Origin: Kushneria konosiri
GTDB taxonomy: Bacteria; Pseudomonadota; Gammaproteobacteria; Pseudomonadales; Halomonadaceae
DNA: 64,000 bases
NCBI RefSeq assembly: GCF_002155145.1
Contig: NZ_CP021323.1
Coordinates: forward strand, 2,542,001-2,606,000
Direction: 5' to 3'
The notes beneath the pieces are model-generated. The model had not been told where the DNA came from and did no database searches. It saw nothing but the letters and a program-made list of their open reading frames with translations. A program made the position numbers and the translations under genes. Positions 1 to 64,000 of the stretch are shown here, piece by piece; within the stretch, counting starts at the first letter, position 1; each line of letters opens with the position of its first letter.

Positions 1-1
1 G

Positions 2-2140
2 CTCGGCGCCTACATTCTTTTCACCTCCGGCTCGACCGGCAAGCCCAAGGGTGTGCTGGTGGAGCATCACGCCATCGTCAATCGTATTCTCTGGATGCAG
101 GGCCGCTATTCGCTGGGCGAGGGTGACCGGGTGTTTCAGAAAACGCCCAACGGCTTTGATGTATCGGTATGGGAGTTTCTCTGGCCCATGATCAGTGGCG
201 CAGCGCTGGTCATGGCGCGCGAGGGTGGACATCGTGATCCTCGCTATCTCATCGACACCATCATCGAGGAAGCCATCACCACGCTGCATTTTGTGCCCTC
301 GATGCTCGATATTCTGCTCGATGAATTAAGTGATCAGGACATCAGGCGCATGACTACCCTGCGTCAGGTATTTGTCAGTGGCGAGGCGCTTTCACGTGAT
401 CTTGAACATCGTTTCCTGACGCGCCTGCCCGGGGTAGCCCTGCACAATCTTTATGGCCCGACCGAGGCGGCGGTCGATGTCAGTGCCTGGCAGTGTCACG
501 CGGCGGATACAGACAGCAGTGTGCCCATCGGGGCGCCTATCTGGAACACGCGCCTGCATGTGCTGGACGCCAGTTTCCAGCCGGTGCCGGTCGGAATGGC
601 CGGAGAGCTTTACATCGCCGGGCGCAATCTGGCGCGCGGATATCTGGGGCAGCAGGAATTGACCGCCGAGCGTTTTGTTGATTGCCCGGCACTCGAAGCC
701 GATTCGAGACTTTATCGCACCGGCGATCTGGCACGCTGGCGCTTTGACGGTGTGCTCGAATATCTCGGGCGTATTGACCATCAGGTCAAGCTGCGCGGTC
801 AGCGCCTGGAGCTCGGTGAAATCGAGTCCGTCATGCTGGCTTTTGATGGGGTGGCGCACGCCGTGGTCAGCGTTCATGGCAGCGGCAGCAATGCGCGACT
901 GGTCGGCCATGTGGTACCCAGCAGCAGCGGTACGCTGGTCATCGAGTCGCTCAAGCGCCATCTGGCCCAGGTGTTGCCGGATTATATGGTGCCCGGTGTG
1001 ATCATGACGCTGGACGCACTGCCGCTGAGTCCCAACGGCAAGCTGGACCGTCGGGCGCTGCCGGCGCCCGAGGCCGGGGAGGAGGGTGTGGCACCAGGTA
1101 CCCCTCGCCAACAGATCATGGCCGACCTTTTTGCCGAGGTGCTCGGGCTTGAGCGAGTCAGCATTCGGGATAACTTTTTCGATCTTGGTGGCAACTCGTT
1201 AAACGCACTGCAGTTGATACGTCGCCTTAATGAGGCACTGGGATCAAATTTCACCATTGCCACGCTTTTCGAGGCCTCTACCATCGAGGCGCTGGATGCA
1301 CTAGAGACGGAAGGGGGCGCGACCAGAGGGCTGGATGTTGTCCTGTCATTGAGGGAGAGTGGCGAGGCGTCGCCTATCTTTTGCGTCCATCCGGCGGGCG
1401 GGCTGGCCTGGTGCTATGCCGGCCTGGCGCGCACGCTGCCTTCACGCTATCCCCTGTACGGTCTGCAGGCTCGAGGGCTTTTGCCTAACGGCCAGCGGCC
1501 GGAAACCATGGAAGAGATGGCGCGTGACTACATCGCGCAGATACGGCGTATTCAGCCTCGAGGCCCCTATTATCTGCTGGGCTGGTCGGTGGGCGGCATG
1601 ATTGCGCACACCATGGCGGCCCTGTTGGAAAGAGAGGGTGAGAACGTGGCCATGCTGGCACTGCTGGATGCCTATCCGGCTGATCTATGGCGTAACATGA
1701 CGCCACCGGATGAAGGCATGGCGCTGGAGGCACTGCTGCGTATTGCCGGGCTTGCCGACACGACACTTGCCATCAATGACGGGTCGCGTCGAGCTCAGGT
1801 CATTGCGCTTTTGCAGCGCGAGGGCAGTGCGCTCGGGCAGCTGTCATCACAGACGCTGGACGCTCTGGTGGATGTGGTCATCAACAACAGTCGTCTGGTA
1901 CGTGACACCCGCCATCTCGTTTACCACGGTGACATGCATTTCTTCACGGCGGCCACGCCTCGGGAAGAAGACTGGCTCGACCGCCGCGCCTGGCAGCCCT
2001 ATATCGACGGTCGCATCCTTAATCTGGATCTACCGGCCACGCACCCCGAGCTGATGCACGAGACGCATCTGACAGCGATCGCTCGGCATTTGATGGAAGT
2101 CCTTGAACCCCGAACGGCCGATTGCGACAGCGCGTTGTAA
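2..2140 (+). CDS. Non-ribosomal peptide synthetase, terminal module (partial: A-PCP-TE), serine-activating, EntF-like
   Basis: The reading frame is open from base 2, so the 5' end lies outside the window; 712 residues are visible. They contain most of an adenylation domain from its A3 phosphate loop (FTSGSTGKPKG), a carrier protein with the phosphopantetheine serine in LGGNS (about 1190 bp), and a thioesterase with GWSVGG (about 1585 bp) and a late His in THPELMH. The substrate-pocket residues, read from FDVSVWEF, TLHFVPS, VFVSGE, NLYGPTEA and AVDVS, give D-V-W-H-F-S-L-V-D plus the A10 lysine (NGKLDRR). This matches the serine code I know from EntF. The enzyme probably loads serine and releases or cyclises a peptide, as in catecholate siderophore synthesis. 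Product and upstream domains cannot be seen. Its stop overlaps the next start (TAATG). Confidence 0.9.
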   Translation, partial: LGAYILFTSGSTGKPKGVLVEHHAIVNRILWMQGRYSLGEGDRVFQKTPNGFDVSVWEFLWPMISGAALVMAREGGHRDPRYLIDTIIEEAITTLHFVPSMLDILLDELSDQDIRRMTTLRQVFVSGEALSRDLEHRFLTRLPGVALHNLYGPTEAAVDVSAWQCHAADTDSSVPIGAPIWNTRLHVLDASFQPVPVGMAGELYIAGRNLARGYLGQQELTAERFVDCPALEADSRLYRTGDLARWRFDGVLEYLGRIDHQVKLRGQRLELGEIESVMLAFDGVAHAVVSVHGSGSNARLVGHVVPSSSGTLVIESLKRHLAQVLPDYMVPGVIMTLDALPLSPNGKLDRRALPAPEAGEEGVAPGTPRQQIMADLFAEVLGLERVSIRDNFFDLGGNSLNALQLIRRLNEALGSNFTIATLFEASTIEALDALETEGGATRGLDVVLSLRESGEASPIFCVHPAGGLAWCYAGLARTLPSRYPLYGLQARGLLPNGQRPETMEEMARDYIAQIRRIQPRGPYYLLGWSVGGMIAHTMAALLEREGENVAMLALLDAYPADLWRNMTPPDEGMALEALLRIAGLADTTLAINDGSRRAQVIALLQREGSALGQLSSQTLDALVDVVINNSRLVRDTRHLVYHGDMHFFTAATPREEDWLDRRAWQPYIDGRILNLDLPATHPELMHETHLTAIARHLMEVLEPRTADCDSAL

Positions 2141-3069
2141 TGGCACATCGTCCCGAGACCCTCATGGTTGAGCTCTTCCGGCGCCGCACGCTGGTCGGGC
2201 TGGGAGAGATTCACTGGTGCCCGCAGGTGATGGAGGCCATCACGGCGCTGCTTGAAAGTCCGGCACTTGAGGGAACCTTTGACGATATCGTGGTCGAATT
2301 TGGCAGTGCCCGTCATCAGGCATGGCTTGATCGCTATATCAGTGGTGAGGACATGGATGACGCCGGGCTTGAGGCTGTCTGGCAGGACACGCTTTATTTT
2401 CTGCTGTGGAGCCCAACGGTCTACGCCAATTTTTTCAGACGACTTCGCGCTGTCAATCTTGGGCGTGCTTTCGAGCATCGTGTTCGGGTGGTACTGGCCG
2501 AGCCGGCGATCGATTGGGAGACGCTGGATGGTGAGGGCTTTGCCCGCTGGCATGAGCAGCGTGAAAGGGCCTATGCTGAATGTATCAAGCAGGAAGTGCT
2601 CGGGCGGGGGCGTCGCGCGGTACTGATCTTCGGACTGCGCCATCTGACGCATCATTCTCTGCCAGATGCGCCCTATCGACCGTTGGCAGAGCGGCTCGTT
2701 AAGCGTTACCCAGGGATTATCGAGCTGATTCATCCCTATCATGGGGAAAAGGGCGTCTTTTCAGGCGATCACCTTTACCTTGATGTACGTCATAATGGTC
2801 TAATGTTACCTGCCGCTGCCGAGTCTTCGAGCGGCCCTGCCATGATCGACCATATCTGGTTCCTCGGTGACCTCGAGCGCCGGATTGCGTTACCTGATGC
2901 ACTTTTTGCCGATATGACCTGGCTTGTCACGATCGTGACACGACTGCAACGTCTGGGCGAAGACCATGTTGCGCGTGCCCGACGTCTGATGACAGCGCCG
3001 CAAAGGGCCATCTTCGATGATTGCCTGGCGCGCCATCAGGGGAACATGCAAAAGGGCCCGGCAGAGTAG
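2140..3069 (+). CDS. Uncharacterised protein translationally coupled to the NRPS
   Basis: A 309-residue protein whose ATG overlaps the NRPS stop in TAATG, which implies translational coupling. A TTG 18 bp upstream is in frame but less likely. There is no signal peptide or membrane segment. Visible motifs are LVGLGEIHW near the N-terminus, VVEFG, an AEPAIDW segment in the middle and AVLIFGLRHL after it. The pattern (GE-x-H, VVEFG, PIDW, then strand-turn-His) recalls a broad group of uncharacterised proteins with a ChaN/Tiki/erythromycin-esterase-like arrangement; this is from memory and weak. Its position suggests a role linked to the peptide product, such as hydrolysis, maturation or self-protection, but nothing proves it. 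Confidence 0.75.
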   Translation: MAHRPETLMVELFRRRTLVGLGEIHWCPQVMEAITALLESPALEGTFDDIVVEFGSARHQAWLDRYISGEDMDDAGLEAVWQDTLYFLLWSPTVYANFFRRLRAVNLGRAFEHRVRVVLAEPAIDWETLDGEGFARWHEQRERAYAECIKQEVLGRGRRAVLIFGLRHLTHHSLPDAPYRPLAERLVKRYPGIIELIHPYHGEKGVFSGDHLYLDVRHNGLMLPAAAESSSGPAMIDHIWFLGDLERRIALPDALFADMTWLVTIVTRLQRLGEDHVARARRLMTAPQRAIFDDCLARHQGNMQKGPAE

Positions 3070-3212
3070 CATCAGGACAACACTGGAAAGGCAATGCTGG
3101 CGCTGACACGGAATTGTCATCCGGCATTGTTACTCTTTCGACAACTTATAGAAAAGACATAAAGATGACCATCGCCGAGCGAGCGATGAGAAGATAGCCC
3201 AGGGAGGGTTAC

Positions 3213-3515
3213 ATGGAATTACATCAATTAAAAAATGCCGCGTCACACCATCGTGAAATGGAAGTGCGCGTTGTACGCAATACCCTTAGCCATATCTATC
3301 AGATCGAATGCGAAACCATCAGCGGTGACCTGCAAAAGCTCAGCCGTCGCGGCAAGCCCTGCCTGTTCCGCTCGGTCGATGAAGCCATCGATCAGCTGCT
3401 GGTTGCCGGTATCCGTCATGCCTGGATCGTGCGTCAAAGTGAAGAAGACGGCAGTGATAGTTCACGGCGTCTGGTTCAATTGGGCAGCCTGCCCGAGCTG
3501 GCCATCGCGATCTGA
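3213..3515 (+). CDS. Small conserved protein, DUF6482-like
   Basis: A 100-residue soluble protein preceded by a strong ribosome binding site (AGGGAGG, about 8 bp before ATG) and followed by a clear intrinsic terminator, so it is a monocistronic gene. It has a charged N-terminal half and a segment around residues 45-75 (KPCLFRSVDEAIDQLL) ending in AWIVRQS. The arrangement, a short beta strand then a helix that follows 'RSVDEA', is what I remember of the small DUF6482 proteins of Pseudomonas and Halomonas; the family name is tentative. Function unknown. Confidence 0.75.
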   Translation: MELHQLKNAASHHREMEVRVVRNTLSHIYQIECETISGDLQKLSRRGKPCLFRSVDEAIDQLLVAGIRHAWIVRQSEEDGSDSSRRLVQLGSLPELAIAI

Positions 3516-3585
3516 TCATCGCACATTCAATTGAGGCGCATGCCGCTAAAAACACCAACACCTGACCTTTCATTTGAACGATCTC

Positions 3586-3610
3586 GCGCCGGCTTCTTGC
3601 CGGCGCTTTT
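3586..3610 (+). terminator. Intrinsic terminator after the small DUF6482-like gene
   Basis: A perfect 8-bp stem GCGCCGGC/GCCGGCGC with a TTCTT loop is followed by TTTT. There is no T run on the minus strand, so it serves the plus-strand gene and lies just beyond the 3' end of the convergent photolyase gene. Confidence 0.85.
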
Positions 3611-3624
3611 CATGAGGGGGTGAG

Positions 3625-5217
3625 TCAACTGCCGCCTTTTCCGGTATTGCGCTGATACCCCGCCAGATGATCCCCCCGTCCGTAGGCTGGTTCATAATCC
3701 AGCTGATCCAGAAAGCGAATGGCCTGTTCGCGCAGGGCCTCGCGCTTGTCGCTGCTCATTTTGTTGAGCGAGCCATAAATGAGCTTCATGCGCTGATTGC
3801 CGGCCAGCTGCTTTTCGTGGCGTTCCAGAAAATACCAGTACAGGCTGTTAAAGGGGCAGGCGTCCTCTCCGATGCTTTTTTTGACATCAAAGCGACACTG
3901 CTGGCAGTGGTCCGACATGCGATCAATGTATTTGCCCGACGCACAGTAGGGCTTTGAGCCCAGATAGCCACCATCGGCATACAGCACCATGCCCAGCGTG
4001 TTGGGCAGCTCCACCCACTCATACGCGTCGATGTAGACCGCCAGATACCAGTCGCAGAGGGCTTCGGGGCGCACGCCGCAAAGCAGGGCAAAATTACCGG
4101 TGACCATCAGCCGCTGAATGTGGTGGGCGTAGGCATGATCCCGGGTCATCTCGATGGCACGTCTCAAGCAGCGCATGTCGGTGTCGCCGGTCCAGTAGAA
4201 CGCGGGCAGGTCCCTGTCGGCCTTGAGATCGTTGCGCTGCTTGTAGTCCGGCATGTTCAGCCAGTAGATGCCGCGTACATACTCGCGCCATCCCAGAATC
4301 TGTCGGATGAAGCCTTCCGCGCAGTTGAGCGGGACACTGCCATCACGCCAGGCGTTTTCTGCTGCCTGGCAGACCTCCAGCGGCCTGAGCAGCCCGGCAT
4401 TGAGCGCACCGGACAGGCGTGCATGATACAAAAAGGGGTGCTGGTCGCTGATGGCGTCCTGATAGTCGCCAAAAAAGGGCAGGGCGTGCTCGACGAAATG
4501 ATTCAGATCGTTGAGTGCCTGACGTCTTGTGACGGGCCAGTTGAATTTTTCAAGCGTGCCAAAGTGCTCGCCAAAATGCGCCTCGACCAGTGCTATGACT
4601 TCTCGGGTCACCTGATCCGGCTGGTGCTGCGGCGGCTCTGGCGGGTCAACGTCTCTGGGCAGAGGCTTTCGGTTGTCGTGATCGAAATTCCACTGCTCCC
4701 CCTGCGGATTATTGTTTTCATCCATCAGCAGGCCGGTTTCGCGACGCATCCAGCGATAAAAGTGCTCCATGCGAAATCGCTGGCGGCCCTGAGCCCACTG
4801 ATTAAACGCCTCCTGCGAGCAGAAAAAACGATCATCGGCCACCATGTACCAGGCCGGGGTGTTGCCACGTCGTTTCTGAATGCGATCCAAAAGGCGCCAC
4901 TCGCCCGGGCGGGTCACCCGAATCTCGTCACAGCCATAAAGCGTGGCCACGCGTTCGGCTTCACTGATCAGATCCTGGGTATTGTCGTTGTCGTCCAGAC
5001 AGGTGTAGTGCACCTGACGCCCCCGTTGGCGAAGCGTTTGTGCGAAATGGCGCATGGCAGAGAAAAGAAAGGTGATCTTTTGCGGATGATGAGGCACATA
5101 GCGGCCTTCCTCTTCCACCTCGAACAGGGCCACCGGGGCATTTTCTGGTGCGCCTGTCAGAACGGGCAGATCCTCGGTCAGTTGATCCCCAAGGATTACG
5201 ATCAGCGGTTGAGACAT
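3625..5217 (-). CDS. phrB: (6-4) photolyase, FeS-BCP / PhrB-type cryptochrome-photolyase
   Basis: 530 residues, the usual size of the prokaryotic iron-sulfur photolyases. These repair UV (6-4) pyrimidine photoproducts using FAD, a ribolumazine antenna and a 4Fe-4S cluster. The N-terminus (LIVILGDQL) is typical of this class and unlike class I photolyases. The cysteines expected to hold the cluster are C350, C438, C441 (HCQQC) and C454 (DACPFN); the numbering equals that I recall for Agrobacterium PhrB. The C-terminal half has the FAD-domain features (GFIRQILGWREYVRG, HHIQRLMVTGN). It is divergent from hemH, 138 bp away, across an AT-rich spacer that probably holds both promoters. Confidence 0.9.
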   Translation of the reverse strand: MSQPLIVILGDQLTEDLPVLTGAPENAPVALFEVEEEGRYVPHHPQKITFLFSAMRHFAQTLRQRGRQVHYTCLDDNDNTQDLISEAERVATLYGCDEIRVTRPGEWRLLDRIQKRRGNTPAWYMVADDRFFCSQEAFNQWAQGRQRFRMEHFYRWMRRETGLLMDENNNPQGEQWNFDHDNRKPLPRDVDPPEPPQHQPDQVTREVIALVEAHFGEHFGTLEKFNWPVTRRQALNDLNHFVEHALPFFGDYQDAISDQHPFLYHARLSGALNAGLLRPLEVCQAAENAWRDGSVPLNCAEGFIRQILGWREYVRGIYWLNMPDYKQRNDLKADRDLPAFYWTGDTDMRCLRRAIEMTRDHAYAHHIQRLMVTGNFALLCGVRPEALCDWYLAVYIDAYEWVELPNTLGMVLYADGGYLGSKPYCASGKYIDRMSDHCQQCRFDVKKSIGEDACPFNSLYWYFLERHEKQLAGNQRMKLIYGSLNKMSSDKREALREQAIRFLDQLDYEPAYGRGDHLAGYQRNTGKGGS

Positions 5218-5355
5218 TTACACTCCCTGAATGTAACGAATAGGGACATTTCATCAACGCGGCTTTGGCGACGCTGATAGAATAATTTCATTAAAATTGA
5301 TCATTTTGAGGGTGCGTCTAATCAAGACCCTCTGGTTACTGCAAGGAGTATAGAC

Positions 5356-6345
5356 ATGGCGCAGGCCCCCTTCGGCGTACTGCTGGCCAATCTTGGCACC
5401 CCGGACGAGCCCACACCTTCAGCCGTGCGGCGATATCTCAGCGAATTTTTATGGGATCGTCGCGTCATCGATGTGTCTCGTCCGCTCTGGTGGTTCATTC
5501 TCAATGCCATTGTATTGAGAACGCGCCCGAAAAGGGTCGCCGAGGCTTATGCCAGCGTCTGGGAAGAAGAGGGGTCGCCGTTGCTGGCCATCGGTCGACG
5601 CCAGCAGCGCGCGCTCAAGGCGCAGCTGGATGCGCAGTACGGCTGTGATATCCCGGTCGAGCTGGGCATGACCTATGGCAGACCCACCATGGAAAGCGCC
5701 GGTCTGAGCTTTCGTCGGGCCGGGGTCAACCGCATCGTGGTGCTGCCGCTTTATCCGCAGTACTCCCGCTCTACCACGGCGGCCGTCTTTGACCGTCTGG
5801 CCGATGCCCTCAAGCCGTGCCCGGATATCCCCGAGATGCACTTCATCCGTGATTATCATGACGACAGCGGCTATATCGCGGCGCTGGCCGAAAGTGTTCG
5901 TGAACACTGGGCCACGCGTGGCAAGCAGAACCACCTTTTGATCTCCTGGCACGGCATCCCTAAGCGTTATGCCGAGGAGGGTGACCCCTACCCGAAACAC
6001 TGCCGCGCCACCAGTGAGGCTCTGGCGCGCGAGCTGGGGCTTGAGGACAGTCAGTGGACCATGACCTTCCAGTCACGTTTTGGTCGGGAGGAGTGGCTCA
6101 AGCCCTATACAGATGAAACGCTCAAGAACTGGGATGTGAAAACCACACCCGGCATTGATGTCATCTGTCCGGGCTTTGCCGCGGACTGCCTGGAGACGCT
6201 TGAAGAGATTCAGGTAGAGAATCGCGAATATTTTGTTGAGGCCGGTGGGGAAGAGTACCACTACGTACCAGCGCTCAATGATCGCGAAAGTCACATTGAC
6301 GCGCTGGCGAGTCTGATCGAGAGAAACACGCGTAACTGGCGTTAA
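5356..6345 (+). CDS. hemH: Ferrochelatase
   Basis: 329 residues. Inserts Fe2+ into protoporphyrin IX as the last step of protoheme synthesis. Family marks are the N-terminal LLANLGTPD, LPLYPQYS in the middle, the metal/porphyrin site SWHGIPKRY with its conserved His, and CPGFAADCLETLEE near the C-terminus. The ATG follows AAGGAG at 9-bp spacing. It is transcribed divergently from the photolyase gene, and both products involve light-sensitive cofactors, so shared control is conceivable but unproven. It converges on the first Mrp operon with only 25 bp between the genes. Confidence 0.96.
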   Translation: MAQAPFGVLLANLGTPDEPTPSAVRRYLSEFLWDRRVIDVSRPLWWFILNAIVLRTRPKRVAEAYASVWEEEGSPLLAIGRRQQRALKAQLDAQYGCDIPVELGMTYGRPTMESAGLSFRRAGVNRIVVLPLYPQYSRSTTAAVFDRLADALKPCPDIPEMHFIRDYHDDSGYIAALAESVREHWATRGKQNHLLISWHGIPKRYAEEGDPYPKHCRATSEALARELGLEDSQWTMTFQSRFGREEWLKPYTDETLKNWDVKTTPGIDVICPGFAADCLETLEEIQVENREYFVEAGGEEYHYVPALNDRESHIDALASLIERNTRNWR

Positions 6346-6362
6346 GGATCAGTATACGGTAG

Positions 6363-6389
6363 TCAGCGCCTCACGGACTGTGGCGCTGA
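6363..6389. terminator. Possible bidirectional hairpin between hemH and mrpG
   Basis: An 8-bp stem TCAGCGCC/GGCGCTGA with an 11-bp loop overlaps the last codons of mrpG. There is no T run on either side, so termination activity is uncertain. Confidence 0.35.
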
Positions 6390-6802
6390 CCACTGCCGGG
6401 ATCTTCCGGATGCGGTGTGTCCGGTTCCTGTCCAACATCCTCTTCGCGAAGCTCGCTGGGCGCGCCGGTGGTCGAGGGGTCGCTGGGCAGCTTCTGGTGC
6501 AGTGCCACCTTGGCCAGCAGGTGGGCGCTGATGGGTGCCGTGATCAACAGGAAAATGGTGACCAGCAGCAACTGGATATGAAAGGTGCGCTCGATCAGTA
6601 AGAAATAAAACATGCAGGCCACCAGAATCAGCCCGACGCCCAGTGTCGTGGCCTTGGCCGGCCCATGCATGCGCAGATAGAAATCACGCAGGTGTACCAT
6701 ACCGAAGGAGCTGATAAAGGTAATCAGCGCGCCGGCGATCAGAAAAAAGGCCGTCAGGGCCTCAAGTGCCGTATCGATCCATGCCTTGTCCAGCCATGCC
6801 AT
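6371..6802 (-). CDS. mrpG: Mrp Na+/H+ antiporter subunit G (operon 1)
   Basis: 143 residues with three hydrophobic segments in the first 100 (ALTAFFLIAGALITFISSFG; FYLRMHGPAKATTLGVGLIL; IQLLLVTIFLLITAPISAHLL) and a hydrophilic, acidic tail. The motif R-MH-PAKATTLG is characteristic of MrpG/MnhG. MrpG is one of the small membrane subunits needed to assemble the multi-subunit antiporter that exports Na+ in exchange for H+. Last gene of operon 1, 9 bp after mrpF, with GGAGATCACC as ribosome binding site. Confidence 0.93.
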   Translation of the reverse strand: MAWLDKAWIDTALEALTAFFLIAGALITFISSFGMVHLRDFYLRMHGPAKATTLGVGLILVACMFYFLLIERTFHIQLLLVTIFLLITAPISAHLLAKVALHQKLPSDPSTTGAPSELREEDVGQEPDTPHPEDPGSGQRHSP

Positions 6803-6811
6803 GGTGATCTC

Positions 6812-7081
6812 CTATTCGATGATGTCGCCGCGCAACAGATACTTGCACACGGCCACGGTACTGATGAATCCAAGCATGGCAATCAGCAGGGCACCTTCAA
6901 AATAGACTCGGGTGCTCAGCCAGATCGTGTACAGGATGATCAGGGCGATGCTGTTAACGTACATGGTATCAAGCGCGATGATTCGGTCGGCCAGTGAAGG
7001 GCCCACCAGCAGCCGATAGGCGTTGAGCACAATGGCCATGGCGACCAGAAAAAAGCTGATCCACAGCGCAATACCGATCAT
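6812..7081 (-). CDS. mrpF: Mrp Na+/H+ antiporter subunit F (operon 1)
   Basis: 89 residues with three membrane segments. R-LLVGPSLADRIIALDT after the first segment is the MrpF signature. The start codon overlaps the mrpE stop (ATGA), as expected for coupled subunits of one complex. MrpF is a small subunit of the Mrp complex, historically also linked to bile-salt or pH tolerance (PhaF, MnhF). Confidence 0.93.
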   Translation of the reverse strand: MIGIALWISFFLVAMAIVLNAYRLLVGPSLADRIIALDTMYVNSIALIILYTIWLSTRVYFEGALLIAMLGFISTVAVCKYLLRGDIIE

Positions 7082-7569
7082 TCGTAAATCTCCATGAGCG
7101 GCCGCTCGTAGCGGTTATAAATCTCTTCGATGATGCCCTGCTCATCGTCGGTATCCAGCACGTGAATCAGCAGGCTGCGACCATCGAGCCTCAGATTGGC
7201 TGAAATGGTCCCCGGTGTCAGGCTGATGGTACTGGCCAGCAGGGTGATGCTGAAGTCGCGTTTGAGCGTGAGTGGATATTCGATAAAGGCCGGTCGAGGG
7301 CGGCGCCATGGACGGGCAATCAGCCAGGCGACCTGAAGATTGGCAACCAGAATATCCAGCATGACGCGCAGGGTATATCTCAGCAACAGCATGGGTTTTT
7401 TGACCGCTGGCTGAGCGTCCCAGAAGCGCTGGGTCATCAGCGGGATCGCCACGCCCAGAATGACCCCCATGATCACGGAGCCATAGGTGATGCTGTCCGA
7501 CAGCATGATCCAGACCAGTGTCAGAATCAGTGAAAGAATCGGTCGGGGAAGACAGCGTTTAATCAGCAT
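7078..7569 (-). CDS. mrpE: Mrp Na+/H+ antiporter subunit E (operon 1)
   Basis: 163 residues from the ATG at 7569, which has AGGAG 8 bp upstream; a longer in-frame start at 7593 lies deeper inside mrpD and is less likely. The N-terminal half is hydrophobic. The C-terminal half has SLTPGTISANL, the most conserved MrpE stretch, then a segment reading LLIHVLDTDDEQ. It overlaps the end of mrpD by 11 bp and the start of mrpF by 4 bp. Confidence 0.92.
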   Translation of the reverse strand: MLIKRCLPRPILSLILTLVWIMLSDSITYGSVIMGVILGVAIPLMTQRFWDAQPAVKKPMLLLRYTLRVMLDILVANLQVAWLIARPWRRPRPAFIEYPLTLKRDFSITLLASTISLTPGTISANLRLDGRSLLIHVLDTDDEQGIIEEIYNRYERPLMEIYE

Positions 7570-9082
7570 CGACAGACTCTCCTGACATGACATGACCCAG
7601 CACGGCGCTGCGATATTGAACGGTATCGGCGAGCTGCTCGGCCGTGGCGGTGGTGTAGCTTCCGATGGGGCCTGCCAGCACCACCAGTATGGGTGCCGAA
7701 GCCAAAAGCATTACCGTGCCTGTCAGCTTGCTGCGGGAAAGAGGTTCACCGACCGGGTCGCCGTTGCTGTGACGCCAGAAAACGGTCGATCCGGCGCGTG
7801 AGGCTGCCACGACGCCTGCAAGGCCCGACAGCAGCAGCAGCGGCCACAGCCAGAGCCCCTCTGACAGCGTGGCAGTCGACATCAGCCATGCCTTGGCCAG
7901 TGCCCCGGATAGCGGGGGAAGGCCGGCAGAGCTGACGGCGCCAAGCATATAAAGAGCGCTGAGCAGGGTGGCGTACCTGAATTTTCTGCCCCGTACAATC
8001 CGGGTGCCGACCTTGCCACGCTGGTCGGCAATCATGTCGGCCAGCAGGAAAAGCCCGCCGTTGACCAGCGTGGTGTGCAGCATGTAGAACAGCATCGCCC
8101 CCCTCGACGCTGTTCCTTCCATGCCCAGACCGCACAGCAGCGTCCCGATCGAGATCAGCATGAAATAGGAAATCTGCATGCGCAGGTCGCGTGCCGACAG
8201 TACGGCCAGAGTCGCCAGACCCAGCGTTGCCAGTCCGCCCCACCACAGCCATGGTTGTGCCAGCAGTGAAAGGCCACCGGCCTGTTCACCAAAGATCAGG
8301 GTGAACACACGCAAAATGGCGTAGATGCCGACCTTGGTCATGATGGAGAACAGGGCTGCAATGGGGGCCGGCGCCGAGCTGTAGGCCCGTGGCAGCCAGA
8401 AATAAAGCGGTAGAATGGCGGCCTTGAGCCCGAAGACCACCAGAAGCAGCAGGGCGCCTGCGCGGACAAGGCCCTGCCGATCCGCCGGCAGTTGACCGAC
8501 ACGCTCGGCCATATCGGCCATGTTGAGCGTGCCGATACTGCCATACAGCACGCCCAGCGCGATGAGAAACAGCGACGAGCCGGCCAGATTCAGTACCACA
8601 TAGTGCAGCCCCGACTGCACACGTGCCTTGCCGCCACCGTGCATCAACAGCGCATAGGAGGCCAGCAGCAGCACCTCAAAAAAGACGAACAGGTTAAAAA
8701 GGTCACCGGTCAGAAAGGCACCGTTGATCCCCATCAGCTGTAGATGAAAAAGCCCGTGAAAGTTGGAGCCCTGATTGTCCTCACCGCCACTGGCATGAAT
8801 GACGCTGCCCAGCGCCAGAAGCGCCGTCAGTAGTACCATCATGGCCGACAGCCGGTCGGCTACCAGAACGATGCCATAGGGCGCCTGCCAGTTCCCCAGT
8901 CGATAGACCAGCGTCTCGCCGCCGGCGACCTGGCTGACCAGCCAGAAGGCCACGGCGACCAGCAATGCCGTGGCCGTAATCGAGATGGTGCGTCGGACCG
9001 GGTCAACCCCTTCACGCTTGCGCAGCAGAATAATGGCCACCACCAGGGGCAGCAGAACCGGGAAGATGGGCAGATGCTGCAT
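7559..9082 (-). CDS. mrpD: Mrp Na+/H+ antiporter subunit D (operon 1)
   Basis: About 507 residues and about 14 membrane segments, of the proton-pumping NuoN/NuoM/MrpD family. Conserved charged positions are visible: E in FFEVLLLASYAL, K in LLVVFGLKAAILPLYFWLP and K in IMTKVGIYAILRVF, which line the proton path in this family. The ATG at 9082 overlaps the mrpC stop; a GTG one codon earlier (9085) is an equal alternative. Forms the antiporter core with MrpA. Confidence 0.95.
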   Translation of the reverse strand: MQHLPIFPVLLPLVVAIILLRKREGVDPVRRTISITATALLVAVAFWLVSQVAGGETLVYRLGNWQAPYGIVLVADRLSAMMVLLTALLALGSVIHASGGEDNQGSNFHGLFHLQLMGINGAFLTGDLFNLFVFFEVLLLASYALLMHGGGKARVQSGLHYVVLNLAGSSLFLIALGVLYGSIGTLNMADMAERVGQLPADRQGLVRAGALLLLVVFGLKAAILPLYFWLPRAYSSAPAPIAALFSIMTKVGIYAILRVFTLIFGEQAGGLSLLAQPWLWWGGLATLGLATLAVLSARDLRMQISYFMLISIGTLLCGLGMEGTASRGAMLFYMLHTTLVNGGLFLLADMIADQRGKVGTRIVRGRKFRYATLLSALYMLGAVSSAGLPPLSGALAKAWLMSTATLSEGLWLWPLLLLSGLAGVVAASRAGSTVFWRHSNGDPVGEPLSRSKLTGTVMLLASAPILVVLAGPIGSYTTATAEQLADTVQYRSAVLGHVMSGESVDAD

Positions 9083-9435
9083 CACGCCTTGTTCTCCCGC
9101 GGATCTTCACGGTCGGTACGGCTGCCATCGACACTATCGCTGCCCAGGTCGCCCCTTGAGCGCATCGCCAGAATGATGGCAAAGGCGGTCATGGCAAAAC
9201 CGATGACGATCGCGGTCAGCACCAGTGCCTGGGGCAGTGGGTCAGCATAGTGGTCGCTGGTACCCACCAGTGCTGCACCATGCGTGGTCAGTCCGCCCAT
9301 GGAAAACAGAAACAGGTTGACGGCATAAGAGAGCAGCGTCAGCCCGACGACTACCGGAAAGGTTCGCCCGCGCAGGGTCAGATAGACTCCGCTGGCCGTC
9401 AGGATACCGGTAGTGATGGCATAGAGCGCTTCCAT
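9082..9435 (-). CDS. mrpC: Mrp Na+/H+ antiporter subunit C (operon 1)
   Basis: 117 residues with three membrane helices, homologous to NuoK. The segment [21 protein letters not shown] is the MrpC/MnhC signature. The start overlaps the end of the fused mrpA-mrpB gene (ATGA). The polar C-terminal tail (SRGDLGSDSVDGSRTDRED) is longer and more acidic than in the operon 2 copy. Confidence 0.94.
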   Translation of the reverse strand: MEALYAITTGILTASGVYLTLRGRTFPVVVGLTLLSYAVNLFLFSMGGLTTHGAALVGTSDHYADPLPQALVLTAIVIGFAMTAFAIILAMRSRGDLGSDSVDGSRTDREDPRENKA

Positions 9436-12227
9436 CAGGGGATGTCCTTGTTGGGTCGGTGTGCAGTGGTGAGCTTGCCCAGATTGGCCAGAATCATCAG
9501 CGTGGCGCCAACGACGGCCAGATAGATGCCGCCATCAAAGATCAGGGCGCTGGCCAGTTCGATATCGCCGATCAGGGGCAGATGGAAATGATCGAAGGTT
9601 GAGGTCAAAAATGGATAGCCAAACAGCCAGCTGCAAAGACCGGTAAAGGTCGACAGGGCGACGCCGGCAATGGCGATGGGCTGGAACTGGAAATCCAGTC
9701 GCTGCTGTGCCCACTCGACACCGCGCGACATATACAAAAGGATCAGGGCCACGGCCGTGATCAGGCCGGCGATGAAACCGCCGCCGGGCTGATTATGACC
9801 GCGCAGGAAGATAAAGAACGACACCAGCAGCGCCAGCGGCAGCAGGGTCTGCGAAACCACCATCAAAAGTGTGGGGTGTCGATCATCGGACCACAGACGA
9901 CCTTCCATGTCGGTCGCCGGCATGAACAGACGAAGCCGGTTAAGCAGCTTGAAGATCGCAAGTCCTGCAATGGCCAGCACCGTGATTTCACCCAGCGTAT
10001 CGAAGCCGCGGAAGTCCACCAGAATAACGTTGACGACGTTGTGCCCGCCGCCGCCCGGTACGCTTTGATCGATGAAAAATCGCGAAATACTGTCAAGATC
10101 CCGCGTCAGAACCGCAAAGTTGAGGCTGGCCACGGCACCACCAAATCCGATCGCGATCAGAACGTCGCGTACCACGCGAGCACCCGCGGACTCCTTGGGC
10201 GTTTTCTGTGGCAGGAAAAAGAGGGCCAGCATCAGCAGAATCATGGTGACTACTTCGACAGACAGCTGTGTCAAAGCGAGATCAGGCGCCGAGAAGCGGG
10301 CAAAGGTCAATGAAACCACCAGTCCCACCACGGAAAGCATCAGCAGTGAAATCAGGCGGTAGCGATGCAGGGCAGCCGTTAATACACCGCCCATGATCAA
10401 AAGCCCGGCGCCCAGTGCCACGACCGGATCCAGCGTCTGCTGTTCGAGGTTACCGGTCAACCTGTCCAGATCTGCCAGACCAAGCGCCATGGCAAGCACG
10501 GAGACGCCCAGCAACAGGAACATGTAGCGCTGCAGCGAGCCGTTTTCGAGTCGATCGATCAGACGCTGACACAGCCCCACCAGTCGCTGAACAAAAGCCT
10601 CAAAGATGTAGCGCGCATCCTGGGGGCGAAACTGGCGGTTGAACCGCATCATGTGACGATGAAGCAGATGCAACACAATGCCACCGGCCACCACGGCGAC
10701 GCTTAACAAAAGGGCCGCATTGATACCGTGCCAGAGCGATAGATGAAACTCCGGCATTTGTCCGGAGATCGTTGCGCGAGCGGCCTCCTCGAGTACCGGG
10801 GATTGCGCCAGGGTGGGCATCAGTCCAATGACAATACACAGTGCCACCAGCAGCTCGACCGGAAACCGCATCAGCCAGGGGGGCTCATGAGGCTTTTTGG
10901 GTGGCTCCTGACGCGGGCGCCGGAAAAAGGTGGCATAGGCCAGGCGCAACGAATAGGCCACCGACAGCAGACCACCAAGGCCGGCCAGCAGGGGAACAAT
11001 CCAGGCCAGCCCGCCAAACTGCTGCGAGGCCAGCGCTTCGGTAAAGAACATCTCCTTGGAAATGAAGCCGTTGAGCGGTGGAATGCCGGCCATCGAGATC
11101 GTGGCAATGCAGGTGAGAGCCGTCGTGATCGGCATCAATCGATAAAGCCCGCCGAGTTTTCGGACATCGCGCGTGCCGGTTTCATGATCGACGATACCTG
11201 CCGCCATGAACAGCGAGGCCTTGAACAGGGCGTGATTGATGATGTGAAACAGAGCGGCAATCAGTGCCAGTGGATTGCCAAGCCCCAGCAGTGAGGTGAT
11301 CAGGCCGAGATGACTGATGGTGGAAAAGGCCAGAATGCCCTTGAGATCGGTTTTTAAAAAGGCAAACCAGGCCCCGTATACCAGCGTGACCAGACCGGTC
11401 AGCGTTACGAGTACCGTCCAGAGTTCGGTGCCTGACAGCGCCGGATGCAGCCGCAGCATCAAAAAGATGCCCGCCTTGACCATGGTGGCCGAGTGCAGAT
11501 AGGCCGAGACCGGTGTCGGGGCTGCCATGGCGTGAGGCAGCCAGAAATGGAACGGGAACTGGGCCGACTTGGTAAAGGCACCCAGCAGAACCAGCACGAG
11601 GATGGCCGGGTAGAGCGGGCTGGCCGTGATCAGGTCATGGCTTTCAAGCACCGTCTCGATGCTGTAGGTGCCCACGACCTTGCCAATCAGCATGATGCCG
11701 GCCAGCAGCGCCAGACCACCAGCGCCGGTCACTGTCATCGCCATGCGCGCGCCCTTGCGCGCCGTCGTTTCATGCGACCAGAAACTGATCAGCAAAAAGG
11801 AAGAGATGCTGGTCAGCTCCCAGAACCCCCAGAGCAGCAGCAGATTGTCCGACATGACAATGCCGACCATGGAGGTCATGAACAGGATCAAAAAGGCATA
11901 AAACCGCGACATCGAGTCCTGCTCGGACAGGTAGTAGCGGGTATAGAGAATGATTAAAAGACCGATGCCAATGATCAGCAGTAAAAAGAGCAGCGACAAG
12001 CCATCCAGGCGAAAGGCCAGCTTAAGGCCAAGCGCTGGAAGCCACTGCAATGAAGTGCGCATGACCCCTTCACCGTCATGCCCCAGATAGAAATAAAGAA
12101 CCAGGCCAAGTGCGATGGCAGGTGCGATGGCCGTGGCCAGGGCACAGACGGTTCTGCCACCCCGTATGGCAAGCGCGGGCACGAAAACGCCCAGAAAGGT
12201 CAGCAGAGGGATCCAGGGCAGGGTCAT
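9435..12227 (-). CDS. mrpA: Mrp Na+/H+ antiporter, fused subunits A and B (operon 1)
   Basis: 930 residues. Residues 1 to about 500 are a NuoL-like antiporter domain with K in [22 protein letters not shown] and the MrpA segment [16 protein letters not shown]. About 590-770 is the MrpA C-terminal region with [17 protein letters not shown]. The last 140 residues are a complete MrpB domain ([28 protein letters not shown]) that is a separate gene in operon 2. Fused MrpA-B is known in several proteobacteria (the six-gene, group 2 layout). First gene of operon 1, with AGGAAAC before the ATG. Its 5' end faces operon 2 across a 547-bp gap. Confidence 0.95.
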
Positions 12228-12774
12228 GAATACTTGTTTCCTGATGAATGGCTTCCAGTGTACGAACTATTCGACATGCCACGATGACCGGTGGCCTCTG
12301 GTTCAGGGCCGAAACAGGACGGACGACGGACATCATGAATAGACGACACAGCGAGCAAATCCCGCAGTGCAGCATGCGTCAGTGATTTCTTGCAGGGCCG
12401 ATCAGAGATATCGAACAGATACCCGCCATGGGCGGGAAGCCGCCTCCCGCCATGGGGTCGGCCCTTGTTATTGGTCCCTTGCGAAATGTTGCGCTGTGCA
12501 ACGACATCAAGCAGTTAGGCGATTCTCCCTTGCAGATGACGTGCTGGCAATACCCCCGGTGACGCCCTGGAGGCCTTTTCACTGTCAAGCCGGAATCTTA
12601 AGGTTAAATGATTGAAAAATGCAGGTCATTCCCGCTGTAATGTGATCCTACCATAGCATACCAGGCCCGATTTGCTGCTTTCTTCCATAAACAGGCAAGG
12701 ATGTGAGCGGCATCCACGATGCCGCAAAAGACGACAATATCGTCCCTTCGGGTAACACAAGGAGAGAGCACATC
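12228..12774. promoter_or_regulatory. Divergent control region between the two Mrp operons
   Basis: No convincing gene lies in these 547 bp. It must hold the promoters of both operons. Near the middle there is an 11-bp direct repeat CCCGCCATGGG at 12422-12432 and 12446-12456. The first copy sits inside a short perfect hairpin (CCCGCC ATG GGCGGG, 12422-12436). Both copies are enclosed by 8-bp inverted arms AGGGCCGA (12395-12402) and TCGGCCCT (12458-12465). This could be a regulator-binding site or a structured leader. A strong ribosome binding site (AAGGAG) precedes the operon 2 mrpA start at 12775. Confidence 0.5.
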
Positions 12775-15078
12775 ATGCAGATTGCCGTGTTGTTCGGATT
12801 TGCGCTGGCCATCCTTGTCCCTTTTCTATCCCGCTGGTTCGGCACTCGTACCGGTGCGGTGCTGGCTCTTTATCCTGCAAGTATTGCTGTCTGGCTGGTT
12901 TCGCTGGCACCGGCCGTACTGCAATCGGGCGGCATTTATTTCGAGCAGGCCTGGGCGCCGAGCCTTGGGCTGAGCTTAAGTTTCTGGCTGGATGGCCTAT
13001 CGCTGCTGTTTGGTCTTTTGATCAGCGGTATCGGGACACTGATCATTCTCTATGCCAGTGGCTATCTTCATGGTCACCCTCAGCTTGCCCGCTTTTATGT
13101 ACTGATCCTGTGTTTCATGTCTTCCATGCTTGGCGTTGTCATGGCGGATGGCCTGATGACCCTGTTCGTCTTCTGGGAGCTGACCAGCATCACCTCTTAC
13201 CTGCTGATCGGGTTCAACCATGAGGATGCTGCCGCCCGGAAATCGGCTCTTCAGGGGTTGCTGGTCACCTTCACCGGTGGGCTGGCGCTCATGAGCGGTC
13301 TGATTCTTCTCAATGTGGCAGGCGACAGCTGGTCGCTTCAAACGCTGCTTGGCAGTGGCGACGCGCTTCGTAACCATGCTCTCTATCTACCGATGCTGCT
13401 GTGTCTTCTGGGCGGGGCGTTCACCAAGTCGGCCCAGTTTCCGTTTCATTTCTGGCTGCCCAATGCCATGGCTGCGCCGACGCCGGTGTCGGCCTATCTG
13501 CACTCGGCCACCATGGTCAAGGCCGGAATCTATCTAATGGCGCGTCTCCAGCCGGGTCTTGGCGGCACCGAAGCGTGGATGACCCTTCTTTGTGTCATTG
13601 GGGCGATCACCATGGTTGTGGGTGCCTTTCTGGCGATTCGTTATACCGGCATCAAGAAAGTGCTGGCCTACTCCACGGTCATGGCGCTGGGCACACTGAC
13701 GATGCTGCTGGGGATCGGTGGCAAGGCGGCCATGATTGCCTTTGTGACCTTTCTGACCGCGCATTCACTCTACAAGGGGGCACTGTTCATGGTGGCGGGC
13801 GCGCTCGACCATGAAACAGGTACCAAGGATATTGATGAAATGGGCGGTCTGCGTCGAGCCATGCCGGTGACGGCGCTTTGTGCCTTCGTGGCCGCCCTGT
13901 CACTGGGCGGCGTGATTCCGTTGTTCGGGTTTGTCGCCAAGGAGCTGATGTTTGAAGCCGTGCTCGATGCGCCTCGCTTCACCGGTTTCCTGATCGGCAT
14001 GAGCCTGCTGGCCTCCATGCTGGTGGTCGCCGCCGCGGCAATTGTGTCCTTGAGACCCTTTTTCGGCGCGCTCAAAACAACGCCAAAAACGCCCCACGAA
14101 GCACCGCTGTCCATGCTGGCAGGCCCCTGTGTACTGGCCGGGCTATCGCTGGTGCTGGGTGTCATGCCATGGCTTGCGGGCGACGGTCTTTTGAACGCAG
14201 CCGCCACGGCAGTCATGGGCACCGAGGTAGTGTCGGATCTCTATCTCTGGCATGGCATTAACACGGCGCTGATGATGTCGCTGGCCAGCCTGTGTGTCGG
14301 GCTGATGATTTGCTGGCGATGGCCGGGCGTGAGAAGCGTAATTCATCGGTTCAGTCCGGTACTGGATCGCGGCCCGGAGGCCGGATACTGGAAACTGATG
14401 GATCTGCTGGTCCGCGTGGCGCAGTGGCAGACACGCCTGCTCCAGAGTGGCTACATGCGCAACTATCTGATCCTGACGCTTCTCAGTTTTACGGGATTGA
14501 CCGGCTATACGCTGCTGGTACGTCATGGCCCGGCATTTGATCTGGCGCTGGATGTACGGCTACAGGAGATGGTGGTGGCGATGGTGACGGCGGCCAGTGC
14601 CATTGTGGCCTGCATGATGCGCTCACGTCTGGCCGCCGTGGCCGCGGCAGGCGTGATGGGCTTTGGCATCGCGCTGATCTTTTTGCTGTTCAGTGCGCCG
14701 GATCTGGCCATCACGCAACTTCTGATCGAGACCCTGACGGTCATTCTGCTCATTCTGGTGCTGTTTCGGATGCCGCAGTTTTCGAATTTGTCGACGCCGA
14801 TGGAGCGGGTCCGGGACATGCTGGTGGCCGTGCTTACGGGGGGGCTCATGACCCTTCTGATTCTGACAATACTGGGACAGGGCCATCTGTTTACCTCCAT
14901 CTCGGAGTACATGATCGACAACAGCGTGCCGCTGGGTCACGGCCATAACATCGTCAACGTGATTCTGGTCGATTTTCGTGCGCTCGATACCCTGGGTGAA
15001 ATCTTTGTGCTGTCTCTGGCGGCCATCGGTGTGCTGGCCATGCTCAGATTGCAGGCAAAAGAGAGGAAGACGCCATGA
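12775..15078 (+). CDS. mrpA: Mrp Na+/H+ antiporter subunit A (operon 2)
   Basis: 767 residues from the ATG at 12775, which follows AAGGAGAGAG; a longer frame from 12703 has no ribosome binding site. NuoL-like antiporter domain in residues 1-480 with [19 protein letters not shown] and [16 protein letters not shown]. The C-terminal MrpA domain ends in [26 protein letters not shown]. Unlike the operon 1 protein it stops before any MrpB domain. The two MrpA proteins share motifs but differ widely elsewhere, which suggests separate origins or an old duplication. The start of mrpB overlaps its stop. Confidence 0.95.
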
Positions 15079-15500
15079 AAGCAGGCACGCTGATTCTCTC
15101 GGTCGCTGCACAAACGCTGGTGCCGCTACAGATTCTGTTCTCGCTGTTTTTGCTGCTGCGCGGTCACGATGAGCCCGGTGGCGGCTTTATCGCAGGCCTG
15201 GTCGTGGCAGGTGCCTTTGCGCTGCATCAGTTCGTCAATGGTCCTCAGGCTACCCGGCGTCTACTGCGAGTGGACCCGCGAGACTGTATTGGTTTCGGGT
15301 TATTGCTGGGAATCGGCTCGGCCTTTCCGGCCTGGTGGCAGGGGCAGGCGTTTTTGACCGCCCAGTGGTGGGAGATTCCCGGGCTCGGAATCAAGCTTTC
15401 TACACCACTGATCTTTGATATCGGCGTTTATCTGGTGGTGCTTGGGTCAGTGTTGACGGCCGTGATCAACCTGACGGAGGTCGACAAGGATGAAGCATGA
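15075..15500 (+). CDS. mrpB: Mrp Na+/H+ antiporter subunit B (operon 2)
   Basis: 141 residues and four membrane segments. [25 protein letters not shown] is the MrpB signature, the same element that is fused to MrpA in operon 1. Overlaps mrpA by 4 bp (ATGA) and is followed 30 bp later by mrpC. MrpB is required to hold the MrpA C-terminal part in the complex. Confidence 0.95.
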
Positions 15501-15530
15501 CGTGCGCGTACCATTCGGGGAGGGCATTGC

Positions 15531-15878
15531 ATGGAACCCATAATGGCAGTGGTCATCGGCGTAATTTACGCCGCGGCCATCTACATGATGCTACGACGAT
15601 CCATCGTCAAGCTGGTGATCGGACTGATCCTGATTTCCAACGCCGCCAATCTGCTGATCTTCGCCACGGCCGGCATGACGCGCGATGCCCCACCCCTGAT
15701 TCCCATGAACGGCGACCCGCTGGGAGAGGTCATTGCTGACCCGCTGCCGCAGGCACTGGTCCTGACCGCCATCGTGATTGCCTTTGGTGTCTTGTCGTTT
15801 GCCGTGGTGCTGATTCGTCGTGCCTATCAGATCGTCGGGGTCGACGACATGGACCAGATGAAGGATACCGACACGTGA
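15531..15878 (+). CDS. mrpC: Mrp Na+/H+ antiporter subunit C (operon 2)
   Basis: 115 residues, NuoK-like, three membrane helices, with [23 protein letters not shown] as the family signature. The 4-bp overlap with mrpD (GTGA) implies coupled translation. It carries [20 protein letters not shown] in the second helix, where the operon 1 copy has a similar element. Confidence 0.95.
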
Positions 15879-17380
15879 ACCCTGAAGTCGCTCTCCCGAT
15901 ACTGATCCCCCTGGCGGCGGGGGCGCTGTCGATGGCGTTCTGGCGCTCGCGCATGATGCAGCGGCTAATTGGTATTGCCGGTACGGCCGCGCTGCTGGCG
16001 ACCAGTATCTGGCTCTTTGCCAGCGTTCAGTCGCAGGGTTATGTGATCATGAATGCCGGCGGCTGGGCCGCGCCCTTTGGCATCACGCTGGTGGCAGATC
16101 TTCTGAGCGCCATCATGGTGGTGCTGACCGGTATCATCGGCTTTGCCGTTGCAGTGTATTCACTGCCGACCATCGGAAGAGGCCACGAAACCTTTGGCTA
16201 CTATCCGCTCATGCATCTTTTGCTGGCCGGAGTGGCGGGTGCCTTTCTGACCGGCGATATCTTCAATCTGTATGTCTGGTTTGAAGTAATGTTGCTGGCG
16301 TCCTTCGCGCTGTTGATTCTGGGTGGCGAGCGTGCCCAGATGGAAGGAGCCATCAAATACGTCACGCTGAATCTACTGTCATCGGTGATCTTTCTCAGCG
16401 CTGTCGGGCTGCTTTATGGCCTGCTGGGCACGCTCAATATGGCCGATATCGCACGTCGCGTGGCGCTGGTCGAGGACAACACGCTGATCGATGTCGTAGC
16501 GGTGATGTTCATGATCTCGTTTGGCATCAAGGCTGCGGCCTTTCCGCTGTTTTTCTGGCTGCCGGCGGCCTATCACACCCCGCCAGTGGCGGTGTCGGCC
16601 CTGTTTGCCGGACTTTTGACCAAGGTGGGGGTCTACGCCCTGTTTCGTGTCTTCACGCTGATTTTCAATCAGTCGGTGGATTACACCCACGAGATTTTGC
16701 TGTGGGGAGCGGGGCTGACCATGCTGACCGGCGTTCTGGGTGCTGCGGCCCAGTTCGAGTTCCGCCGTATTCTCTCCTTTCATATTGTCAGTCAGATTGG
16801 CTATATGCTCATGGGTCTGGCGCTTTTCACACCGCTGGCGCTGATCGGTGGGGTGTTTTATATCCTTCACCACATCATTGTGAAGACCAACCTGTTCCTG
16901 ATCAGCGGGGTCGTCTATCGGTTGAAGGGCACTCATGATCTCAAGCAGCTGGGCGGCGTCTACAAGGCCTGGCCGCTGTTGGGCGTGCTCTTTCTGATTC
17001 CGGCGCTGTCACTGGCTGGAGTCCCCCCGCTGTCAGGTTTTTTTGCCAAGTTTGTCCTGATTCGCGCCAGTATCGAGGCTGGCCATGTGGGTATCACGGT
17101 GATTGCTCTGCTGGTCGGGCTTTTGACGCTCTATTCAATGACCAAGATCTGGGCCGAGGTGTTCTGGAAAAAATCACCCGATGAGGCACCTTCCTTGAAA
17201 GTGGCGCCGCTGTCCCAGCGTCATCTCTGGCTGATGCTGTTGCCGGTGGTGGGACTGGCCGGATGCACGGTATTCATCGGGCTCAACGGTCAGCTTCTTT
17301 ACGATGTGGCAGAGGCCTCGGCAGCGCAACTTCTGAATCCTCAGGCCTATATCGATGCCGTACTGGGAGAGCAGCCATGA
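15875..17380 (+). CDS. mrpD: Mrp Na+/H+ antiporter subunit D (operon 2)
   Basis: 501 residues, about 14 membrane helices, GTG start overlapping the mrpC stop. Conserved positions include E in [19 protein letters not shown] in [18 protein letters not shown] and K in [15 protein letters not shown], with K in [12 protein letters not shown] further on, as in other MrpD/NuoN proteins. Pairs with MrpA as the second proton-translocating module. Confidence 0.95.
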
Positions 17381-17850
17381 TCGGGCTTTTATCCAATCTG
17401 CTGTTGGCAGTGGCGTGGATCGCGCTCAGTGGTGATTTCAGTATGGGGGGCATGCTGACCGGTCTGGTCTTTGGGTATCTGGTCATCTTGCTGTTGCAAA
17501 ATCAGCTGCCTGGTCTGAAAGGCTACGGTACCCGTCTGCCAAGGATTATCTCCTTCGTCTTTTATTTTCTGCGTGAGCTGTTCATGGCCAATTTCAAGGT
17601 TGCCTTTGATGTCATTACGCCGCCATGGCACATGACCCCCGGTGTGATCGCGTTCGAGCTGGAGGCGAAAACCGACCTTGAGATTGCCTTTGTGGCCAAT
17701 CTGATTTCACTGACGCCGGGGACGCTGAGCCTGGATATTTCCGATGATCGTCAGGTGCTGTTCATTCATGCCATGTTTCTGGATGACGAGCAGGCGTTAA
17801 GAGGAGATCTTCGCGAGATGGAGCGCCGAGCGCTGGCGGTGCTGCGATGA
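17377..17850 (+). CDS. mrpE: Mrp Na+/H+ antiporter subunit E (operon 2)
   Basis: 157 residues from the ATG at 17377, which overlaps the mrpD stop (ATGA). The frame is open further upstream, but only inside mrpD. It holds the MrpE stretch [14 protein letters not shown] and a C-terminal [11 protein letters not shown]. It corresponds position by position to the operon 1 mrpE (SLTPGT, then FIH/LIH-DDEQ). Confidence 0.93.
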
Positions 17851-17878
17851 CGATAATCGTGAATATGGCGAGGGACGC

Positions 17879-18148
17879 ATGCAGATACTGATCCATCTAA
17901 GTTTTGCCATTCTGGCCGTTTCCATGGTGCTGTGCTTCGTGCGTCTTGTGATCGGCCCCAGTTTGCCGGACCGGGTCGTGGCGCTGGAGCTTTTGTCGAT
18001 GATCATCGTCGGAATCATTGGCGTTCATGCGCTGCAAAGCGATGAAACCAGCTTTCTGGATGTCGCCATTGTTGTGGCTCTGATGTCCTTTCTGGCGACT
18101 GTCGGGTTTGCCCGTTTTCTGGAACGAGGAGGGCGTCGAGATGATTGA
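17879..18148 (+). CDS. mrpF: Mrp Na+/H+ antiporter subunit F (operon 2)
   Basis: 89 residues, three membrane segments, signature VRLVIGPSLPDRVVALELL. It has the same length as the operon 1 copy. The gene ends 8 bp inside mrpG (ATGATTGA). Confidence 0.94.
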   Translation: MQILIHLSFAILAVSMVLCFVRLVIGPSLPDRVVALELLSMIIVGIIGVHALQSDETSFLDVAIVVALMSFLATVGFARFLERGGRRDD

Positions 18149-18563
18149 ACTGCTTCAGGGGCTGTTGTTGCTGGCCGGTTCTCTTTTCATGTTCATTGCT
18201 GCGCTTGGCGTTGTCCGGCTGCCGGATCTCCTGACCCGCATGCATGCCTCCACCAAGGGCGCCTCGCTCGGGGTCATGCTGTTGATGGCAGGCGTCGCCC
18301 TGCATTTTCTGGAAGAGGTGGTGTTTGCCCGAACAATCGCCATTACCTTTTTTGTCCTGATGACAGCACCGGTCGCGGCCCATGCCATCGGCCGTGCCGG
18401 CTACTTTGTCGGGATCGAGCTATGGAAGGGCACGCTCAAGGATGAGCTGCGGCCCAATTACAATCCACTGAGCCACCGCCTGCACAGTGGTCTGAAAAAG
18501 CCGGCAAAGGGGGCGGATGAAACGGCGCATCATGAGGATAAAGGCCGCCGGGAAGGAGGTTGA
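18141..18563 (+). CDS. mrpG: Mrp Na+/H+ antiporter subunit G (operon 2)
   Basis: 140 residues from the ATG at 18141, which overlaps the mrpF end; GAGGAGGG lies 8-9 bp upstream. Three hydrophobic segments with LTRMHASTKGASLGVMLLM, the MrpG signature, then a basic tail rich in Lys and His. The tail charge is opposite in character to the acidic one of the operon 1 copy. Last gene of operon 2. Confidence 0.93.
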   Translation: MIELLQGLLLLAGSLFMFIAALGVVRLPDLLTRMHASTKGASLGVMLLMAGVALHFLEEVVFARTIAITFFVLMTAPVAAHAIGRAGYFVGIELWKGTLKDELRPNYNPLSHRLHSGLKKPAKGADETAHHEDKGRREGG

Positions 18564-18640
18564 CCCCGGGGCTCGAGATATCGCCCGCCACCGGGCGTTG
18601 CTATGCTTGTGATCACCACTTTCTGAAGACTGATCCTGCC

Positions 18641-19099
18641 ATGCTGTCTGGAAAAAAATTTGCGCCGCTGCCCTGGCTTCTGGGCATTGCCGGACTGATC
18701 CCCTTTGTAGGGCTTGCCGCTGTTATCGTGCTTTCCGTGCCGGGGTGGCAGGCCGTTGCCTTCAAGGCCTTTCTCTACTATAGCGCCGTCATTCTCTCGT
18801 TTCTGGGCGGTGTGCACTGGGGTGTGGCGATGAGTCTGGATCATGAAGGCAGTCATCACTTCAGCTCCCGTATGGTGGTGGCCATGGCGCCATCGCTACT
18901 GGCCTGGCCGGCACTAATGCTCAGTCCCCGGTTTGCGCTGCTGGCACTGATGACAGGGTTTTTATTGATTCGCCTTTATGAAGCCCAGGCGGACAGCGTC
19001 GAACGTCTGCCCTCCTGGTATACCTCGCTGCGGACCCTGCTGACGGTGGTGGTGGTGATTACGCATCTTTCCGTTCTGGCATTGTTGACACTGACATAG
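18641..19099 (+). CDS. DUF3429 family membrane protein
   Basis: 152 residues from the ATG at 18641. The frame opens earlier (18560) but the only start there (TTG) abuts its GGAAGGAGG, leaving no spacing. Four to five hydrophobic helices, with LGIAGLIPFVGLA at the N-terminus and ILSFLGGVHWGVAM in the second helix, the recognisable DUF3429 element. Function unknown; such proteins are common in marine gammaproteobacteria and some Halomonas genomes. It lies 77 bp after mrpG and may be co-transcribed with operon 2. Confidence 0.8.
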   Translation: MLSGKKFAPLPWLLGIAGLIPFVGLAAVIVLSVPGWQAVAFKAFLYYSAVILSFLGGVHWGVAMSLDHEGSHHFSSRMVVAMAPSLLAWPALMLSPRFALLALMTGFLLIRLYEAQADSVERLPSWYTSLRTLLTVVVVITHLSVLALLTLT

Positions 19100-19563
19100 T
19101 TGTTTAACCGGAGAAGGGTGATGCTGGTTTGAAAGACTTTCGTCTAAATAACAAGGATGTTTATTCAGCTTGTTTTTACCTGAATAATTTTTTGAAGCAT
19201 TAATTTTGTTAAAATATCGATTAGGCCGAAAGCCATTAAAACGCCTTCCCATTATTGAGGAGGGCGTTTTTTTGTATGGTAATAACTAAAACATCTCATG
19301 CTTTGTCCTGGATTAAATGACACTCTTTTATATGCATGCTGAGAGACCATGGTGTACGGCAGTTTCGGCACAACATTTAAACGTTTCGTTTGACTATCCT
19401 CAATAATTATCAGGTTATTAGCGCCTTCTTGAGATTTTATTTATTAAAATAAATCTGATATTAAAAGTATCGTCAAAGGCTCGCTGACAAGGACAAATAC
19501 CGTCTCAAGCCATACCTGCTCACAACTTCAGGGTGGTGATATGAGATCAAGGGATAACGCACC
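19100..19563. other. AT-rich intergenic region before the polysaccharide cluster
   Basis: 464 bp with no convincing gene and clearly lower GC than both sides. It holds a terminator (19238-19273) and presumably the promoter of the rmlB-led operon. I searched for the JUMPStart/ops element (GGCGGTAGC) seen before some polysaccharide operons and did not find it. The composition shift marks a likely boundary of an acquired cassette. Confidence 0.6.
19238..19273 (+). terminator. Intrinsic terminator upstream of rmlB
   Basis: A 12-bp stem AAAACGCCTTCC/GGAGGGCGTTTT (one G-T pair) with a 9-base loop is followed by seven T. The A-rich 5' side makes it bidirectional in principle. It ends transcription from the DUF3429/Mrp side before the polysaccharide genes. 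Confidence 0.85.
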
Positions 19564-20634
19564 ATGCAGACAGTAATCGTCACCGGAGGTGCTGGATTTA
19601 TCGGTTCGGCATTGATACGCCATCTCATCGCTCACGATACGTGTCGCATCGTTAATGTTGATTGCCTGACCTATGCCGGGCATACCGCCACGCTAAAGGA
19701 TATTGAACATGACCCACGTTACTGCCTGGAGAGGGTAGATATCCGTGATCGCCCGGCGCTGGATCGTGTGTTTTCGACCTGGCAACCGGATGTCGTCGTG
19801 CATCTGGCCGCAGAGTCGCACGTAGATCGTTCCATTGACGGGCCGGCGGTATTTATCGATACCAACATCGTGGGGGTCTTTAATCTGCTGGAAGCGGCGC
19901 GATGCTGGTATGAAAGTCTTGAGGGCGAGCAGCGCGAGCGCTTTCGCTTTCATCACGTGTCAACGGATGAAGTCTTCGGAGACCTGGCGGCGGATGCCAA
20001 ACCCTTCAGCGAAACCTCGGCTTACGCACCCAGCTCTCCTTATGCGGCCAGCAAGGCAGGCGCCGACCATCTCGTGCGCGCATGGCAGCGAACCTATGAG
20101 TTGCCGACTTTGATCACGAACTGCTCGAACAATTATGGTCCGTGGCATTTTCCGGAAAAGCTGATCCCGCTGGTCATTCTCAATGCGCTCCAGGGCCGCG
20201 ATATTCCGATCTATGGCGAGGGGCATCAGATTCGTGACTGGCTGTATGTCGAGGACCATGCTCGTGCCCTTCATATGGTCATGACGCAGGGGAAAATCGG
20301 TACCAGCTATAACATCGGCGGCCACGAAGAGCGTCGTAATATTGATGTGGTCACCACCATTTGCGATGTACTCGAACGTCTGGAGGTTCCTCATCCCGAC
20401 GGCATCAGCCGTTTTCACGATCTCATTACCCATGTGCCGGATCGCCCAGGCCATGATCGTCGCTATGCCATTGATGCCTCTCATATTGGCCGCGAGCTGG
20501 GCTGGCAGCCCCGTGAAAGCTTTGAGAGCGGGATCGAAAAAACCGTGCGCTGGTTCGTGGCACATGGTGACTGGTGTCAGGGCGTCGAAAATGAGCAGAC
20601 GCGCCAGCGTCAGGGGCTGGGGGTCACTTCATGA
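19564..20634 (+). CDS. rmlB: dTDP-glucose 4,6-dehydratase
   Basis: 356 residues, extended SDR fold. Converts dTDP-glucose to dTDP-4-keto-6-deoxyglucose. Visible: the NAD site [10 protein letters not shown] at the N-terminus, [14 protein letters not shown], the catalytic [16 protein letters not shown] (YxxxK) and [15 protein letters not shown]. Start ATG with AAGGGA upstream. It overlaps rmlA by 4 bp. No rmlC or rmlD follows, so the intermediate probably goes to an amino sugar instead of rhamnose. Confidence 0.96.
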
Positions 20635-21500
20635 AGGGCATTATTCTGGCAGGCGGCAGCGGTACGCGGCTTTATCCGCTGACACTGGGAGTGTCCAAAC
20701 AGCTTCTGCCCATCCATGACAAACCGATGATCTATTACCCGTTGTCGATACTGATGCTGGCCGGTATTCGAGAAATTCTGATCATTACCACCCCTGTTGA
20801 GCAGCCCCTTTTCAAGCGTCTTCTGGGCGATGGAAGCCGTTTCGGTATATCGATCGAGTATGCCGCCCAGCCAAGCCCCGACGGATTGGCCCAGGCATTT
20901 CTTATCGGCGAATCCTTCATTGGCAATGACAATGTCTGTCTGATTCTGGGCGATAACATTTTCTATGGGCACGGTTTTGTGCCACGCCTCAAGCGCGCGG
21001 TCGAGCGAGAGACCGGTGCCACGATCTTTGGCTATCAGGTGCGAGACCCCGAGCGCTTCGGCGTCGTGGAATTTGACGATCAGCAGCGGGTGCTGTCGCT
21101 GGAGGAAAAACCCATCGCACCCAAATCACGCTACGCCGTGACCGGCCTCTATTTCTATGACAATGACGTGATCGATATTGCCCGGGACGTTCGGCCTTCC
21201 CATCGCGGAGAACTGGAAATTACCAGCGTCAATCAGGCCTATCTGGCACGCGGAAACCTCAATGTCGAGCTGCTTGGACGCGGGTTCGCCTGGCTTGATA
21301 CCGGGACGCATGAAAGCCTGCTGGAAGCCGCCCAGTTTGTCGAAACCATTGAAAAGCGACAGGGCTACAAGGTGGCCTGTCTTGAGGAGATCGCCTGGCG
21401 TAACGGCTGGATCGACAGTGATGCCCTGATGGCGGAAGGGCGAGCACTGGAGAAAAACGGTTATGGCCAGTACATGATTTCGTTACTGGAGTCGCCATGA
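20631..21500 (+). CDS. rmlA: Glucose-1-phosphate thymidylyltransferase
   Basis: 289 residues. Makes dTDP-glucose from glucose-1-phosphate and dTTP, the step before RmlB. The N-terminal [18 protein letters not shown] (nucleotide-binding GxGTRLxPxT) and [18 protein letters not shown] are diagnostic. ATG overlaps the rmlB stop and its own stop overlaps the next start, so the first four genes are tightly coupled. Confidence 0.97.
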
Positions 21501-22582
21501 TTCCCTTTACGCGTCCGTTTTTGCCTCCCGAGGCGGAGTACCAGCGCTATATCCATGACATGTTCTCCCGGCAGTGGCTGACCAATCACGGGCCTTTGGT
21601 GCAGTCATTCGAAGCGCACCTCAGGGAGTTTCTTGGCATCGATCACTGCCATTTCGTGGGTAACGGCACGCTGGCCCTGCAGCTGGCATTCAAGGCGCTG
21701 GCGCTGGAGGGCGAGGTTATCACTACGCCGTTTTCCTTTGTGGCGACGCTCAACGCGCTGCTGTGGGAAGACCTTGAACCAATATTTGTTGATATCGAGC
21801 CACAGACGCTGACGCTGGACCCGGCGCGTATTGAAGCGGCCATCACGCCAAAGACCTGTGCCATTCTGGCCACGCACATCTACGGTCACCCCTGTGATGT
21901 GGAAGCCATTGAGACCATTGCTCGACGTCATGATTTAAAGGTCATTTACGATGGCGCGCACGCGTTTGGCTCGCACCATCTGGGCCGCAGCCTGCTGGAT
22001 TATGGTGACATCAGCATCACCAGTTTTCACGCCACCAAGCTCTTTCACACCATTGAAGGCGGGGCGCTATTCACTCGTAGCGCCGAGCTGAGTGAGCGGA
22101 TTGCGTCGCTGCGTGCCTTTGGGCAACTCGGTGGGGCCGGCATCAATGCCAAGGGGTCGGAAGCACACGCGGCCATGGGGCTGGCGCTCTGGCCGTGGCT
22201 GGATCATATTTTTGAAAGCCGCGCCCATATCGCCGGCATTTATGATCGCTGGATCGACGGTCATGGCCTGCCGATCACGCGCCCTGAGCTGGTTCCCGGG
22301 GCCGAGGTCAACCATGCCTATTATCCCATTATGCTTAAAAGTGAAGCGCAGCTGGAAAGGGTGCTTCATTATCTGGCCGAGCAGGACATTCATCCGCGTC
22401 GCTATTTTCATCCCGCGCTCAATCTTGTCGGTGCGGTAGAAGCTAATGGCATCCACATGCCCGTGGCAGAGGACATCGCCTCGCGGGTACTGTGCCTGCC
22501 CAACTTCGTGGCCATGACCCGGGAGGATGCCGAGCAGGTCATGCACCACCTTGAAGACGCCCTGTTATTGGAGACGGCATGA
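21497..22582 (+). CDS. DegT/DnrJ/EryC1/StrS family sugar aminotransferase
   Basis: 361 residues, PLP-dependent, fold type I. The Schiff-base lysine is K181 in [23 protein letters not shown] carries the PLP-contacting Asp, and [13 protein letters not shown] the phosphate site. It probably aminates the RmlB product at C4, giving dTDP-4-amino-4,6-dideoxyglucose (VioA-like) or the galactose epimer (WecE-like); the sequence alone does not decide. No 3,4-ketoisomerase is present, which argues against a 3-amino sugar. Overlaps its neighbours by 4 bp on both sides. Confidence 0.88.
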
Positions 22583-23079
22583 GTAAAGAGGCCCAGGAGC
22601 TTGCCTTTTATCACCATCGCGATCGCGCTGTTTCATCAGAATCGTTTTTACGCTTTATCGAGCAGGTGGAGAGGGAGTTCGAACCGCCTCTGTCCGAGCA
22701 GCATCATTTGCCTGACTACGTGAACAAGCTGCTGAGTCTGGCCGAGGTCAACTATGTGCTCGATGGGGACAGGGTCGTTGCTGCCATCGCCTGCTATGCC
22801 AACGATTATGAACATTACAATGCCTATGCCACCTTCATCGGTGTATTGCCTGATTATCGGGGCAGTGGCATTGCCAGACCCCTGTTAAGCCGAGGCATTG
22901 AATCCTGTCGGCAGGCCGGGATGCAAAATCTCCGTGCTAGAACGTGGCACCGCGGCAAGATTCTGGCCTTTTATGAAGAGATGGGGTTTGTGGTGGAGCG
23001 TGTGGAAACCAATGAGTGGGGCGTTGAGTCGCTGCAGCTGAACATGGTGCTCAATGACCGCTCTGATGATGCTCGCTAG
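22579..23079 (+). CDS. GNAT family N-acetyltransferase
   Basis: 166 residues. The acetyl-CoA motif is clear: GVLPDYRGSGIARPLLSRGI (RxxGxA type), followed by LRARTWHRGKILAFYEEMGF and VERVETNEWG. The N-terminal 60 residues lack a recognised domain. As its start overlaps the aminotransferase stop, the likely substrate is the amino sugar made by that enzyme, but an amino acid or peptide is also possible. Confidence 0.8.
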   Translation: MSKEAQELAFYHHRDRAVSSESFLRFIEQVEREFEPPLSEQHHLPDYVNKLLSLAEVNYVLDGDRVVAAIACYANDYEHYNAYATFIGVLPDYRGSGIARPLLSRGIESCRQAGMQNLRARTWHRGKILAFYEEMGFVVERVETNEWGVESLQLNMVLNDRSDDAR

Positions 23080-23121
23080 CCCCATACCCCCATTTCACGA
23101 CGACACCTCCGGAGAGAACTC

Positions 23122-24156
23122 ATGAACGTACTGCTGTCCTGCGTCGGCCGGCGTGGCTATCTGGTGGACTACTTTCGTGAGGCGCTTGCCGGTCAGGGGC
23201 GTGTTATTGCTGCCAATAGCGACCCCATGACCGATGGTATGTGGCGTGCCGATCGCGCCTATGAGGTACCGCCGGTCAACGATGCCGGCTATATCGATGC
23301 CCTGCTCGAGATTGCAGAGAAGGAAGAGGTCAAGCTGGTGGTCTCGCTGTTTGATATTGACCTGCCCTTTCTCAGCGCTGCCCGGGAACGATTTGCCGAG
23401 CGCGGCATTCAGGTGGCCGTATCCAATGAGGCGGTCGTGGATATTGCCAACGACAAATGGCGTACCCGGGTCTTTCTTCAGGAGCACGGCTTTGATGGTC
23501 CGCGCACCTGGTCGACGCTGTCATCGGCCCTGGAGGCCGTCAAGAGCGGTGAGGTGCGCTGGCCATTGTTCGTAAAACCCCGCTGGGGAATGGGGTCCAT
23601 CGGTGTGCAGGTGGCCCGCGATGCCGATGAGCTGCGCTTTTTCCATGAGCATACCCGCCGCGCCATTGCGCGAACCTATCTCACGATGATGGAAGCGCGT
23701 GTCATCGACAGGGATGGCCATGGCGACGTGCTGATTCAGGAAGGTGTGCCGGGACAGGAGTACGGGCTCGATGTGTTCAATGATCTTGAAGGCCACCACG
23801 TGATCACTACCGTCAAGCGCAAGGTGCGCATGCGCTCGGGGGAGACCGATGTGGCTGAAGTGGTGGATATGCCCGAACTGATGCGCCTGGGGGCACGTCT
23901 GGGTCGTCAGCTGGGACACGTGGGTAATCTGGATGTCGATGTCATGGTCAGCGGTGATCGGCTGGCCGTGATTGAATTCAACGCTCGTTTTGGTGGCGGG
24001 TATCCCTTTTCGCATCTGGCCGGCGCCAACTATCCTGAAATGCTGATACAGCTGGCCCGGGGGCTCCCCCTGATGCCTGCCGTAGCGCGCGTGGGTACCT
24101 TCGGGCTCAAGGCGCTGGTGCCCATGCAGGCCCCTGACTCGGGCAGTGGTGTCTGA
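23122..24156 (+). CDS. ATP-grasp ligase, carbamoyl-phosphate-synthase-like
   Basis: 344 residues with the order preATP-grasp (MNVLLSCVGRRGYLVDYF; residues 1-110), ATP-grasp lid (WPLFVKPRWGMGSIGVQVA; about 145-165) and catalytic part (LDVDVMVSGDRLAVIEFNARFGGGYPFSH; about 270-300). EFNARFGGG supplies the Mg2+ ligands. Such enzymes join a carboxylate to an amine via an acyl phosphate. In this cluster it could attach an amino acid to an amino sugar. Good ribosome binding site (CCGGAGAG). Substrate not predictable from sequence. Confidence 0.82.
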   Translation: MNVLLSCVGRRGYLVDYFREALAGQGRVIAANSDPMTDGMWRADRAYEVPPVNDAGYIDALLEIAEKEEVKLVVSLFDIDLPFLSAARERFAERGIQVAVSNEAVVDIANDKWRTRVFLQEHGFDGPRTWSTLSSALEAVKSGEVRWPLFVKPRWGMGSIGVQVARDADELRFFHEHTRRAIARTYLTMMEARVIDRDGHGDVLIQEGVPGQEYGLDVFNDLEGHHVITTVKRKVRMRSGETDVAEVVDMPELMRLGARLGRQLGHVGNLDVDVMVSGDRLAVIEFNARFGGGYPFSHLAGANYPEMLIQLARGLPLMPAVARVGTFGLKALVPMQAPDSGSGV

Positions 24157-24194
24157 TCCACATGCCCCGCGGTTTCGTTTGACAGGAGTACGTC

Positions 24195-25718
24195 GTGTCG
24201 GTCAAGGCCAATGCGCTTGCCAACTATGCCGGCCAGCTTTACACCACGCTGGTCGGTATTGTCGTTTATCCCTTCTACCTGGCCTGGATGGGCGAGGAAG
24301 CCTACGGCCTGGTGGGATTTTTCATCGTTTTACAGGCCTGGCTCAATCTGCTGGACATGGGCATGTCGCCCACGCTGGCGCGCGAGACGGCCAGAGCGGC
24401 GACGCATCAGGGCGAGCAGTGGCAACTGCTGCGGCGGCTGGTACGCAGTCTCGAAATTATCTTTCTGGGGCTGGCGGTCGTCATGGTGTTGTCGATCGTG
24501 CTGGGCAGCGACTGGATTGCCAGCCAGTGGCTTGAGGTCAAGACGCTGTCGCATGATGAGGTCGCCTGGTGCATCGTGCTCATGGGGTTCATGATCGGTA
24601 TGCGCTGGCTGGCATCCTTATATCGAAGTGGTATTCAGGGGCTGGAGCGTCAGGTCTCGCTTAATGTGGCCAATGTCGTGATCGCCACTTTCAAGTTTGT
24701 CGGCGTCCTGCTGATTCTGCAGTTTGTCAGCACGCAACCCAGTGCCTATTTCGAATATCAGCTGGCCATTGCGATGCTGGAGCTTGTGGTACTGGGAGGA
24801 ATGTTTTACCGCCTGCTGGGCGGGCGCGAGCAGTGGCACGGGTTTTCCTGGGACGTCCTGCGCCCTGTATTGCCCTTTGCCGGTGGTGTGGCCTATACGG
24901 CCGGTATCTGGGTCCTGATGACGCAGCTCGACAAGCTGCTGCTGTCATCGTTTCTGCCGCTGTCGGAGTACGGCTATTTCACACTGGTGGTGGTGGTGGC
25001 CAACGCCATCATGACGCTGACCATGCCGATCAGTCGCGCCCTGATGCCGCGCATGACCGGTCTTTTGGCCAGTCAGGAGGAGGCGCAGATGCTGCGTCTT
25101 TACCGGCGAGCCTCACAGTTTATTGCGGCCACGCTGCTGCCTGTGGCCGGCATGGTGGCGCTCTATGGTGGGCAACTGCTGTATGCCTGGACCGGCAACA
25201 TGGAGGCAGCACAGTGGGGTGCGCCCATTCTGTTCTGGTACGCACTGGGGAATGGGCTACTGGCGATTGGTGCCTTCCAGTATTACCTCCAGTATGCCCA
25301 TGGTCGCCTGAGGCTTCATGTCATCTACAACACGGTTTCCGTGTTGATCGTGGTACCGGTGGTGGTGGTCGCGGCCTGGCAGTGGCAGGCCATCGGTGTG
25401 GCCGTGGCCTGGTGCGGCTTTCGCCTGCTGTCATTTCTGTTATGGACGCCCTTCGTACACGCAAGGTTCGCCCCCGGCATCCATCGCGACTGGATGACCC
25501 GCGATATTCTGCCCTGTGCGGCCGCCACGGCGTTGATGCTACTGCTTTATCAATGGCTGGGGCTGTCTCTCTGGTCGCTGTCCAGGCCCTGGATATTTGC
25601 CAGTCTGACCGCCATGGGTATCGCCATCTTGATGGTCAACGCTCTGGTGTCCTCGATAGGGCGCGACATGATCCTTCGCCGTTTACAGGAGAGAAAGCAT
25701 GCCCGCGCTACCCACTGA
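24195..25718 (+). CDS. Polysaccharide flippase, Wzx/oligosaccharide transporter family
   Basis: 507 residues with about 12-14 membrane helices, GTG start with AGGAG 7-8 bp upstream. The N-terminus (ANALANYAGQLYTTLVGIVVYPFYLAWMG) and the DMGMSPTLARETARA loop are typical of MATE-like Wzx translocases that flip lipid-linked oligosaccharides across the inner membrane. Its last codons overlap the start region of the following glycosyltransferase. No Wzy polymerase is seen nearby. Confidence 0.88.
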   Translation: MSVKANALANYAGQLYTTLVGIVVYPFYLAWMGEEAYGLVGFFIVLQAWLNLLDMGMSPTLARETARAATHQGEQWQLLRRLVRSLEIIFLGLAVVMVLSIVLGSDWIASQWLEVKTLSHDEVAWCIVLMGFMIGMRWLASLYRSGIQGLERQVSLNVANVVIATFKFVGVLLILQFVSTQPSAYFEYQLAIAMLELVVLGGMFYRLLGGREQWHGFSWDVLRPVLPFAGGVAYTAGIWVLMTQLDKLLLSSFLPLSEYGYFTLVVVVANAIMTLTMPISRALMPRMTGLLASQEEAQMLRLYRRASQFIAATLLPVAGMVALYGGQLLYAWTGNMEAAQWGAPILFWYALGNGLLAIGAFQYYLQYAHGRLRLHVIYNTVSVLIVVPVVVVAAWQWQAIGVAVAWCGFRLLSFLLWTPFVHARFAPGIHRDWMTRDILPCAAATALMLLLYQWLGLSLWSLSRPWIFASLTAMGIAILMVNALVSSIGRDMILRRLQERKHARATH

Positions 25719-26756
25719 AGAGGTGATTGTTCGGGACTGGCCGGCAGGGGGGATACCCCGGAAGTCAGCGTCGTCTGTACGACGTACAATCAGGCCGGCT
25801 ATATCCGGGAGGCCATCGAGAGCTTTTTGTGCCAGCAAACGGATTTCTGCTTCGAAATCATCGTTCACGATGATGCCTCGACCGATGGCACCGCAGAGAT
25901 CATCAGCGAGTATGCCAGCCGTTACCCGCGGCTCATCCGGGCGGTACTGCGCGATGAAAACCAGTACCAGCAGGGACGCAGGATCATGCCTCTGGCGGCG
26001 GGCTTTGCCCGGGCGCCCTATCTGGCGCTGTGTGAAGGGGATGATTTCTGGTGCGATGAACAAAAGCTTGCCCGACAGTACCGCGCCATGCAGGCCAAGC
26101 CGGAGATTGCGATCAGCTATCACAATGTCATCCGCCGCGGTCCCGAGCGCGAAGTTTTGCATGTCGAGCAACAGGACAGCCGCAATCACGAACGTGTGGT
26201 AACGCTTGATGAGCTGCTGGTACAGACCGGAGATTACTGTCCGTCACCGTCGCTGATGCTGCACCGGCGGGTGATGGAGCGTTTGCCCGAATGGTTCTAT
26301 ACCACGGCCCCGGTCGGTGATTTCTATCTTCAGGTACTGGCAGCCGAGCCGGAAGGGGCGCTGTATCTGCCTGATATCATGGCGGTTTATCGTACCCATG
26401 CTCAGGGTTCCTGGTCACAACAGCAGCGCCAGCTCAAGGATGATGGCCGCTATGCGCGTCATCGGGACTTCATGGCCCGCCATGCCGAATGCATGGCGTA
26501 TCTGGCCAGCCAGCTGAACGCTTCTCATACCCCGGCCATTACCCTGGCGCTGGCACGACGATGGTATTACGCCTCGGTCGAATATCTTCAGGCAGGCCGC
26601 TATCAGGGCTATCGAGAAGCCATCGCGACCAGCATGCATCATCAGACCATTTCCGCGCCGCAACGATTGCTGTTTCTACTGCGGCGTACGCCAAGGCTGG
26701 CAGGAAGGGTGGTCGCAATGCGCCACTGGTATCAGCGTCGCCGCGCCAGCGCCTGA
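25699..26756 (+). pseudogene. Family 2 glycosyltransferase, reading frame broken at a G6 run
   Basis: The body reads PEVSVVCTTYNQAGYIREA, then VHDDASTDGT and CEGDDFWCDEQKL, all typical of GT2 enzymes that transfer sugars from nucleotide donors. That frame has no ATG or GTG before it: the stop at 25716-25718 closes it and only an internal TTG (25827) remains, which would remove the first beta strand. The natural start, ATG 25699 with AGGAGAGAAAG, lies in another frame (MPALPTEEVIVRDWPAGG). The two frames join exactly if one G is added to the run of six at 25747-25752 (PAGG-DTPEVSVV), giving about 352 residues. Causes could be a sequencing error, a true mutation, phase variation or -1 ribosomal slippage. 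Confidence 0.85.
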
Positions 26757-26757
26757 T

Positions 26758-26786
26758 CCCTGAGCCCCTTCAGGGCTCAGGGTTTT
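26758..26786 (+). terminator. Intrinsic terminator of the polysaccharide cluster
   Basis: A perfect 10-bp stem CCCTGAGCCC/GGGCTCAGGG with a 5-base loop is followed by TTTT, directly after the glycosyltransferase stop. It separates the cluster from the convergent acyl-CoA ligase. Confidence 0.9.
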
Positions 26787-26798
26787 CCAAAGGGCGTC

Positions 26799-28460
26799 TC
26801 AGGCCGTTGTCATCTGTATTTTCTGCTGCTCGCGCAGCGCATATTTTTGAAGCTTCCCGGTGGAGGTTCTGGGCAGCGATGCCTGGAAAGTGACATGTCT
26901 GGGAACCTTGAAGTGCGCCATATGCTCGCGACACCAGCTCAATAATTCGGCCTCGTTGGGTCCGTCGGCCTCCGAAGTCGGAACCACGAAGGCGTGCGGC
27001 GTTTCACCCCAGAATTCATGCGGCCGTGCGATGACGGCCACTTCGCGGATGCCGGGATGACTCATCATGATTTCCTCGATTTCGATCGATGAAATCGACT
27101 CGCCCCCTGAAATGATGATGTCCTTGGCACGGTCCCGAATCTCGATATAGCCATCTTCATGCATGACGGCAATATCGCCAGTGTCGAGCCAGCCGCGTCC
27201 CATGGCCTCTCTTGTGGCCTCGGGATTTTTGATATAGCCCTGCATGATGGTATTGCCGCGCAGCATGAGATGCCCCAGTGATTGTCCATCGGCGGGAACA
27301 TCCTCGTGGGTGACCGGGTCCTTGAGCGCGACACTTTCGATGGCAAGGGTCCCTACGCCCTGACGGATCTGAAGGCGCGCGCGCGCCTCGACGGTCAGCG
27401 TCGACCACTCCGGCTGAAACTGGCAGACCAGAGAAGGGCCGTAGGTTTCGGTCATGCCGTAGAGATGCAGTACGTCAAATCCCAGTGCGCTCATGCGAGC
27501 GATGGTGGCCGAGTTCGGCGGTGCACCGCCCGTGGCCAGCAGTACCGAAAGAGGTAGTGCTGTCGCCGACTCCGGCTGATCCAGCAGCATGGTCATGATG
27601 ATGGGGGCTGCCGCCATGTGCGTGATCCCGTGGGTATGGATCATTTCAAGCACGCGGGCCGGCTCGACCCGTCGCATGCAGACATGTGTGCCGCCTGCTG
27701 CTGTTACCGCCCAGGTGTGGGTCCAGCCGTTGCAGTGGAACATGGGCAACGTCCAGAGATAGACCGTGCGGTCATCCATCTTCAGCGTCAACGTATTGGA
27801 CAGCGCATTGAGGTAGGCGCCCCGGTGGCTGTAGATCACGCCTTTCGGATTGCCCGTGGTTCCCGAGGTGTAGTTAAGCGCGATGCAGTCGCCTTCATCT
27901 TTGGGTGAGACAGGAAGGCATGGGGTTGCACCAGCTACCAGCGATTCATGGTCATGAGGTGTCGAGAGCGCCCATGGTGAAGCTTCACCGCTACCATCAT
28001 CGACCTCGATCAATATGGGGTGAGGGACCGTCAGCAAGGCCATCGCCGCAGCGACCGTGTGACGAAGGCCTCGATCAAAGATCAGTACGCGTGTCTCGGC
28101 GTGCGTCATGATGAAGGCAACGGAAGCCCCGTCGAGCCTGGCATTGATGGCATTGAGAATGCCGCCTGCCATGGGCACACCATAATGGGCTTCAAGCATG
28201 GCTTTCGAATTCATGCCAAGTGTTGAGATCACCTCACCCGAAACAATGCCCAGGCCCTGAAGGGCGCCACCGAGCTGTCGGCAGCGTTGATAAAACGATC
28301 GATAGGAGAGCGTGACGTCGTCCTCGACGACGGCCGTTCGATCCGGGTGCACCCGTACAGCACGTTCCAGAAAACTGACGGGTGAAAGGGGAACATGATT
28401 GCTTTCACCCTGTGACGGGCATGACGACGACGGTAATGCACGATAATGATTCAATGCCAT
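26799..28460 (-). CDS. Acyl-CoA ligase (AMP-forming), LvaE-like
   Basis: 553 residues of the ANL superfamily, activating a carboxylic acid to an acyl-adenylate and then an acyl-CoA. Visible: the P-loop YTSGTTGNPKGVIYSH, LPMFHCNGWTHTWAV, YGMTETYG, the hinge region WLDTGDIAVMHEDGYIEIRDRAKDIIISGGE, and the A10 lysine in PRTSTGKLQKY. This type is usual for medium-chain or methylthiopropionate-like acids. It is divergent from the SDR-ACAD-kinase genes, and together they match the set of enzymes in the levulinate (lva) operon of Pseudomonas putida, in which LvaE makes the CoA ester. True substrate unknown. Confidence 0.87.
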   Translation of the reverse strand: MALNHYRALPSSSCPSQGESNHVPLSPVSFLERAVRVHPDRTAVVEDDVTLSYRSFYQRCRQLGGALQGLGIVSGEVISTLGMNSKAMLEAHYGVPMAGGILNAINARLDGASVAFIMTHAETRVLIFDRGLRHTVAAAMALLTVPHPILIEVDDGSGEASPWALSTPHDHESLVAGATPCLPVSPKDEGDCIALNYTSGTTGNPKGVIYSHRGAYLNALSNTLTLKMDDRTVYLWTLPMFHCNGWTHTWAVTAAGGTHVCMRRVEPARVLEMIHTHGITHMAAAPIIMTMLLDQPESATALPLSVLLATGGAPPNSATIARMSALGFDVLHLYGMTETYGPSLVCQFQPEWSTLTVEARARLQIRQGVGTLAIESVALKDPVTHEDVPADGQSLGHLMLRGNTIMQGYIKNPEATREAMGRGWLDTGDIAVMHEDGYIEIRDRAKDIIISGGESISSIEIEEIMMSHPGIREVAVIARPHEFWGETPHAFVVPTSEADGPNEAELLSWCREHMAHFKVPRHVTFQASLPRTSTGKLQKYALREQQKIQMTTA

Positions 28461-28614
28461 ATCTCCACGAGACCATGAATATATTTTTTATTATTTTTAA
28501 TGAGTGTTGGATCGGATTGGCGACGTCAAGTATGACAGCCTCGAAAGCTCGTTTAATGATTCAATACCGGTTAATCAAGGTGGCTGATTAAATAAGCCGG
28601 AGTTGAATTAACAG

Positions 28615-28643
28615 GTTTATGTAGATCTCTCTACAATATAAAC
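28615..28643. promoter_or_regulatory. Candidate operator, inverted repeat TGTAGA-N4-TCTACA
   Basis: Arms TGTAGA (28620-28625) and TCTACA (28630-28635) are separated by TCTC and flanked by a second pair, GTTTA and TAAAC, offset by three bases. The size and symmetry fit a dimeric helix-turn-helix repressor such as TetR or GntR. Likely controls the ligase, the SDR operon or both. Confidence 0.5.
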
Positions 28644-28765
28644 ACGGACTTGCCGGTTTTTTGTTATACGAAAACAACATGGTCGATACGGCACATTATA
28701 TCGAAGCTATCCATCGTAGCTTGAAAGTTAATATTTATATCTGGTTTGCCGGCTCCTTTGATTAC

Positions 28766-28787
28766 TTATATTTAATATTAAATATAA
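28766..28787. promoter_or_regulatory. Perfect 22-bp AT-only palindrome upstream of the SDR operon
   Basis: TTATATTTAAT followed by its exact reverse complement ATTAAATATAA, with no spacer, centred at 28776/28777 and ending 56 bp before the SDR start. An 11-bp perfect arm is unlikely by chance even in AT-rich sequence. May be a regulator site or a cruciform-prone element. Confidence 0.5.
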
Positions 28788-28843
28788 ACATGTATTGCTG
28801 TTTCTTGCCGGCAGCCCATCAGGTACCCGATGCTGGAGTAGAC

Positions 28844-29626
28844 ATGACGGCAGATATTGAAAGGCGTTTGAGTCTTGAGGGCCGGATGGCTCTTGTGACG
28901 GGGGCTGCCAGCGGACTGGGTGCGCACTTCAGTCAGGTGCTTGGCCATGCCGGCGCCTCATTGATGCTGACCGGGCGTCGTCTGGAGCCTCTTGAAACTC
29001 AGGCGGCCGAATTACGCCAACAGGGTATTCAGGTGTGGGTGTGCGCCATGGATATCCGCGATGACGCCGATGTTGAACGGGCGCTTGCGACACTGGCTGC
29101 TGAAGCAGGCCGAATTCCCGACATCGTGGTCAACAATGCCGGCATTACCGATACCGCCACGGCGATATCGCGGGACATGGACACCTGGACCGACATTATT
29201 GATACCAACCTGAATGGCGCCATGCGGGTCTCGAAAACCGCGGCCCGGGAGATGCAGTCACAGGGTCGGGGTGGGGTGATTGTCAATGTCGCCTCGATTC
29301 TCGGGCTGCGGGTAGCCGGTCACGTCGCGGCCTACAGTGCCAGCAAGGCGGGATTGATTCAGCTGACCAAAAGCCTGGCGCTGGAATGGGCGCGGCATGG
29401 CATTCGGGTCAATGCACTGGCACCGGGTTATATCGATACCCCCCTGAATCATGATTTTTTCCAGAGCGAGCAGGGCCAGCAACTGATTCGTCGCATCCCC
29501 CAGCGTCGGCTGGGCGCTCCCGAATCCCTTGATGGCCCCTTGCTGCTGCTGTGCAGCGAGGCCGGCAGCTACATGACCGGCAGCGTGCTCACGGTCGATG
29601 GTGGCCATACGGTCAGTTCGCTTTAA
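28844..29626 (+). CDS. Short-chain dehydrogenase/reductase, LvaD-like
   Basis: 260 residues from the ATG at 28844, which gives the normal SDR N-terminus (SLEGRMALVTGAASGLGAHF). The frame is open for 61 more codons upstream, but that part is AT-rich and not SDR-like. NAD(P) motif TGAASGLG, NNAG, and the catalytic Y-x-x-x-K in AAYSASKAG. In the lva pathway the matching enzyme reduces levulinyl-CoA to 4-hydroxyvaleryl-CoA; a 3- or 4-keto/hydroxyacyl-CoA substrate is inferred here from context only. Followed 30 bp later by the acyl-CoA dehydrogenase. Confidence 0.88.
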   Translation: MTADIERRLSLEGRMALVTGAASGLGAHFSQVLGHAGASLMLTGRRLEPLETQAAELRQQGIQVWVCAMDIRDDADVERALATLAAEAGRIPDIVVNNAGITDTATAISRDMDTWTDIIDTNLNGAMRVSKTAAREMQSQGRGGVIVNVASILGLRVAGHVAAYSASKAGLIQLTKSLALEWARHGIRVNALAPGYIDTPLNHDFFQSEQGQQLIRRIPQRRLGAPESLDGPLLLLCSEAGSYMTGSVLTVDGGHTVSSL

Positions 29627-29656
29627 CGCTTTCCTTCCCATCTTTTCGGATACCAC

Positions 29657-30868
29657 ATGGACTTTTCACTCCCCCGGGATATCGAGCAGTACCGTCAGCG
29701 CATCGCCTCCTTCGTGGACGAGCGCATCATGCCGCTGGAGAAGGACCGCGCCAACTACGATGAGCACGAAAACATCGTGGATCATCATCTGCAGCGGCTG
29801 AGGGGGGAAGTGAAGGAGGCCGGGCTCTGGTCGCCACAGATGCCGCGCTACCGTGGTGGCATGGGGCTTTCCATGGTGGGCATGGCCGCCTGCTATGAAG
29901 CCATGAACCGCTCCATCTTTGGGCCGGTCTGTTTCAACGCCGTAGCGCCTGATGACGGCAACATGATGGTGCTCGAGAAGGTGGCTACGGACGCGCAGAA
30001 AACGCGCTGGTTGCAGCCGATTGTCGATGGACGTGTTCGTAGCGCCTTTGCCCTGACCGAGCCTCATCCGGGCGCCGGCTCTGACATGGCCGGCATGATG
30101 CAGACCCGGGCCGAGCGCCGTGGTGACCGCTGGGTCATCAACGGTCACAAGTGGTTTATTACCGGTGCAGGTCTTGCCGAGCATTTCATGCTGGTGGCCC
30201 GTACCAGTGACGATGCGCGCAAGGGTCTGACGGTCTTTTTGTTCCACCGTGACCAGCCAGGGTGGGAGATCAGGCGTCGCATCCCGATCATGGGGCCGGA
30301 AGAGCATGGCGGTCACTGTGAGCTGATCTTTGACGGCCTGGAAATTCCCGACGACCAGGTGCTGCTCGGTGTGGGCGAGGGCATGAAGGTTGCACAGATT
30401 CGGCTGGCGCCCGCGCGTCTGACCCACTGCATGCGCTGGCTGGGGCTGGCGCAGCGGGCGATGGAGGAAGCGCTCGGTCACGTCGAAATGCGCCAGGCCT
30501 TCGGTGCGGCGCTGGCGGACAACCAGAGCATTCAGACCGCGCTGGGTGAGGTGGCCATGGAAATCGAGGTAGGTCGTACATTGGTCATGAAGGCCGCCTG
30601 GGCGCTTGATCAGGGCAGCTTTGCCCGCAAGGAAGTCAGCATGGCCAAGGTGGCTGTCTCCAACGTGCTCAACAAGGCGGTGGATGTGGCCATTCAGGTA
30701 CATGGTGCCAAGGGGTACTCCCAGGACACGGTGCTTGAATGGATCTACCGCTACGCCCGCCAAGCGCGCATCGTGGATGGTGCCACCGAAGTTCATCAGA
30801 TGCTGCTGGCGCGCATGCTGCGAAGCGAAGGCAATGACTTCTGGCACTGGGAGGTGGCGGACCAATGA
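29657..30868 (+). CDS. Acyl-CoA dehydrogenase family protein, ACAD10/11-LvaC-like
   Basis: 403 residues, FAD-dependent acyl-CoA dehydrogenase fold. Visible: FALTEPHPGAGSDMAGM (FAD/substrate loop), INGHKWFITGAG, LAPARLTHCMRWLG, and near the C-terminus VHGAKGYSQDTVLEWIYRYARQARIVDGATEVHQM. This sub-group is the one found beside APH-type kinases (human ACAD10 and ACAD11, bacterial LvaC), where it removes phosphate from 4-phosphoacyl-CoA to form an enoyl-CoA and does not simply oxidise. Its stop overlaps the kinase start by 4 bp, supporting that pairing. Confidence 0.9.
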   Translation: MDFSLPRDIEQYRQRIASFVDERIMPLEKDRANYDEHENIVDHHLQRLRGEVKEAGLWSPQMPRYRGGMGLSMVGMAACYEAMNRSIFGPVCFNAVAPDDGNMMVLEKVATDAQKTRWLQPIVDGRVRSAFALTEPHPGAGSDMAGMMQTRAERRGDRWVINGHKWFITGAGLAEHFMLVARTSDDARKGLTVFLFHRDQPGWEIRRRIPIMGPEEHGGHCELIFDGLEIPDDQVLLGVGEGMKVAQIRLAPARLTHCMRWLGLAQRAMEEALGHVEMRQAFGAALADNQSIQTALGEVAMEIEVGRTLVMKAAWALDQGSFARKEVSMAKVAVSNVLNKAVDVAIQVHGAKGYSQDTVLEWIYRYARQARIVDGATEVHQMLLARMLRSEGNDFWHWEVADQ

Positions 30869-32325
30869 GTGATACCGGTTCGGGTTCAGCCCTGACGCAA
30901 TGGTTGGCGCAGCGCTGCGACGCTGAGCATGTGGTCATCACGTCCCAGCGACGGCTGGGCGGCGGGGCCGTACAGGATAATCGTCTACTGGAAGTCAGCG
31001 TGAGCGGTGGCCCCATGCAAGGGGAGCAGCGCTGGGTGCTTCGCAGCGATGCCTTGGCGCCTCTGGCCATCAGCGCCAGCAGACAGGAGGAGTTCCTGCT
31101 GATCAGCCGCGCCTGGCATCATGGCGTTCGCGTGCCCGAGCCGCTGTGGATGTGTGAAGATGAAAGCGTTCTGGGTCGTCCTTTCATGATCATGCGCCAC
31201 GTTGCGGGAGAGGCGTCGCCCCGGGCGCTGGTGGCCCGGGCCGGCGAGGGAGCGCTTGAGCCTCTGGTAGAGGAGCTGGGGGCGGAACTGGCCCGCATTC
31301 ATGCCCTTCCGCTGTTTGACGAAGACCAGAAGCCGTGTGACGACGCTGACTGGATCTCCATACAGCTGGCCGATTTACAGCACCGGCTGTCGCAGCTTGA
31401 ACCGCCACAGCCAGTGCTGGCCTTGGCGTTGCGCTGGCTGGCAAGGCAGCCCCCGACGCGGTCCAGAACCGTACTGGCTCATAACGACTTTCGCACCGGT
31501 AATCTCATGGTTCAGGGCGATCGGCTCGAGGCGGTACTGGACTGGGAGTTTGCCGGTCCCAATGCTGCACTGGCTGATATCGGCTGGTTTTGCGCCCCCT
31601 GCTGGCGTTTTGGCGGTGCCGGGGAGGCCGGGGGGCTGGGTTCGATGGAAGCCTTCCTGCGTGGTTATGAAAGTGCCGGCGGTGAGCGCGTCGATCGTGA
31701 ACAACTCGAAAGATGGATTATCCTGGCCACCCTCCGATGGGCCGTGATTGCGCTGGAACAGGGCGCTCGACATGACAGCGGTGTACAGCCGGATCTGGAA
31801 CTGGCATTAACCACGCATCTGCTGCCCGGTCTGGAACTTGATCTTCTGCGTTTGATCCCTGTCGATCCAGAGGTTGATCCGAACAGTCTGCCTCGCTCCT
31901 CGGACAGGACAGGGGAGGATTCTGCCGAAACGTCTCTGCCAAGAGCCTGGGAGGCGCTGGCAGCGCTCAACGACGACGCGCGCGAGCTGATGGACATCAC
32001 GCGCCAGACGCTCAAGTCAGAGATCATTCCGGCACTGGACGGCGAGGCGAGACGTTCGGCGCTGATGGTGGCCAATGCGCTGTCGATCATCGCTCGCCAG
32101 CAATACCAGGGCGTCTCCATCTGGGATGAAGTCAGAGAGACGCTGTCACAGCAGCTTTCCCTGCCGATGGAGGGGCTGGACGCTCATGCCGGCGCCCGCG
32201 CTCTGGTGGAAGAAATCCATCGGGGGGAGCGGGACGCTCCGGAGCAGTTTGAGGCGCTGCGCCATCTGCTCAGGGAAGATGCGCTGGCGCGCGCGCGTAT
32301 CAGCCAGCCTCGCGCCGCTCAGTAG
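30865..32325 (+). CDS. APH-family acyl-CoA kinase fused to an LvaB-like (DUF6285) domain
   Basis: 486 residues. Residues 1 to about 335 are an aminoglycoside-phosphotransferase-type kinase: catalytic loop LAHNDFRTGNLM (Asp and Asn of HxDxxxxN) and metal-binding VLDWEFAG. About 350-480 is a helical domain (LMDITRQTLKSEIIPALDGEARRS..ANALSIIAR) that resembles the small DUF6285 proteins usually encoded next to such kinases. In P. putida the kinase LvaA works with the separate small protein LvaB to phosphorylate the 4-hydroxyl of 4-hydroxyacyl-CoA. Here the two appear to be one chain. The domain name is from memory. Last gene of a three-gene plus-strand operon. Confidence 0.85.
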   Translation: MSDTGSGSALTQWLAQRCDAEHVVITSQRRLGGGAVQDNRLLEVSVSGGPMQGEQRWVLRSDALAPLAISASRQEEFLLISRAWHHGVRVPEPLWMCEDESVLGRPFMIMRHVAGEASPRALVARAGEGALEPLVEELGAELARIHALPLFDEDQKPCDDADWISIQLADLQHRLSQLEPPQPVLALALRWLARQPPTRSRTVLAHNDFRTGNLMVQGDRLEAVLDWEFAGPNAALADIGWFCAPCWRFGGAGEAGGLGSMEAFLRGYESAGGERVDREQLERWIILATLRWAVIALEQGARHDSGVQPDLELALTTHLLPGLELDLLRLIPVDPEVDPNSLPRSSDRTGEDSAETSLPRAWEALAALNDDARELMDITRQTLKSEIIPALDGEARRSALMVANALSIIARQQYQGVSIWDEVRETLSQQLSLPMEGLDAHAGARALVEEIHRGERDAPEQFEALRHLLREDALARARISQPRAAQ

Positions 32326-32371
32326 CAGGTTGCGCCTGTCCCTGGGGGGCATCTGAAGAAAGGCTGTCCGC

Positions 32372-33091
32372 CTAGAAGAGTCTTGATAGCAGTGATACCA
32401 CGGCTGTTTCGACACGCAGAATGCGTGGCCCCAGATGAATGCCTTCAAATCCCATTGCCTGCAGCTTTTCCACCTCAAAGGGGATAAAGCCGCCTTCGGG
32501 GCCAATGGCCAGGGTCACGCCTTGATCCATGGGCAAGCCGCGTGGGCAGCTTTCTCCGATACCCGGATGCGCCAGCAGCGCCCGATGGCCGATGATCGCA
32601 TCCGGCAGCTGATCCTCGATGAAGGGTTTGAAACGAGGCTGTATGTCTACTGTCGGCAACACCGTGTCGCGCGCCTGCTCAAGCCCAAGGCGCAGATGAG
32701 CGTCGATACGCTCTGGCTGAAGCTCGGGCGATTGCCAGTAGCTTTTCTCGACTCTGGCCGTATGCAGCAGCGTCAGTCGCTTGACCCCCATGGTCGCAAT
32801 GTTTTCAAGCGAGCGCGCCAGCATGCGCGGACGGGGCAGCGCAAGCAAAAGATGGATCGGCAGTGCTGGTGGAGGAAGATGATCGAGATGGATGATCTCG
32901 AACAGTGCCCGGTCCCTTTCAAGCTCCAGCAGACGCGCTCGGCCAACCCCTGCATTGCTCATGCCGACCGTCAGTTCTTCGCCGACGGTGGCCCGATGAA
33001 TCTCGTGAAGATGGCGCAGGCGTCGACTGTCGCGAATACAGGCTCGATCGGGAGGCACAAGATCGTCAGAGGTCAGCAGCAGCAGGTTCAT
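32372..33091 (-). CDS. rsmE: 16S rRNA m3U1498 methyltransferase
   Basis: 239 residues from the ATG at 33091 (MNLLLLTSDDL), the family's normal length; a longer frame to 33385 overlaps purD and is not RsmE-like. SPOUT-type SAM methyltransferase with the knot motif LAIGPEGGFIPFEVEKL and LGPRILRVETA at the C-terminus. N-terminal PUA-like domain in residues 1-70. Methylates U1498 of 16S rRNA in the 30S decoding region. Head to head with purD, with starts 161 bp apart. Confidence 0.93.
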   Translation of the reverse strand: MNLLLLTSDDLVPPDRACIRDSRRLRHLHEIHRATVGEELTVGMSNAGVGRARLLELERDRALFEIIHLDHLPPPALPIHLLLALPRPRMLARSLENIATMGVKRLTLLHTARVEKSYWQSPELQPERIDAHLRLGLEQARDTVLPTVDIQPRFKPFIEDQLPDAIIGHRALLAHPGIGESCPRGLPMDQGVTLAIGPEGGFIPFEVEKLQAMGFEGIHLGPRILRVETAVVSLLSRLF

Positions 33092-33251
33092 GGCGGTGGT
33101 AGTTCCAAAAGCGCGGGCGTGTTGATAGAAGCCGCGATGATAGCGCAGCGACCACGGGCGGACGACCCGTTCGCTTTCTGACATAATGCGCCGGATACAC
33201 GCCCGGGCAGACGGGTAACCGGTTTGAACCATGACGCAGGAAAGCTTCGGC

Positions 33252-34532
33252 ATGAAGGTACTGATGATCGGCGGCGGGGGCCGCGAACACGCGCTGGCGT
33301 GGAAACTGGCACAGTCACCGCGAGTAGACGAGGTGCTGCTGGCGCCCGGCAATGCCGGTACCGCCCGAGAGCACGGCCTTCGCAACGTCGATGTCGCCAG
33401 TGGCGATATCGAAGGGCTGTTGGCGATAGCACGCAGGGAAGCGGTGGCATTGACGGTGGTCGGCCCCGAGGCACCACTGGTGGCCGGCGTGGTGGATCGC
33501 TTTCAGGCCGAAGGTCTCAGAATCTTCGGTCCAGGTGCGGCCGCTGCACAGCTTGAAGGCTCCAAGGCGTTCAGCAAGGATTTTCTGGCTCGCCACAGCA
33601 TTCCAACGGCCCGCTATCAAAGCTTTACGGACGTCGCGCCAGCACTGGCCTATCTTGAGTCGCAGGGCGCGCCGATCGTGATCAAGGCTGATGGTCTGGC
33701 TGCCGGCAAGGGCGTAATCGTCGCCATGGACATGGCGCAGGCGCGGGCCGCCATTCACGACATGCTCGAAGATAATGCCTTCGGCGATGCGGGGGCTCGA
33801 GTCGTGATCGAGGAGTATCTCGAGGGCGAAGAGGCCAGCTTTATTGTCATGGCAGACGGCGACCACGTGGTCGAGATGGCGACCAGCCAGGACCACAAAC
33901 GAGTGGGCGATAACGACAGCGGCGCCAATACCGGCGGCATGGGCGCCTATTCCCCGGCGCCCGTGGTGACTGAAAGCGTGAGAAAGCGCGTCATGCGCGA
34001 AATTATCATGCCGACCATTCAGGGCATGAAGGCTGACGGCCATGCGTATACGGGCTTTCTTTATGCAGGGCTCATGATCGATGATCAGGGCGCCCCGCGC
34101 GTGATTGAATACAATTGCCGGTTTGGCGATCCCGAAACCCAGCCGATCATGCTGCGTCTGCAGTCTGATCTGGTCACGCTGTGTGAAGCGGCCATCGATG
34201 GCCAGCTTGATCAGTATCACTGCCAGTGGGACCCTCGCTCGGCAGTGGGTGTGGTCATGGCGGCCCAGGGCTATCCCGGCAGCTACCGCAAGGGGGATGT
34301 CATTACCGGATTTAATGAGGCGCAGCGCCTGGGGTGTCACGTCTTTCACGCCGGTACTCGTGAGAGTGAAAACGGCGCCATCGAAACCGCTGGCGGGCGC
34401 GTGCTGTGTGTGACGGCACTGGGAGATGATGTGAAGGCGGCACGCGATCTTGCCTATGAGGGCATCGCCGCCATGCAGTTTGAAGGCGGGTTTTATCGCA
34501 GTGATATTGCTGCACGCGCCATCAATCGATAG
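33252..34532 (+). CDS. purD: Phosphoribosylamine-glycine ligase (GARS)
   Basis: 426 residues from the ATG at 33252, which restores the canonical MKVLMIGGGGREHALAWKLAQ and has AGGAAAG 7 bp upstream; an in-frame start at 33231 would add seven residues. ATP-grasp enzyme making glycinamide ribonucleotide in step 2 of purine synthesis. Visible: PIVIKADGLAAGKGV (ATP lid), FNCRFGDPETQ equivalent reading YNCRFGDPETQPIM, and TGGMGAYSPAP. purH is not upstream, unlike in many gammaproteobacteria. Confidence 0.97.
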   Translation: MKVLMIGGGGREHALAWKLAQSPRVDEVLLAPGNAGTAREHGLRNVDVASGDIEGLLAIARREAVALTVVGPEAPLVAGVVDRFQAEGLRIFGPGAAAAQLEGSKAFSKDFLARHSIPTARYQSFTDVAPALAYLESQGAPIVIKADGLAAGKGVIVAMDMAQARAAIHDMLEDNAFGDAGARVVIEEYLEGEEASFIVMADGDHVVEMATSQDHKRVGDNDSGANTGGMGAYSPAPVVTESVRKRVMREIIMPTIQGMKADGHAYTGFLYAGLMIDDQGAPRVIEYNCRFGDPETQPIMLRLQSDLVTLCEAAIDGQLDQYHCQWDPRSAVGVVMAAQGYPGSYRKGDVITGFNEAQRLGCHVFHAGTRESENGAIETAGGRVLCVTALGDDVKAARDLAYEGIAAMQFEGGFYRSDIAARAINR

Positions 34533-34538
34533 CGCGGC

Positions 34539-34569
34539 ACGCCGGTCGGCTGCAAGGGTCGACCGGCGT
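34539..34569 (+). terminator. Hairpin after purD
   Basis: Perfect 10-bp arms ACGCCGGTCG/CGACCGGCGT with an 11-base loop directly follow purD. No T run follows, so it is either a weak terminator or a processing/stability element in front of the kinase gene. Confidence 0.45.
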
Positions 34570-34611
34570 CAATAACAACACCCGTCTCGGGTCTGCAGCT
34601 CAGGAGGCGCC

Positions 34612-35484
34612 ATGTCACGCGAATATCCCGTGATTGCCATTACCGGCTCGTCCGGCGCAGGAACCACCACCGTACGGCGCGCGTTCGAGCGCATGTTTTC
34701 CCGCAAGGGCATCCGGGCCGCCTTTGTAGACGGTGACGCCTTTCACCGCTATAGCCGCGAAGACCTGGCGCGCATCTTTCGTGATGAGCCCGAGCGCAAG
34801 CACGAACTCTCGCACTTTGCCGTCGAGGCCAACCTGCTGGACCGTCTGGAGCGTCTGTTTGCCGAATACGGCGAGCACGGTACCGGCACCTACCGCCACT
34901 ATATCCACGCCGAAGACAAGCGCATGCTGGAGGCTGGCTATCATGTCGGCACCTTCACCGAGTGGCAGCCGCTGCCCACCGGCACGGACCTTCTGTTCTA
35001 CGAAGGGCTGCATGGTGGACTGGTGTCCTCCCAGCATGATCTTGCCCAGCATGTCGATCTGCTGATCGGGGTGACGCCGACGGTCAATCTCGAGTGGATT
35101 CAAAAGATTGACCGCGACATCAATATGCGCGGGCATTCCCATGAGGCGGTGGTGGATACCATTCTGGGACGAATGCAGGACTACGTGCGCTATATCGTGC
35201 CGCAGTTTTCCCGCACGCATATCAATTTTCAGCGGGTACCCACGGTCGATACCTCCAACCCCTTTGAGCCGCAGGCGATTCCATCCGATGCCGAATCCTT
35301 CGTGGTGATTCGCTTTCGCGACCGCGACAGCGCAGATTTTCCTTATCTGCTCACCATGCTGTCAGGTGCTTTCATGACGAGGCCCAATACGCTGGTGGTG
35401 CCCGGGTCGCAAATGCCGCTGGCCATCGAGCTGATTCTGGAGCCCCAGATCGAAGCGCTGCTGGCGCAACGTCGCTTTAGATAG
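34612..35484 (+). CDS. prkB: Phosphoribulokinase-like P-loop kinase (PrkB type)
   Basis: 290 residues starting after CAGGAGG. P-loop GSSGAGTTTV at residues 12-21, VDGDAFHRY, and DLLFYEGLHGGLV carrying the family's acidic residue. This short bacterial form is common in gammaproteobacteria that have no RuBisCO, usually without a known role in carbon fixation; the natural substrate is uncertain. No Calvin-cycle genes are visible here. Confidence 0.88.
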   Translation: MSREYPVIAITGSSGAGTTTVRRAFERMFSRKGIRAAFVDGDAFHRYSREDLARIFRDEPERKHELSHFAVEANLLDRLERLFAEYGEHGTGTYRHYIHAEDKRMLEAGYHVGTFTEWQPLPTGTDLLFYEGLHGGLVSSQHDLAQHVDLLIGVTPTVNLEWIQKIDRDINMRGHSHEAVVDTILGRMQDYVRYIVPQFSRTHINFQRVPTVDTSNPFEPQAIPSDAESFVVIRFRDRDSADFPYLLTMLSGAFMTRPNTLVVPGSQMPLAIELILEPQIEALLAQRRFR

Positions 35485-35532
35485 GTGTGTCGGCGTCAGC
35501 GATAATCATTCATTCTTGACCAGGGAGTGTTC

Positions 35533-35874
35533 ATGTCCACGATCTTTACCAAAATCATCAATCGCGAGATCAATGCCAGCATCGTCTTTGAAGACGATGA
35601 GGTGCTGGCGTTCAATGACGTCAATCCGCAGGCGCCGGTACACGTGCTGATCATCCCCAAAAGGGAGATCGCAACGCTTAATGACCTTACCGAAGAAGAT
35701 GCGACTCTGGTGGGCAGGCTGCATCTTGTTGCGGCGAAAATTGCCCGTGACAAGGGGATTGCTGAAGATGGCTATCGTGTGGTGATGAACTGCAACGAGC
35801 AGGGCGGCCAGAGTGTCTACCATATCCATCTGCATTTGATGGGCGGGCGTCAAATGAGCTGGCCTGCCGGCTAG
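35533..35874 (+). CDS. hinT: HIT family nucleotide-binding protein (HinT-like)
   Basis: 113 residues from ATG 35533, which is 6 bp after AGGGAG; a GTG two codons earlier has no spacing. The histidine triad is HIHLHLM near the C-terminus preceded by GGQSVYH. HinT enzymes hydrolyse adenosine phosphoramidates. NDVNPQAPVHVLIIPKREI is the conserved N-terminal strand-loop. Followed by a good terminator. Confidence 0.95.
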   Translation: MSTIFTKIINREINASIVFEDDEVLAFNDVNPQAPVHVLIIPKREIATLNDLTEEDATLVGRLHLVAAKIARDKGIAEDGYRVVMNCNEQGGQSVYHIHLHLMGGRQMSWPAG

Positions 35875-35897
35875 GAACATCCTCGCGTTCGTTAAAG

Positions 35898-35927
35898 GCG
35901 CCGGTCATCAATCTGCCGGCGCTTTTT
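35898..35927 (+). terminator. Intrinsic terminator after the HIT gene
   Basis: A 7-bp GC stem GCGCCGG/CCGGCGC with an 11-base loop is followed by TTTTT. Confidence 0.8.
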
Positions 35928-36089
35928 GATTTCCGCGCCTTGAGTTCCTGTTCCCGAGCCACGGCAGCGTGTCGCATGGAGCAAAAGTCTTTGTTGTTGA
36001 TGATCCAGCGTCGCCAGTCTGAACGATGGCCGCTATAGTCAGGGCATCACACGTCATGTTTATCGTGAGCGATCTTGAGGAGTCATGCC

Positions 36090-36755
36090 ATGTCCCGTCG
36101 ATTCACGCGCAGCGATCGCTTTGTTGATCAGCTGGACACCATGCTTCGGACCCTGGTGCCGGGTACCACGCGCGCCAGTCGAGCCCGGCCCGGCATGGCG
36201 GTTCGCGATCAGTCCATGACCGCGGATGAGACCCGACACGCCATCGATGTTCTCCGCCATCATCATCGCGCTCGCGTGATTGGTCAGGGGGTGTATCAGG
36301 GGCAGCGGTTCGCCACGGGCATCAGCAGCCGCTACCAGCCGGTAGACGATTTATCGGTTCGAGGCATCGATCATCTTGACTGGTGCGATACCCGTCTTGC
36401 CGAACTTGGCGGGAAGCCATCGCGTCTGACGCCCTTTTATTACACAACGTCGCTGAGCGCCGGCATGCTGCTGAGTCGACCCCACCGCGCGCGCGGGCTT
36501 GGTCTGGTCAATCTGGCGGAAACGCTTCAAGGCGAGTCCCTGGAACGTCAGCTGGAGGCGCTGCCGGCAGGGGACAACAGGTCGCGCGCCATCATCCGTC
36601 AAATGCTGGATGACTGTACGCGTCACGCACGCGTAGCGCTTGAAGCCGGTGGCCAGCGCTGGCCCGGCGGCTGGCGCTGGATAAGCTCGCTGGGGGCCCG
36701 GGCATGCGAATGGCGACGCCTGCGCCGCCATTCATCCGGTGACATGATCAACTGA
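36090..36755 (+). CDS. coq7: Coq7-like protein lacking most di-iron ligands
   Basis: 221 residues from ATG 36090, 6 bp after GAGGAG. By eye it aligns along its length with bacterial Coq7 (demethoxyubiquinone hydroxylase): DTMLRTLVPG, MTADETRHAIDVLR, QGVYQGQ, IDHLDWC-RL-ELGG, LERQLEALPAGD-RSRAIIRQM and HARVALEAGG. Coq7 binds two irons through four Glu and two His. Here the first Glu (GEV-type motif) is R62, the Glu of EEIDH is G92 and the Glu of EEHH is C176, while H95, E144 and H179 remain. Such a protein should not hold a normal di-iron centre. It may be a decaying gene, a structural factor for ubiquinone synthesis, or have a new role. The frame is intact. Confidence 0.8.
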   Translation: MSRRFTRSDRFVDQLDTMLRTLVPGTTRASRARPGMAVRDQSMTADETRHAIDVLRHHHRARVIGQGVYQGQRFATGISSRYQPVDDLSVRGIDHLDWCDTRLAELGGKPSRLTPFYYTTSLSAGMLLSRPHRARGLGLVNLAETLQGESLERQLEALPAGDNRSRAIIRQMLDDCTRHARVALEAGGQRWPGGWRWISSLGARACEWRRLRRHSSGDMIN

Positions 36756-37900
36756 TCATTCTCGCTCGCGGGGCTCTATCTCCTGCATTGTCGCGGAGTC
36801 AATCCTGCGGGATTCGGTCGAAATGGGGGAAAGCTGGGTCACGACACCGGCCTCGTCTTCCTCCTTTTCATGAGAGAACAGATCCCACGCCGCAATAAAC
36901 AGCGCTGCAATCAGCGGGCCGATCACGAAACCGTTGATCCCGAAAAGCGCCATGCCCCCAGGGTCGAAATCAAAACGACATAGTCAGGCAGCTTGGTATC
37001 CTTGCCCACCAGCAGCGGGCGCAGGAAATTATCGGCAAGGCCGATGACCACGACGCCCACAAAGGTCAGAATGATGCCGCTGGCGATGTTGCCGGTCAGC
37101 AGATAATAAACGGCGACCGGCGCCCAGATCAGGGCAGCGCCGATGGCAGGCAGCAGCGACAGGAAGGCCATGATGACGCCCCAGAGCAAGGGGGCTTCAA
37201 TCCCCAGACCCCAGAAGGCCAGCCCTCCAATGGCACCCTGAGTGGCGGCCACAATAATATTGCCCTTGACCGTGGCACGGGTGACCGTAATGAACTTGTT
37301 AAGCAGCTGATACTTGTAGCGTGCACTCAGGGGAATCGCCTGGCGAATGCGACGCCCCAGGGGGACACCATCGCGAAACAGGAAAAACAGCAGATAAAGC
37401 ATGATGCCCAGACTGATGAAAAACTGCAGCGTGTTCTGGCCGATGCTCAATGCCCTTGAGGCGAGAATCTGGCTGCCTTGTGCTGCGCCTTCGGAAACAC
37501 GGTCACGCAGTTGGGAAAGGTCTCCCACGCCTGCGCTTTCGAGCCAGCCATCGACCGTGGGCGGTAATGCCTGGCGTGCCTGCTCAATGTAGGCACCGAT
37601 ATCCAGATCGCCGGTGCGAATGCGCTGATAAACGCTGGTGCCTTCCTGTACCAGTGAGCCGGCGATCAGGGTAACCGGGATGATGACGATAAAGATGCAG
37701 ATCAGGACATTGGTCAGCGCTGCCAGATTGCGTCTTCCGCCATAAAGGCTCAAAAGGCGCCGCTGCAGGGGCATGAACACAAGTGCCAGAATAACGCCCC
37801 AGAACACGGCGCTGAAAAAGGGCAGCAATATCCAGACAAAGGCAACCGAGACGGCCACCAGCAGTAGCTCAAACGCCCTTTTTTCAATCGGTTTTTCCAT
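36756..37900 (-). pseudogene. AI-2E/PerM family permease, frameshifted near the C-terminus
   Basis: The first frame (37900 down to 36923) encodes 325 residues with about seven membrane helices (AFELLLVAVSVAFVWILLPFF; GVILTFVGVVVIGLADNFLRPLLVGKDTKLPDYVVLISTLG). It then leaves the family with AWRFSGSTVS and stops. A second frame resumes exactly with GMALFGINGFVIGPLIAALFIAAWDLF, the expected last helix, and ends at 36756. Adding one G to the run of five (minus strand; CCCCC at 36955-36959) joins them into about 381 residues. Family members export small molecules; substrate unknown. An assembly or sequencing error is as likely as a true mutation. Confidence 0.87.
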
Positions 37901-37961
37901 ACTTTCTCCTGCTTGGCCATGACGTCAGCAAGTGCTGACCGGCAGTGCCTGTCACCGTCGT

Positions 37962-37984
37962 AAAAAACCCGGCATAACGCCGGG
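37962..37984 (-). terminator. Intrinsic terminator downstream of osmC
   Basis: Read on the minus strand, CCCGGC-GTTAT-GCCGGG is followed by six T. It lies between osmC and the permease, so the two minus-strand genes are separate transcripts. Confidence 0.85.
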
Positions 37985-38059
37985 CATGTCATCTTCAGTG
38001 TAGTCAGACTGCGCTACACGACATTGATTCATCGCAGTGTTCAGCGCTGAAGGCCGTTG

Positions 38060-38479
38060 TCAGGCTTCAACGATTTCCCATGAGTGGGTGATCTCGACGC
38101 CGCCTTTGGCAAGCATCAGTGAGGCACTGCAATATTTCTCGGCCGAAAGCTCCACGGCGCGCTTGACCTGAGCTTCCTTGAGCGAGACGCCCGTCACCAC
38201 AAAGTGAAGGTGAATGCTGGTAAAAACAGCCGGTGTGGTGTCGGCGCGCTCGGCCTTGAGCTGGGCAACACAGTCCGTCACCCTTGCGCGCGCCTTTTCA
38301 AGGATGTTGATGACATCATAGGCGCTGCATCCACCAAGTCCCATCAGAACCATTTCCATGGGGCGAGGGCCAGTGTTGCGACCGCCATTATCCGGGTTGC
38401 CGTCGAGAATGACGGCATGACCACTGCCGGATTCGGCCACGAACTGTCGGCCATCGGTCCATTTGATATTGGCTTCCAT
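38060..38479 (-). CDS. OsmC family protein (YhfA-like)
   Basis: 139 residues. The two redox cysteines are in LGGCSAYDVI (about C51) and EKYCSASLML (about C117), the positions used by OsmC/Ohr peroxidases to reduce organic peroxides. Sequence style (VRPMEMVLMGLGGCSAYDVI; GVEITHSWEI) fits the YhfA branch, whose physiological substrate is not known. Monocistronic with its own terminator. Confidence 0.9.
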   Translation of the reverse strand: MEANIKWTDGRQFVAESGSGHAVILDGNPDNGGRNTGPRPMEMVLMGLGGCSAYDVINILEKARARVTDCVAQLKAERADTTPAVFTSIHLHFVVTGVSLKEAQVKRAVELSAEKYCSASLMLAKGGVEITHSWEIVEA

Positions 38480-38548
38480 GAGTCTTGCTCCGTACGAATA
38501 AAGAGGTGAACCCTCTCACGGGGTGATCGGGACAGACATCAGGTCATG

Positions 38549-39217
38549 TCACTGATGCGAAACGTGTTGCTCAAGAAGGGCCAGACGTTCGGGGGTGCCA
38601 ATATCGGACCACTCTCCCTGATGGTAATGGCCGCCGAGCCTCTGCTGCTCAATGGCGTTGATCAGGCAGGGTTTCAATGGGCAGGGCGTATTGTCGGTCA
38701 GATCTGCCACCAGGGAGGGATGCATGAGCGCCATGCCGGCATATACCAGGCGGGGCTCTCCCTGCTCGTGAAGGCGGCCGGTATCGTCCAGGTGAAAATC
38801 TCCCCGGAGATGATGCTCCGGCGGATCGACCATGACCAGGCGCGCCAGATCATCTCCCAGCGGTGTCATCATCTCGGGCGTCATGTCGCACCACACATCG
38901 GCGTTGACCAGCCAGAAGGGATCCTCTCCCAGCAGAGGCAGGGCGTGACGAATACCACCGGCTGTCTCGAGTGCCGTGGGCTCGACGCTGTAGCGCAATC
39001 GAACCCCGTGGCGGGCGCCATCTCCCAGAGCCGTCATGATCTGCTCGCCGAGATAGCTGACATTGATGACAATATCGGTCATGCCCACCGAGCGAAGCCG
39101 CTCGATATGATATTCGATCAGCGGCCGCCCACCGACCCTGAGCAATGGCTTGGGGCAGTTGTCAGTCAATTCACGCATGCGCGAGCCGCGTCCAGCGGCA
39201 AGAATCATCGCTTTCAT
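38549..39217 (-). CDS. murU: N-acetylmuramate alpha-1-phosphate uridylyltransferase
   Basis: 222 residues of the nucleotidyltransferase fold: MKAMILAAGRGSRMRELTDNCPKPLLRVGGRPLIEYH at the N-terminus (GxGxRM, PKPL) and LVNADVWCDM (metal Asp). In the Pseudomonas MurNAc salvage route it turns MurNAc-1-P into UDP-MurNAc, bypassing MurA and hence fosfomycin. It sits 1 bp after amgK, the kinase of the same route, which makes the assignment firm. Confidence 0.9.
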   Translation of the reverse strand: MKAMILAAGRGSRMRELTDNCPKPLLRVGGRPLIEYHIERLRSVGMTDIVINVSYLGEQIMTALGDGARHGVRLRYSVEPTALETAGGIRHALPLLGEDPFWLVNADVWCDMTPEMMTPLGDDLARLVMVDPPEHHLRGDFHLDDTGRLHEQGEPRLVYAGMALMHPSLVADLTDNTPCPLKPCLINAIEQQRLGGHYHQGEWSDIGTPERLALLEQHVSHQ

Positions 39218-39218
39218 G

Positions 39219-40235
39219 TCAACTCTCCTGGCAGCCGGTACGATGCTGAATCAATCGTGCGTCCAGGGCGGGTACGAAACAGGTATCAAACCACTGCATG
39301 AAGGTTTCAAAGCCGGGCTGGCCCGTTAGCCCCTGGCGAACATGCTCGGCAAACAGGGGCAGGAGGGTAAGATAGCGTGGTTTGTCATCGCGCAGTGCCA
39401 GGCGACAAAAGCCGCCCAGCACCTTGAGGCTGCGCTGGGCGCTGGTCAGATCGAACATCCGCCGAAACGCTTCCGGGGCCACGGGCGCCATGACACCGGC
39501 GTTTTGCGCCTGTTGACGCCAGGCCTCGATCCAGCGCTCCTGGTCGCTTTCAGGCCATGCATTGTTGCGATCGCGTAAAAGACAGACCAGATCGAAGGTC
39601 AGCGGTCCGAGCACTGCGCCCTGAAAGTCAATGACCCAGAGTCGGTCGTCATGCCACATGAGATTTTGTGCGTGAAAATCGCGATGAACGCAGACTCCGG
39701 GCTGGGCGGCTACTGCGGTGACCAGTTGCTCGCGCACCTGCGGCCAGCCCTCGGGCACAGCAATATCCAGCCATTGAGCCAGACACCACTGAGGAAAAAG
39801 GTCGAGTTCCTCACCAAGCCACTGTGCATCATAAACCGGCAGATCGTCGGCCGGCAGAACCGCAATGGCCACCGAGGTGCTGATGGCCTGCATCATGAGC
39901 GCTTCGCGCTGATCGTTGTGGGCAAGACGCTGACGCAGCATCTCATCGCCCAGATCTTCCATCTCGATAAACCCCTGCTCCAGATCGACATGGTACAGCT
40001 CGGGCACCGGGATGCCTCGGCTTCGCCACTGTCGAGCGATCTCCACGAAGGCATGGCTGTTCTCGCGCTCCGGTGGGGCGTCCATCAATATGCGCGAATG
40101 GCCGTTATCAAGATGCAGGCGAAAATAGCGTCGAAAGCTGGCATCATCTGTCACGATCTCAAGCTCGGGAGCTGCCGTCTCAAGGCCGTGATGAGATGCT
40201 GACCAGTGGCGCAGGGCGTCAAGGCGCGCTGTCAT
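39219..40235 (-). CDS. amgK: N-acetylmuramate/N-acetylglucosamine kinase
   Basis: 338 residues from ATG 40235, preceded by AGGAG on the minus strand; an earlier start (40295) lacks that signal. APH fold: catalytic loop CVHRDFHAQNLMWHD (HxDxxxxN) and VIDFQGAVLGPLTFDL (metal Asp). Phosphorylates MurNAc or GlcNAc at the anomeric position for cell-wall recycling. Divergent from lptD, as in Pseudomonas. Confidence 0.92.
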   Translation of the reverse strand: MTARLDALRHWSASHHGLETAAPELEIVTDDASFRRYFRLHLDNGHSRILMDAPPERENSHAFVEIARQWRSRGIPVPELYHVDLEQGFIEMEDLGDEMLRQRLAHNDQREALMMQAISTSVAIAVLPADDLPVYDAQWLGEELDLFPQWCLAQWLDIAVPEGWPQVREQLVTAVAAQPGVCVHRDFHAQNLMWHDDRLWVIDFQGAVLGPLTFDLVCLLRDRNNAWPESDQERWIEAWRQQAQNAGVMAPVAPEAFRRMFDLTSAQRSLKVLGGFCRLALRDDKPRYLTLLPLFAEHVRQGLTGQPGFETFMQWFDTCFVPALDARLIQHRTGCQES

Positions 40236-40402
40236 GGGAACTCCTGGTTGACGGTACGGTTGCGGCACCGCATGCTGAGCGCTCAAGGACCGCAACAGAC
40301 ACTTTTATCGCTGTTTTCAGGCTGCTGCAGTGTCCAGTGCCGCGTACCATACCGATTTTTAAAAGCAATCACACCGCTTCATTGCAAGGAAGAACAAGGA
40401 TC

Positions 40403-42838
40403 ATGGGCCAGCGTATCTTCTGGACCGCCGCCTCGCTGACCGGTCTTCTATCGACCATGGCTCAGGCGGCGCCCCAGCCACTGCCTGCAAGCGAACTTGA
40501 CTGGCAGGCGTGGGGGGATGACCGCCCCGCCAATGCGCTGTGTCGGGGCCGCTATATCATGCCGGATTATCGTATTGATGCCGGTAGTACTCAGTCACAG
40601 GTGCGTACTGAATCCGACGATGCCGGATATGGTAGCAATGGTGAAACCCTGCTGGATGGTGAAGTTGTCCTGCGCCAGGGAGATGAGCAGCTTGAGGCGA
40701 AGCGTGCCACGCTCAACGAGGCCCGCACGAATGTGTCGCTGGAGGGGCCTGTCGCCTATCGCCAGCCCGGTTTTCTGGTACGTGGCGACAGTGGCGAGAT
40801 GGCGCTCAACAGCGATGCTGCCGAAATTGATCAGGCCCACTACGTGGCGCACCAGCAGCGTCTGCGCGGTGATGCCGGCCAGCTGGCGCGCCTCGAGGAT
40901 GGCCGCTATCGGCTGCAGGATGCCTCCTTTACTACCTGTGAGCCGCAGTCCAGCCTCTGGAAACTGGTCAGCAGCGACATCACGCTGGATCAGAAAAGAG
41001 GCTACGGCACTGCGACTCATGCCCGGATGGAAATCGAGGATGTGCCGGTCTTTTACTGGCCCTGGTTACGATTCCCGATCGATGATCGCCGTCTGACCGG
41101 ATTCCTGTGGCCCTCCGTCAGCTATGGAAGTGACTCGGGGCTTGATTACGCCCAGCCGTTTTATCTCAATCTGGCACCCAATTATGATGCCACTATCACG
41201 CCGCGTGTGATTTCAGGAAGGGGCGAGGCGATCGGTGGGCAGCTGCGCTACCTCTTTGATGAGGATGCCGGCACGCTGGAAGGCAATTATCTCGGCCACG
41301 ATGACGGCGGCGATGACAAGGACTTTGAGGGCGAAGACCGCTGGTTCGTGCGCTATGCCCACGACGGACGCTTCTCACCGCGAACCACCTACAATCTGCG
41401 CTATGGCGCCGCCAGTGATGGCGATTATTTCGACGATTTCGGTCAGACCTTCGAGCAGCAGGACACCGACAACCTCGAACGGCTGGCGCGTCTGAACTAT
41501 CAGGGGACCACCTGGAATCTGCAGGCGCGGGCCCGCGGCTACCAGAAACTTGATGAGCCGCTGCGCGATGACGACAAGCCCTTCTATGAGTTGCCGGCAT
41601 TGCTGGCCAGCGCGCGCTGGGATCAGGCCGGTGGGTTTTATGAGGAGTTCAATTCCAGCGCCACCTATTTCTGGCGTGACGTCAACTATAGCGACCCTTC
41701 GATCATCCCGCAGGAATCTGCTACCGGTGCGCGCGTTCACGTTGCCCCTGCCGTGGGCTTTCGCCGTTCTCCTTCCTGGGGATTTTTCGAGCCTCGTGCG
41801 CAGCTCATGGCCACCCAGTATGACCTTGACTGGCATGACCGTGAAGACACCTCGGGCTTTGAAAATTCGCCCAATCGGGTAATGCCGGTCCTGTCGGTCG
41901 ATTCGGGACTTATCTTCGAGCGTGATGCCAGCATTTTTGGCAGCGACTGGCGCCAGACACTGGAGCCGCGCCTGTACTACGCCTATGCCCCGTACCGTGA
42001 TCAGTCCGAGCTGCCGCAGTTTGACAGCCGTGAGCAGCCGCTGTCCTATTCGCAGCTCTGGTCACCTTACCGGTTCAGCGGCACTGACCGTATTGGAGAC
42101 ATCAACAAGGTGTCCTACGGCGTCAGTACCCGTTTCCTTGAAGATGATACCGGTCGTGAACGGTTGGCGTTATCGGTGGGTCAAAGCCACTACTTCGAGG
42201 ATCGTCGCGTCGTCGATGCTCGCTTTGAAGACCGCGTCCTCAATGAGCAAAGCAATCTCTTTTATCGCAACATGCGCGACCGCTCTCCGATTGTCGCCGA
42301 AGCCGATTGGCAGATTACCGATCGCTGGTCGGCCCGACAGTCACTTTTCTACGACGATCATCGCAATCGTACTGAAAAGGCCACTTCCTACCTGACCTAT
42401 CAGGACACGGACAACCTGATCCTCAATATGGGGTATCGATGGACCGTTCAGGACTTTGATCCTTTCGGAGATCAGGATGACCGCCTGACCTATAACCGTG
42501 AAGAGTACGATCTGTCGGCAGCGTATCGGGTGACACCGGCAATTTCACTGCTGGGTCGCTATCTGTATGATCAGACCAACAATCGAACGCTCGAAACGCT
42601 GGCAGGGGTGCGTTTCAATGATTGCTGTTACGGCGTTCAGCTCGCCTGGCGTGATTATATCGACGATAACGATACGGCTCGCATCAGTGATGACGATCGC
42701 AAGCAGGGCCTCTTTTTGTCCTTTATTTTCAAGGGGCTTGGCAGTGTAGGGCAGGGCAGCACTGATGGTTATTTCTCCGAGGCCATTCCCGGGGTTCGGG
42801 AAGACGACTTCGGCGCCTATACCGGCGTGAGCAACTAA
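40403..42838 (+). CDS. lptD: LPS-assembly protein LptD
   Basis: 811 residues from ATG 40403, which gives a signal peptide (FWTAASLTGLLSTMAQAAPQ). After it come an LptA-like jellyroll domain (LLDGEVVLRQGDEQLEAKRATLNE) and a large beta-barrel ending in FKGLGSVG. With LptE it inserts LPS in the outer membrane. Two cysteine groups for the disulfides are visible: C in NALCRGRY (early), C in TTCEPQSSLW and the pair CC in FNDCCYGVQLAW near the end. First gene of the surA-rsmA run. Confidence 0.95.
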   Translation: MGQRIFWTAASLTGLLSTMAQAAPQPLPASELDWQAWGDDRPANALCRGRYIMPDYRIDAGSTQSQVRTESDDAGYGSNGETLLDGEVVLRQGDEQLEAKRATLNEARTNVSLEGPVAYRQPGFLVRGDSGEMALNSDAAEIDQAHYVAHQQRLRGDAGQLARLEDGRYRLQDASFTTCEPQSSLWKLVSSDITLDQKRGYGTATHARMEIEDVPVFYWPWLRFPIDDRRLTGFLWPSVSYGSDSGLDYAQPFYLNLAPNYDATITPRVISGRGEAIGGQLRYLFDEDAGTLEGNYLGHDDGGDDKDFEGEDRWFVRYAHDGRFSPRTTYNLRYGAASDGDYFDDFGQTFEQQDTDNLERLARLNYQGTTWNLQARARGYQKLDEPLRDDDKPFYELPALLASARWDQAGGFYEEFNSSATYFWRDVNYSDPSIIPQESATGARVHVAPAVGFRRSPSWGFFEPRAQLMATQYDLDWHDREDTSGFENSPNRVMPVLSVDSGLIFERDASIFGSDWRQTLEPRLYYAYAPYRDQSELPQFDSREQPLSYSQLWSPYRFSGTDRIGDINKVSYGVSTRFLEDDTGRERLALSVGQSHYFEDRRVVDARFEDRVLNEQSNLFYRNMRDRSPIVAEADWQITDRWSARQSLFYDDHRNRTEKATSYLTYQDTDNLILNMGYRWTVQDFDPFGDQDDRLTYNREEYDLSAAYRVTPAISLLGRYLYDQTNNRTLETLAGVRFNDCCYGVQLAWRDYIDDNDTARISDDDRKQGLFLSFIFKGLGSVGQGSTDGYFSEAIPGVREDDFGAYTGVSN

Positions 42839-42939
42839 ATCATACGATCGTCTGCAACCGGACGATAACCCGTAGCGAAGGCACGACCTTGCTGCACCAC
42901 TGACGTCAGGTCAGTGTCATGAATGAGAAGAGAGATGTC

Positions 42940-43929
42940 ATGAAAGCACGCAACGCAAACACGCTGGCCGCTCTGGGCCTTGCGCTGAGTCTTTCCATGT
43001 CGCCGCTGGCGACGGCTGCGGTGCAGCCACTGGATCGCGTCGTTGCCGTGGTCAACGATGACGCCATCATGTCCAGCGATCTGGACCAGCGTGTCAGCCA
43101 GGTGCGTCAGCAGATGCAGTCACGCAACATTGGCATGCCCGATCAGAATGAGCTGCGCGAACAGGTGCTCTCACGCATGATCACCGAGCAGATCGAACTG
43201 CAAATGGCCCAGCGTGCCAACCTGAGTGTCAGCGACAGCGACCTTAATCAGGCCATGCGAGGCGTTGCTCAGCGCAACAACATGACGCTTGAGCAGTTTG
43301 CAGATCGTGTCGAACAGGAAGGCATGAGCTATGCCCAGGTGAGAGAGCAGGTGCGCCGTGAGCTGCTGATCACCCAGGTGCAGCAGCGCAGCGTGGCAAG
43401 CCAGGTCAACATTTCCGATCGGGAAGTGGATCAGTATCTGAAGCAGGCCGGCAGCAATGCCAATACGCAGTATCATCTGGCGCATATCCTGACCTCCGTG
43501 CCGCAGGCGCCAACGCCTCAGCAGGCTGAAGCAGCCCGTCAAAAGACCGAACAGCTGCGTCAGGAAATCACTTCGGGACGGGCGAAGTTTCAGGAAGTTG
43601 CCGCTGCGCAGTCCGATGGTCCGCAGGCACTGGATGGCGGCGATCTGGGCTGGCGCTCCGGTGCCGAGATGCCCAGTATCTTTGATGATGTCGTACCGCG
43701 TCTGAGTGTTGGTGAGGTCAGTGAGCCGATCCGCAGCCCCAGCGGCTATCATCTGATTACGCTTCTGGACAAGCGCGGCGGTGGTAATGCCGATCAGCAG
43801 CGAGAACAGATTCGACGCACGCTGTTCCAGCGCAAGGTCAACGAGGAGCTTGAAGCCTGGACGCAAGAAATTCGTGCCTCGGCCTACGTTGATAATCGAC
43901 TGGAACAGGGCGACGGTACCTCGCCGTAA
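42940..43929 (+). CDS. surA: SurA-like periplasmic chaperone with a single parvulin domain
   Basis: 329 residues from ATG 42940 with a signal peptide ending near ATAAVQ; an in-frame ATG at 42919 gives a longer, less typical leader. The N-terminal chaperone part (DRVVAVVNDDAIMSSDL; residues 25-170) is followed by one parvulin domain (QYHLAHILTSVPQAP ... PSGYHLITLLDKRG) and the C-terminal helix. E. coli SurA has 428 residues and two such domains; the missing one corresponds to P2, the catalytically active domain, as the domain present resembles P1. Chaperone for outer-membrane proteins such as LptD. Confidence 0.9.
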   Translation: MKARNANTLAALGLALSLSMSPLATAAVQPLDRVVAVVNDDAIMSSDLDQRVSQVRQQMQSRNIGMPDQNELREQVLSRMITEQIELQMAQRANLSVSDSDLNQAMRGVAQRNNMTLEQFADRVEQEGMSYAQVREQVRRELLITQVQQRSVASQVNISDREVDQYLKQAGSNANTQYHLAHILTSVPQAPTPQQAEAARQKTEQLRQEITSGRAKFQEVAAAQSDGPQALDGGDLGWRSGAEMPSIFDDVVPRLSVGEVSEPIRSPSGYHLITLLDKRGGGNADQQREQIRRTLFQRKVNEELEAWTQEIRASAYVDNRLEQGDGTSP

Positions 43930-43967
43930 TGGGCTGTGCCCTTTTCGGGTGCCGGCATTGATCACAG

Positions 43968-43992
43968 GCCGCGAGCGATCCTCGCGGTCTTT
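43968..43992 (+). terminator. Possible terminator between surA and rsmA
   Basis: A 7-bp stem CCGCGAG/CTCGCGG with a CGATC loop is followed by TCTTTC. A moderate T run suggests partial termination only. Confidence 0.5.
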
Positions 43993-44030
43993 CATTGATG
44001 CCGGCGATTATTTTTATGCAAGGATCATTC

Positions 44031-44834
44031 ATGTCACGACAACCGGCCCCCATGCGCGCACGAAAGCGTTTTGGGCAGAACTTTCTTCAGGATCATGGGG
44101 TTATCGAGCGCATTGTCGGCTCGATACACCCGCGAGAGGGTGATCGGCTGGTCGAAATCGGGCCTGGTCAGGGGGCTTTGACTGAAGAGTTGCTGGCAGT
44201 GCATGGCTCGCTGGAAGCCATTGAACTTGATCGCGACCTGATTCCGGGTCTGCGCACGCGCTTTTTCAACTATCCCGGCTTCAACATCATTGAAGGGGAT
44301 GCGCTGGCGTTCGATTTCAGGACCTTCCGAGGTGAGGGGGCGCCACTGCGTGTGGTCGGCAACCTGCCCTACAATATTTCCACGCCGCTGATCTTCCATC
44401 TTCTGAGCGCTGGAGATGCGGTGCGTGACATGCACTTCATGCTCCAAAAGGAAGTGGTGGCCCGTCTCGCTGCTGAGCCCGGTACGGGGCAATGGGGCAG
44501 GCTATCGGTCATGACCCGCTATTATTGTGAGGTCGAATCACTTTTCGATGTGCCGCCGGAAGCCTTTCTGCCTCAGCCCAAGGTGGACTCCAGCATTGTG
44601 CGCCTTGTTCCCTGGCAGGTACGGCCCCACGTCGCGCATGATGAGAATCTGCTCTCGGATCTGGTGCGCCGCGCCTTTGCCCAGCGCCGCAAGACGCTTC
44701 GTAATAACCTGCGTGATGTCATGAGCGCCGAGACACTGGAGTCGCTTGGCATCGCCCCCACGCGCAGACCGGAAACCCTGAGTGTCGGTGAGTTCGTGAC
44801 GATGGCCAATCACCTGTCCGAGAACGCCTCATGA
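44031..44834 (+). CDS. rsmA: 16S rRNA dimethyladenosine transferase (KsgA)
   Basis: 267 residues from ATG 44031, with AAGGA upstream; a longer frame from 43995 exists but begins inside the intergenic hairpin region. Rossmann SAM methyltransferase: RKRFGQNFLQDHGVIERIV, VEIGPGQGALTEEL (motif I) and NLPYNISTPLI (motif IV, NLPY). Dimethylates A1518 and A1519 of 16S rRNA. The usual pdxA gene between surA and rsmA is absent here. Confidence 0.96.
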   Translation: MSRQPAPMRARKRFGQNFLQDHGVIERIVGSIHPREGDRLVEIGPGQGALTEELLAVHGSLEAIELDRDLIPGLRTRFFNYPGFNIIEGDALAFDFRTFRGEGAPLRVVGNLPYNISTPLIFHLLSAGDAVRDMHFMLQKEVVARLAAEPGTGQWGRLSVMTRYYCEVESLFDVPPEAFLPQPKVDSSIVRLVPWQVRPHVAHDENLLSDLVRRAFAQRRKTLRNNLRDVMSAETLESLGIAPTRRPETLSVGEFVTMANHLSENAS

Positions 44835-45214
44835 GTGAGCCTGCCCGGGATATCGTGGTTGAGGTTGAAAGCTTTTATCTGCCGCAGGAGTCAGATCCTT
44901 CGCAGCAGCGCTTCGTGTTTGGCTACCGGGTCGCCATCCGCAATCAGTGGGAGTATTCCATACAGCTTCTGGCGCGCTACTGGCGGATTTCCCTGGGCAG
45001 TGGCGAGATACGTGAAGTGCGCGGTGAAGGAGTGGTGGGTAGACAACCCATGATCGCACCGGGCCTGCCCTTCAATTACAGCAGTCGCGCCATTCTTGAC
45101 AGCCAGGTGGGTGTGATGGAAGGCAGTTATACCTTCATGGCGCCGGCGCTGGGAGAGACGTTTGATGTGACCATTGCACCCTTCCGTCTGGCCTGCCCGC
45201 TGCACCTGCATTGA
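44831..45214 (+). CDS. apaG: ApaG protein
   Basis: 127 residues, beta-sandwich fold of the FNIII/ApaG family. FGYRVAIRNQWEYSIQLLARYWRI and GVVGRQPMIAPG are the conserved core. The start overlaps the rsmA stop. Role linked to Mg/Co tolerance in other bacteria; molecular function unclear. Confidence 0.95.
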   Translation: MSEPARDIVVEVESFYLPQESDPSQQRFVFGYRVAIRNQWEYSIQLLARYWRISLGSGEIREVRGEGVVGRQPMIAPGLPFNYSSRAILDSQVGVMEGSYTFMAPALGETFDVTIAPFRLACPLHLH

Positions 45215-45278
45215 GGTCTCAATGCTGTGCCCTGAAAGGGGGCGATGTCTTGTTCATTCAATGGTTCTGGAGTAGACA

Positions 45279-46097
45279 ATGACGATCTGGGTCATCGGTG
45301 ATTTACATGGCTGTGGTCATGAGTTTGATGCGCTGCTCAAGGCCATCGATTTTGTTCCCGGGCGCGATCATTTGTGGCTGACCGGAGACCTGGTCAACCG
45401 CGGTCCGCAGTCACTTGAAACGCTTCGCCGGGTGTATGAGTTGCGTGAACATGCAAGCGTCGTGCTGGGCAATCATGATCTTCACCTTCTGGCCGTGGCC
45501 TTTGGCCACGGGCGTCTCAAGCCTTCGGATACGTTGAGCGATATTCTTGAGGCGCCCGATCGTGAAATGCTGCTGGAGTGGTTGCGTTGTCAGCCCTTGA
45601 TGGTCGAGTCCCAGACGCACCAGTGCGTCATGACCCATGCCGGCCTGCCGCCGCAATGGTCGATCGAGCGTGCCCGTCAGTACGCGCGCGAAGGTGAGGC
45701 CATGCTGTCTTCACGCCAGTTCCTGGAGTTCCTGCCTTACATGTATGGCAATGAGCCGGCGCGTTTCGAGCCGGGTCTTCGCGGCAATGATCGCCTACGC
45801 GCGATCATCAATGTCTTCACCCGCATGCGCTTCATCGATGCCCGCGGCACACTTGATTTCAGCGCCAAGGAAGGACTGGACAGCGCGCCCGAGGGCTTCA
45901 GTCCCTGGTTCTGTTTCGAGCGAGGCGATACTGAACGCTTGATTTTTGGCCACTGGGCCGCTCTGGAAGGTCGTGCACCCGGTGCGCGAGCCAATGTGCG
46001 ATCCCTGGATGCGGGCTGTGTCTGGGGCGGAGCGCTGATGGCCATGAATCTTGACACCGATGAGGTGGTCACGGTCGCCGCACGGTCGCAGGGATAG
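45279..46097 (+). CDS. apaH: Bis(5'-nucleosyl)-tetraphosphatase, symmetrical
   Basis: 272 residues, metallophosphatase hydrolysing Ap4A to two ADP. Metal ligands visible in VIGDLHGCG (D, H), LTGDLVNRGP (D), VLGNHDLHL (N, H) and THAGLPPQW (H). Completes the apaG-apaH pair in the standard order. Confidence 0.96.
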   Translation: MTIWVIGDLHGCGHEFDALLKAIDFVPGRDHLWLTGDLVNRGPQSLETLRRVYELREHASVVLGNHDLHLLAVAFGHGRLKPSDTLSDILEAPDREMLLEWLRCQPLMVESQTHQCVMTHAGLPPQWSIERARQYAREGEAMLSSRQFLEFLPYMYGNEPARFEPGLRGNDRLRAIINVFTRMRFIDARGTLDFSAKEGLDSAPEGFSPWFCFERGDTERLIFGHWAALEGRAPGARANVRSLDAGCVWGGALMAMNLDTDEVVTVAARSQG

Positions 46098-46137
46098 TGT
46101 CGATAACGGCGTTACACAAGGATCCAGAGGAGACGTC

Positions 46138-46479
46138 ATGTCCTTCAGTCATCTTGATCATGACACCCTGAGGCAGTGGCAGGACAGCGGCACTGCGCAT
46201 GAGGTGGTCGATATTCGCGATCCCATGAGCTTTAGTCAGGGACATATCCCAGGCAGTTCTCACCTGGACAATAAGAGCGTAGGCGACTTTGTCGAGCGCA
46301 CGCCTCAGGAGCGTACCGTAGTGGTGGTCTGCTACCACGGTCACTCCAGCCAACAGGCGGCACTCTGGCTGGCCGGGCAGGGCTTTGAAAGGGTGTACAG
46401 CCTTGATGGCGGGTTCACCCACTGGCAGCACCACCATCCCGATCAGGTCGTGCGTGACGATGGGGCGGGGCCTCGGTGA
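46138..46479 (+). CDS. glpE: Thiosulfate sulfurtransferase GlpE (rhodanese)
   Basis: 113 residues from ATG 46138, with AGAGGA 6 bp upstream; the longer frame from 46051 overlaps apaH. Single rhodanese domain with VVDIRDPMSFSQGHIPGS and the catalytic loop VVCYHGHSSQ (Cys near residue 65). Its stop overlaps the GTG of cca. Confidence 0.94.
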   Translation: MSFSHLDHDTLRQWQDSGTAHEVVDIRDPMSFSQGHIPGSSHLDNKSVGDFVERTPQERTVVVVCYHGHSSQQAALWLAGQGFERVYSLDGGFTHWQHHHPDQVVRDDGAGPR

Positions 46480-47588
46480 TCCACTTTGAGCTCGATGAGG
46501 CATTAAAGGGGCTTGAGGTCTATTGCGTTGGCGGCGCCGTGCGCGATGACCTGCTGGGCATTGCCCATGAGGATCGGGACTGGGTCATTGTGGGTGCTAC
46601 CATTGATGAGATGCACCAGCGTGGGTTTCGACCGATCGGGCGTGACTTTCCCGTTTTCCTGCACCCTCATACCCACGAGGAATACGCCCTGGCACGCACC
46701 GAGCGCAAGACCGGTCATGGTTATACCGGCTTTGAGGTACACGCCGCTCCTGAAGTGACATTGGAGGAGGATCTTGCTCGGCGCGATCTGACCATCAACG
46801 CAATGGCTCAGGACAGCGCTGGTCAGCGCGTCGATCCCTTCAATGGTCTTGAAGACTGTCATGCCGGCATTTTGCGTCACGTCTCTTCCGCCTTTGTCGA
46901 GGACCCGCTGCGCATTCTGCGCACTGCTCGCTTTCTGGCTCGCTTTCGCCCGCGCGGGTTTGCGGTTGCCGATGAGACGATGACGCTGATGAAGGCCATG
47001 GTGCTGGAGGGCGAAGTCAGTCATCTGGTGGCTGAACGGGTCTGGCAGGAGATTGAGCGTACGTTGAGCGAGCCGGACCCGGCGGCCTTTTTCGAGCTGC
47101 TTCAGCAGTGTGGAGCGCTCAACGTCCTGATGCCGGCGCTTGATGAGGTGCTGGCGGCAGGTCTTGCGCGAATGAGCCTCGCGGCGGTGCCGATGGCTCG
47201 CTGGGCGCTATTGACCGCGGATCTTTCAAGTGAAGCGTTGACCGCACTTTGCGAGCGCTATCGCGTGCCGGGAGAGTGGCGTGACCGCGCGCTGATGGTT
47301 GTACGAAGCCGGGCATTACTGCCGGCTTGTCCTGATGCCGAGCAGGTGCTGGCCTGGGCTCAGGCCATGGATGCCTGGCGGCGACAATCGCGCCTTGATG
47401 AGGTGCTCGATATGCTGTCCATTGGCAATTTCGGGTTGCCGGTCGCCTCACTTGAGCAGGCGATCGATCAGGCGCGCATGATCTCGCCACAGTCACTCAT
47501 GGCGCAGGGGTATCAGGGCGCCGAGCTGGGACGCATGATCGAAATCGAGCGCCTGCGCGCTATTGAACACGTGCTGGCGCAAGAGTAA
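46476..47588 (+). CDS. cca: tRNA nucleotidyltransferase (CCA-adding)
   Basis: 370 residues, GTG start overlapping the glpE stop (GTGA). Class II nucleotidyltransferase head with CVGGAVRDDLLGI (GGxVRD), the metal pair DRDWVIVG, and ARRDLTINAMAQ (RRD base-selecting motif). At 370 residues it is shorter than E. coli Cca (412) and appears to lack the C-terminal HD phosphohydrolase domain. Its last 29 bp overlap the 3' end of the convergent folK. Confidence 0.93.
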   Translation: MIHFELDEALKGLEVYCVGGAVRDDLLGIAHEDRDWVIVGATIDEMHQRGFRPIGRDFPVFLHPHTHEEYALARTERKTGHGYTGFEVHAAPEVTLEEDLARRDLTINAMAQDSAGQRVDPFNGLEDCHAGILRHVSSAFVEDPLRILRTARFLARFRPRGFAVADETMTLMKAMVLEGEVSHLVAERVWQEIERTLSEPDPAAFFELLQQCGALNVLMPALDEVLAAGLARMSLAAVPMARWALLTADLSSEALTALCERYRVPGEWRDRALMVVRSRALLPACPDAEQVLAWAQAMDAWRRQSRLDEVLDMLSIGNFGLPVASLEQAIDQARMISPQSLMAQGYQGAELGRMIEIERLRAIEHVLAQE

Positions 47589-48117
47589 CGGCTTCCAGCG
47601 GCTCCGGCGCTGATATCTGTTTTCCCTGCCACTCGAAGGCGACCGGCCAGAGTCCCTGAGAGTCGGCGTCGAACTTCTGCCATAGCGTTCGATAGGTCAT
47701 ACCTGTCAGCGGATGGCGGTGATCGCCAAAGCTTTCCGCCAGCGGGCGCAGCACAAAGGCGTTATAGGTGATCTCTTCACGGGGCAGGGTAATGCCGTCA
47801 ATGCAGCCGATCAGATCATCCATGCTTAGAATATCGATATCCAGCGCCCGCGAGCTGAATTTTGGAGCGCTATGGTCACGGCCATTGTCACGCTCAATCT
47901 GCTTGCACCACTGATTCAGCTGCGCCAACGGCCATGGACAGCTTGCGCCGACCACCAGGTTATAAAAGTTGCACGGGCTGTCGAAACCCACCGGATGGCT
48001 TTCAAATACCCGCGAAATCAGCAGCTCCCCGAAGGCCTCATGCAAAGCCGAGAGCGCCCTATCGATGCGGCGATGACGATGGGCATTGCTGCCCAGGCTG
48101 AACAGTACAAAGGCCAT
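47560..48117 (-). CDS. folK: 6-hydroxymethyl-7,8-dihydropterin pyrophosphokinase
   Basis: 185 residues from ATG 48117 (MAFVLFSLGSNAH). The HPPK core is clear: FSLGSNAH.RIDRALSALHEAFG, FYNLVVGASCPW, KFSSRALDIDILSMDD and TYNAFVLRPLAE. It makes the pterin pyrophosphate for dihydropteroate synthase. About 25 extra C-terminal residues compared with the usual 160 run past the cca stop. The start lies 1 bp after the folB stop. Confidence 0.92.
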   Translation of the reverse strand: MAFVLFSLGSNAHRHRRIDRALSALHEAFGELLISRVFESHPVGFDSPCNFYNLVVGASCPWPLAQLNQWCKQIERDNGRDHSAPKFSSRALDIDILSMDDLIGCIDGITLPREEITYNAFVLRPLAESFGDHRHPLTGMTYRTLWQKFDADSQGLWPVAFEWQGKQISAPEPLEAVTLAPARVQ

Positions 48118-48118
48118 G

Positions 48119-48478
48119 TCAGCTGCGGTACTCGCCGCGTTCGATACGCACACCGACAAAGGCAGCATCTGCCACGGCGCCCGGTTTCTTGAGCGTCAAT
48201 CGCAGCCAGACAATGCCGAACTCCTCTTGAAGCAGCGTGGCCATACGTTCGGCAAAGGTTTCCACCAGCTCGAACTGGTGTTCGCTGCAATACGCCTGAA
48301 GGCGCTGGCTGATGGCGGCGTAGTCCAGCGTGGCGCTCAGGTCATCGTTGCGGGCGGCCTGTGCGATATCGCAGCCCAGCTCCAGGCTCAGCAGGAGCCG
48401 CTGATGGATGCGCTTTTCCCATTCGTACACGCCGATAACGGCTTCCAGCGCCAGTTCTTCGATCAGCACCATATCCAT
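48119..48478 (-). CDS. folB: Dihydroneopterin aldolase
   Basis: 119 residues. MDMVLIEELALEAVIGVYEWEKR and the active-site region DYAAISQRLQAYC with EFGIVWLRLTLKKPGAV (catalytic Lys near the C-terminus) identify the FolB family. Converts dihydroneopterin to the HPPK substrate, so the two folate genes form one operon. Confidence 0.94.
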   Translation of the reverse strand: MDMVLIEELALEAVIGVYEWEKRIHQRLLLSLELGCDIAQAARNDDLSATLDYAAISQRLQAYCSEHQFELVETFAERMATLLQEEFGIVWLRLTLKKPGAVADAAFVGVRIERGEYRS

Positions 48479-48505
48479 GGCGTCGCTCCTGTCATGGGCG
48501 GTTGT

Positions 48506-49546
48506 TTATTTCTGGACGTGCGCCGGGGGCGCCAGATCGGAAAGCGGCCAGCGCGGTGTGGCCAGCATGGCCTGGTCATCGCGCTCACCTGCCAGCAGGC
48601 GCTGGGTGCCAACATAGGCAATCATGGCACCATTGTCGGTGCAAAAACGCCCTCTGGGATAAAAGGCTCGCGCGCCCATTTTTTCAAGTGCCGCATCCAG
48701 GCGCTGGCGCAGACGTTGATTGGCACTAACGCCGCCGGCCACGACCAGTCTCTTGAGGCCGGACTGCTCCAGCGCGCGTCGGCACTTGATGACCAGTGTA
48801 TCCGCTACGGCCTCTTCAAAGGCGCGCGCCACATCGGCTCGTGTCTGTTCATCGAGTTTGCCTTCGGACTCCAGAGCCTTGATGGTGGTCAGCGTATGCG
48901 TTTTCAGGCCCGAAAAGCTGAAGTCCAGTCCGGGTCGGTCCGTCATGGGTCTCGGGAAGCGAAAGCGGGTGGGGGCGCCACGCTCGGCCAGACGTGCAAT
49001 ATGAGGGCCGCCGGGGTAGGGCAGTGACAGCATGCGGGCAGCCTTGTCGAAGGCCTCGCCGGCGGCGTCATCAACCGACTCGCCCAGCAGCGTGTAGTCG
49101 CCCAGTGCGTGCACGGCGACCAGTTGGGTATGTCCCCCGGACACCAGTAGCGCCACGAAGGGAAACTCGGGCCGCCCTTCTTCCAGCATGGGCGCCAGTA
49201 GATGGCCTTCCATGTGATGAACACCGAGGACCGGTACCTGCCAGGCCCAGGCCAGACCATGTGCAGTAGCCGCCCCCACCATCAAAGCGCCAACCAGCCC
49301 GGGGCCGGCCGTATAGGCGATGGCGTCAACCTCGCGGGCTTCCAGCCCTGCCTCGAGCAGCACCTGGTCAATCAGGGGAAGCAGGCGACGAACATGATCG
49401 CGTGAGGCGAGTTCGGGCACGACACCGCCGTGCTCAACGTGCATGTCGATCTGGCTGAACAAGGCATCGGCCAACAGCCCGTGTTCACTGTCAAACAGGG
49501 CAATCCCCGTTTCATCGCAGGAGGTTTCGATCCCCAGTACGCGCAT
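48506..49546 (-). CDS. tsaD: tRNA N6-adenosine threonylcarbamoyltransferase
   Basis: 346 residues. ASKHA-like fold with [18 protein letters not shown], the metal-binding [11 protein letters not shown] (H-x-x-x-H), [33 protein letters not shown] and [10 protein letters not shown]. Forms t6A37 in ANN-decoding tRNAs with TsaB/C/E. Directly divergent from rpsU. plsY, often placed between folB and tsaD, is absent. Confidence 0.96.
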
Positions 49547-49664
49547 GATGTGTCCTGACTCTGATAAGGGCGTCTTTCAGTGGTAGGTGCCGCCTGGCAG
49601 GTAACAGGTGCTGCTGCCGGCAGGCGAGCAAGTTTACCTGTTTGCGCTTCTCGCGTCAGGCGCT

Positions 49665-49693
49665 TTGCAAACCGCAGGCGCGACGTTTATAAT
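49665..49693 (+). promoter_or_regulatory. Sigma-70 promoter of the rpsU-dnaG-rpoD operon
   Basis: TTGCAA (-35, 49665-49670), a 17-bp spacer and a consensus TATAAT (-10, 49688-49693), about 150 bp before rpsU and pointing towards it. The rest of the 299-bp tsaD-rpsU gap holds no other gene; the ribosome binding site of rpsU (AAGGTGG) lies at its end. Confidence 0.75.
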
Positions 49694-49845
49694 GCGTGTC
49701 CCTGTAATACCGGGCTGTGCTTCTGGCCGCTGATCGCGGCGCCTTCGCTGAATCGTGATCAACATTCATGACCGGTTTAAGTGCCGCATCGACGGCATTG
49801 AGCACATTCAAACCTCATTGATCTCCTTAAGGTGGTGATTGCTTA

Positions 49846-50061
49846 ATGCCTTCCGTCAAAGTACGTGATAACGAACCGTTCGACGTTGCTCTGCGTCGCT
49901 TCAAGCGCTCCTGTGAAAAGGCTGGCGTGCTTTCCGAAGTCCGTCGTCGTGAGAACTACGAAAAGCCCACGGCCGAGCGCAAGCGCAAGGCAGCAGCAGC
50001 TGTCAAGCGTCATGCCAAGAAGCTGCAGCGCGAGCGCAAGCGCTTCGAACGGTTGTATTAA
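49846..50061 (+). CDS. rpsU: 30S ribosomal protein S21
   Basis: 71 residues, very basic. [26 protein letters not shown] and the Arg/Lys-rich C-terminus ([14 protein letters not shown]) are universal for bS21. First gene of the macromolecular synthesis operon, followed by a strong hairpin that is expected to lower dnaG expression. Confidence 0.98.
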
Positions 50062-50100
50062 TCCGTACCTGAGCGTATGCCCAACGCTTCAGCGGGATGC

Positions 50101-50132
50101 CGAACGGCCGCCATTGGCGGCCGTTCGTTTTT
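50101..50132 (+). terminator. Strong terminator between rpsU and dnaG
   Basis: A perfect 12-bp stem CGAACGGCCGCC/GGCGGCCGTTCG with a 3-base loop is followed by TTTTT. As in E. coli, it probably lets only part of the transcripts continue into dnaG. The 165 bp from here to dnaG hold no clear gene. Confidence 0.92.
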
Positions 50133-50296
50133 ATAGGTAGTGATGGAACAGGCGTTGCCGATAGGTAAGCGATCAGGAATTTCATCACCACCGATTACGT
50201 CACATGCAACACCTGAGATGTCCGATCCTTCAGATAGTGGAGTTGATGGTGACGTCGCAGGTATGACCACTGACCATTGAGGTAGTGCAGGACATT

Positions 50297-52150
50297 ATGG
50301 CCGGCAGAATCCCTCAACGATTTATCGACGATCTACTGGCGCGGACGGATATCGTTGATGTCATTGGTGCTCGTGTGCAGCTCAAAAAGACGGGGCGCAA
50401 CCACTCGGCGCTTTGTCCGTTTCACCAGGAAAAGTCTCCTTCCTTCACCGTCAGCGCCGACAAGCAGTTCTATCACTGCTTCGGGTGCGGCGCGAGCGGC
50501 AACGCACTGCGCTTTGTCATGGAGTTTGACCGCCTGAATTTTCCCGAGGCGATCGAAGCGCTGGCTTCTCGTGCCGGTATGGAGGTGCCAAGAGAAGGAG
50601 AAAGTGATGAACAGCGTCAGCAGGCCCGCGTTCAGGCCCGACAGCAGGAAGAGGCCGTCAATCTGCTCGAGCTGGGGACCCGGTTCTATCAGCAGCAGCT
50701 GGCGTCCGGGGCATCGCAGTCAGCGCACGACTATCTAAAGCGTCGCGGCCTGAGTGATGACATCGTCAGTCGCTATGCGATCGGCTATGCCCCCGCCGGC
50801 TGGGATGCGCTAAAGCGTCACCTGAGCGAAAAGGGCGTGGATGAAAATGTTCAGGTCGAATACGGCCTGCTGGTCAGGAAAGAGGAAACCGGGCGCAGCT
50901 GGGACCGCTTTCGTGATCGGGTCATCTTTCCCATTCGCGACTGGAAGGGGCGAACGATCGGTTTTGGGGGCCGGGTACTGGGGGATGAAAAACCCAAGTA
51001 TCTTAACTCACCCGAGTCGCCCGTATTTCACAAGGGGCGAGAGCTGTATGGGCTCTATGAGACCCGGATGCAATCAAGGCGTCCCGAGCGCATGCTCATT
51101 GTGGAAGGTTACATGGATGTGGTGGCCCTGGCGCAGCACGGGGTCGATTACGCGGTAGCGACCCTGGGGACCGCAACCACGGAAGAGCATCTGCGACGTC
51201 TGTTTCGTCTGGTCGATGAAGTGGTGTTCTGCTTTGACGGTGACACCGCCGGCCGACAGGCAGCATATCGAGCGTTGAATACCGTGCTGCCGCAGATGAT
51301 CGATGGGCGTCAGGCGCGATTTCTGTTTTTACCGGAAGGGGAAGACCCGGACTCCCTGATTCGTCAGGAAGGCGGTGAGGCGTTTGAGCAGCGCATCGTG
51401 CGTGCCGGTTCGCTGACGGAATATCTCTTTGATCATGCCGGTGAAGGTCGGGATCTGCGACGTCTTGAAGACCGGGAGCGCTTTGCCAGTGCCGTGCTGG
51501 AAGGCATTGCGAAGCTGCCTCAGGGGCTTTTGAAATCCCTTTTAATGCGTGAGCTCAGTGAGCGCACCGGTCTTGAGCGCAGCACGCTTGAAGAGATTTC
51601 CGAAGGCAGGGCGCGCCCCGGCGCATCGGTATCTCGGGACCCGCAATCACAGAAAGGCATGCCTGTTCATGAGTCCGGGCGCCCGCTGAATTCGACAGCA
51701 AAGGCATCGCCACGTCGTCAGCAGGGCACGGCCAGCCTGAGCCTGAGTGGTCGAATTCTGCATTTGATCGTGCATTCGCCGGTACTGGTCGAGGCGCTGC
51801 CCGAAGGTGAGGCATGGTGCCCTGATGACGACGACGGCCAGCTGTTGCTGGAGGTGGTCAGGCTGGTCCGCGCCGGCGGTTATCGCTCATCACAGGTGCT
51901 GCTGGCGCATTTTCATGGCAGCAGTCATGGCAGCCGACTGCTGACACTTTTGCAGCGTGAGCCACTGATTCCGCCCGCTCTGCGTCAGCGGGAAGTGGAA
52001 GTGCTCGTGGCGCACTTCGAGCAGCAGCGACAGCGCTCAAGCCCGGAGCGTGAGCTTGAAGCACTGCAGAACAGGGAACGAAATGGTGAAAAACTCACGC
52101 GTGAGGAGGCAGGTCGGCTGTGGCAGTTGATCTGTGAGCTCAAGCGCTGA
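50297..52150 (+). CDS. dnaG: DNA primase
   Basis: 617 residues from ATG 50297 (AGRIPQRFIDDLLARTDIV); a GTG four codons earlier is in frame but non-canonical. Zinc finger CPFHQEKSPSF...CFGCGASGN at 40-65, the TOPRIM centre with LIVEGYMDVVALAQ and FCFDGDTAGRQA, and a C-terminal helicase-binding domain after about residue 430, linked through a Ser/Pro/Arg-rich stretch. Makes RNA primers for replication. Confidence 0.97.
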   Translation: MAGRIPQRFIDDLLARTDIVDVIGARVQLKKTGRNHSALCPFHQEKSPSFTVSADKQFYHCFGCGASGNALRFVMEFDRLNFPEAIEALASRAGMEVPREGESDEQRQQARVQARQQEEAVNLLELGTRFYQQQLASGASQSAHDYLKRRGLSDDIVSRYAIGYAPAGWDALKRHLSEKGVDENVQVEYGLLVRKEETGRSWDRFRDRVIFPIRDWKGRTIGFGGRVLGDEKPKYLNSPESPVFHKGRELYGLYETRMQSRRPERMLIVEGYMDVVALAQHGVDYAVATLGTATTEEHLRRLFRLVDEVVFCFDGDTAGRQAAYRALNTVLPQMIDGRQARFLFLPEGEDPDSLIRQEGGEAFEQRIVRAGSLTEYLFDHAGEGRDLRRLEDRERFASAVLEGIAKLPQGLLKSLLMRELSERTGLERSTLEEISEGRARPGASVSRDPQSQKGMPVHESGRPLNSTAKASPRRQQGTASLSLSGRILHLIVHSPVLVEALPEGEAWCPDDDDGQLLLEVVRLVRAGGYRSSQVLLAHFHGSSHGSRLLTLLQREPLIPPALRQREVEVLVAHFEQQRQRSSPERELEALQNRERNGEKLTREEAGRLWQLICELKR

Positions 52151-52365
52151 AGGCCCTGCCATGGGGTTGAAACAAGCGTTTATCCCCCTTATTTAGTAGG
52201 GATATAGCGATAGACGCCGCATGGCTTTTGGCGTCCGAATCAATACACAGGATTGGTGAGAAGCGACAGTCATCTGCTGTCGGCTCCCTGCTGGTCTATA
52301 CTGGATTGTCTGGTGTGTCTTTTGGCATGTACCAGGCGCTTCACTCTTCTTCGAGATAGGTTTCT

Positions 52366-54228
<1,863 letters not shown>

Positions 54229-54247
54229 AGCGTCAGGTTGGTCTCCC

Positions 54248-54282
54248 AACGCCCGCTGCCTTCAAGGCGCGGGCGTTTTTTT
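54248..54282 (+). terminator. Intrinsic terminator after rpoD
   Basis: A 9-bp stem AACGCCCGC/GCGGGCGTT extended by GCC/GGC around a TTCAA loop (one bulged T) is followed by seven T. It ends the rpsU-dnaG-rpoD operon. Confidence 0.92.
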
Positions 54283-54312
54283 ATGCGCGTGAGGCAACAT
54301 CACCATGCTTAT

Positions 54313-55227
54313 TTATGGCGTGCGTCTGGCCTCGGCGCAGATCCAGTCATGCACGGCACGAATGCGAGGGTCGTCCAGCGCGCCGAAAGCGTGAACGATT
54401 GCGTAATGGCGACCCGTATTGACCCGCTGCGGCAGCGGTGCGATCAGTTCACCGCTACTGAGCTCATCACGCAATAGTGTCTGGCGGGCGATGGCAATGC
54501 CCATGCCGGCACGGGCGGCCTCCATGGTGAGATCATGTCGGTTAAAGCTGTACCCTCGCTGGATGCCGGTAGTGTCGGCACCAATCGCTTCCAGGTAGTG
54601 ATGCCACTCGCCGTGCGCACTGCTGCCTCGCCATGCGGTGACATCATGCAAAAGTGGATAATGGACGAGCCGGTCAGGGTGATTCAGTGCCGGGCGGTGA
54701 CTGAAAAGTGAAGGGGCGCAGACCGGAAAAATGATCTCTTCCATCAATAGGGTAGAAGCCATGCCCGGATAGTGGTCATTACCCAGATCGATGGCCAGAT
54801 CGAAATTTTCTTCTGTCAGGGCGCGGTCGCTGTCTTCGGCGTGCAGGTAGATGTCCAGTGCTGGCAGCTGTGCCTGCAGTCGTGGCAATCGCGGCATCAG
54901 CCACCGGGTTAAAAAGGAGGGCACGCAGCGTAGCACCAGCTCCCCGCTCATCAGGCCGCGAGACAGCCGCTTGAGTTCCTGGTCGATACGACCATGCGCG
55001 CTCAATACGGCTTCGGCCAGTCGCTCTCCCTCGGCTGTTAGCGTCAGTCTTCGCGGGTGGCGATGAAAGAGTCGAAACCCGAGTCGCTCCTCGAGCAGGC
55101 GAATCTGCTGGCTGACGGCACCTGTGGTCACATTGAGTTCACCGGCTGCACGAGTAAAGGAGAGATGACGCGCGGCGCAGGCAAAGACATGAAGGCCAGC
55201 ATGCATGGAGGTCGTGGCTGAGGGCAT
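54313..55227 (-). CDS. LysR family regulator, DsdC/GcvA-like
   Basis: 304 residues. N-terminal winged helix (LHVFACAARHLSFTRAAGELNVTTGAVSQQIRLLEERLGFRLFHRHPRRLTLT) and a periplasmic-binding-like effector domain. The helix and PRRLTLTAEGE are close to DsdC and GcvA, regulators of serine and glycine use. It is divergent from sdaA, whose upstream region carries a GGTTTAG inverted repeat, so it very likely controls L-serine deamination and its own gene. An in-frame ATG at 55206 is an alternative start. Confidence 0.9.
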   Translation of the reverse strand: MPSATTSMHAGLHVFACAARHLSFTRAAGELNVTTGAVSQQIRLLEERLGFRLFHRHPRRLTLTAEGERLAEAVLSAHGRIDQELKRLSRGLMSGELVLRCVPSFLTRWLMPRLPRLQAQLPALDIYLHAEDSDRALTEENFDLAIDLGNDHYPGMASTLLMEEIIFPVCAPSLFSHRPALNHPDRLVHYPLLHDVTAWRGSSAHGEWHHYLEAIGADTTGIQRGYSFNRHDLTMEAARAGMGIAIARQTLLRDELSSGELIAPLPQRVNTGRHYAIVHAFGALDDPRIRAVHDWICAEARRTP

Positions 55228-55273
55228 AAAAACTCGGCGTCAGCGGGGCCCATTAAAGGGCAATATGTTTGAT

Positions 55274-55292
55274 GGTTTAGAATAACTAAACC
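55274..55292. promoter_or_regulatory. Candidate LysR operator GGTTTAG-N5-CTAAACC
   Basis: Perfect 7-bp arms (55274-55280 and 55286-55292) with AATAA between, 47 bp from the regulator start. A further GGTTTAG half-site occurs at 55368-55374, 31 bp before sdaA. This is the usual layout of a recognition site plus an activation site for LysR regulators. Confidence 0.65.
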
Positions 55293-55404
55293 CTGGTCAT
55301 CTATTTATGCTTTGAAAGGCGCTCCAAGGCAATACATGCTGGCCCCATCGCGCAAAAATCCAATGACGGTTTAGCGCTCCTTACACCGATTATGGGGTGA
55401 TAAC

Positions 55405-56793
55405 ATGCCTATCAGCGTCTTCGAATTGTTCAATATCGGCATCGGCCCATCCAGCTCGCACACGGTCGGTCCGATGCGCGCGGCCAAATTCTTTCTGGAT
55501 GCGCTGGAAGAACAACAGGCGACCTCACGCGTTATCGGTCTGGAGATTCACCTTCACGGCTCGCTGTCAGCTACCGGTGTCGGGCACGGTACTGATCGTG
55601 CGGTCATCATGGGACTGATGGGAGAGCTGCCGGCCTCGATTGATCCGGACATCATCGCGCCAGCCATCGACGAGCTGCTGGAGTCGCAGGTGCTGCGTCT
55701 GGGTGGACGAGTCAGTGTGCCGTTTCTCTGGGAGCGTGACTTCTACTGGTCCAATGAACCACTGCCGCGTCATCCCAACGCGATGACGCTGGTAGCCACG
55801 CTCAGGGATGGCAGCAACATTACTCAGACCTGGTATTCGGTCGGCGGTGGTTTCGTTATTAACGGCGCCGACGAAGAGAACGCTGATGCCGCGCCGGGCG
55901 TTACGCTGCCGTATGATTTCGACAGCGCCAATGCGCTGCTGGAGATCTGCAAGCGCGAGAACATGAGCATCGCTCAGGTCATGATGGCCAATGAGCTGGT
56001 CTGGCGCAGTGAAGAGGAAGTGCGCCAGGAGCTTTTTGGTATCTGGCAGGCAATGCAGGCCTGTATCGCCAAGGGGCTTGAGCATAATGGTGTGCTCCCG
56101 GGTGGTCTGAACGTGAAGCGTCGCGCCGCCTCGCTGCTGACTCGACTGGAGCGGGCCGAGAAAAACCTGATTGCGACCACCTTTTCAGCAATGGATTGGG
56201 TCAACCTGTTCGCGCTGGCAGTCAATGAAGAAAATGCTGCCGGTGGACGCATGGTGACCGCGCCCACCAACGGTGCTGCAGGGATTATCCCGGCGGTGCT
56301 CGGCTACTGGATGAAGTTTGAAGAAAGCGCCTGTGAGCGTGGGGTTGTCGATTTCCTGCTTACAGCCGGTGCCATCGGTATTCTGTGCAAGAAAAATGCC
56401 TCGATCTCCGGTGCCGAAGTGGGATGCCAGGGAGAAGTGGGGTCGGCCTGTGCCATGGCCGCCGCCGGTCTTTGTCAGGTCATGGGCGGGACACCAGAGC
56501 AGGTAGAAAATGCTGCCGAGATCGGCCTTGAGCACAATCTCGGCCTGACCTGCGACCCGGTCGGTGGTCTGGTTCAGGTGCCCTGTATCGAGCGCAATGC
56601 CATTGCGTCGGTCAAGGCCATCAACGCTGCGCAGTTTGCCCTGAATGGTGATGGCACCCACTTTATTTCGCTGGATCATGCCATCCGCACGATGCGCGAC
56701 ACGGGTCGGGACATGCAGAGCAAGTACAAGGAAACCTCGCTGGGTGGTCTGGCCGTCAATTACGGGCTGGCCGTCAACGCCATCGAGTGCTGA
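55405..56793 (+). CDS. sdaA: L-serine ammonia-lyase (iron-sulfur)
   Basis: 462 residues. Deaminates L-serine to pyruvate with a 4Fe-4S cluster. [25 protein letters not shown] is the N-terminal signature. C-terminal cluster cysteines are visible in [26 protein letters not shown] and [14 protein letters not shown]. Under the divergent LysR regulator. Convergent with azlD. Confidence 0.97.
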
Positions 56794-56797
56794 TTTC

Positions 56798-56835
56798 CTG
56801 ATCGGGTCATGTGGTCAGCCCCATGACCCGATCAG
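56798..56835. terminator. Perfect 14-bp hairpin between sdaA and azlD
   Basis: CTGATCGGGTCATG at 56798-56811 pairs exactly with its reverse complement at 56822-56835, with a 10-base loop. The right arm lies within the last codons of azlD. No T run follows on either strand, so factor-independent termination is uncertain; it may stabilise both 3' ends. Confidence 0.5.
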
Positions 56836-57159
56836 CAACACCAGCGCATAGGCGGCCACACCGGCCGCTACCGGCAGTCCCAGCGTTCGCGTTCTATACC
56901 ACACGCTCAGCGTGACAAGGCTTCCGACCAGCGTACTGACCCAGCTTACCGCATTGGCCGGCTGAGGAATCAACGATACCCCTAAAAGCGCTGCAATCAT
57001 CAGCGGTGCCATTACTCCCGGCCATGTTGGTATGGTCATCTCTCCATTGGCTTCGGATGTGCGGCGCAAACGTTGTTGCATCAGATAAAGCGGCAGCATT
57101 CGAATCAGCAGGGTTCCCAGGGCTGTGGCTCCTGCTGCCCACCAGATGGCGATGCTCAT
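56815..57159 (-). CDS. azlD: Branched-chain amino acid exporter small subunit AzlD
   Basis: 114 residues from the ATG at 57159, which overlaps the azlC stop (ATGA); the frame extends further but only inside azlC. Four hydrophobic segments with ALGTLLIRMLPLYLMQQ at the start. Small partner of AzlC in an inner-membrane exporter of branched-chain amino acids. Confidence 0.9.
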   Translation of the reverse strand: MSIAIWWAAGATALGTLLIRMLPLYLMQQRLRRTSEANGEMTIPTWPGVMAPLMIAALLGVSLIPQPANAVSWVSTLVGSLVTLSVWYRTRTLGLPVAAGVAAYALVLLIGSWG

Positions 57160-57854
57160 GAGCATTTCCTCGCGGCATTTTTCGGTAATAGATAAAAGCA
57201 CAGGGCGCCAAGTGCTGCTGCCATCGGCACGGCGATGCTGGTCATGTGATTGAGCGCCAGTATCAACGCTGTGAAAGCACTCCCCAGCAGAGCACAACAC
57301 CATCGTGTGGATGTAAAACGTGGCGCCATCAGCACCAGAAACAGCGCCGGCAATGCAAAGGTCATGGCATGGGCCACCAGTGGCCATTGCTCGATCAACT
57401 GCTCACCGGCAAGGCTGCCCAGCAGGGTGCCACCGGCCCATCCCACCCATGCCACAATGGCCGTGCCGGAAAACCAGCTCATGCGGTCCTTGTCATCGAG
57501 CAGAGGCAGACGGTAATGCGCCAGTGCAAATACCTGATCTGTCAGGCCATGCATCAGCCATGGCCATCGGCGACTTTGCGTTATCCACGGGGCAAGTGAG
57601 AGGGAATAGATCGCGTGACGGGCATTAATCAGTAGAGTCATGACCACCGTCAGCCATAGCGGCGCGCCGCTGGCGATCATGCCGACAAACAGAAACTGCG
57701 ATGCGCCGGCATAGATCAAAAGCGACAGGGTTGTTGCTTCAACGGGGCTGAACCCTGCCTGGACGGCCACCAGGCCAAAGGACAGGGCTACCGGCAGGTA
57801 GCCACTCAGAAGTGGCAGGGCTTCGCGCGCGCCCTTTAACCACGCGGTACTCAT
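57156..57854 (-). CDS. azlC: Branched-chain amino acid exporter large subunit AzlC
   Basis: 232 residues, about six membrane segments. GALPLLSGYLPVALSFGLVAVQAGFSPVEATTLSLLIYAGASQFLFVGM is the conserved AzlC N-terminal part, and INARHAIYSLSLAPW follows. Start overlaps the stop of the XRE-cupin gene, so regulator, azlC and azlD form one operon. Confidence 0.95.
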   Translation of the reverse strand: MSTAWLKGAREALPLLSGYLPVALSFGLVAVQAGFSPVEATTLSLLIYAGASQFLFVGMIASGAPLWLTVVMTLLINARHAIYSLSLAPWITQSRRWPWLMHGLTDQVFALAHYRLPLLDDKDRMSWFSGTAIVAWVGWAGGTLLGSLAGEQLIEQWPLVAHAMTFALPALFLVLMAPRFTSTRWCCALLGSAFTALILALNHMTSIAVPMAAALGALCFYLLPKNAARKCS

Positions 57855-58378
57855 GCCATATCACTTTTGGCATAGAGGATGGTTACCACTGCCGTGGCGC
57901 CAGCCGGGCCTGCCTTGTAGAGGTGGGGCTGATCCGCCGCAAAATGATGGACCTCTCCAATGGCCAGCGTGACTGGAGCCTGATCGGTGCCGGCCCACAG
58001 GTTGCCGTCGATGACCTGCAGGGTTTCACGGGTGCCAGTGGCATGTGCATGAGCATGACGCACGGCATCAGGTGCCAGTGTCATGAGATAGACGTCAACG
58101 GGCAGGGTGCCGTGATGGTGCTTGAGGAGGCTGACTGAAATATCGTCATCGGTCACGCTGGTTTGAGTGGCGGCGATCAATGCGCTGAAAGGCGTTTCCA
58201 GTTGCAGTGCCAGGCGCCACAGGGTATCGAGGGTGGGGTTGCCCTTGCCCTGCTCAAGACGTGACAGACTTGATTTGGCAATCCCGGCCCTGTCGGCCAG
58301 AAAGCTCAGCGACCATGTTTTTTGCTGGCGCAATGCCGTGATGTGATGGCCAAGACGCTGCAGTGCATCCTCCTCCAT
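57851..58378 (-). CDS. XRE-cupin transcriptional regulator of azlCD
   Basis: 175 residues. Helix-turn-helix at 8-62 (LGHHITALRQQKTWSLSFLADRAGIAKSSLSRLEQGKGNPTLDTLWRLA) and a C-terminal cupin (VRHAHAHATGTRETLQVIDG; about 105-165). This two-domain form often senses a small molecule. As first gene of the azlCD operon, with a long palindrome 33 bp upstream, it is likely an autorepressor that responds to an amino acid. Confidence 0.9.
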   Translation of the reverse strand: MEEDALQRLGHHITALRQQKTWSLSFLADRAGIAKSSLSRLEQGKGNPTLDTLWRLALQLETPFSALIAATQTSVTDDDISVSLLKHHHGTLPVDVYLMTLAPDAVRHAHAHATGTRETLQVIDGNLWAGTDQAPVTLAIGEVHHFAADQPHLYKAGPAGATAVVTILYAKSDMA

Positions 58379-58411
58379 GAATCTCTCCTCTGGTCATCAG
58401 CGACGTTGATT

Positions 58412-58443
58412 GTTCCATATATGAAACGTTTTATATATGGAAC
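58412..58443. promoter_or_regulatory. Long palindromic operator upstream of the XRE-cupin gene
   Basis: GTTCCATATAT (58412-58422) and ATATATGGAAC (58433-58443) are exact inverted arms around GAAACGTTTT, whose core AAACGTTT is itself palindromic. The whole 32 bp is symmetric except one pair. Placed between the regulator start and the divergent HNH gene, it is an excellent autoregulatory site. Confidence 0.75.
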
Positions 58444-58587
58444 GATGCGATGTCAATCCATCCAGTCCGCAGCCCCCATTCCGGGGTGGCGCGCGGATGA
58501 ATAGAGACTTATGAAGGGATTGTCATGGTAATGACATAGTGGTGTAGGATCGTAGCTATCGTCTCGACTCGTGGGGAGTTTCGTGTT

Positions 58588-59187
58588 ATGCGCCAACCCA
58601 TGGTGTTACGTCTTCATGCCTCTGGCATACCGATCGACTGGTTGACGCTTGAAGAAGCTGCGGTATTGATGTCGCGCGCCTCTGAAGGTGGTGTGGTGTG
58701 GGCTGATGGTGAGGCCGCTTATCGACTGCACGGCGGCACCAGCTCACTAACCGGCAGGCAGTCGTTTATTGATATTCCTGAGGTCATCGGGGTCTCGCCG
58801 CCGGTCAATGCCATGCTGGCGTTTGAGCACACCGGCTTTAACCGGGTGCTGTGCAAGTACCGTGAAGGTCTTTGCTGCGCCTACTGTGGCGTCACGGTGA
58901 CGCGTCAGGCCCTGACCATCGATCATATCCTGCCCCGATCACGGGGCGGTCGGCTTTCAATGCTTAATGCGGTCGCCTGCTGTCAGAGATGCAACAGTCT
59001 CAAGGGCAATCGAACGCCGGAAGAAGCCGGTATGGCCCTGCTTTTGAAGCCTTTCGTACCGACCATGGCGGAAGTGCTCTACATGACACGCCCGAAAACC
59101 ATGACGCCCCGCCAGCTCTGGTATTTGAAGTGTCAGTTCAAGAATGCGCCGCTTCGCGCCTATCTGACAGAGGCACTGGCGGCCTGA
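58588..59187 (+). CDS. HNH endonuclease family protein
   Basis: 199 residues. Zinc-binding pairs CAYCG (about residue 97) and CCQRCN (about 134) flank the HNH core TIDHILPRSRGGRLSMLNAVACC, the usual stand-alone HNH (McrA-like) layout. The first 80 residues have no recognised domain. Proteins of this type occur widely as single genes; role in repair or restriction unknown. No methylase or other defence gene lies next to it. Confidence 0.88.
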   Translation: MRQPMVLRLHASGIPIDWLTLEEAAVLMSRASEGGVVWADGEAAYRLHGGTSSLTGRQSFIDIPEVIGVSPPVNAMLAFEHTGFNRVLCKYREGLCCAYCGVTVTRQALTIDHILPRSRGGRLSMLNAVACCQRCNSLKGNRTPEEAGMALLLKPFVPTMAEVLYMTRPKTMTPRQLWYLKCQFKNAPLRAYLTEALAA

Positions 59188-59199
59188 AAAATTCCTCGC

Positions 59200-59814
59200 T
59201 CAGTAATGCATCAGGTTGGCCAGGCGCTCGCTCAGCAGCTTGCCCCCCAGTTTGATGCGTGCCGGGTCAACCTTGAGAAAGCGGCCATCCTTCCAAAGCA
59301 GACTATGACTCTGGTCAAAGACCACGATGGGGGTGAGATCAGTACGCTGTGTTTGCGGCAGTATCAGCGGGGTCAGGTTATCGAGAATCAGATAGCTGCC
59401 GTCCTTTTTTTGATAGCGCAACACCGCGTGATAAGTGGGGGTGAGGGTGTCACGCGCGGCCAGAAAGTCGAGTCTCTCGGGTGACATGCCGGCCTCGCGC
59501 AGAATCTGGTATTTGGCAATGGCAAAATCTTCACAGTCGCCGTAGCCCTCACGGGTTAGACGATCAAAGCCTTTCCAGATGTCAGTGCCTTCTTCTTCCT
59601 GCTGGCGCGCGGCGTTATTGACCACTCTGTTGACGTACTGCAGCTGCGCCAGTCCCTGATACTGACGCACCTGTTGAACCAGTTCAGCTCTCGATTGGGT
59701 AATGGCCATCTCGCGGCTGTCGTCCCACCAGGTGAAGGCTTTGGCAGATGATGTGAAAGGCAGGGCAAGGCAGCCGGTCAACAGCGTGGCGGCAAAAGCG
59801 CGATGAAGGGGCAT
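59200..59814 (-). CDS. Transglutaminase-like cysteine peptidase, LapG-like
   Basis: 204 residues with a signal peptide (FAATLLTGCLALPFTSSAKAF). Catalytic triad of the bacterial transglutaminase-like cysteine protease family: Cys in REGYGDCEDFAIAK, His in TYHAVLRY, Asp in YLILDNLTP. LapG of Pseudomonas, of this family, cuts the LapA adhesin in the periplasm under control of the c-di-GMP receptor LapD. No lapD or adhesin is adjacent, so the specific target is open. Convergent with the HNH gene. Confidence 0.88.
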   Translation of the reverse strand: MPLHRAFAATLLTGCLALPFTSSAKAFTWWDDSREMAITQSRAELVQQVRQYQGLAQLQYVNRVVNNAARQQEEEGTDIWKGFDRLTREGYGDCEDFAIAKYQILREAGMSPERLDFLAARDTLTPTYHAVLRYQKKDGSYLILDNLTPLILPQTQRTDLTPIVVFDQSHSLLWKDGRFLKVDPARIKLGGKLLSERLANLMHY

Positions 59815-59834
59815 GAGCAGATACCGACAGGATC

Positions 59835-59897
59835 ATGGAAGACGTCCGGGGTGTGATGCTCTATTTTGCACTGTGCCGAACGCATGCCATGGGATGA
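59835..59897 (+). other. Possible 20-codon ORF followed by a terminator
   Basis: ATG to TGA encoding MEDVRGVMLYFALCRTHAMG, with CAGG 8 bp upstream, ends 2 bp before a strong plus-strand terminator. It lies between two minus-strand genes. Either a very small gene, a small RNA or chance; no homologue is known to me. Confidence 0.25.
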
Positions 59898-59899
59898 TC

Positions 59900-59924
59900 A
59901 GGCCCCTTGAAAGGGGCCTTTTTT
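59900..59924 (+). terminator. Intrinsic terminator facing the plus direction, without an obvious gene
   Basis: AGGCCCCTT/AAGGGGCCT stem with a tight GA centre is followed by TTTTTT on the plus strand. Both flanking genes are on the minus strand, and the minus side has no T run. It may end a short RNA or stop antisense transcription into the DUF421 gene. Confidence 0.8.
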
Positions 59925-59927
59925 GCC

Positions 59928-60428
59928 CTATCGGCCCGGGAAGCCGTCGACACCTTCCAGTGTTGAATCATTGTCCCCGGCGCTGCCAATAACACTGAAG
60001 CTGCCGTCGGTTTCCAGCACGACAGCATGTACCTTCTCGACATCGGCCATGCCCTTTTCACGAATGGCGGCCAGAATTTCTGTTGTTGCCACCCGCTCGC
60101 GCTGCATGGCTGCACGACAATACTGTCCGCTGAAAAGCAGCAGAGTGGGGCGGGACTTGATCAGTCTGAGTACCTTGCGTGAGCGTATCGAGATGAAAGT
60201 GATCAAAAACTGCAGCATCACGATGACCACGAAGGCGGTAATACTCTGGGCCAGAGAGACCTTTGTGGACGTCAGCGCAGCACCCAGAATGGACCCCAGC
60301 GCGATGGTGGTGACGAAATCGAAAGCGTTCCATTTTGACAGGGTGCGCTTGCCGGAGACGCGCAAAACGATAATCAGGGTCAGGTAGCTTAAGGTACCAA
60401 CCACGATCGTATGCAGGATGGGGGTCAT
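59928..60428 (-). CDS. DUF421 (YetF-like) membrane protein
   Basis: 166 residues. Three N-terminal membrane segments (TIVVGTLSYLTLIIVLRVSGKRTLSKWNAFDFVTTIALGSILG) and a soluble C-terminal domain with RPTLLLFSGQYCRAAMQRERVATTEI and a strand ending in ETDGSFSVI. This is the standard DUF421 layout; function unknown. Divergent from tag. Confidence 0.9.
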   Translation of the reverse strand: MTPILHTIVVGTLSYLTLIIVLRVSGKRTLSKWNAFDFVTTIALGSILGAALTSTKVSLAQSITAFVVIVMLQFLITFISIRSRKVLRLIKSRPTLLLFSGQYCRAAMQRERVATTEILAAIREKGMADVEKVHAVVLETDGSFSVIGSAGDNDSTLEGVDGFPGR

Positions 60429-60538
60429 GAGCGCTGCCTTTTGAAGGAATATAAAGTGAATCTTCAGGGTAGATGCCAGGGTGTCATCAAGTCAGATGCC
60501 TGCAGAAAAACACGAATTCGATAAACCGGAGAGGTTTC

Positions 60539-61135
60539 ATGGCGGATACGCCTTCACCAGTACGATGCTCCTGGGTTCAGGGCAACCCTGTACTGGCGCA
60601 TTACCACGATCATGAGTGGGGAGTGCCGGAGTTCGACAGTCAGGCCCTATGGGAGAAACTGATCCTTGATGGCTTTCAGGCCGGGCTTTCATGGCTGACG
60701 GTGTTGAAAAAGCGTGACGCCTTTCGCGAGGCCTTTGAGGGGTTTGATCCCGAGCGGGTTGCCCGCTTTACCGAGCAGGATGTTGAGCGGTTGCTCCTCA
60801 ATGCCGGGATTATTCGCTCACGCGCCAAGATCGAATCGGCCATTGGCAATGCTCGGGCGTTTTTACGCATGCAGGATCAGGGCGAGGATTTCGCCACATT
60901 CTGCTGGTCGATGGTCGATTACCGGCCAATGCAAAACCTGCCGCCCGTACCCTCGCAAACCCCGCTGTCTGCGTCGTTTTCAAAAGCGCTCAAGACACGA
61001 GGCTTCAAGTTTGTCGGCCCTACAATCGTGTATGCCTGGATGCAGGCCACGGGAATGGTCAACGACCATGCGCCAAACTGCCACCGTCGTCAGGTTGTGG
61101 CGGAGATGGGAGAGTTCGTTACGCCACGGTCATGA
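60539..61135 (+). CDS. tag: 3-methyladenine DNA glycosylase I
   Basis: 198 residues from ATG 60539, after GGAGAGG; a longer frame from 60473 is non-canonical. Helix-hairpin-helix glycosylase removing 3-methyladenine. Zinc ligands: Cys in RCSWVQG, His in HDHEWG, His and Cys in NDHAPNCHR at the C-terminus. GLSWLTVLKKRDAFREAF is a family hallmark. Confidence 0.96.
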   Translation: MADTPSPVRCSWVQGNPVLAHYHDHEWGVPEFDSQALWEKLILDGFQAGLSWLTVLKKRDAFREAFEGFDPERVARFTEQDVERLLLNAGIIRSRAKIESAIGNARAFLRMQDQGEDFATFCWSMVDYRPMQNLPPVPSQTPLSASFSKALKTRGFKFVGPTIVYAWMQATGMVNDHAPNCHRRQVVAEMGEFVTPRS

Positions 61136-61152
61136 GACTGATGGGGCGGGGT

Positions 61153-61187
61153 GCCGGCCGACATGCGTCGGCCGGCGGCTCCTTTTA
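61153..61187 (+). terminator. Terminator after tag
   Basis: A perfect 10-bp GC stem GCCGGCCGAC/GTCGGCCGGC with an ATGC loop is followed, after GGCTCC, by TTTTA. Stable hairpin with a displaced, short T run. Confidence 0.6.
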
Positions 61188-61229
61188 GGGTTAAGGGAAT
61201 GTCATCAAACCATCTGTCTGTCTGAGAAA

Positions 61230-61985
61230 TCAGGCAATGTGTTCATGGATGACGGCTTCCGGGAAGTAGCGACGCAGCATGCGATTTTGAAAACCATCCA
61301 CAAAGCTTGAGTTGATGATGATGATAAATCGCTCATAGGGCTGGCCCGGGTCGTCCTGGCGCAGCGCCTTGGCGCCGTGAAAGAGGCGGTCGTCACGCAG
61401 ATGAAGCACATCGCCGGGTTCCATGACCTGATCGGCCAACAACTCCTGACCTGCACGGTCGGCGTAAAGCACACTTTCAGCACCGCTGACGTTGTCGCGG
61501 TCCAGCACCATGATGCTCAGATAGCGGCAGCCGTCAGCATGAATGCCCTGACCCTGAAGAGGGTCAAGTTCGCCCGAGCCTCGAACGCCGGTGATCTGCA
61601 TCAGAATGGGCTCATTGGCGCCCAGTCCCCAGAGTTCTGCCCAGGCTTCAACAAAGGCGCGAACGTCAGGGCGATCCAGAAAGTCCTGCTCAAGAGCCGG
61701 GTACCAGCGCAGCTTGTCCGCCATGCTTGCAGCGTCGTTATACTGTCCACCCTGTGCCATGGGGCACTCACCCAGATTTTTCATATGCCCCTGCTCATCA
61801 AGCGCCAGCCAGGACATGCGCTTCCAGCGACGATCAACGTAAGGGTCACGCGGAAGATTCCGGGTAAAGGCCTGCCAGGCATCCAGGTCGATACGGTCAC
61901 GGACATGAGTAAAGCACCAGTCATGTTCCGCCAGCGCTTTTGAGACGTGGTGCTGCCAGAAGGACTGTGCATTGGTAGTGGTCAT
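61230..61985 (-). CDS. 2-oxoglutarate/Fe(II) dioxygenase family protein (PF10014-like)
   Basis: 251 residues from ATG 61985, which follows AGGAGAAAAAAG on the minus strand; the longer start (62051) has no such signal. Iron ligands are probably H149 and D151 in GQGIHADGC and H203 in RLFHGAKAL, with Arg in YERFIIIINSSF for 2-oxoglutarate. This arrangement is that of the family holding the free L-isoleucine and L-amino-acid hydroxylases and BsmA. Substrate not predictable. Monocistronic. Confidence 0.82.
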   Translation of the reverse strand: MTTTNAQSFWQHHVSKALAEHDWCFTHVRDRIDLDAWQAFTRNLPRDPYVDRRWKRMSWLALDEQGHMKNLGECPMAQGGQYNDAASMADKLRWYPALEQDFLDRPDVRAFVEAWAELWGLGANEPILMQITGVRGSGELDPLQGQGIHADGCRYLSIMVLDRDNVSGAESVLYADRAGQELLADQVMEPGDVLHLRDDRLFHGAKALRQDDPGQPYERFIIIINSSFVDGFQNRMLRRYFPEAVIHEHIA

Positions 61986-62240
61986 CTTTTTTCTCCTGAA
62001 AGGATAATGAAATGCGTCAACTGTCGGCATTTGCCGACAGTCCGCAGCCAAATGTTATGGACTTTCAGAAGGTGATTGATGAGCAAGGACAGGCATTGTT
62101 TGGAAATAAAGGAGAATGCCAGAACACTGGTAACGTCTCGCTTATTCCTTGTGACATGGCGTAAGCTGTTATGCTTATGAAAGACGCCAGTATTTTTGAC
62201 CAGCGGACCCTTCACCGGGTCAGATCAGGATTAATCGGAG

Positions 62241-64000
62241 ATGCGCATTTCGCACAAGTACCTGCGCTACGGCCTTGGGTTGGCAGGTCTTACATTGGTG
62301 CTGGTGGTCACATCTTTCATTGGCACGCGCAATCTGGCGATCATGATTCTGGGGCTGGCGCTTGCAGGGGTGCTCCTTGCCTGGCACCGTACCCGCCTGC
62401 GCAATCGTCAGCTCTATCAGCAGCTTCATCACCCAACCAACCGTCTCAGCAACCATGAACGTCTGCGCTATGATCGAAGCGAACAGCGCTTTCGGGCGCT
62501 GCTCGAGAGTCTGCCGCGCGTTGCTGTTCAGGGCTATGATCGCAAAAGGCGTGTCATCTACTGGAATGCTGCCAGTACTCAGCTCTACGGCTACATGCCC
62601 GATGAGGTCATGGGCTGTCGGTTTGAAGAGCTCATCATTCCGGAAGGCATGCGTGAGTCGGTCATACGAGCGCATCAGAGCTGGATCAACGAGGGTGTGG
62701 AAATCCCGGCCAGCGAAATGGAACTGGTGCACAAGTCAGGGCGCAGTGTGGCGGTCTTTTCTCATCATGTGATGCTGGGGCAGCACACCAATAATCCGCT
62801 GATGTTCTGTGTCGACGTTGATCTCTCGGTACAAAAGCAGGCGCACCGGGATCTCGAGTTCATTCGTCGCTATGATCCGCTGACGCTATTGCCCAATCGT
62901 GCAGCCTTCATTGCCGAACTCAATCGTCTGATCGAGGATGAAAATCGCCATCGTGCGCCGCTGGCGGTCCTTTTTATTGATATCGAGAATTTTTCCGAGA
63001 TCAATGACTCGCTGGGCTACGATCAGGGGAACCATCTGCTGACCCAGGTTGCCGAGCGGCTTTCCCAGAACAGTTACACTTCCGATCTATTGGCGCGCTT
63101 TGGCAACGATGAATTCATCATGGCCTGTACGCACCTTGATTCAAGACGTCATGCACTACAGCTGATTGATCGGGTCAACAGCATGTTTGAGCTGCCTTTT
63201 CTGCTGGATGGCAAGCCCCATCACGTCACGGTCAGTCAGGGCATCAGTCTTTTCCCGGATAATGGCGAAGATGCCGAGTCATTGATCTATGCGGCCAATG
63301 TTGCGCGCAACCGGGCCCGGCTGCCTGGTGAAAGCCGGTTTCAGATATTCAGTCACGAGTTTCACCGTGACCTGATTTACCAGCATGAACTGCTCAAGCG
63401 CCTGGAAAATGCCATCGATCATCAAGAGCTGGCGCTCCATTATCAGCCTCAGATATCACGTAGTGGTCGTATCGAGAGCATGGAGGCATTGCTGCGCTGG
63501 TTTCCCACGGGTGGCGGAATGGTTTCTCCTTCGGAATTCATTCCTCTGGCCGAGCGATTCGGGCTGATGGGACGCCTGGGAAGCTGGTCCATTGAAGCAT
63601 TATGTTGTCAGCAGGCTCGCTGGAAGGCGCAGGGGCTTCACGGTTATCGCGTGGATATCAATCTTTCAGGAGAGCATCTGCGCTCTACTGCAATGCTTGA
63701 ACAGCTGGAAAAAACGATGCAGCGCCATCAGCTTTCCATGCGAGATATCGGTATTGAAATCACTGAAAATGTTCTGGTGCAGGCTGATGAGGCGGTAAAG
63801 CATCATTTGCAAACGCTTTATCATCGAGGCATGAAAATTGCGATCGATGATTTTGGCACCGGTTACTCTTCTCTTGCCTATCTGAAGCAGTTTCCCGTGA
63901 CCTCGCTCAAGATTGATCGCACCTTTGTCAAGGATTCGCCCCAGAGCCTGCAGGACAGGGCCATTCTGGCCGGTATTGTCTTTATCGGCCACCGGCTGGG
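62241..64000 (+). CDS. PAS-GGDEF-EAL c-di-GMP signalling protein (partial at right edge)
   Basis: 586 residues visible from ATG 62241, no stop before the window ends. Two N-terminal membrane helices (residues 8-50), a PAS domain (about 85-200: FRALLESLPRVAVQGYDRKRRVIYWN), a GGDEF domain (210-365) in which the signature reads GNDEF at 288-292, and an EAL domain with EALLR (from 415), ITENV and DDFGTGYSSLAYLK (from 536). The altered GGDEF suggests weak or no cyclase activity, while the EAL residues seen so far look intact, so a phosphodiesterase is the best guess. The last part of the EAL domain is outside the window. Confidence 0.9.
   Translation, partial: MRISHKYLRYGLGLAGLTLVLVVTSFIGTRNLAIMILGLALAGVLLAWHRTRLRNRQLYQQLHHPTNRLSNHERLRYDRSEQRFRALLESLPRVAVQGYDRKRRVIYWNAASTQLYGYMPDEVMGCRFEELIIPEGMRESVIRAHQSWINEGVEIPASEMELVHKSGRSVAVFSHHVMLGQHTNNPLMFCVDVDLSVQKQAHRDLEFIRRYDPLTLLPNRAAFIAELNRLIEDENRHRAPLAVLFIDIENFSEINDSLGYDQGNHLLTQVAERLSQNSYTSDLLARFGNDEFIMACTHLDSRRHALQLIDRVNSMFELPFLLDGKPHHVTVSQGISLFPDNGEDAESLIYAANVARNRARLPGESRFQIFSHEFHRDLIYQHELLKRLENAIDHQELALHYQPQISRSGRIESMEALLRWFPTGGGMVSPSEFIPLAERFGLMGRLGSWSIEALCCQQARWKAQGLHGYRVDINLSGEHLRSTAMLEQLEKTMQRHQLSMRDIGIEITENVLVQADEAVKHHLQTLYHRGMKIAIDDFGTGYSSLAYLKQFPVTSLKIDRTFVKDSPQSLQDRAILAGIVFIGHRL

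Follow-up and report, generated by a model that had tools for sequence, protein, structure and literature searches.

What remains of a Coq7 once the site that defines the enzyme is gone? In bacteria, Coq7 is generally regarded as a hydroxylase and nothing else, and in genome scoring a Coq7 match is taken as the C6 hydroxylase. The question is raised by a coq7 homologue at positions 36090–36755 (+ strand) of the window, the 64,000-nucleotide stretch analyzed here from the genome of the halophile Kushneria konosiri. The 221-aa frame is open and preceded by the ribosome binding site GAGGAG (36077–36082, +), 7 nt 5′ of the ATG, in agreement with the original prediction of an intact and well-initiated gene. 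Its product scored above the cut-off of the Pfam COQ7 family PF03232 (44 bits, E-value 2e-11; cut-off 23.5) and below that of the NCBIfam DMQ-hydroxylase equivalog NF033656 (134 bits; cut-off 180). Ligand columns were mapped using family-invariant motifs as anchors, together with the family profile aligned to human COQ7 (PDB 7SSP/7SSS). When aligned with intact Coq7s, the ligand set EEHEEH becomes RGHECH in K. konosiri: ligand Glu 1, 2, and 4 are replaced by R62 (36273–36275), G92 (36363–36365, in the ExxH motif), and C176 (36615–36617), while H95 (36372–36374), E144 (36519–36521, ligand Glu 3), and H179 (36624–36626; all codons on the + strand) are present, exactly as had been read from the sequence beforehand. 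The motifs EEIDH, DEAHH, and TGEV accordingly read RGIDH, DCTRH, and RARV. The original prediction would have been refuted by other Glu or Asp residues taking the ligand positions; in the alignments with intact Coq7s, no nearby acidic residue substitutes for a lost ligand inside the ligand motifs.

A genome search found no second Coq7 in K. konosiri, leaving 36090–36755 as the sole homologue. In each of the nine other Kushneria genomes, too, the only Coq7 scores low and its ligands are broken, so the loss is not a single-strain error. Two of the ligands retained in K. konosiri are themselves variable in the genus, with Q for H95 in species G005 and S for E144 in G001 and G007, and the C176 position is occupied by S, D, or K in other Kushneria species. 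Judged by its sequence, the K. konosiri protein is a family member by descent that lacks the defining features of the enzyme. It presumably binds no di-iron centre and is almost certainly dead as a DMQ hydroxylase.

UbiF is a flavin monooxygenase, non-homologous to Coq7, that performs the same C6 hydroxylation of demethoxyubiquinone, and E. coli uses it without any Coq7. Three strong Ubi-type flavin hydroxylases are encoded in the K. konosiri genome, with UbiH and UbiI adjacent to each other. The third (C1:1462818–1463963) matched E. coli UbiF best (40% identity, 259 bits vs. 184 for UbiI) and grouped with it, apart from UbiH and UbiI, with support of 100/99, in a clade that also takes in orthologues from all nine other Kushneria genomes. 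Its FAD motif GxGxxG and its GDAAH motif are intact, and its score against the narrow NCBIfam UbiF model (317) lies below the cut-off of 590. Searches of the genome returned no U32 family match for UbiU/UbiV and no COQ9 homologue; a UbiJ-like candidate at C1:545726–546322 is a weak match that adds little. UbiF is the sole recognized candidate for the C6 step in K. konosiri and very probably performs the DMQ hydroxylation there. Of the two alternatives originally proposed for the hydroxylating enzyme, a UbiF-like protein is thus present and a second Coq7 is absent. Ubiquinone Q9 is the reported respiratory quinone of strain X49T (PMC6167781), so the C6 step is completed despite its Coq7.

In a survey of 275 Halomonadaceae genomes, with ligand columns read in 133, ligand loss or outright loss of coq7 goes with UbiF. 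UbiF was present in 121 genomes, of which 50 had a broken Coq7, 30 an intact one, and 41 none. Among the genomes read that lack UbiF, Coq7 was intact in 49 and broken in four, a contrast (50/30 vs. 4/49) with a Fisher p of 6e-11 that overstates the independent evidence because the genomes are related by descent. Approximately 96 further UbiF-less genomes were assessed by score; nearly all had intact-Coq7 scores, and three were frameshifted or fragmentary. Coq7 was missing from 46 genomes, 41 of them with UbiF. The four UbiF-less genomes with a broken Coq7 are G024, G025, G166, and G260. A divergent UbiM-like hydroxylase was seen in G024 and G025, G166 is a congener of G024, and in G260, which is assembled in 230 contigs, UbiF may have escaped detection. 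Of the five genomes with neither Coq7 nor UbiF, four are incomplete assemblies (71–77% complete) and the fifth is G026, in which the UbiM-like enzyme also occurs; this protein scored 315–334 bits in G024, G025, and G026 (cut-off 420) and may be their C6 hydroxylase. In a separate case, G019, the UbiF frame is seemingly shifted or cut short from around residue 328 onward and Coq7 has one ligand change (EKHEEH); the assembly may be at fault, or the lineage may be returning to Coq7.

Beyond the family, no comparable low-score Coq7 was found in 142 other gammaproteobacterial genomes (one per family), and the two lowest-scoring complete ones that were read were intact (EEHEEH). Within the genomes sampled, ligand-less Coq7 seems restricted to Halomonadaceae. 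Scans of viral contigs yielded just one distinct intact Coq7: four viral-labelled IMG/VR contigs (L234–L241) carry an identical coq7 reading EEHEEH, which is a metabolic gene of viruses or else comes from bacterial DNA binned wrongly.

The replacements differ among lineages. The main Kushneria patterns are RGHE(C/S)H and RGQEDH, two other Kushneria have GQHS(K/S)H, and broken copies elsewhere in the Halomonadaceae read AQQT(D/N)H, QGR(A/C)(E/Q)(Q/G), T(A/T)HKNH, (G/S)AH(R/Q/C)E(Q/H), and E(D/N)HEKH, along with several lighter forms. Lys or Arg occupies a ligand position in 39 of the 54 broken Coq7s. In the Coq7 tree, intact copies from UbiF-bearing relatives are interleaved among broken ones, and the ligands were probably lost at least five separate times, the exact number being uncertain because long branches may attract. 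This recurrence is a better argument for the link with UbiF than the Fisher p. Branches leading to broken groups have long stems (1.1–1.5 changes per site) followed by short crowns.

The gene has stayed where it was. A PRK-family kinase gene (34612–35484, +) and a HIT-domain gene (35533–35874, +) lie upstream and an OsmC-like gene (38060–38479, −) lies downstream, all three identified by synteny as ancestral neighbors of coq7. The order PRK-HIT-coq7, with OsmC downstream on the opposite strand, recurs in most relatives with sufficient flanking sequence, whether their Coq7 is broken or intact, which indicates that the original coq7 is in place rather than a divergent import. Between HIT and coq7 lies a promoter-like element, TCGCCA-17-TATAGT (36011–36046, +). 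Across the main Kushneria clade, a 14-base block around TATAGT, CTATAGTCAGGGCA, is conserved and the flanking intergenic DNA is not, a pattern consistent with a maintained promoter. In several Kushneria species (L231–L233) about 1.9 kb separates HIT and coq7; this is not so in K. konosiri. Between coq7 and the OsmC-like gene, the frame of an AI-2E family transporter (window 36923–37900, −) passes, at a short run of G near 36956–36962, into an unrelated ending, AWRFSGSTVS, and the expected C-terminal coding sequence runs on in another frame, which suggests a sequencing error or a frameshift of one base.

We compared which residues the broken copies retain, using eight ligand-poor groups (these may not be independent, as some of their long branches join in the tree). 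D9, D16, L19, P34, G71, R102, and D162 are present in every sequence of all eight groups; E92 is kept in none, and E62, E144, and E176 are each kept in 20–25% on average. As a mean over the eight groups, retention of residues invariant in canonical Coq7s is 91% for the six sites of the N-terminal segment vs. approximately 47–49% in helices 1 and 4. This segment, an N-terminal helix/linker at residues 7–34 (36108–36191, +) that carries D9, D16, L19, and P34, falls outside the stretch aligned to human COQ7. Such a pattern would be expected of a second, non-catalytic function common to active and inactive forms; the universally retained residues could also be simply fold-critical. As for the fold itself, a PDB search with the single K. 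konosiri sequence gave no match, whereas the canonical profile does match COQ7. A structure model built from four near-identical sequences reached a pLDDT of 47, and one built with a single distant homologue reached a pLDDT of 60.6 and a pTM of 0.58, a low confidence at which it was used for fold only. The best PDB matches of this low-confidence second model were 7SSS and 7SSP (probability 1.00, TM 0.73–0.74 by target, E-value 4e-3).

The ligand-less copies are under purifying selection. Pairwise dN/dS among the main Kushneria was 0.08–0.19, at a synonymous divergence between species of 0.5–1.2; values were 0.10 for G001/G007, 0.05–0.14 in the T(A/T)HKNH groups, 0.01–0.08 in the GAHREQ group, and 0.08–0.17 in the E(D/N)HEKH group. 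The overall range for broken copies, 0.01–0.19, resembles that of active Coq7s (0.04–0.22); dS was obtained by a simple counting method and nears saturation for distant pairs, hence the close pairs carry the argument. Codon bootstraps gave upper 95% bounds of 0.09–0.28 for pairs with dN/dS of 0.05–0.15, excluding values near 1 in every pair tested. The broken homologues retrieved as open frames are full length (209–221 aa), and broken copies keep open frames, low-quality assemblies aside. In a neutral simulation of the coq7 ORF, only 2% of frames were free of stops at 0.25 substitutions per site and 0% at 0.5. The dN/dS values and the simulation lead us to reject a random pseudogene. The suggestion made at the outset that the gene is no random wreck is thus borne out by the low dN/dS, the conserved position, and the conserved promoter-like element, and the check proposed with it, dN/dS among relatives, revealed no pseudogene-like evolution. 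There is good reason for confidence that the ligand-less Coq7 preserves a non-catalytic function.

We consider the following course of events the probable one. A vertically inherited, ancestral coq7 would have been joined in some lineages by UbiF, which likewise hydroxylates demethoxyubiquinone at C6; UbiF would then have taken over the reaction, lifting selection on the di-iron site so that its metal ligands were lost. The Coq7 polypeptide would have been kept for a second, iron-independent function, perhaps as a structural or substrate-handling subunit of the ubiquinone-synthesis complex that binds the membrane or a quinone intermediate, with the conserved N-terminal segment as a likely contact site in that complex. 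A role of this kind has been proposed for yeast Coq7. In yeast, coq7 nulls accumulate an early intermediate only, and synthesis proceeds to DMQ6 in loss-of-function point mutants, E194K among them (PMC5014327), which makes a role in the ubiquinone complex the leading proposal and an unrelated new role its main rival. By analogy with this precedent, and from the conservation described above, placing the preserved function in ubiquinone synthesis is about an even call. Several observations weigh against the proposal: 41 relatives with UbiF have no coq7 left, so some lineages can do without any second function; E. coli likewise manages with UbiF and no Coq7; and COQ9 is absent from the K. konosiri genome, so the yeast and human partner of Coq7 is missing.

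The rival to be taken most seriously is a new function outside ubiquinone synthesis, in which the metal-freed, ferritin-like scaffold was recruited differently in each lineage, e.g., for quinone or lipid sensing or for another protein partner. The long stems followed by slow crowns fit such a history, as do the lineage-specific ligand replacements and the 46 positions at which the main Kushneria are fixed for a residue other than the canonical one, among them a basic C-terminal tail approximately 8 residues longer. Against this, identical non-ligand residues are invariant in the eight groups and in active Coq7 alike, which favors a shared, older function, and the position of the gene is unchanged; we regard recruitment to a new role as rather unlikely. 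The evidence favors a pre-existing second function.

Far less credible is an altered metalloenzyme in which a mononuclear (H95, E144, H179) or otherwise reduced metal site supports some oxygenase activity. K. konosiri retains all three residues, as do seven of the eight main-clade genomes, and with two to three ligands left in some forms a single metal ion may be bound. However, in a di-iron bundle the two ligand His serve different metals, and the substitutions of H95 in G005 and of E144 in G001/G007, together with TAHKNH or QGRAEQ in other groups, leave no conserved metal site. The least probable reading, and one that we give almost no weight, is a slowly decaying, functionless pseudogene. 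UbiF makes Coq7 redundant, and outright coq7 loss is frequent among UbiF-bearing relatives, as decay would have it, but 95% intervals of dN/dS well under 1 in every pair tested, frames that stay open where the neutral simulation predicts stops, and the conserved promoter-like block all contradict it. Returning to the UbiF takeover with a retained pseudoenzyme, its broadest form is a tentative one, which we hold as somewhat less than an even prospect: bacterial Coq7 may always have been bifunctional, combining hydroxylation with a metal-independent role seated partly in the N-terminal segment, and UbiF takeover would repeatedly have exposed the latter as a metal-free pseudoenzyme, often with a basic residue replacing the metal charge.

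Scoring a C6 hydroxylase from a Coq7 match would mislead for dozens of Halomonadaceae species. Neither a conserved, recurrent Coq7 pseudoenzyme nor a link between Coq7 and Halomonas was found in the open-access literature, to which the search was confined. Among known systems, the closest is Coq7/CLK-1/Cat5 itself (PF03232; NF033656), with which the K. konosiri protein shares homology over nearly its full length, gene neighborhood, both His and one Glu ligand, and, as far as a low-confidence model shows, a predicted helical fold with 7SSS/7SSP as the best PDB match; it differs in lacking three of the four ligand Glu, in scoring under the equivalog cut-off, and in co-occurring with UbiF. UbiF catalyzes the normal Coq7 reaction and is present in the genome, but as an unrelated flavin enzyme it is a replacement for Coq7 rather than a relative. 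Another di-metal carboxylate scaffold that is conserved after loss of ligand Glu, with a basic residue entering the site, is the R2 protein of class Ie ribonucleotide reductase (VPK/QSK variants; PMC11846895); R2e is catalytically active by means of a DOPA radical, whereas the Lys or Arg of Coq7 is not at a fixed position and no such chemistry is indicated. The G001 Coq7 (L032), which reads G-Q-H-S-K-H, matches the letters of the metal-free QSK variant, probably by coincidence, its sister G007 having S for K.

The yeast point mutants are the most instructive comparison. E194K and G65D are complemented by UbiF (Tran et al., 2006, as cited in PMC5014327), so that UbiF completes the synthesis in the presence of a catalytically inactive Coq7 polypeptide, which may assist it. 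Those are laboratory mutants in a mitochondrion, unlike the natural, conserved, bacterial forms described here, which in K. konosiri occur without COQ9. Repeated loss of the metal site beside UbiF, maintained by selection, would be a natural version of the yeast experiment that pointed to two Coq7 functions. If this is true, the natural ligand-less Coq7s amount to ready-made separation-of-function alleles, from which it could be learned what Coq7 does besides catalysis.
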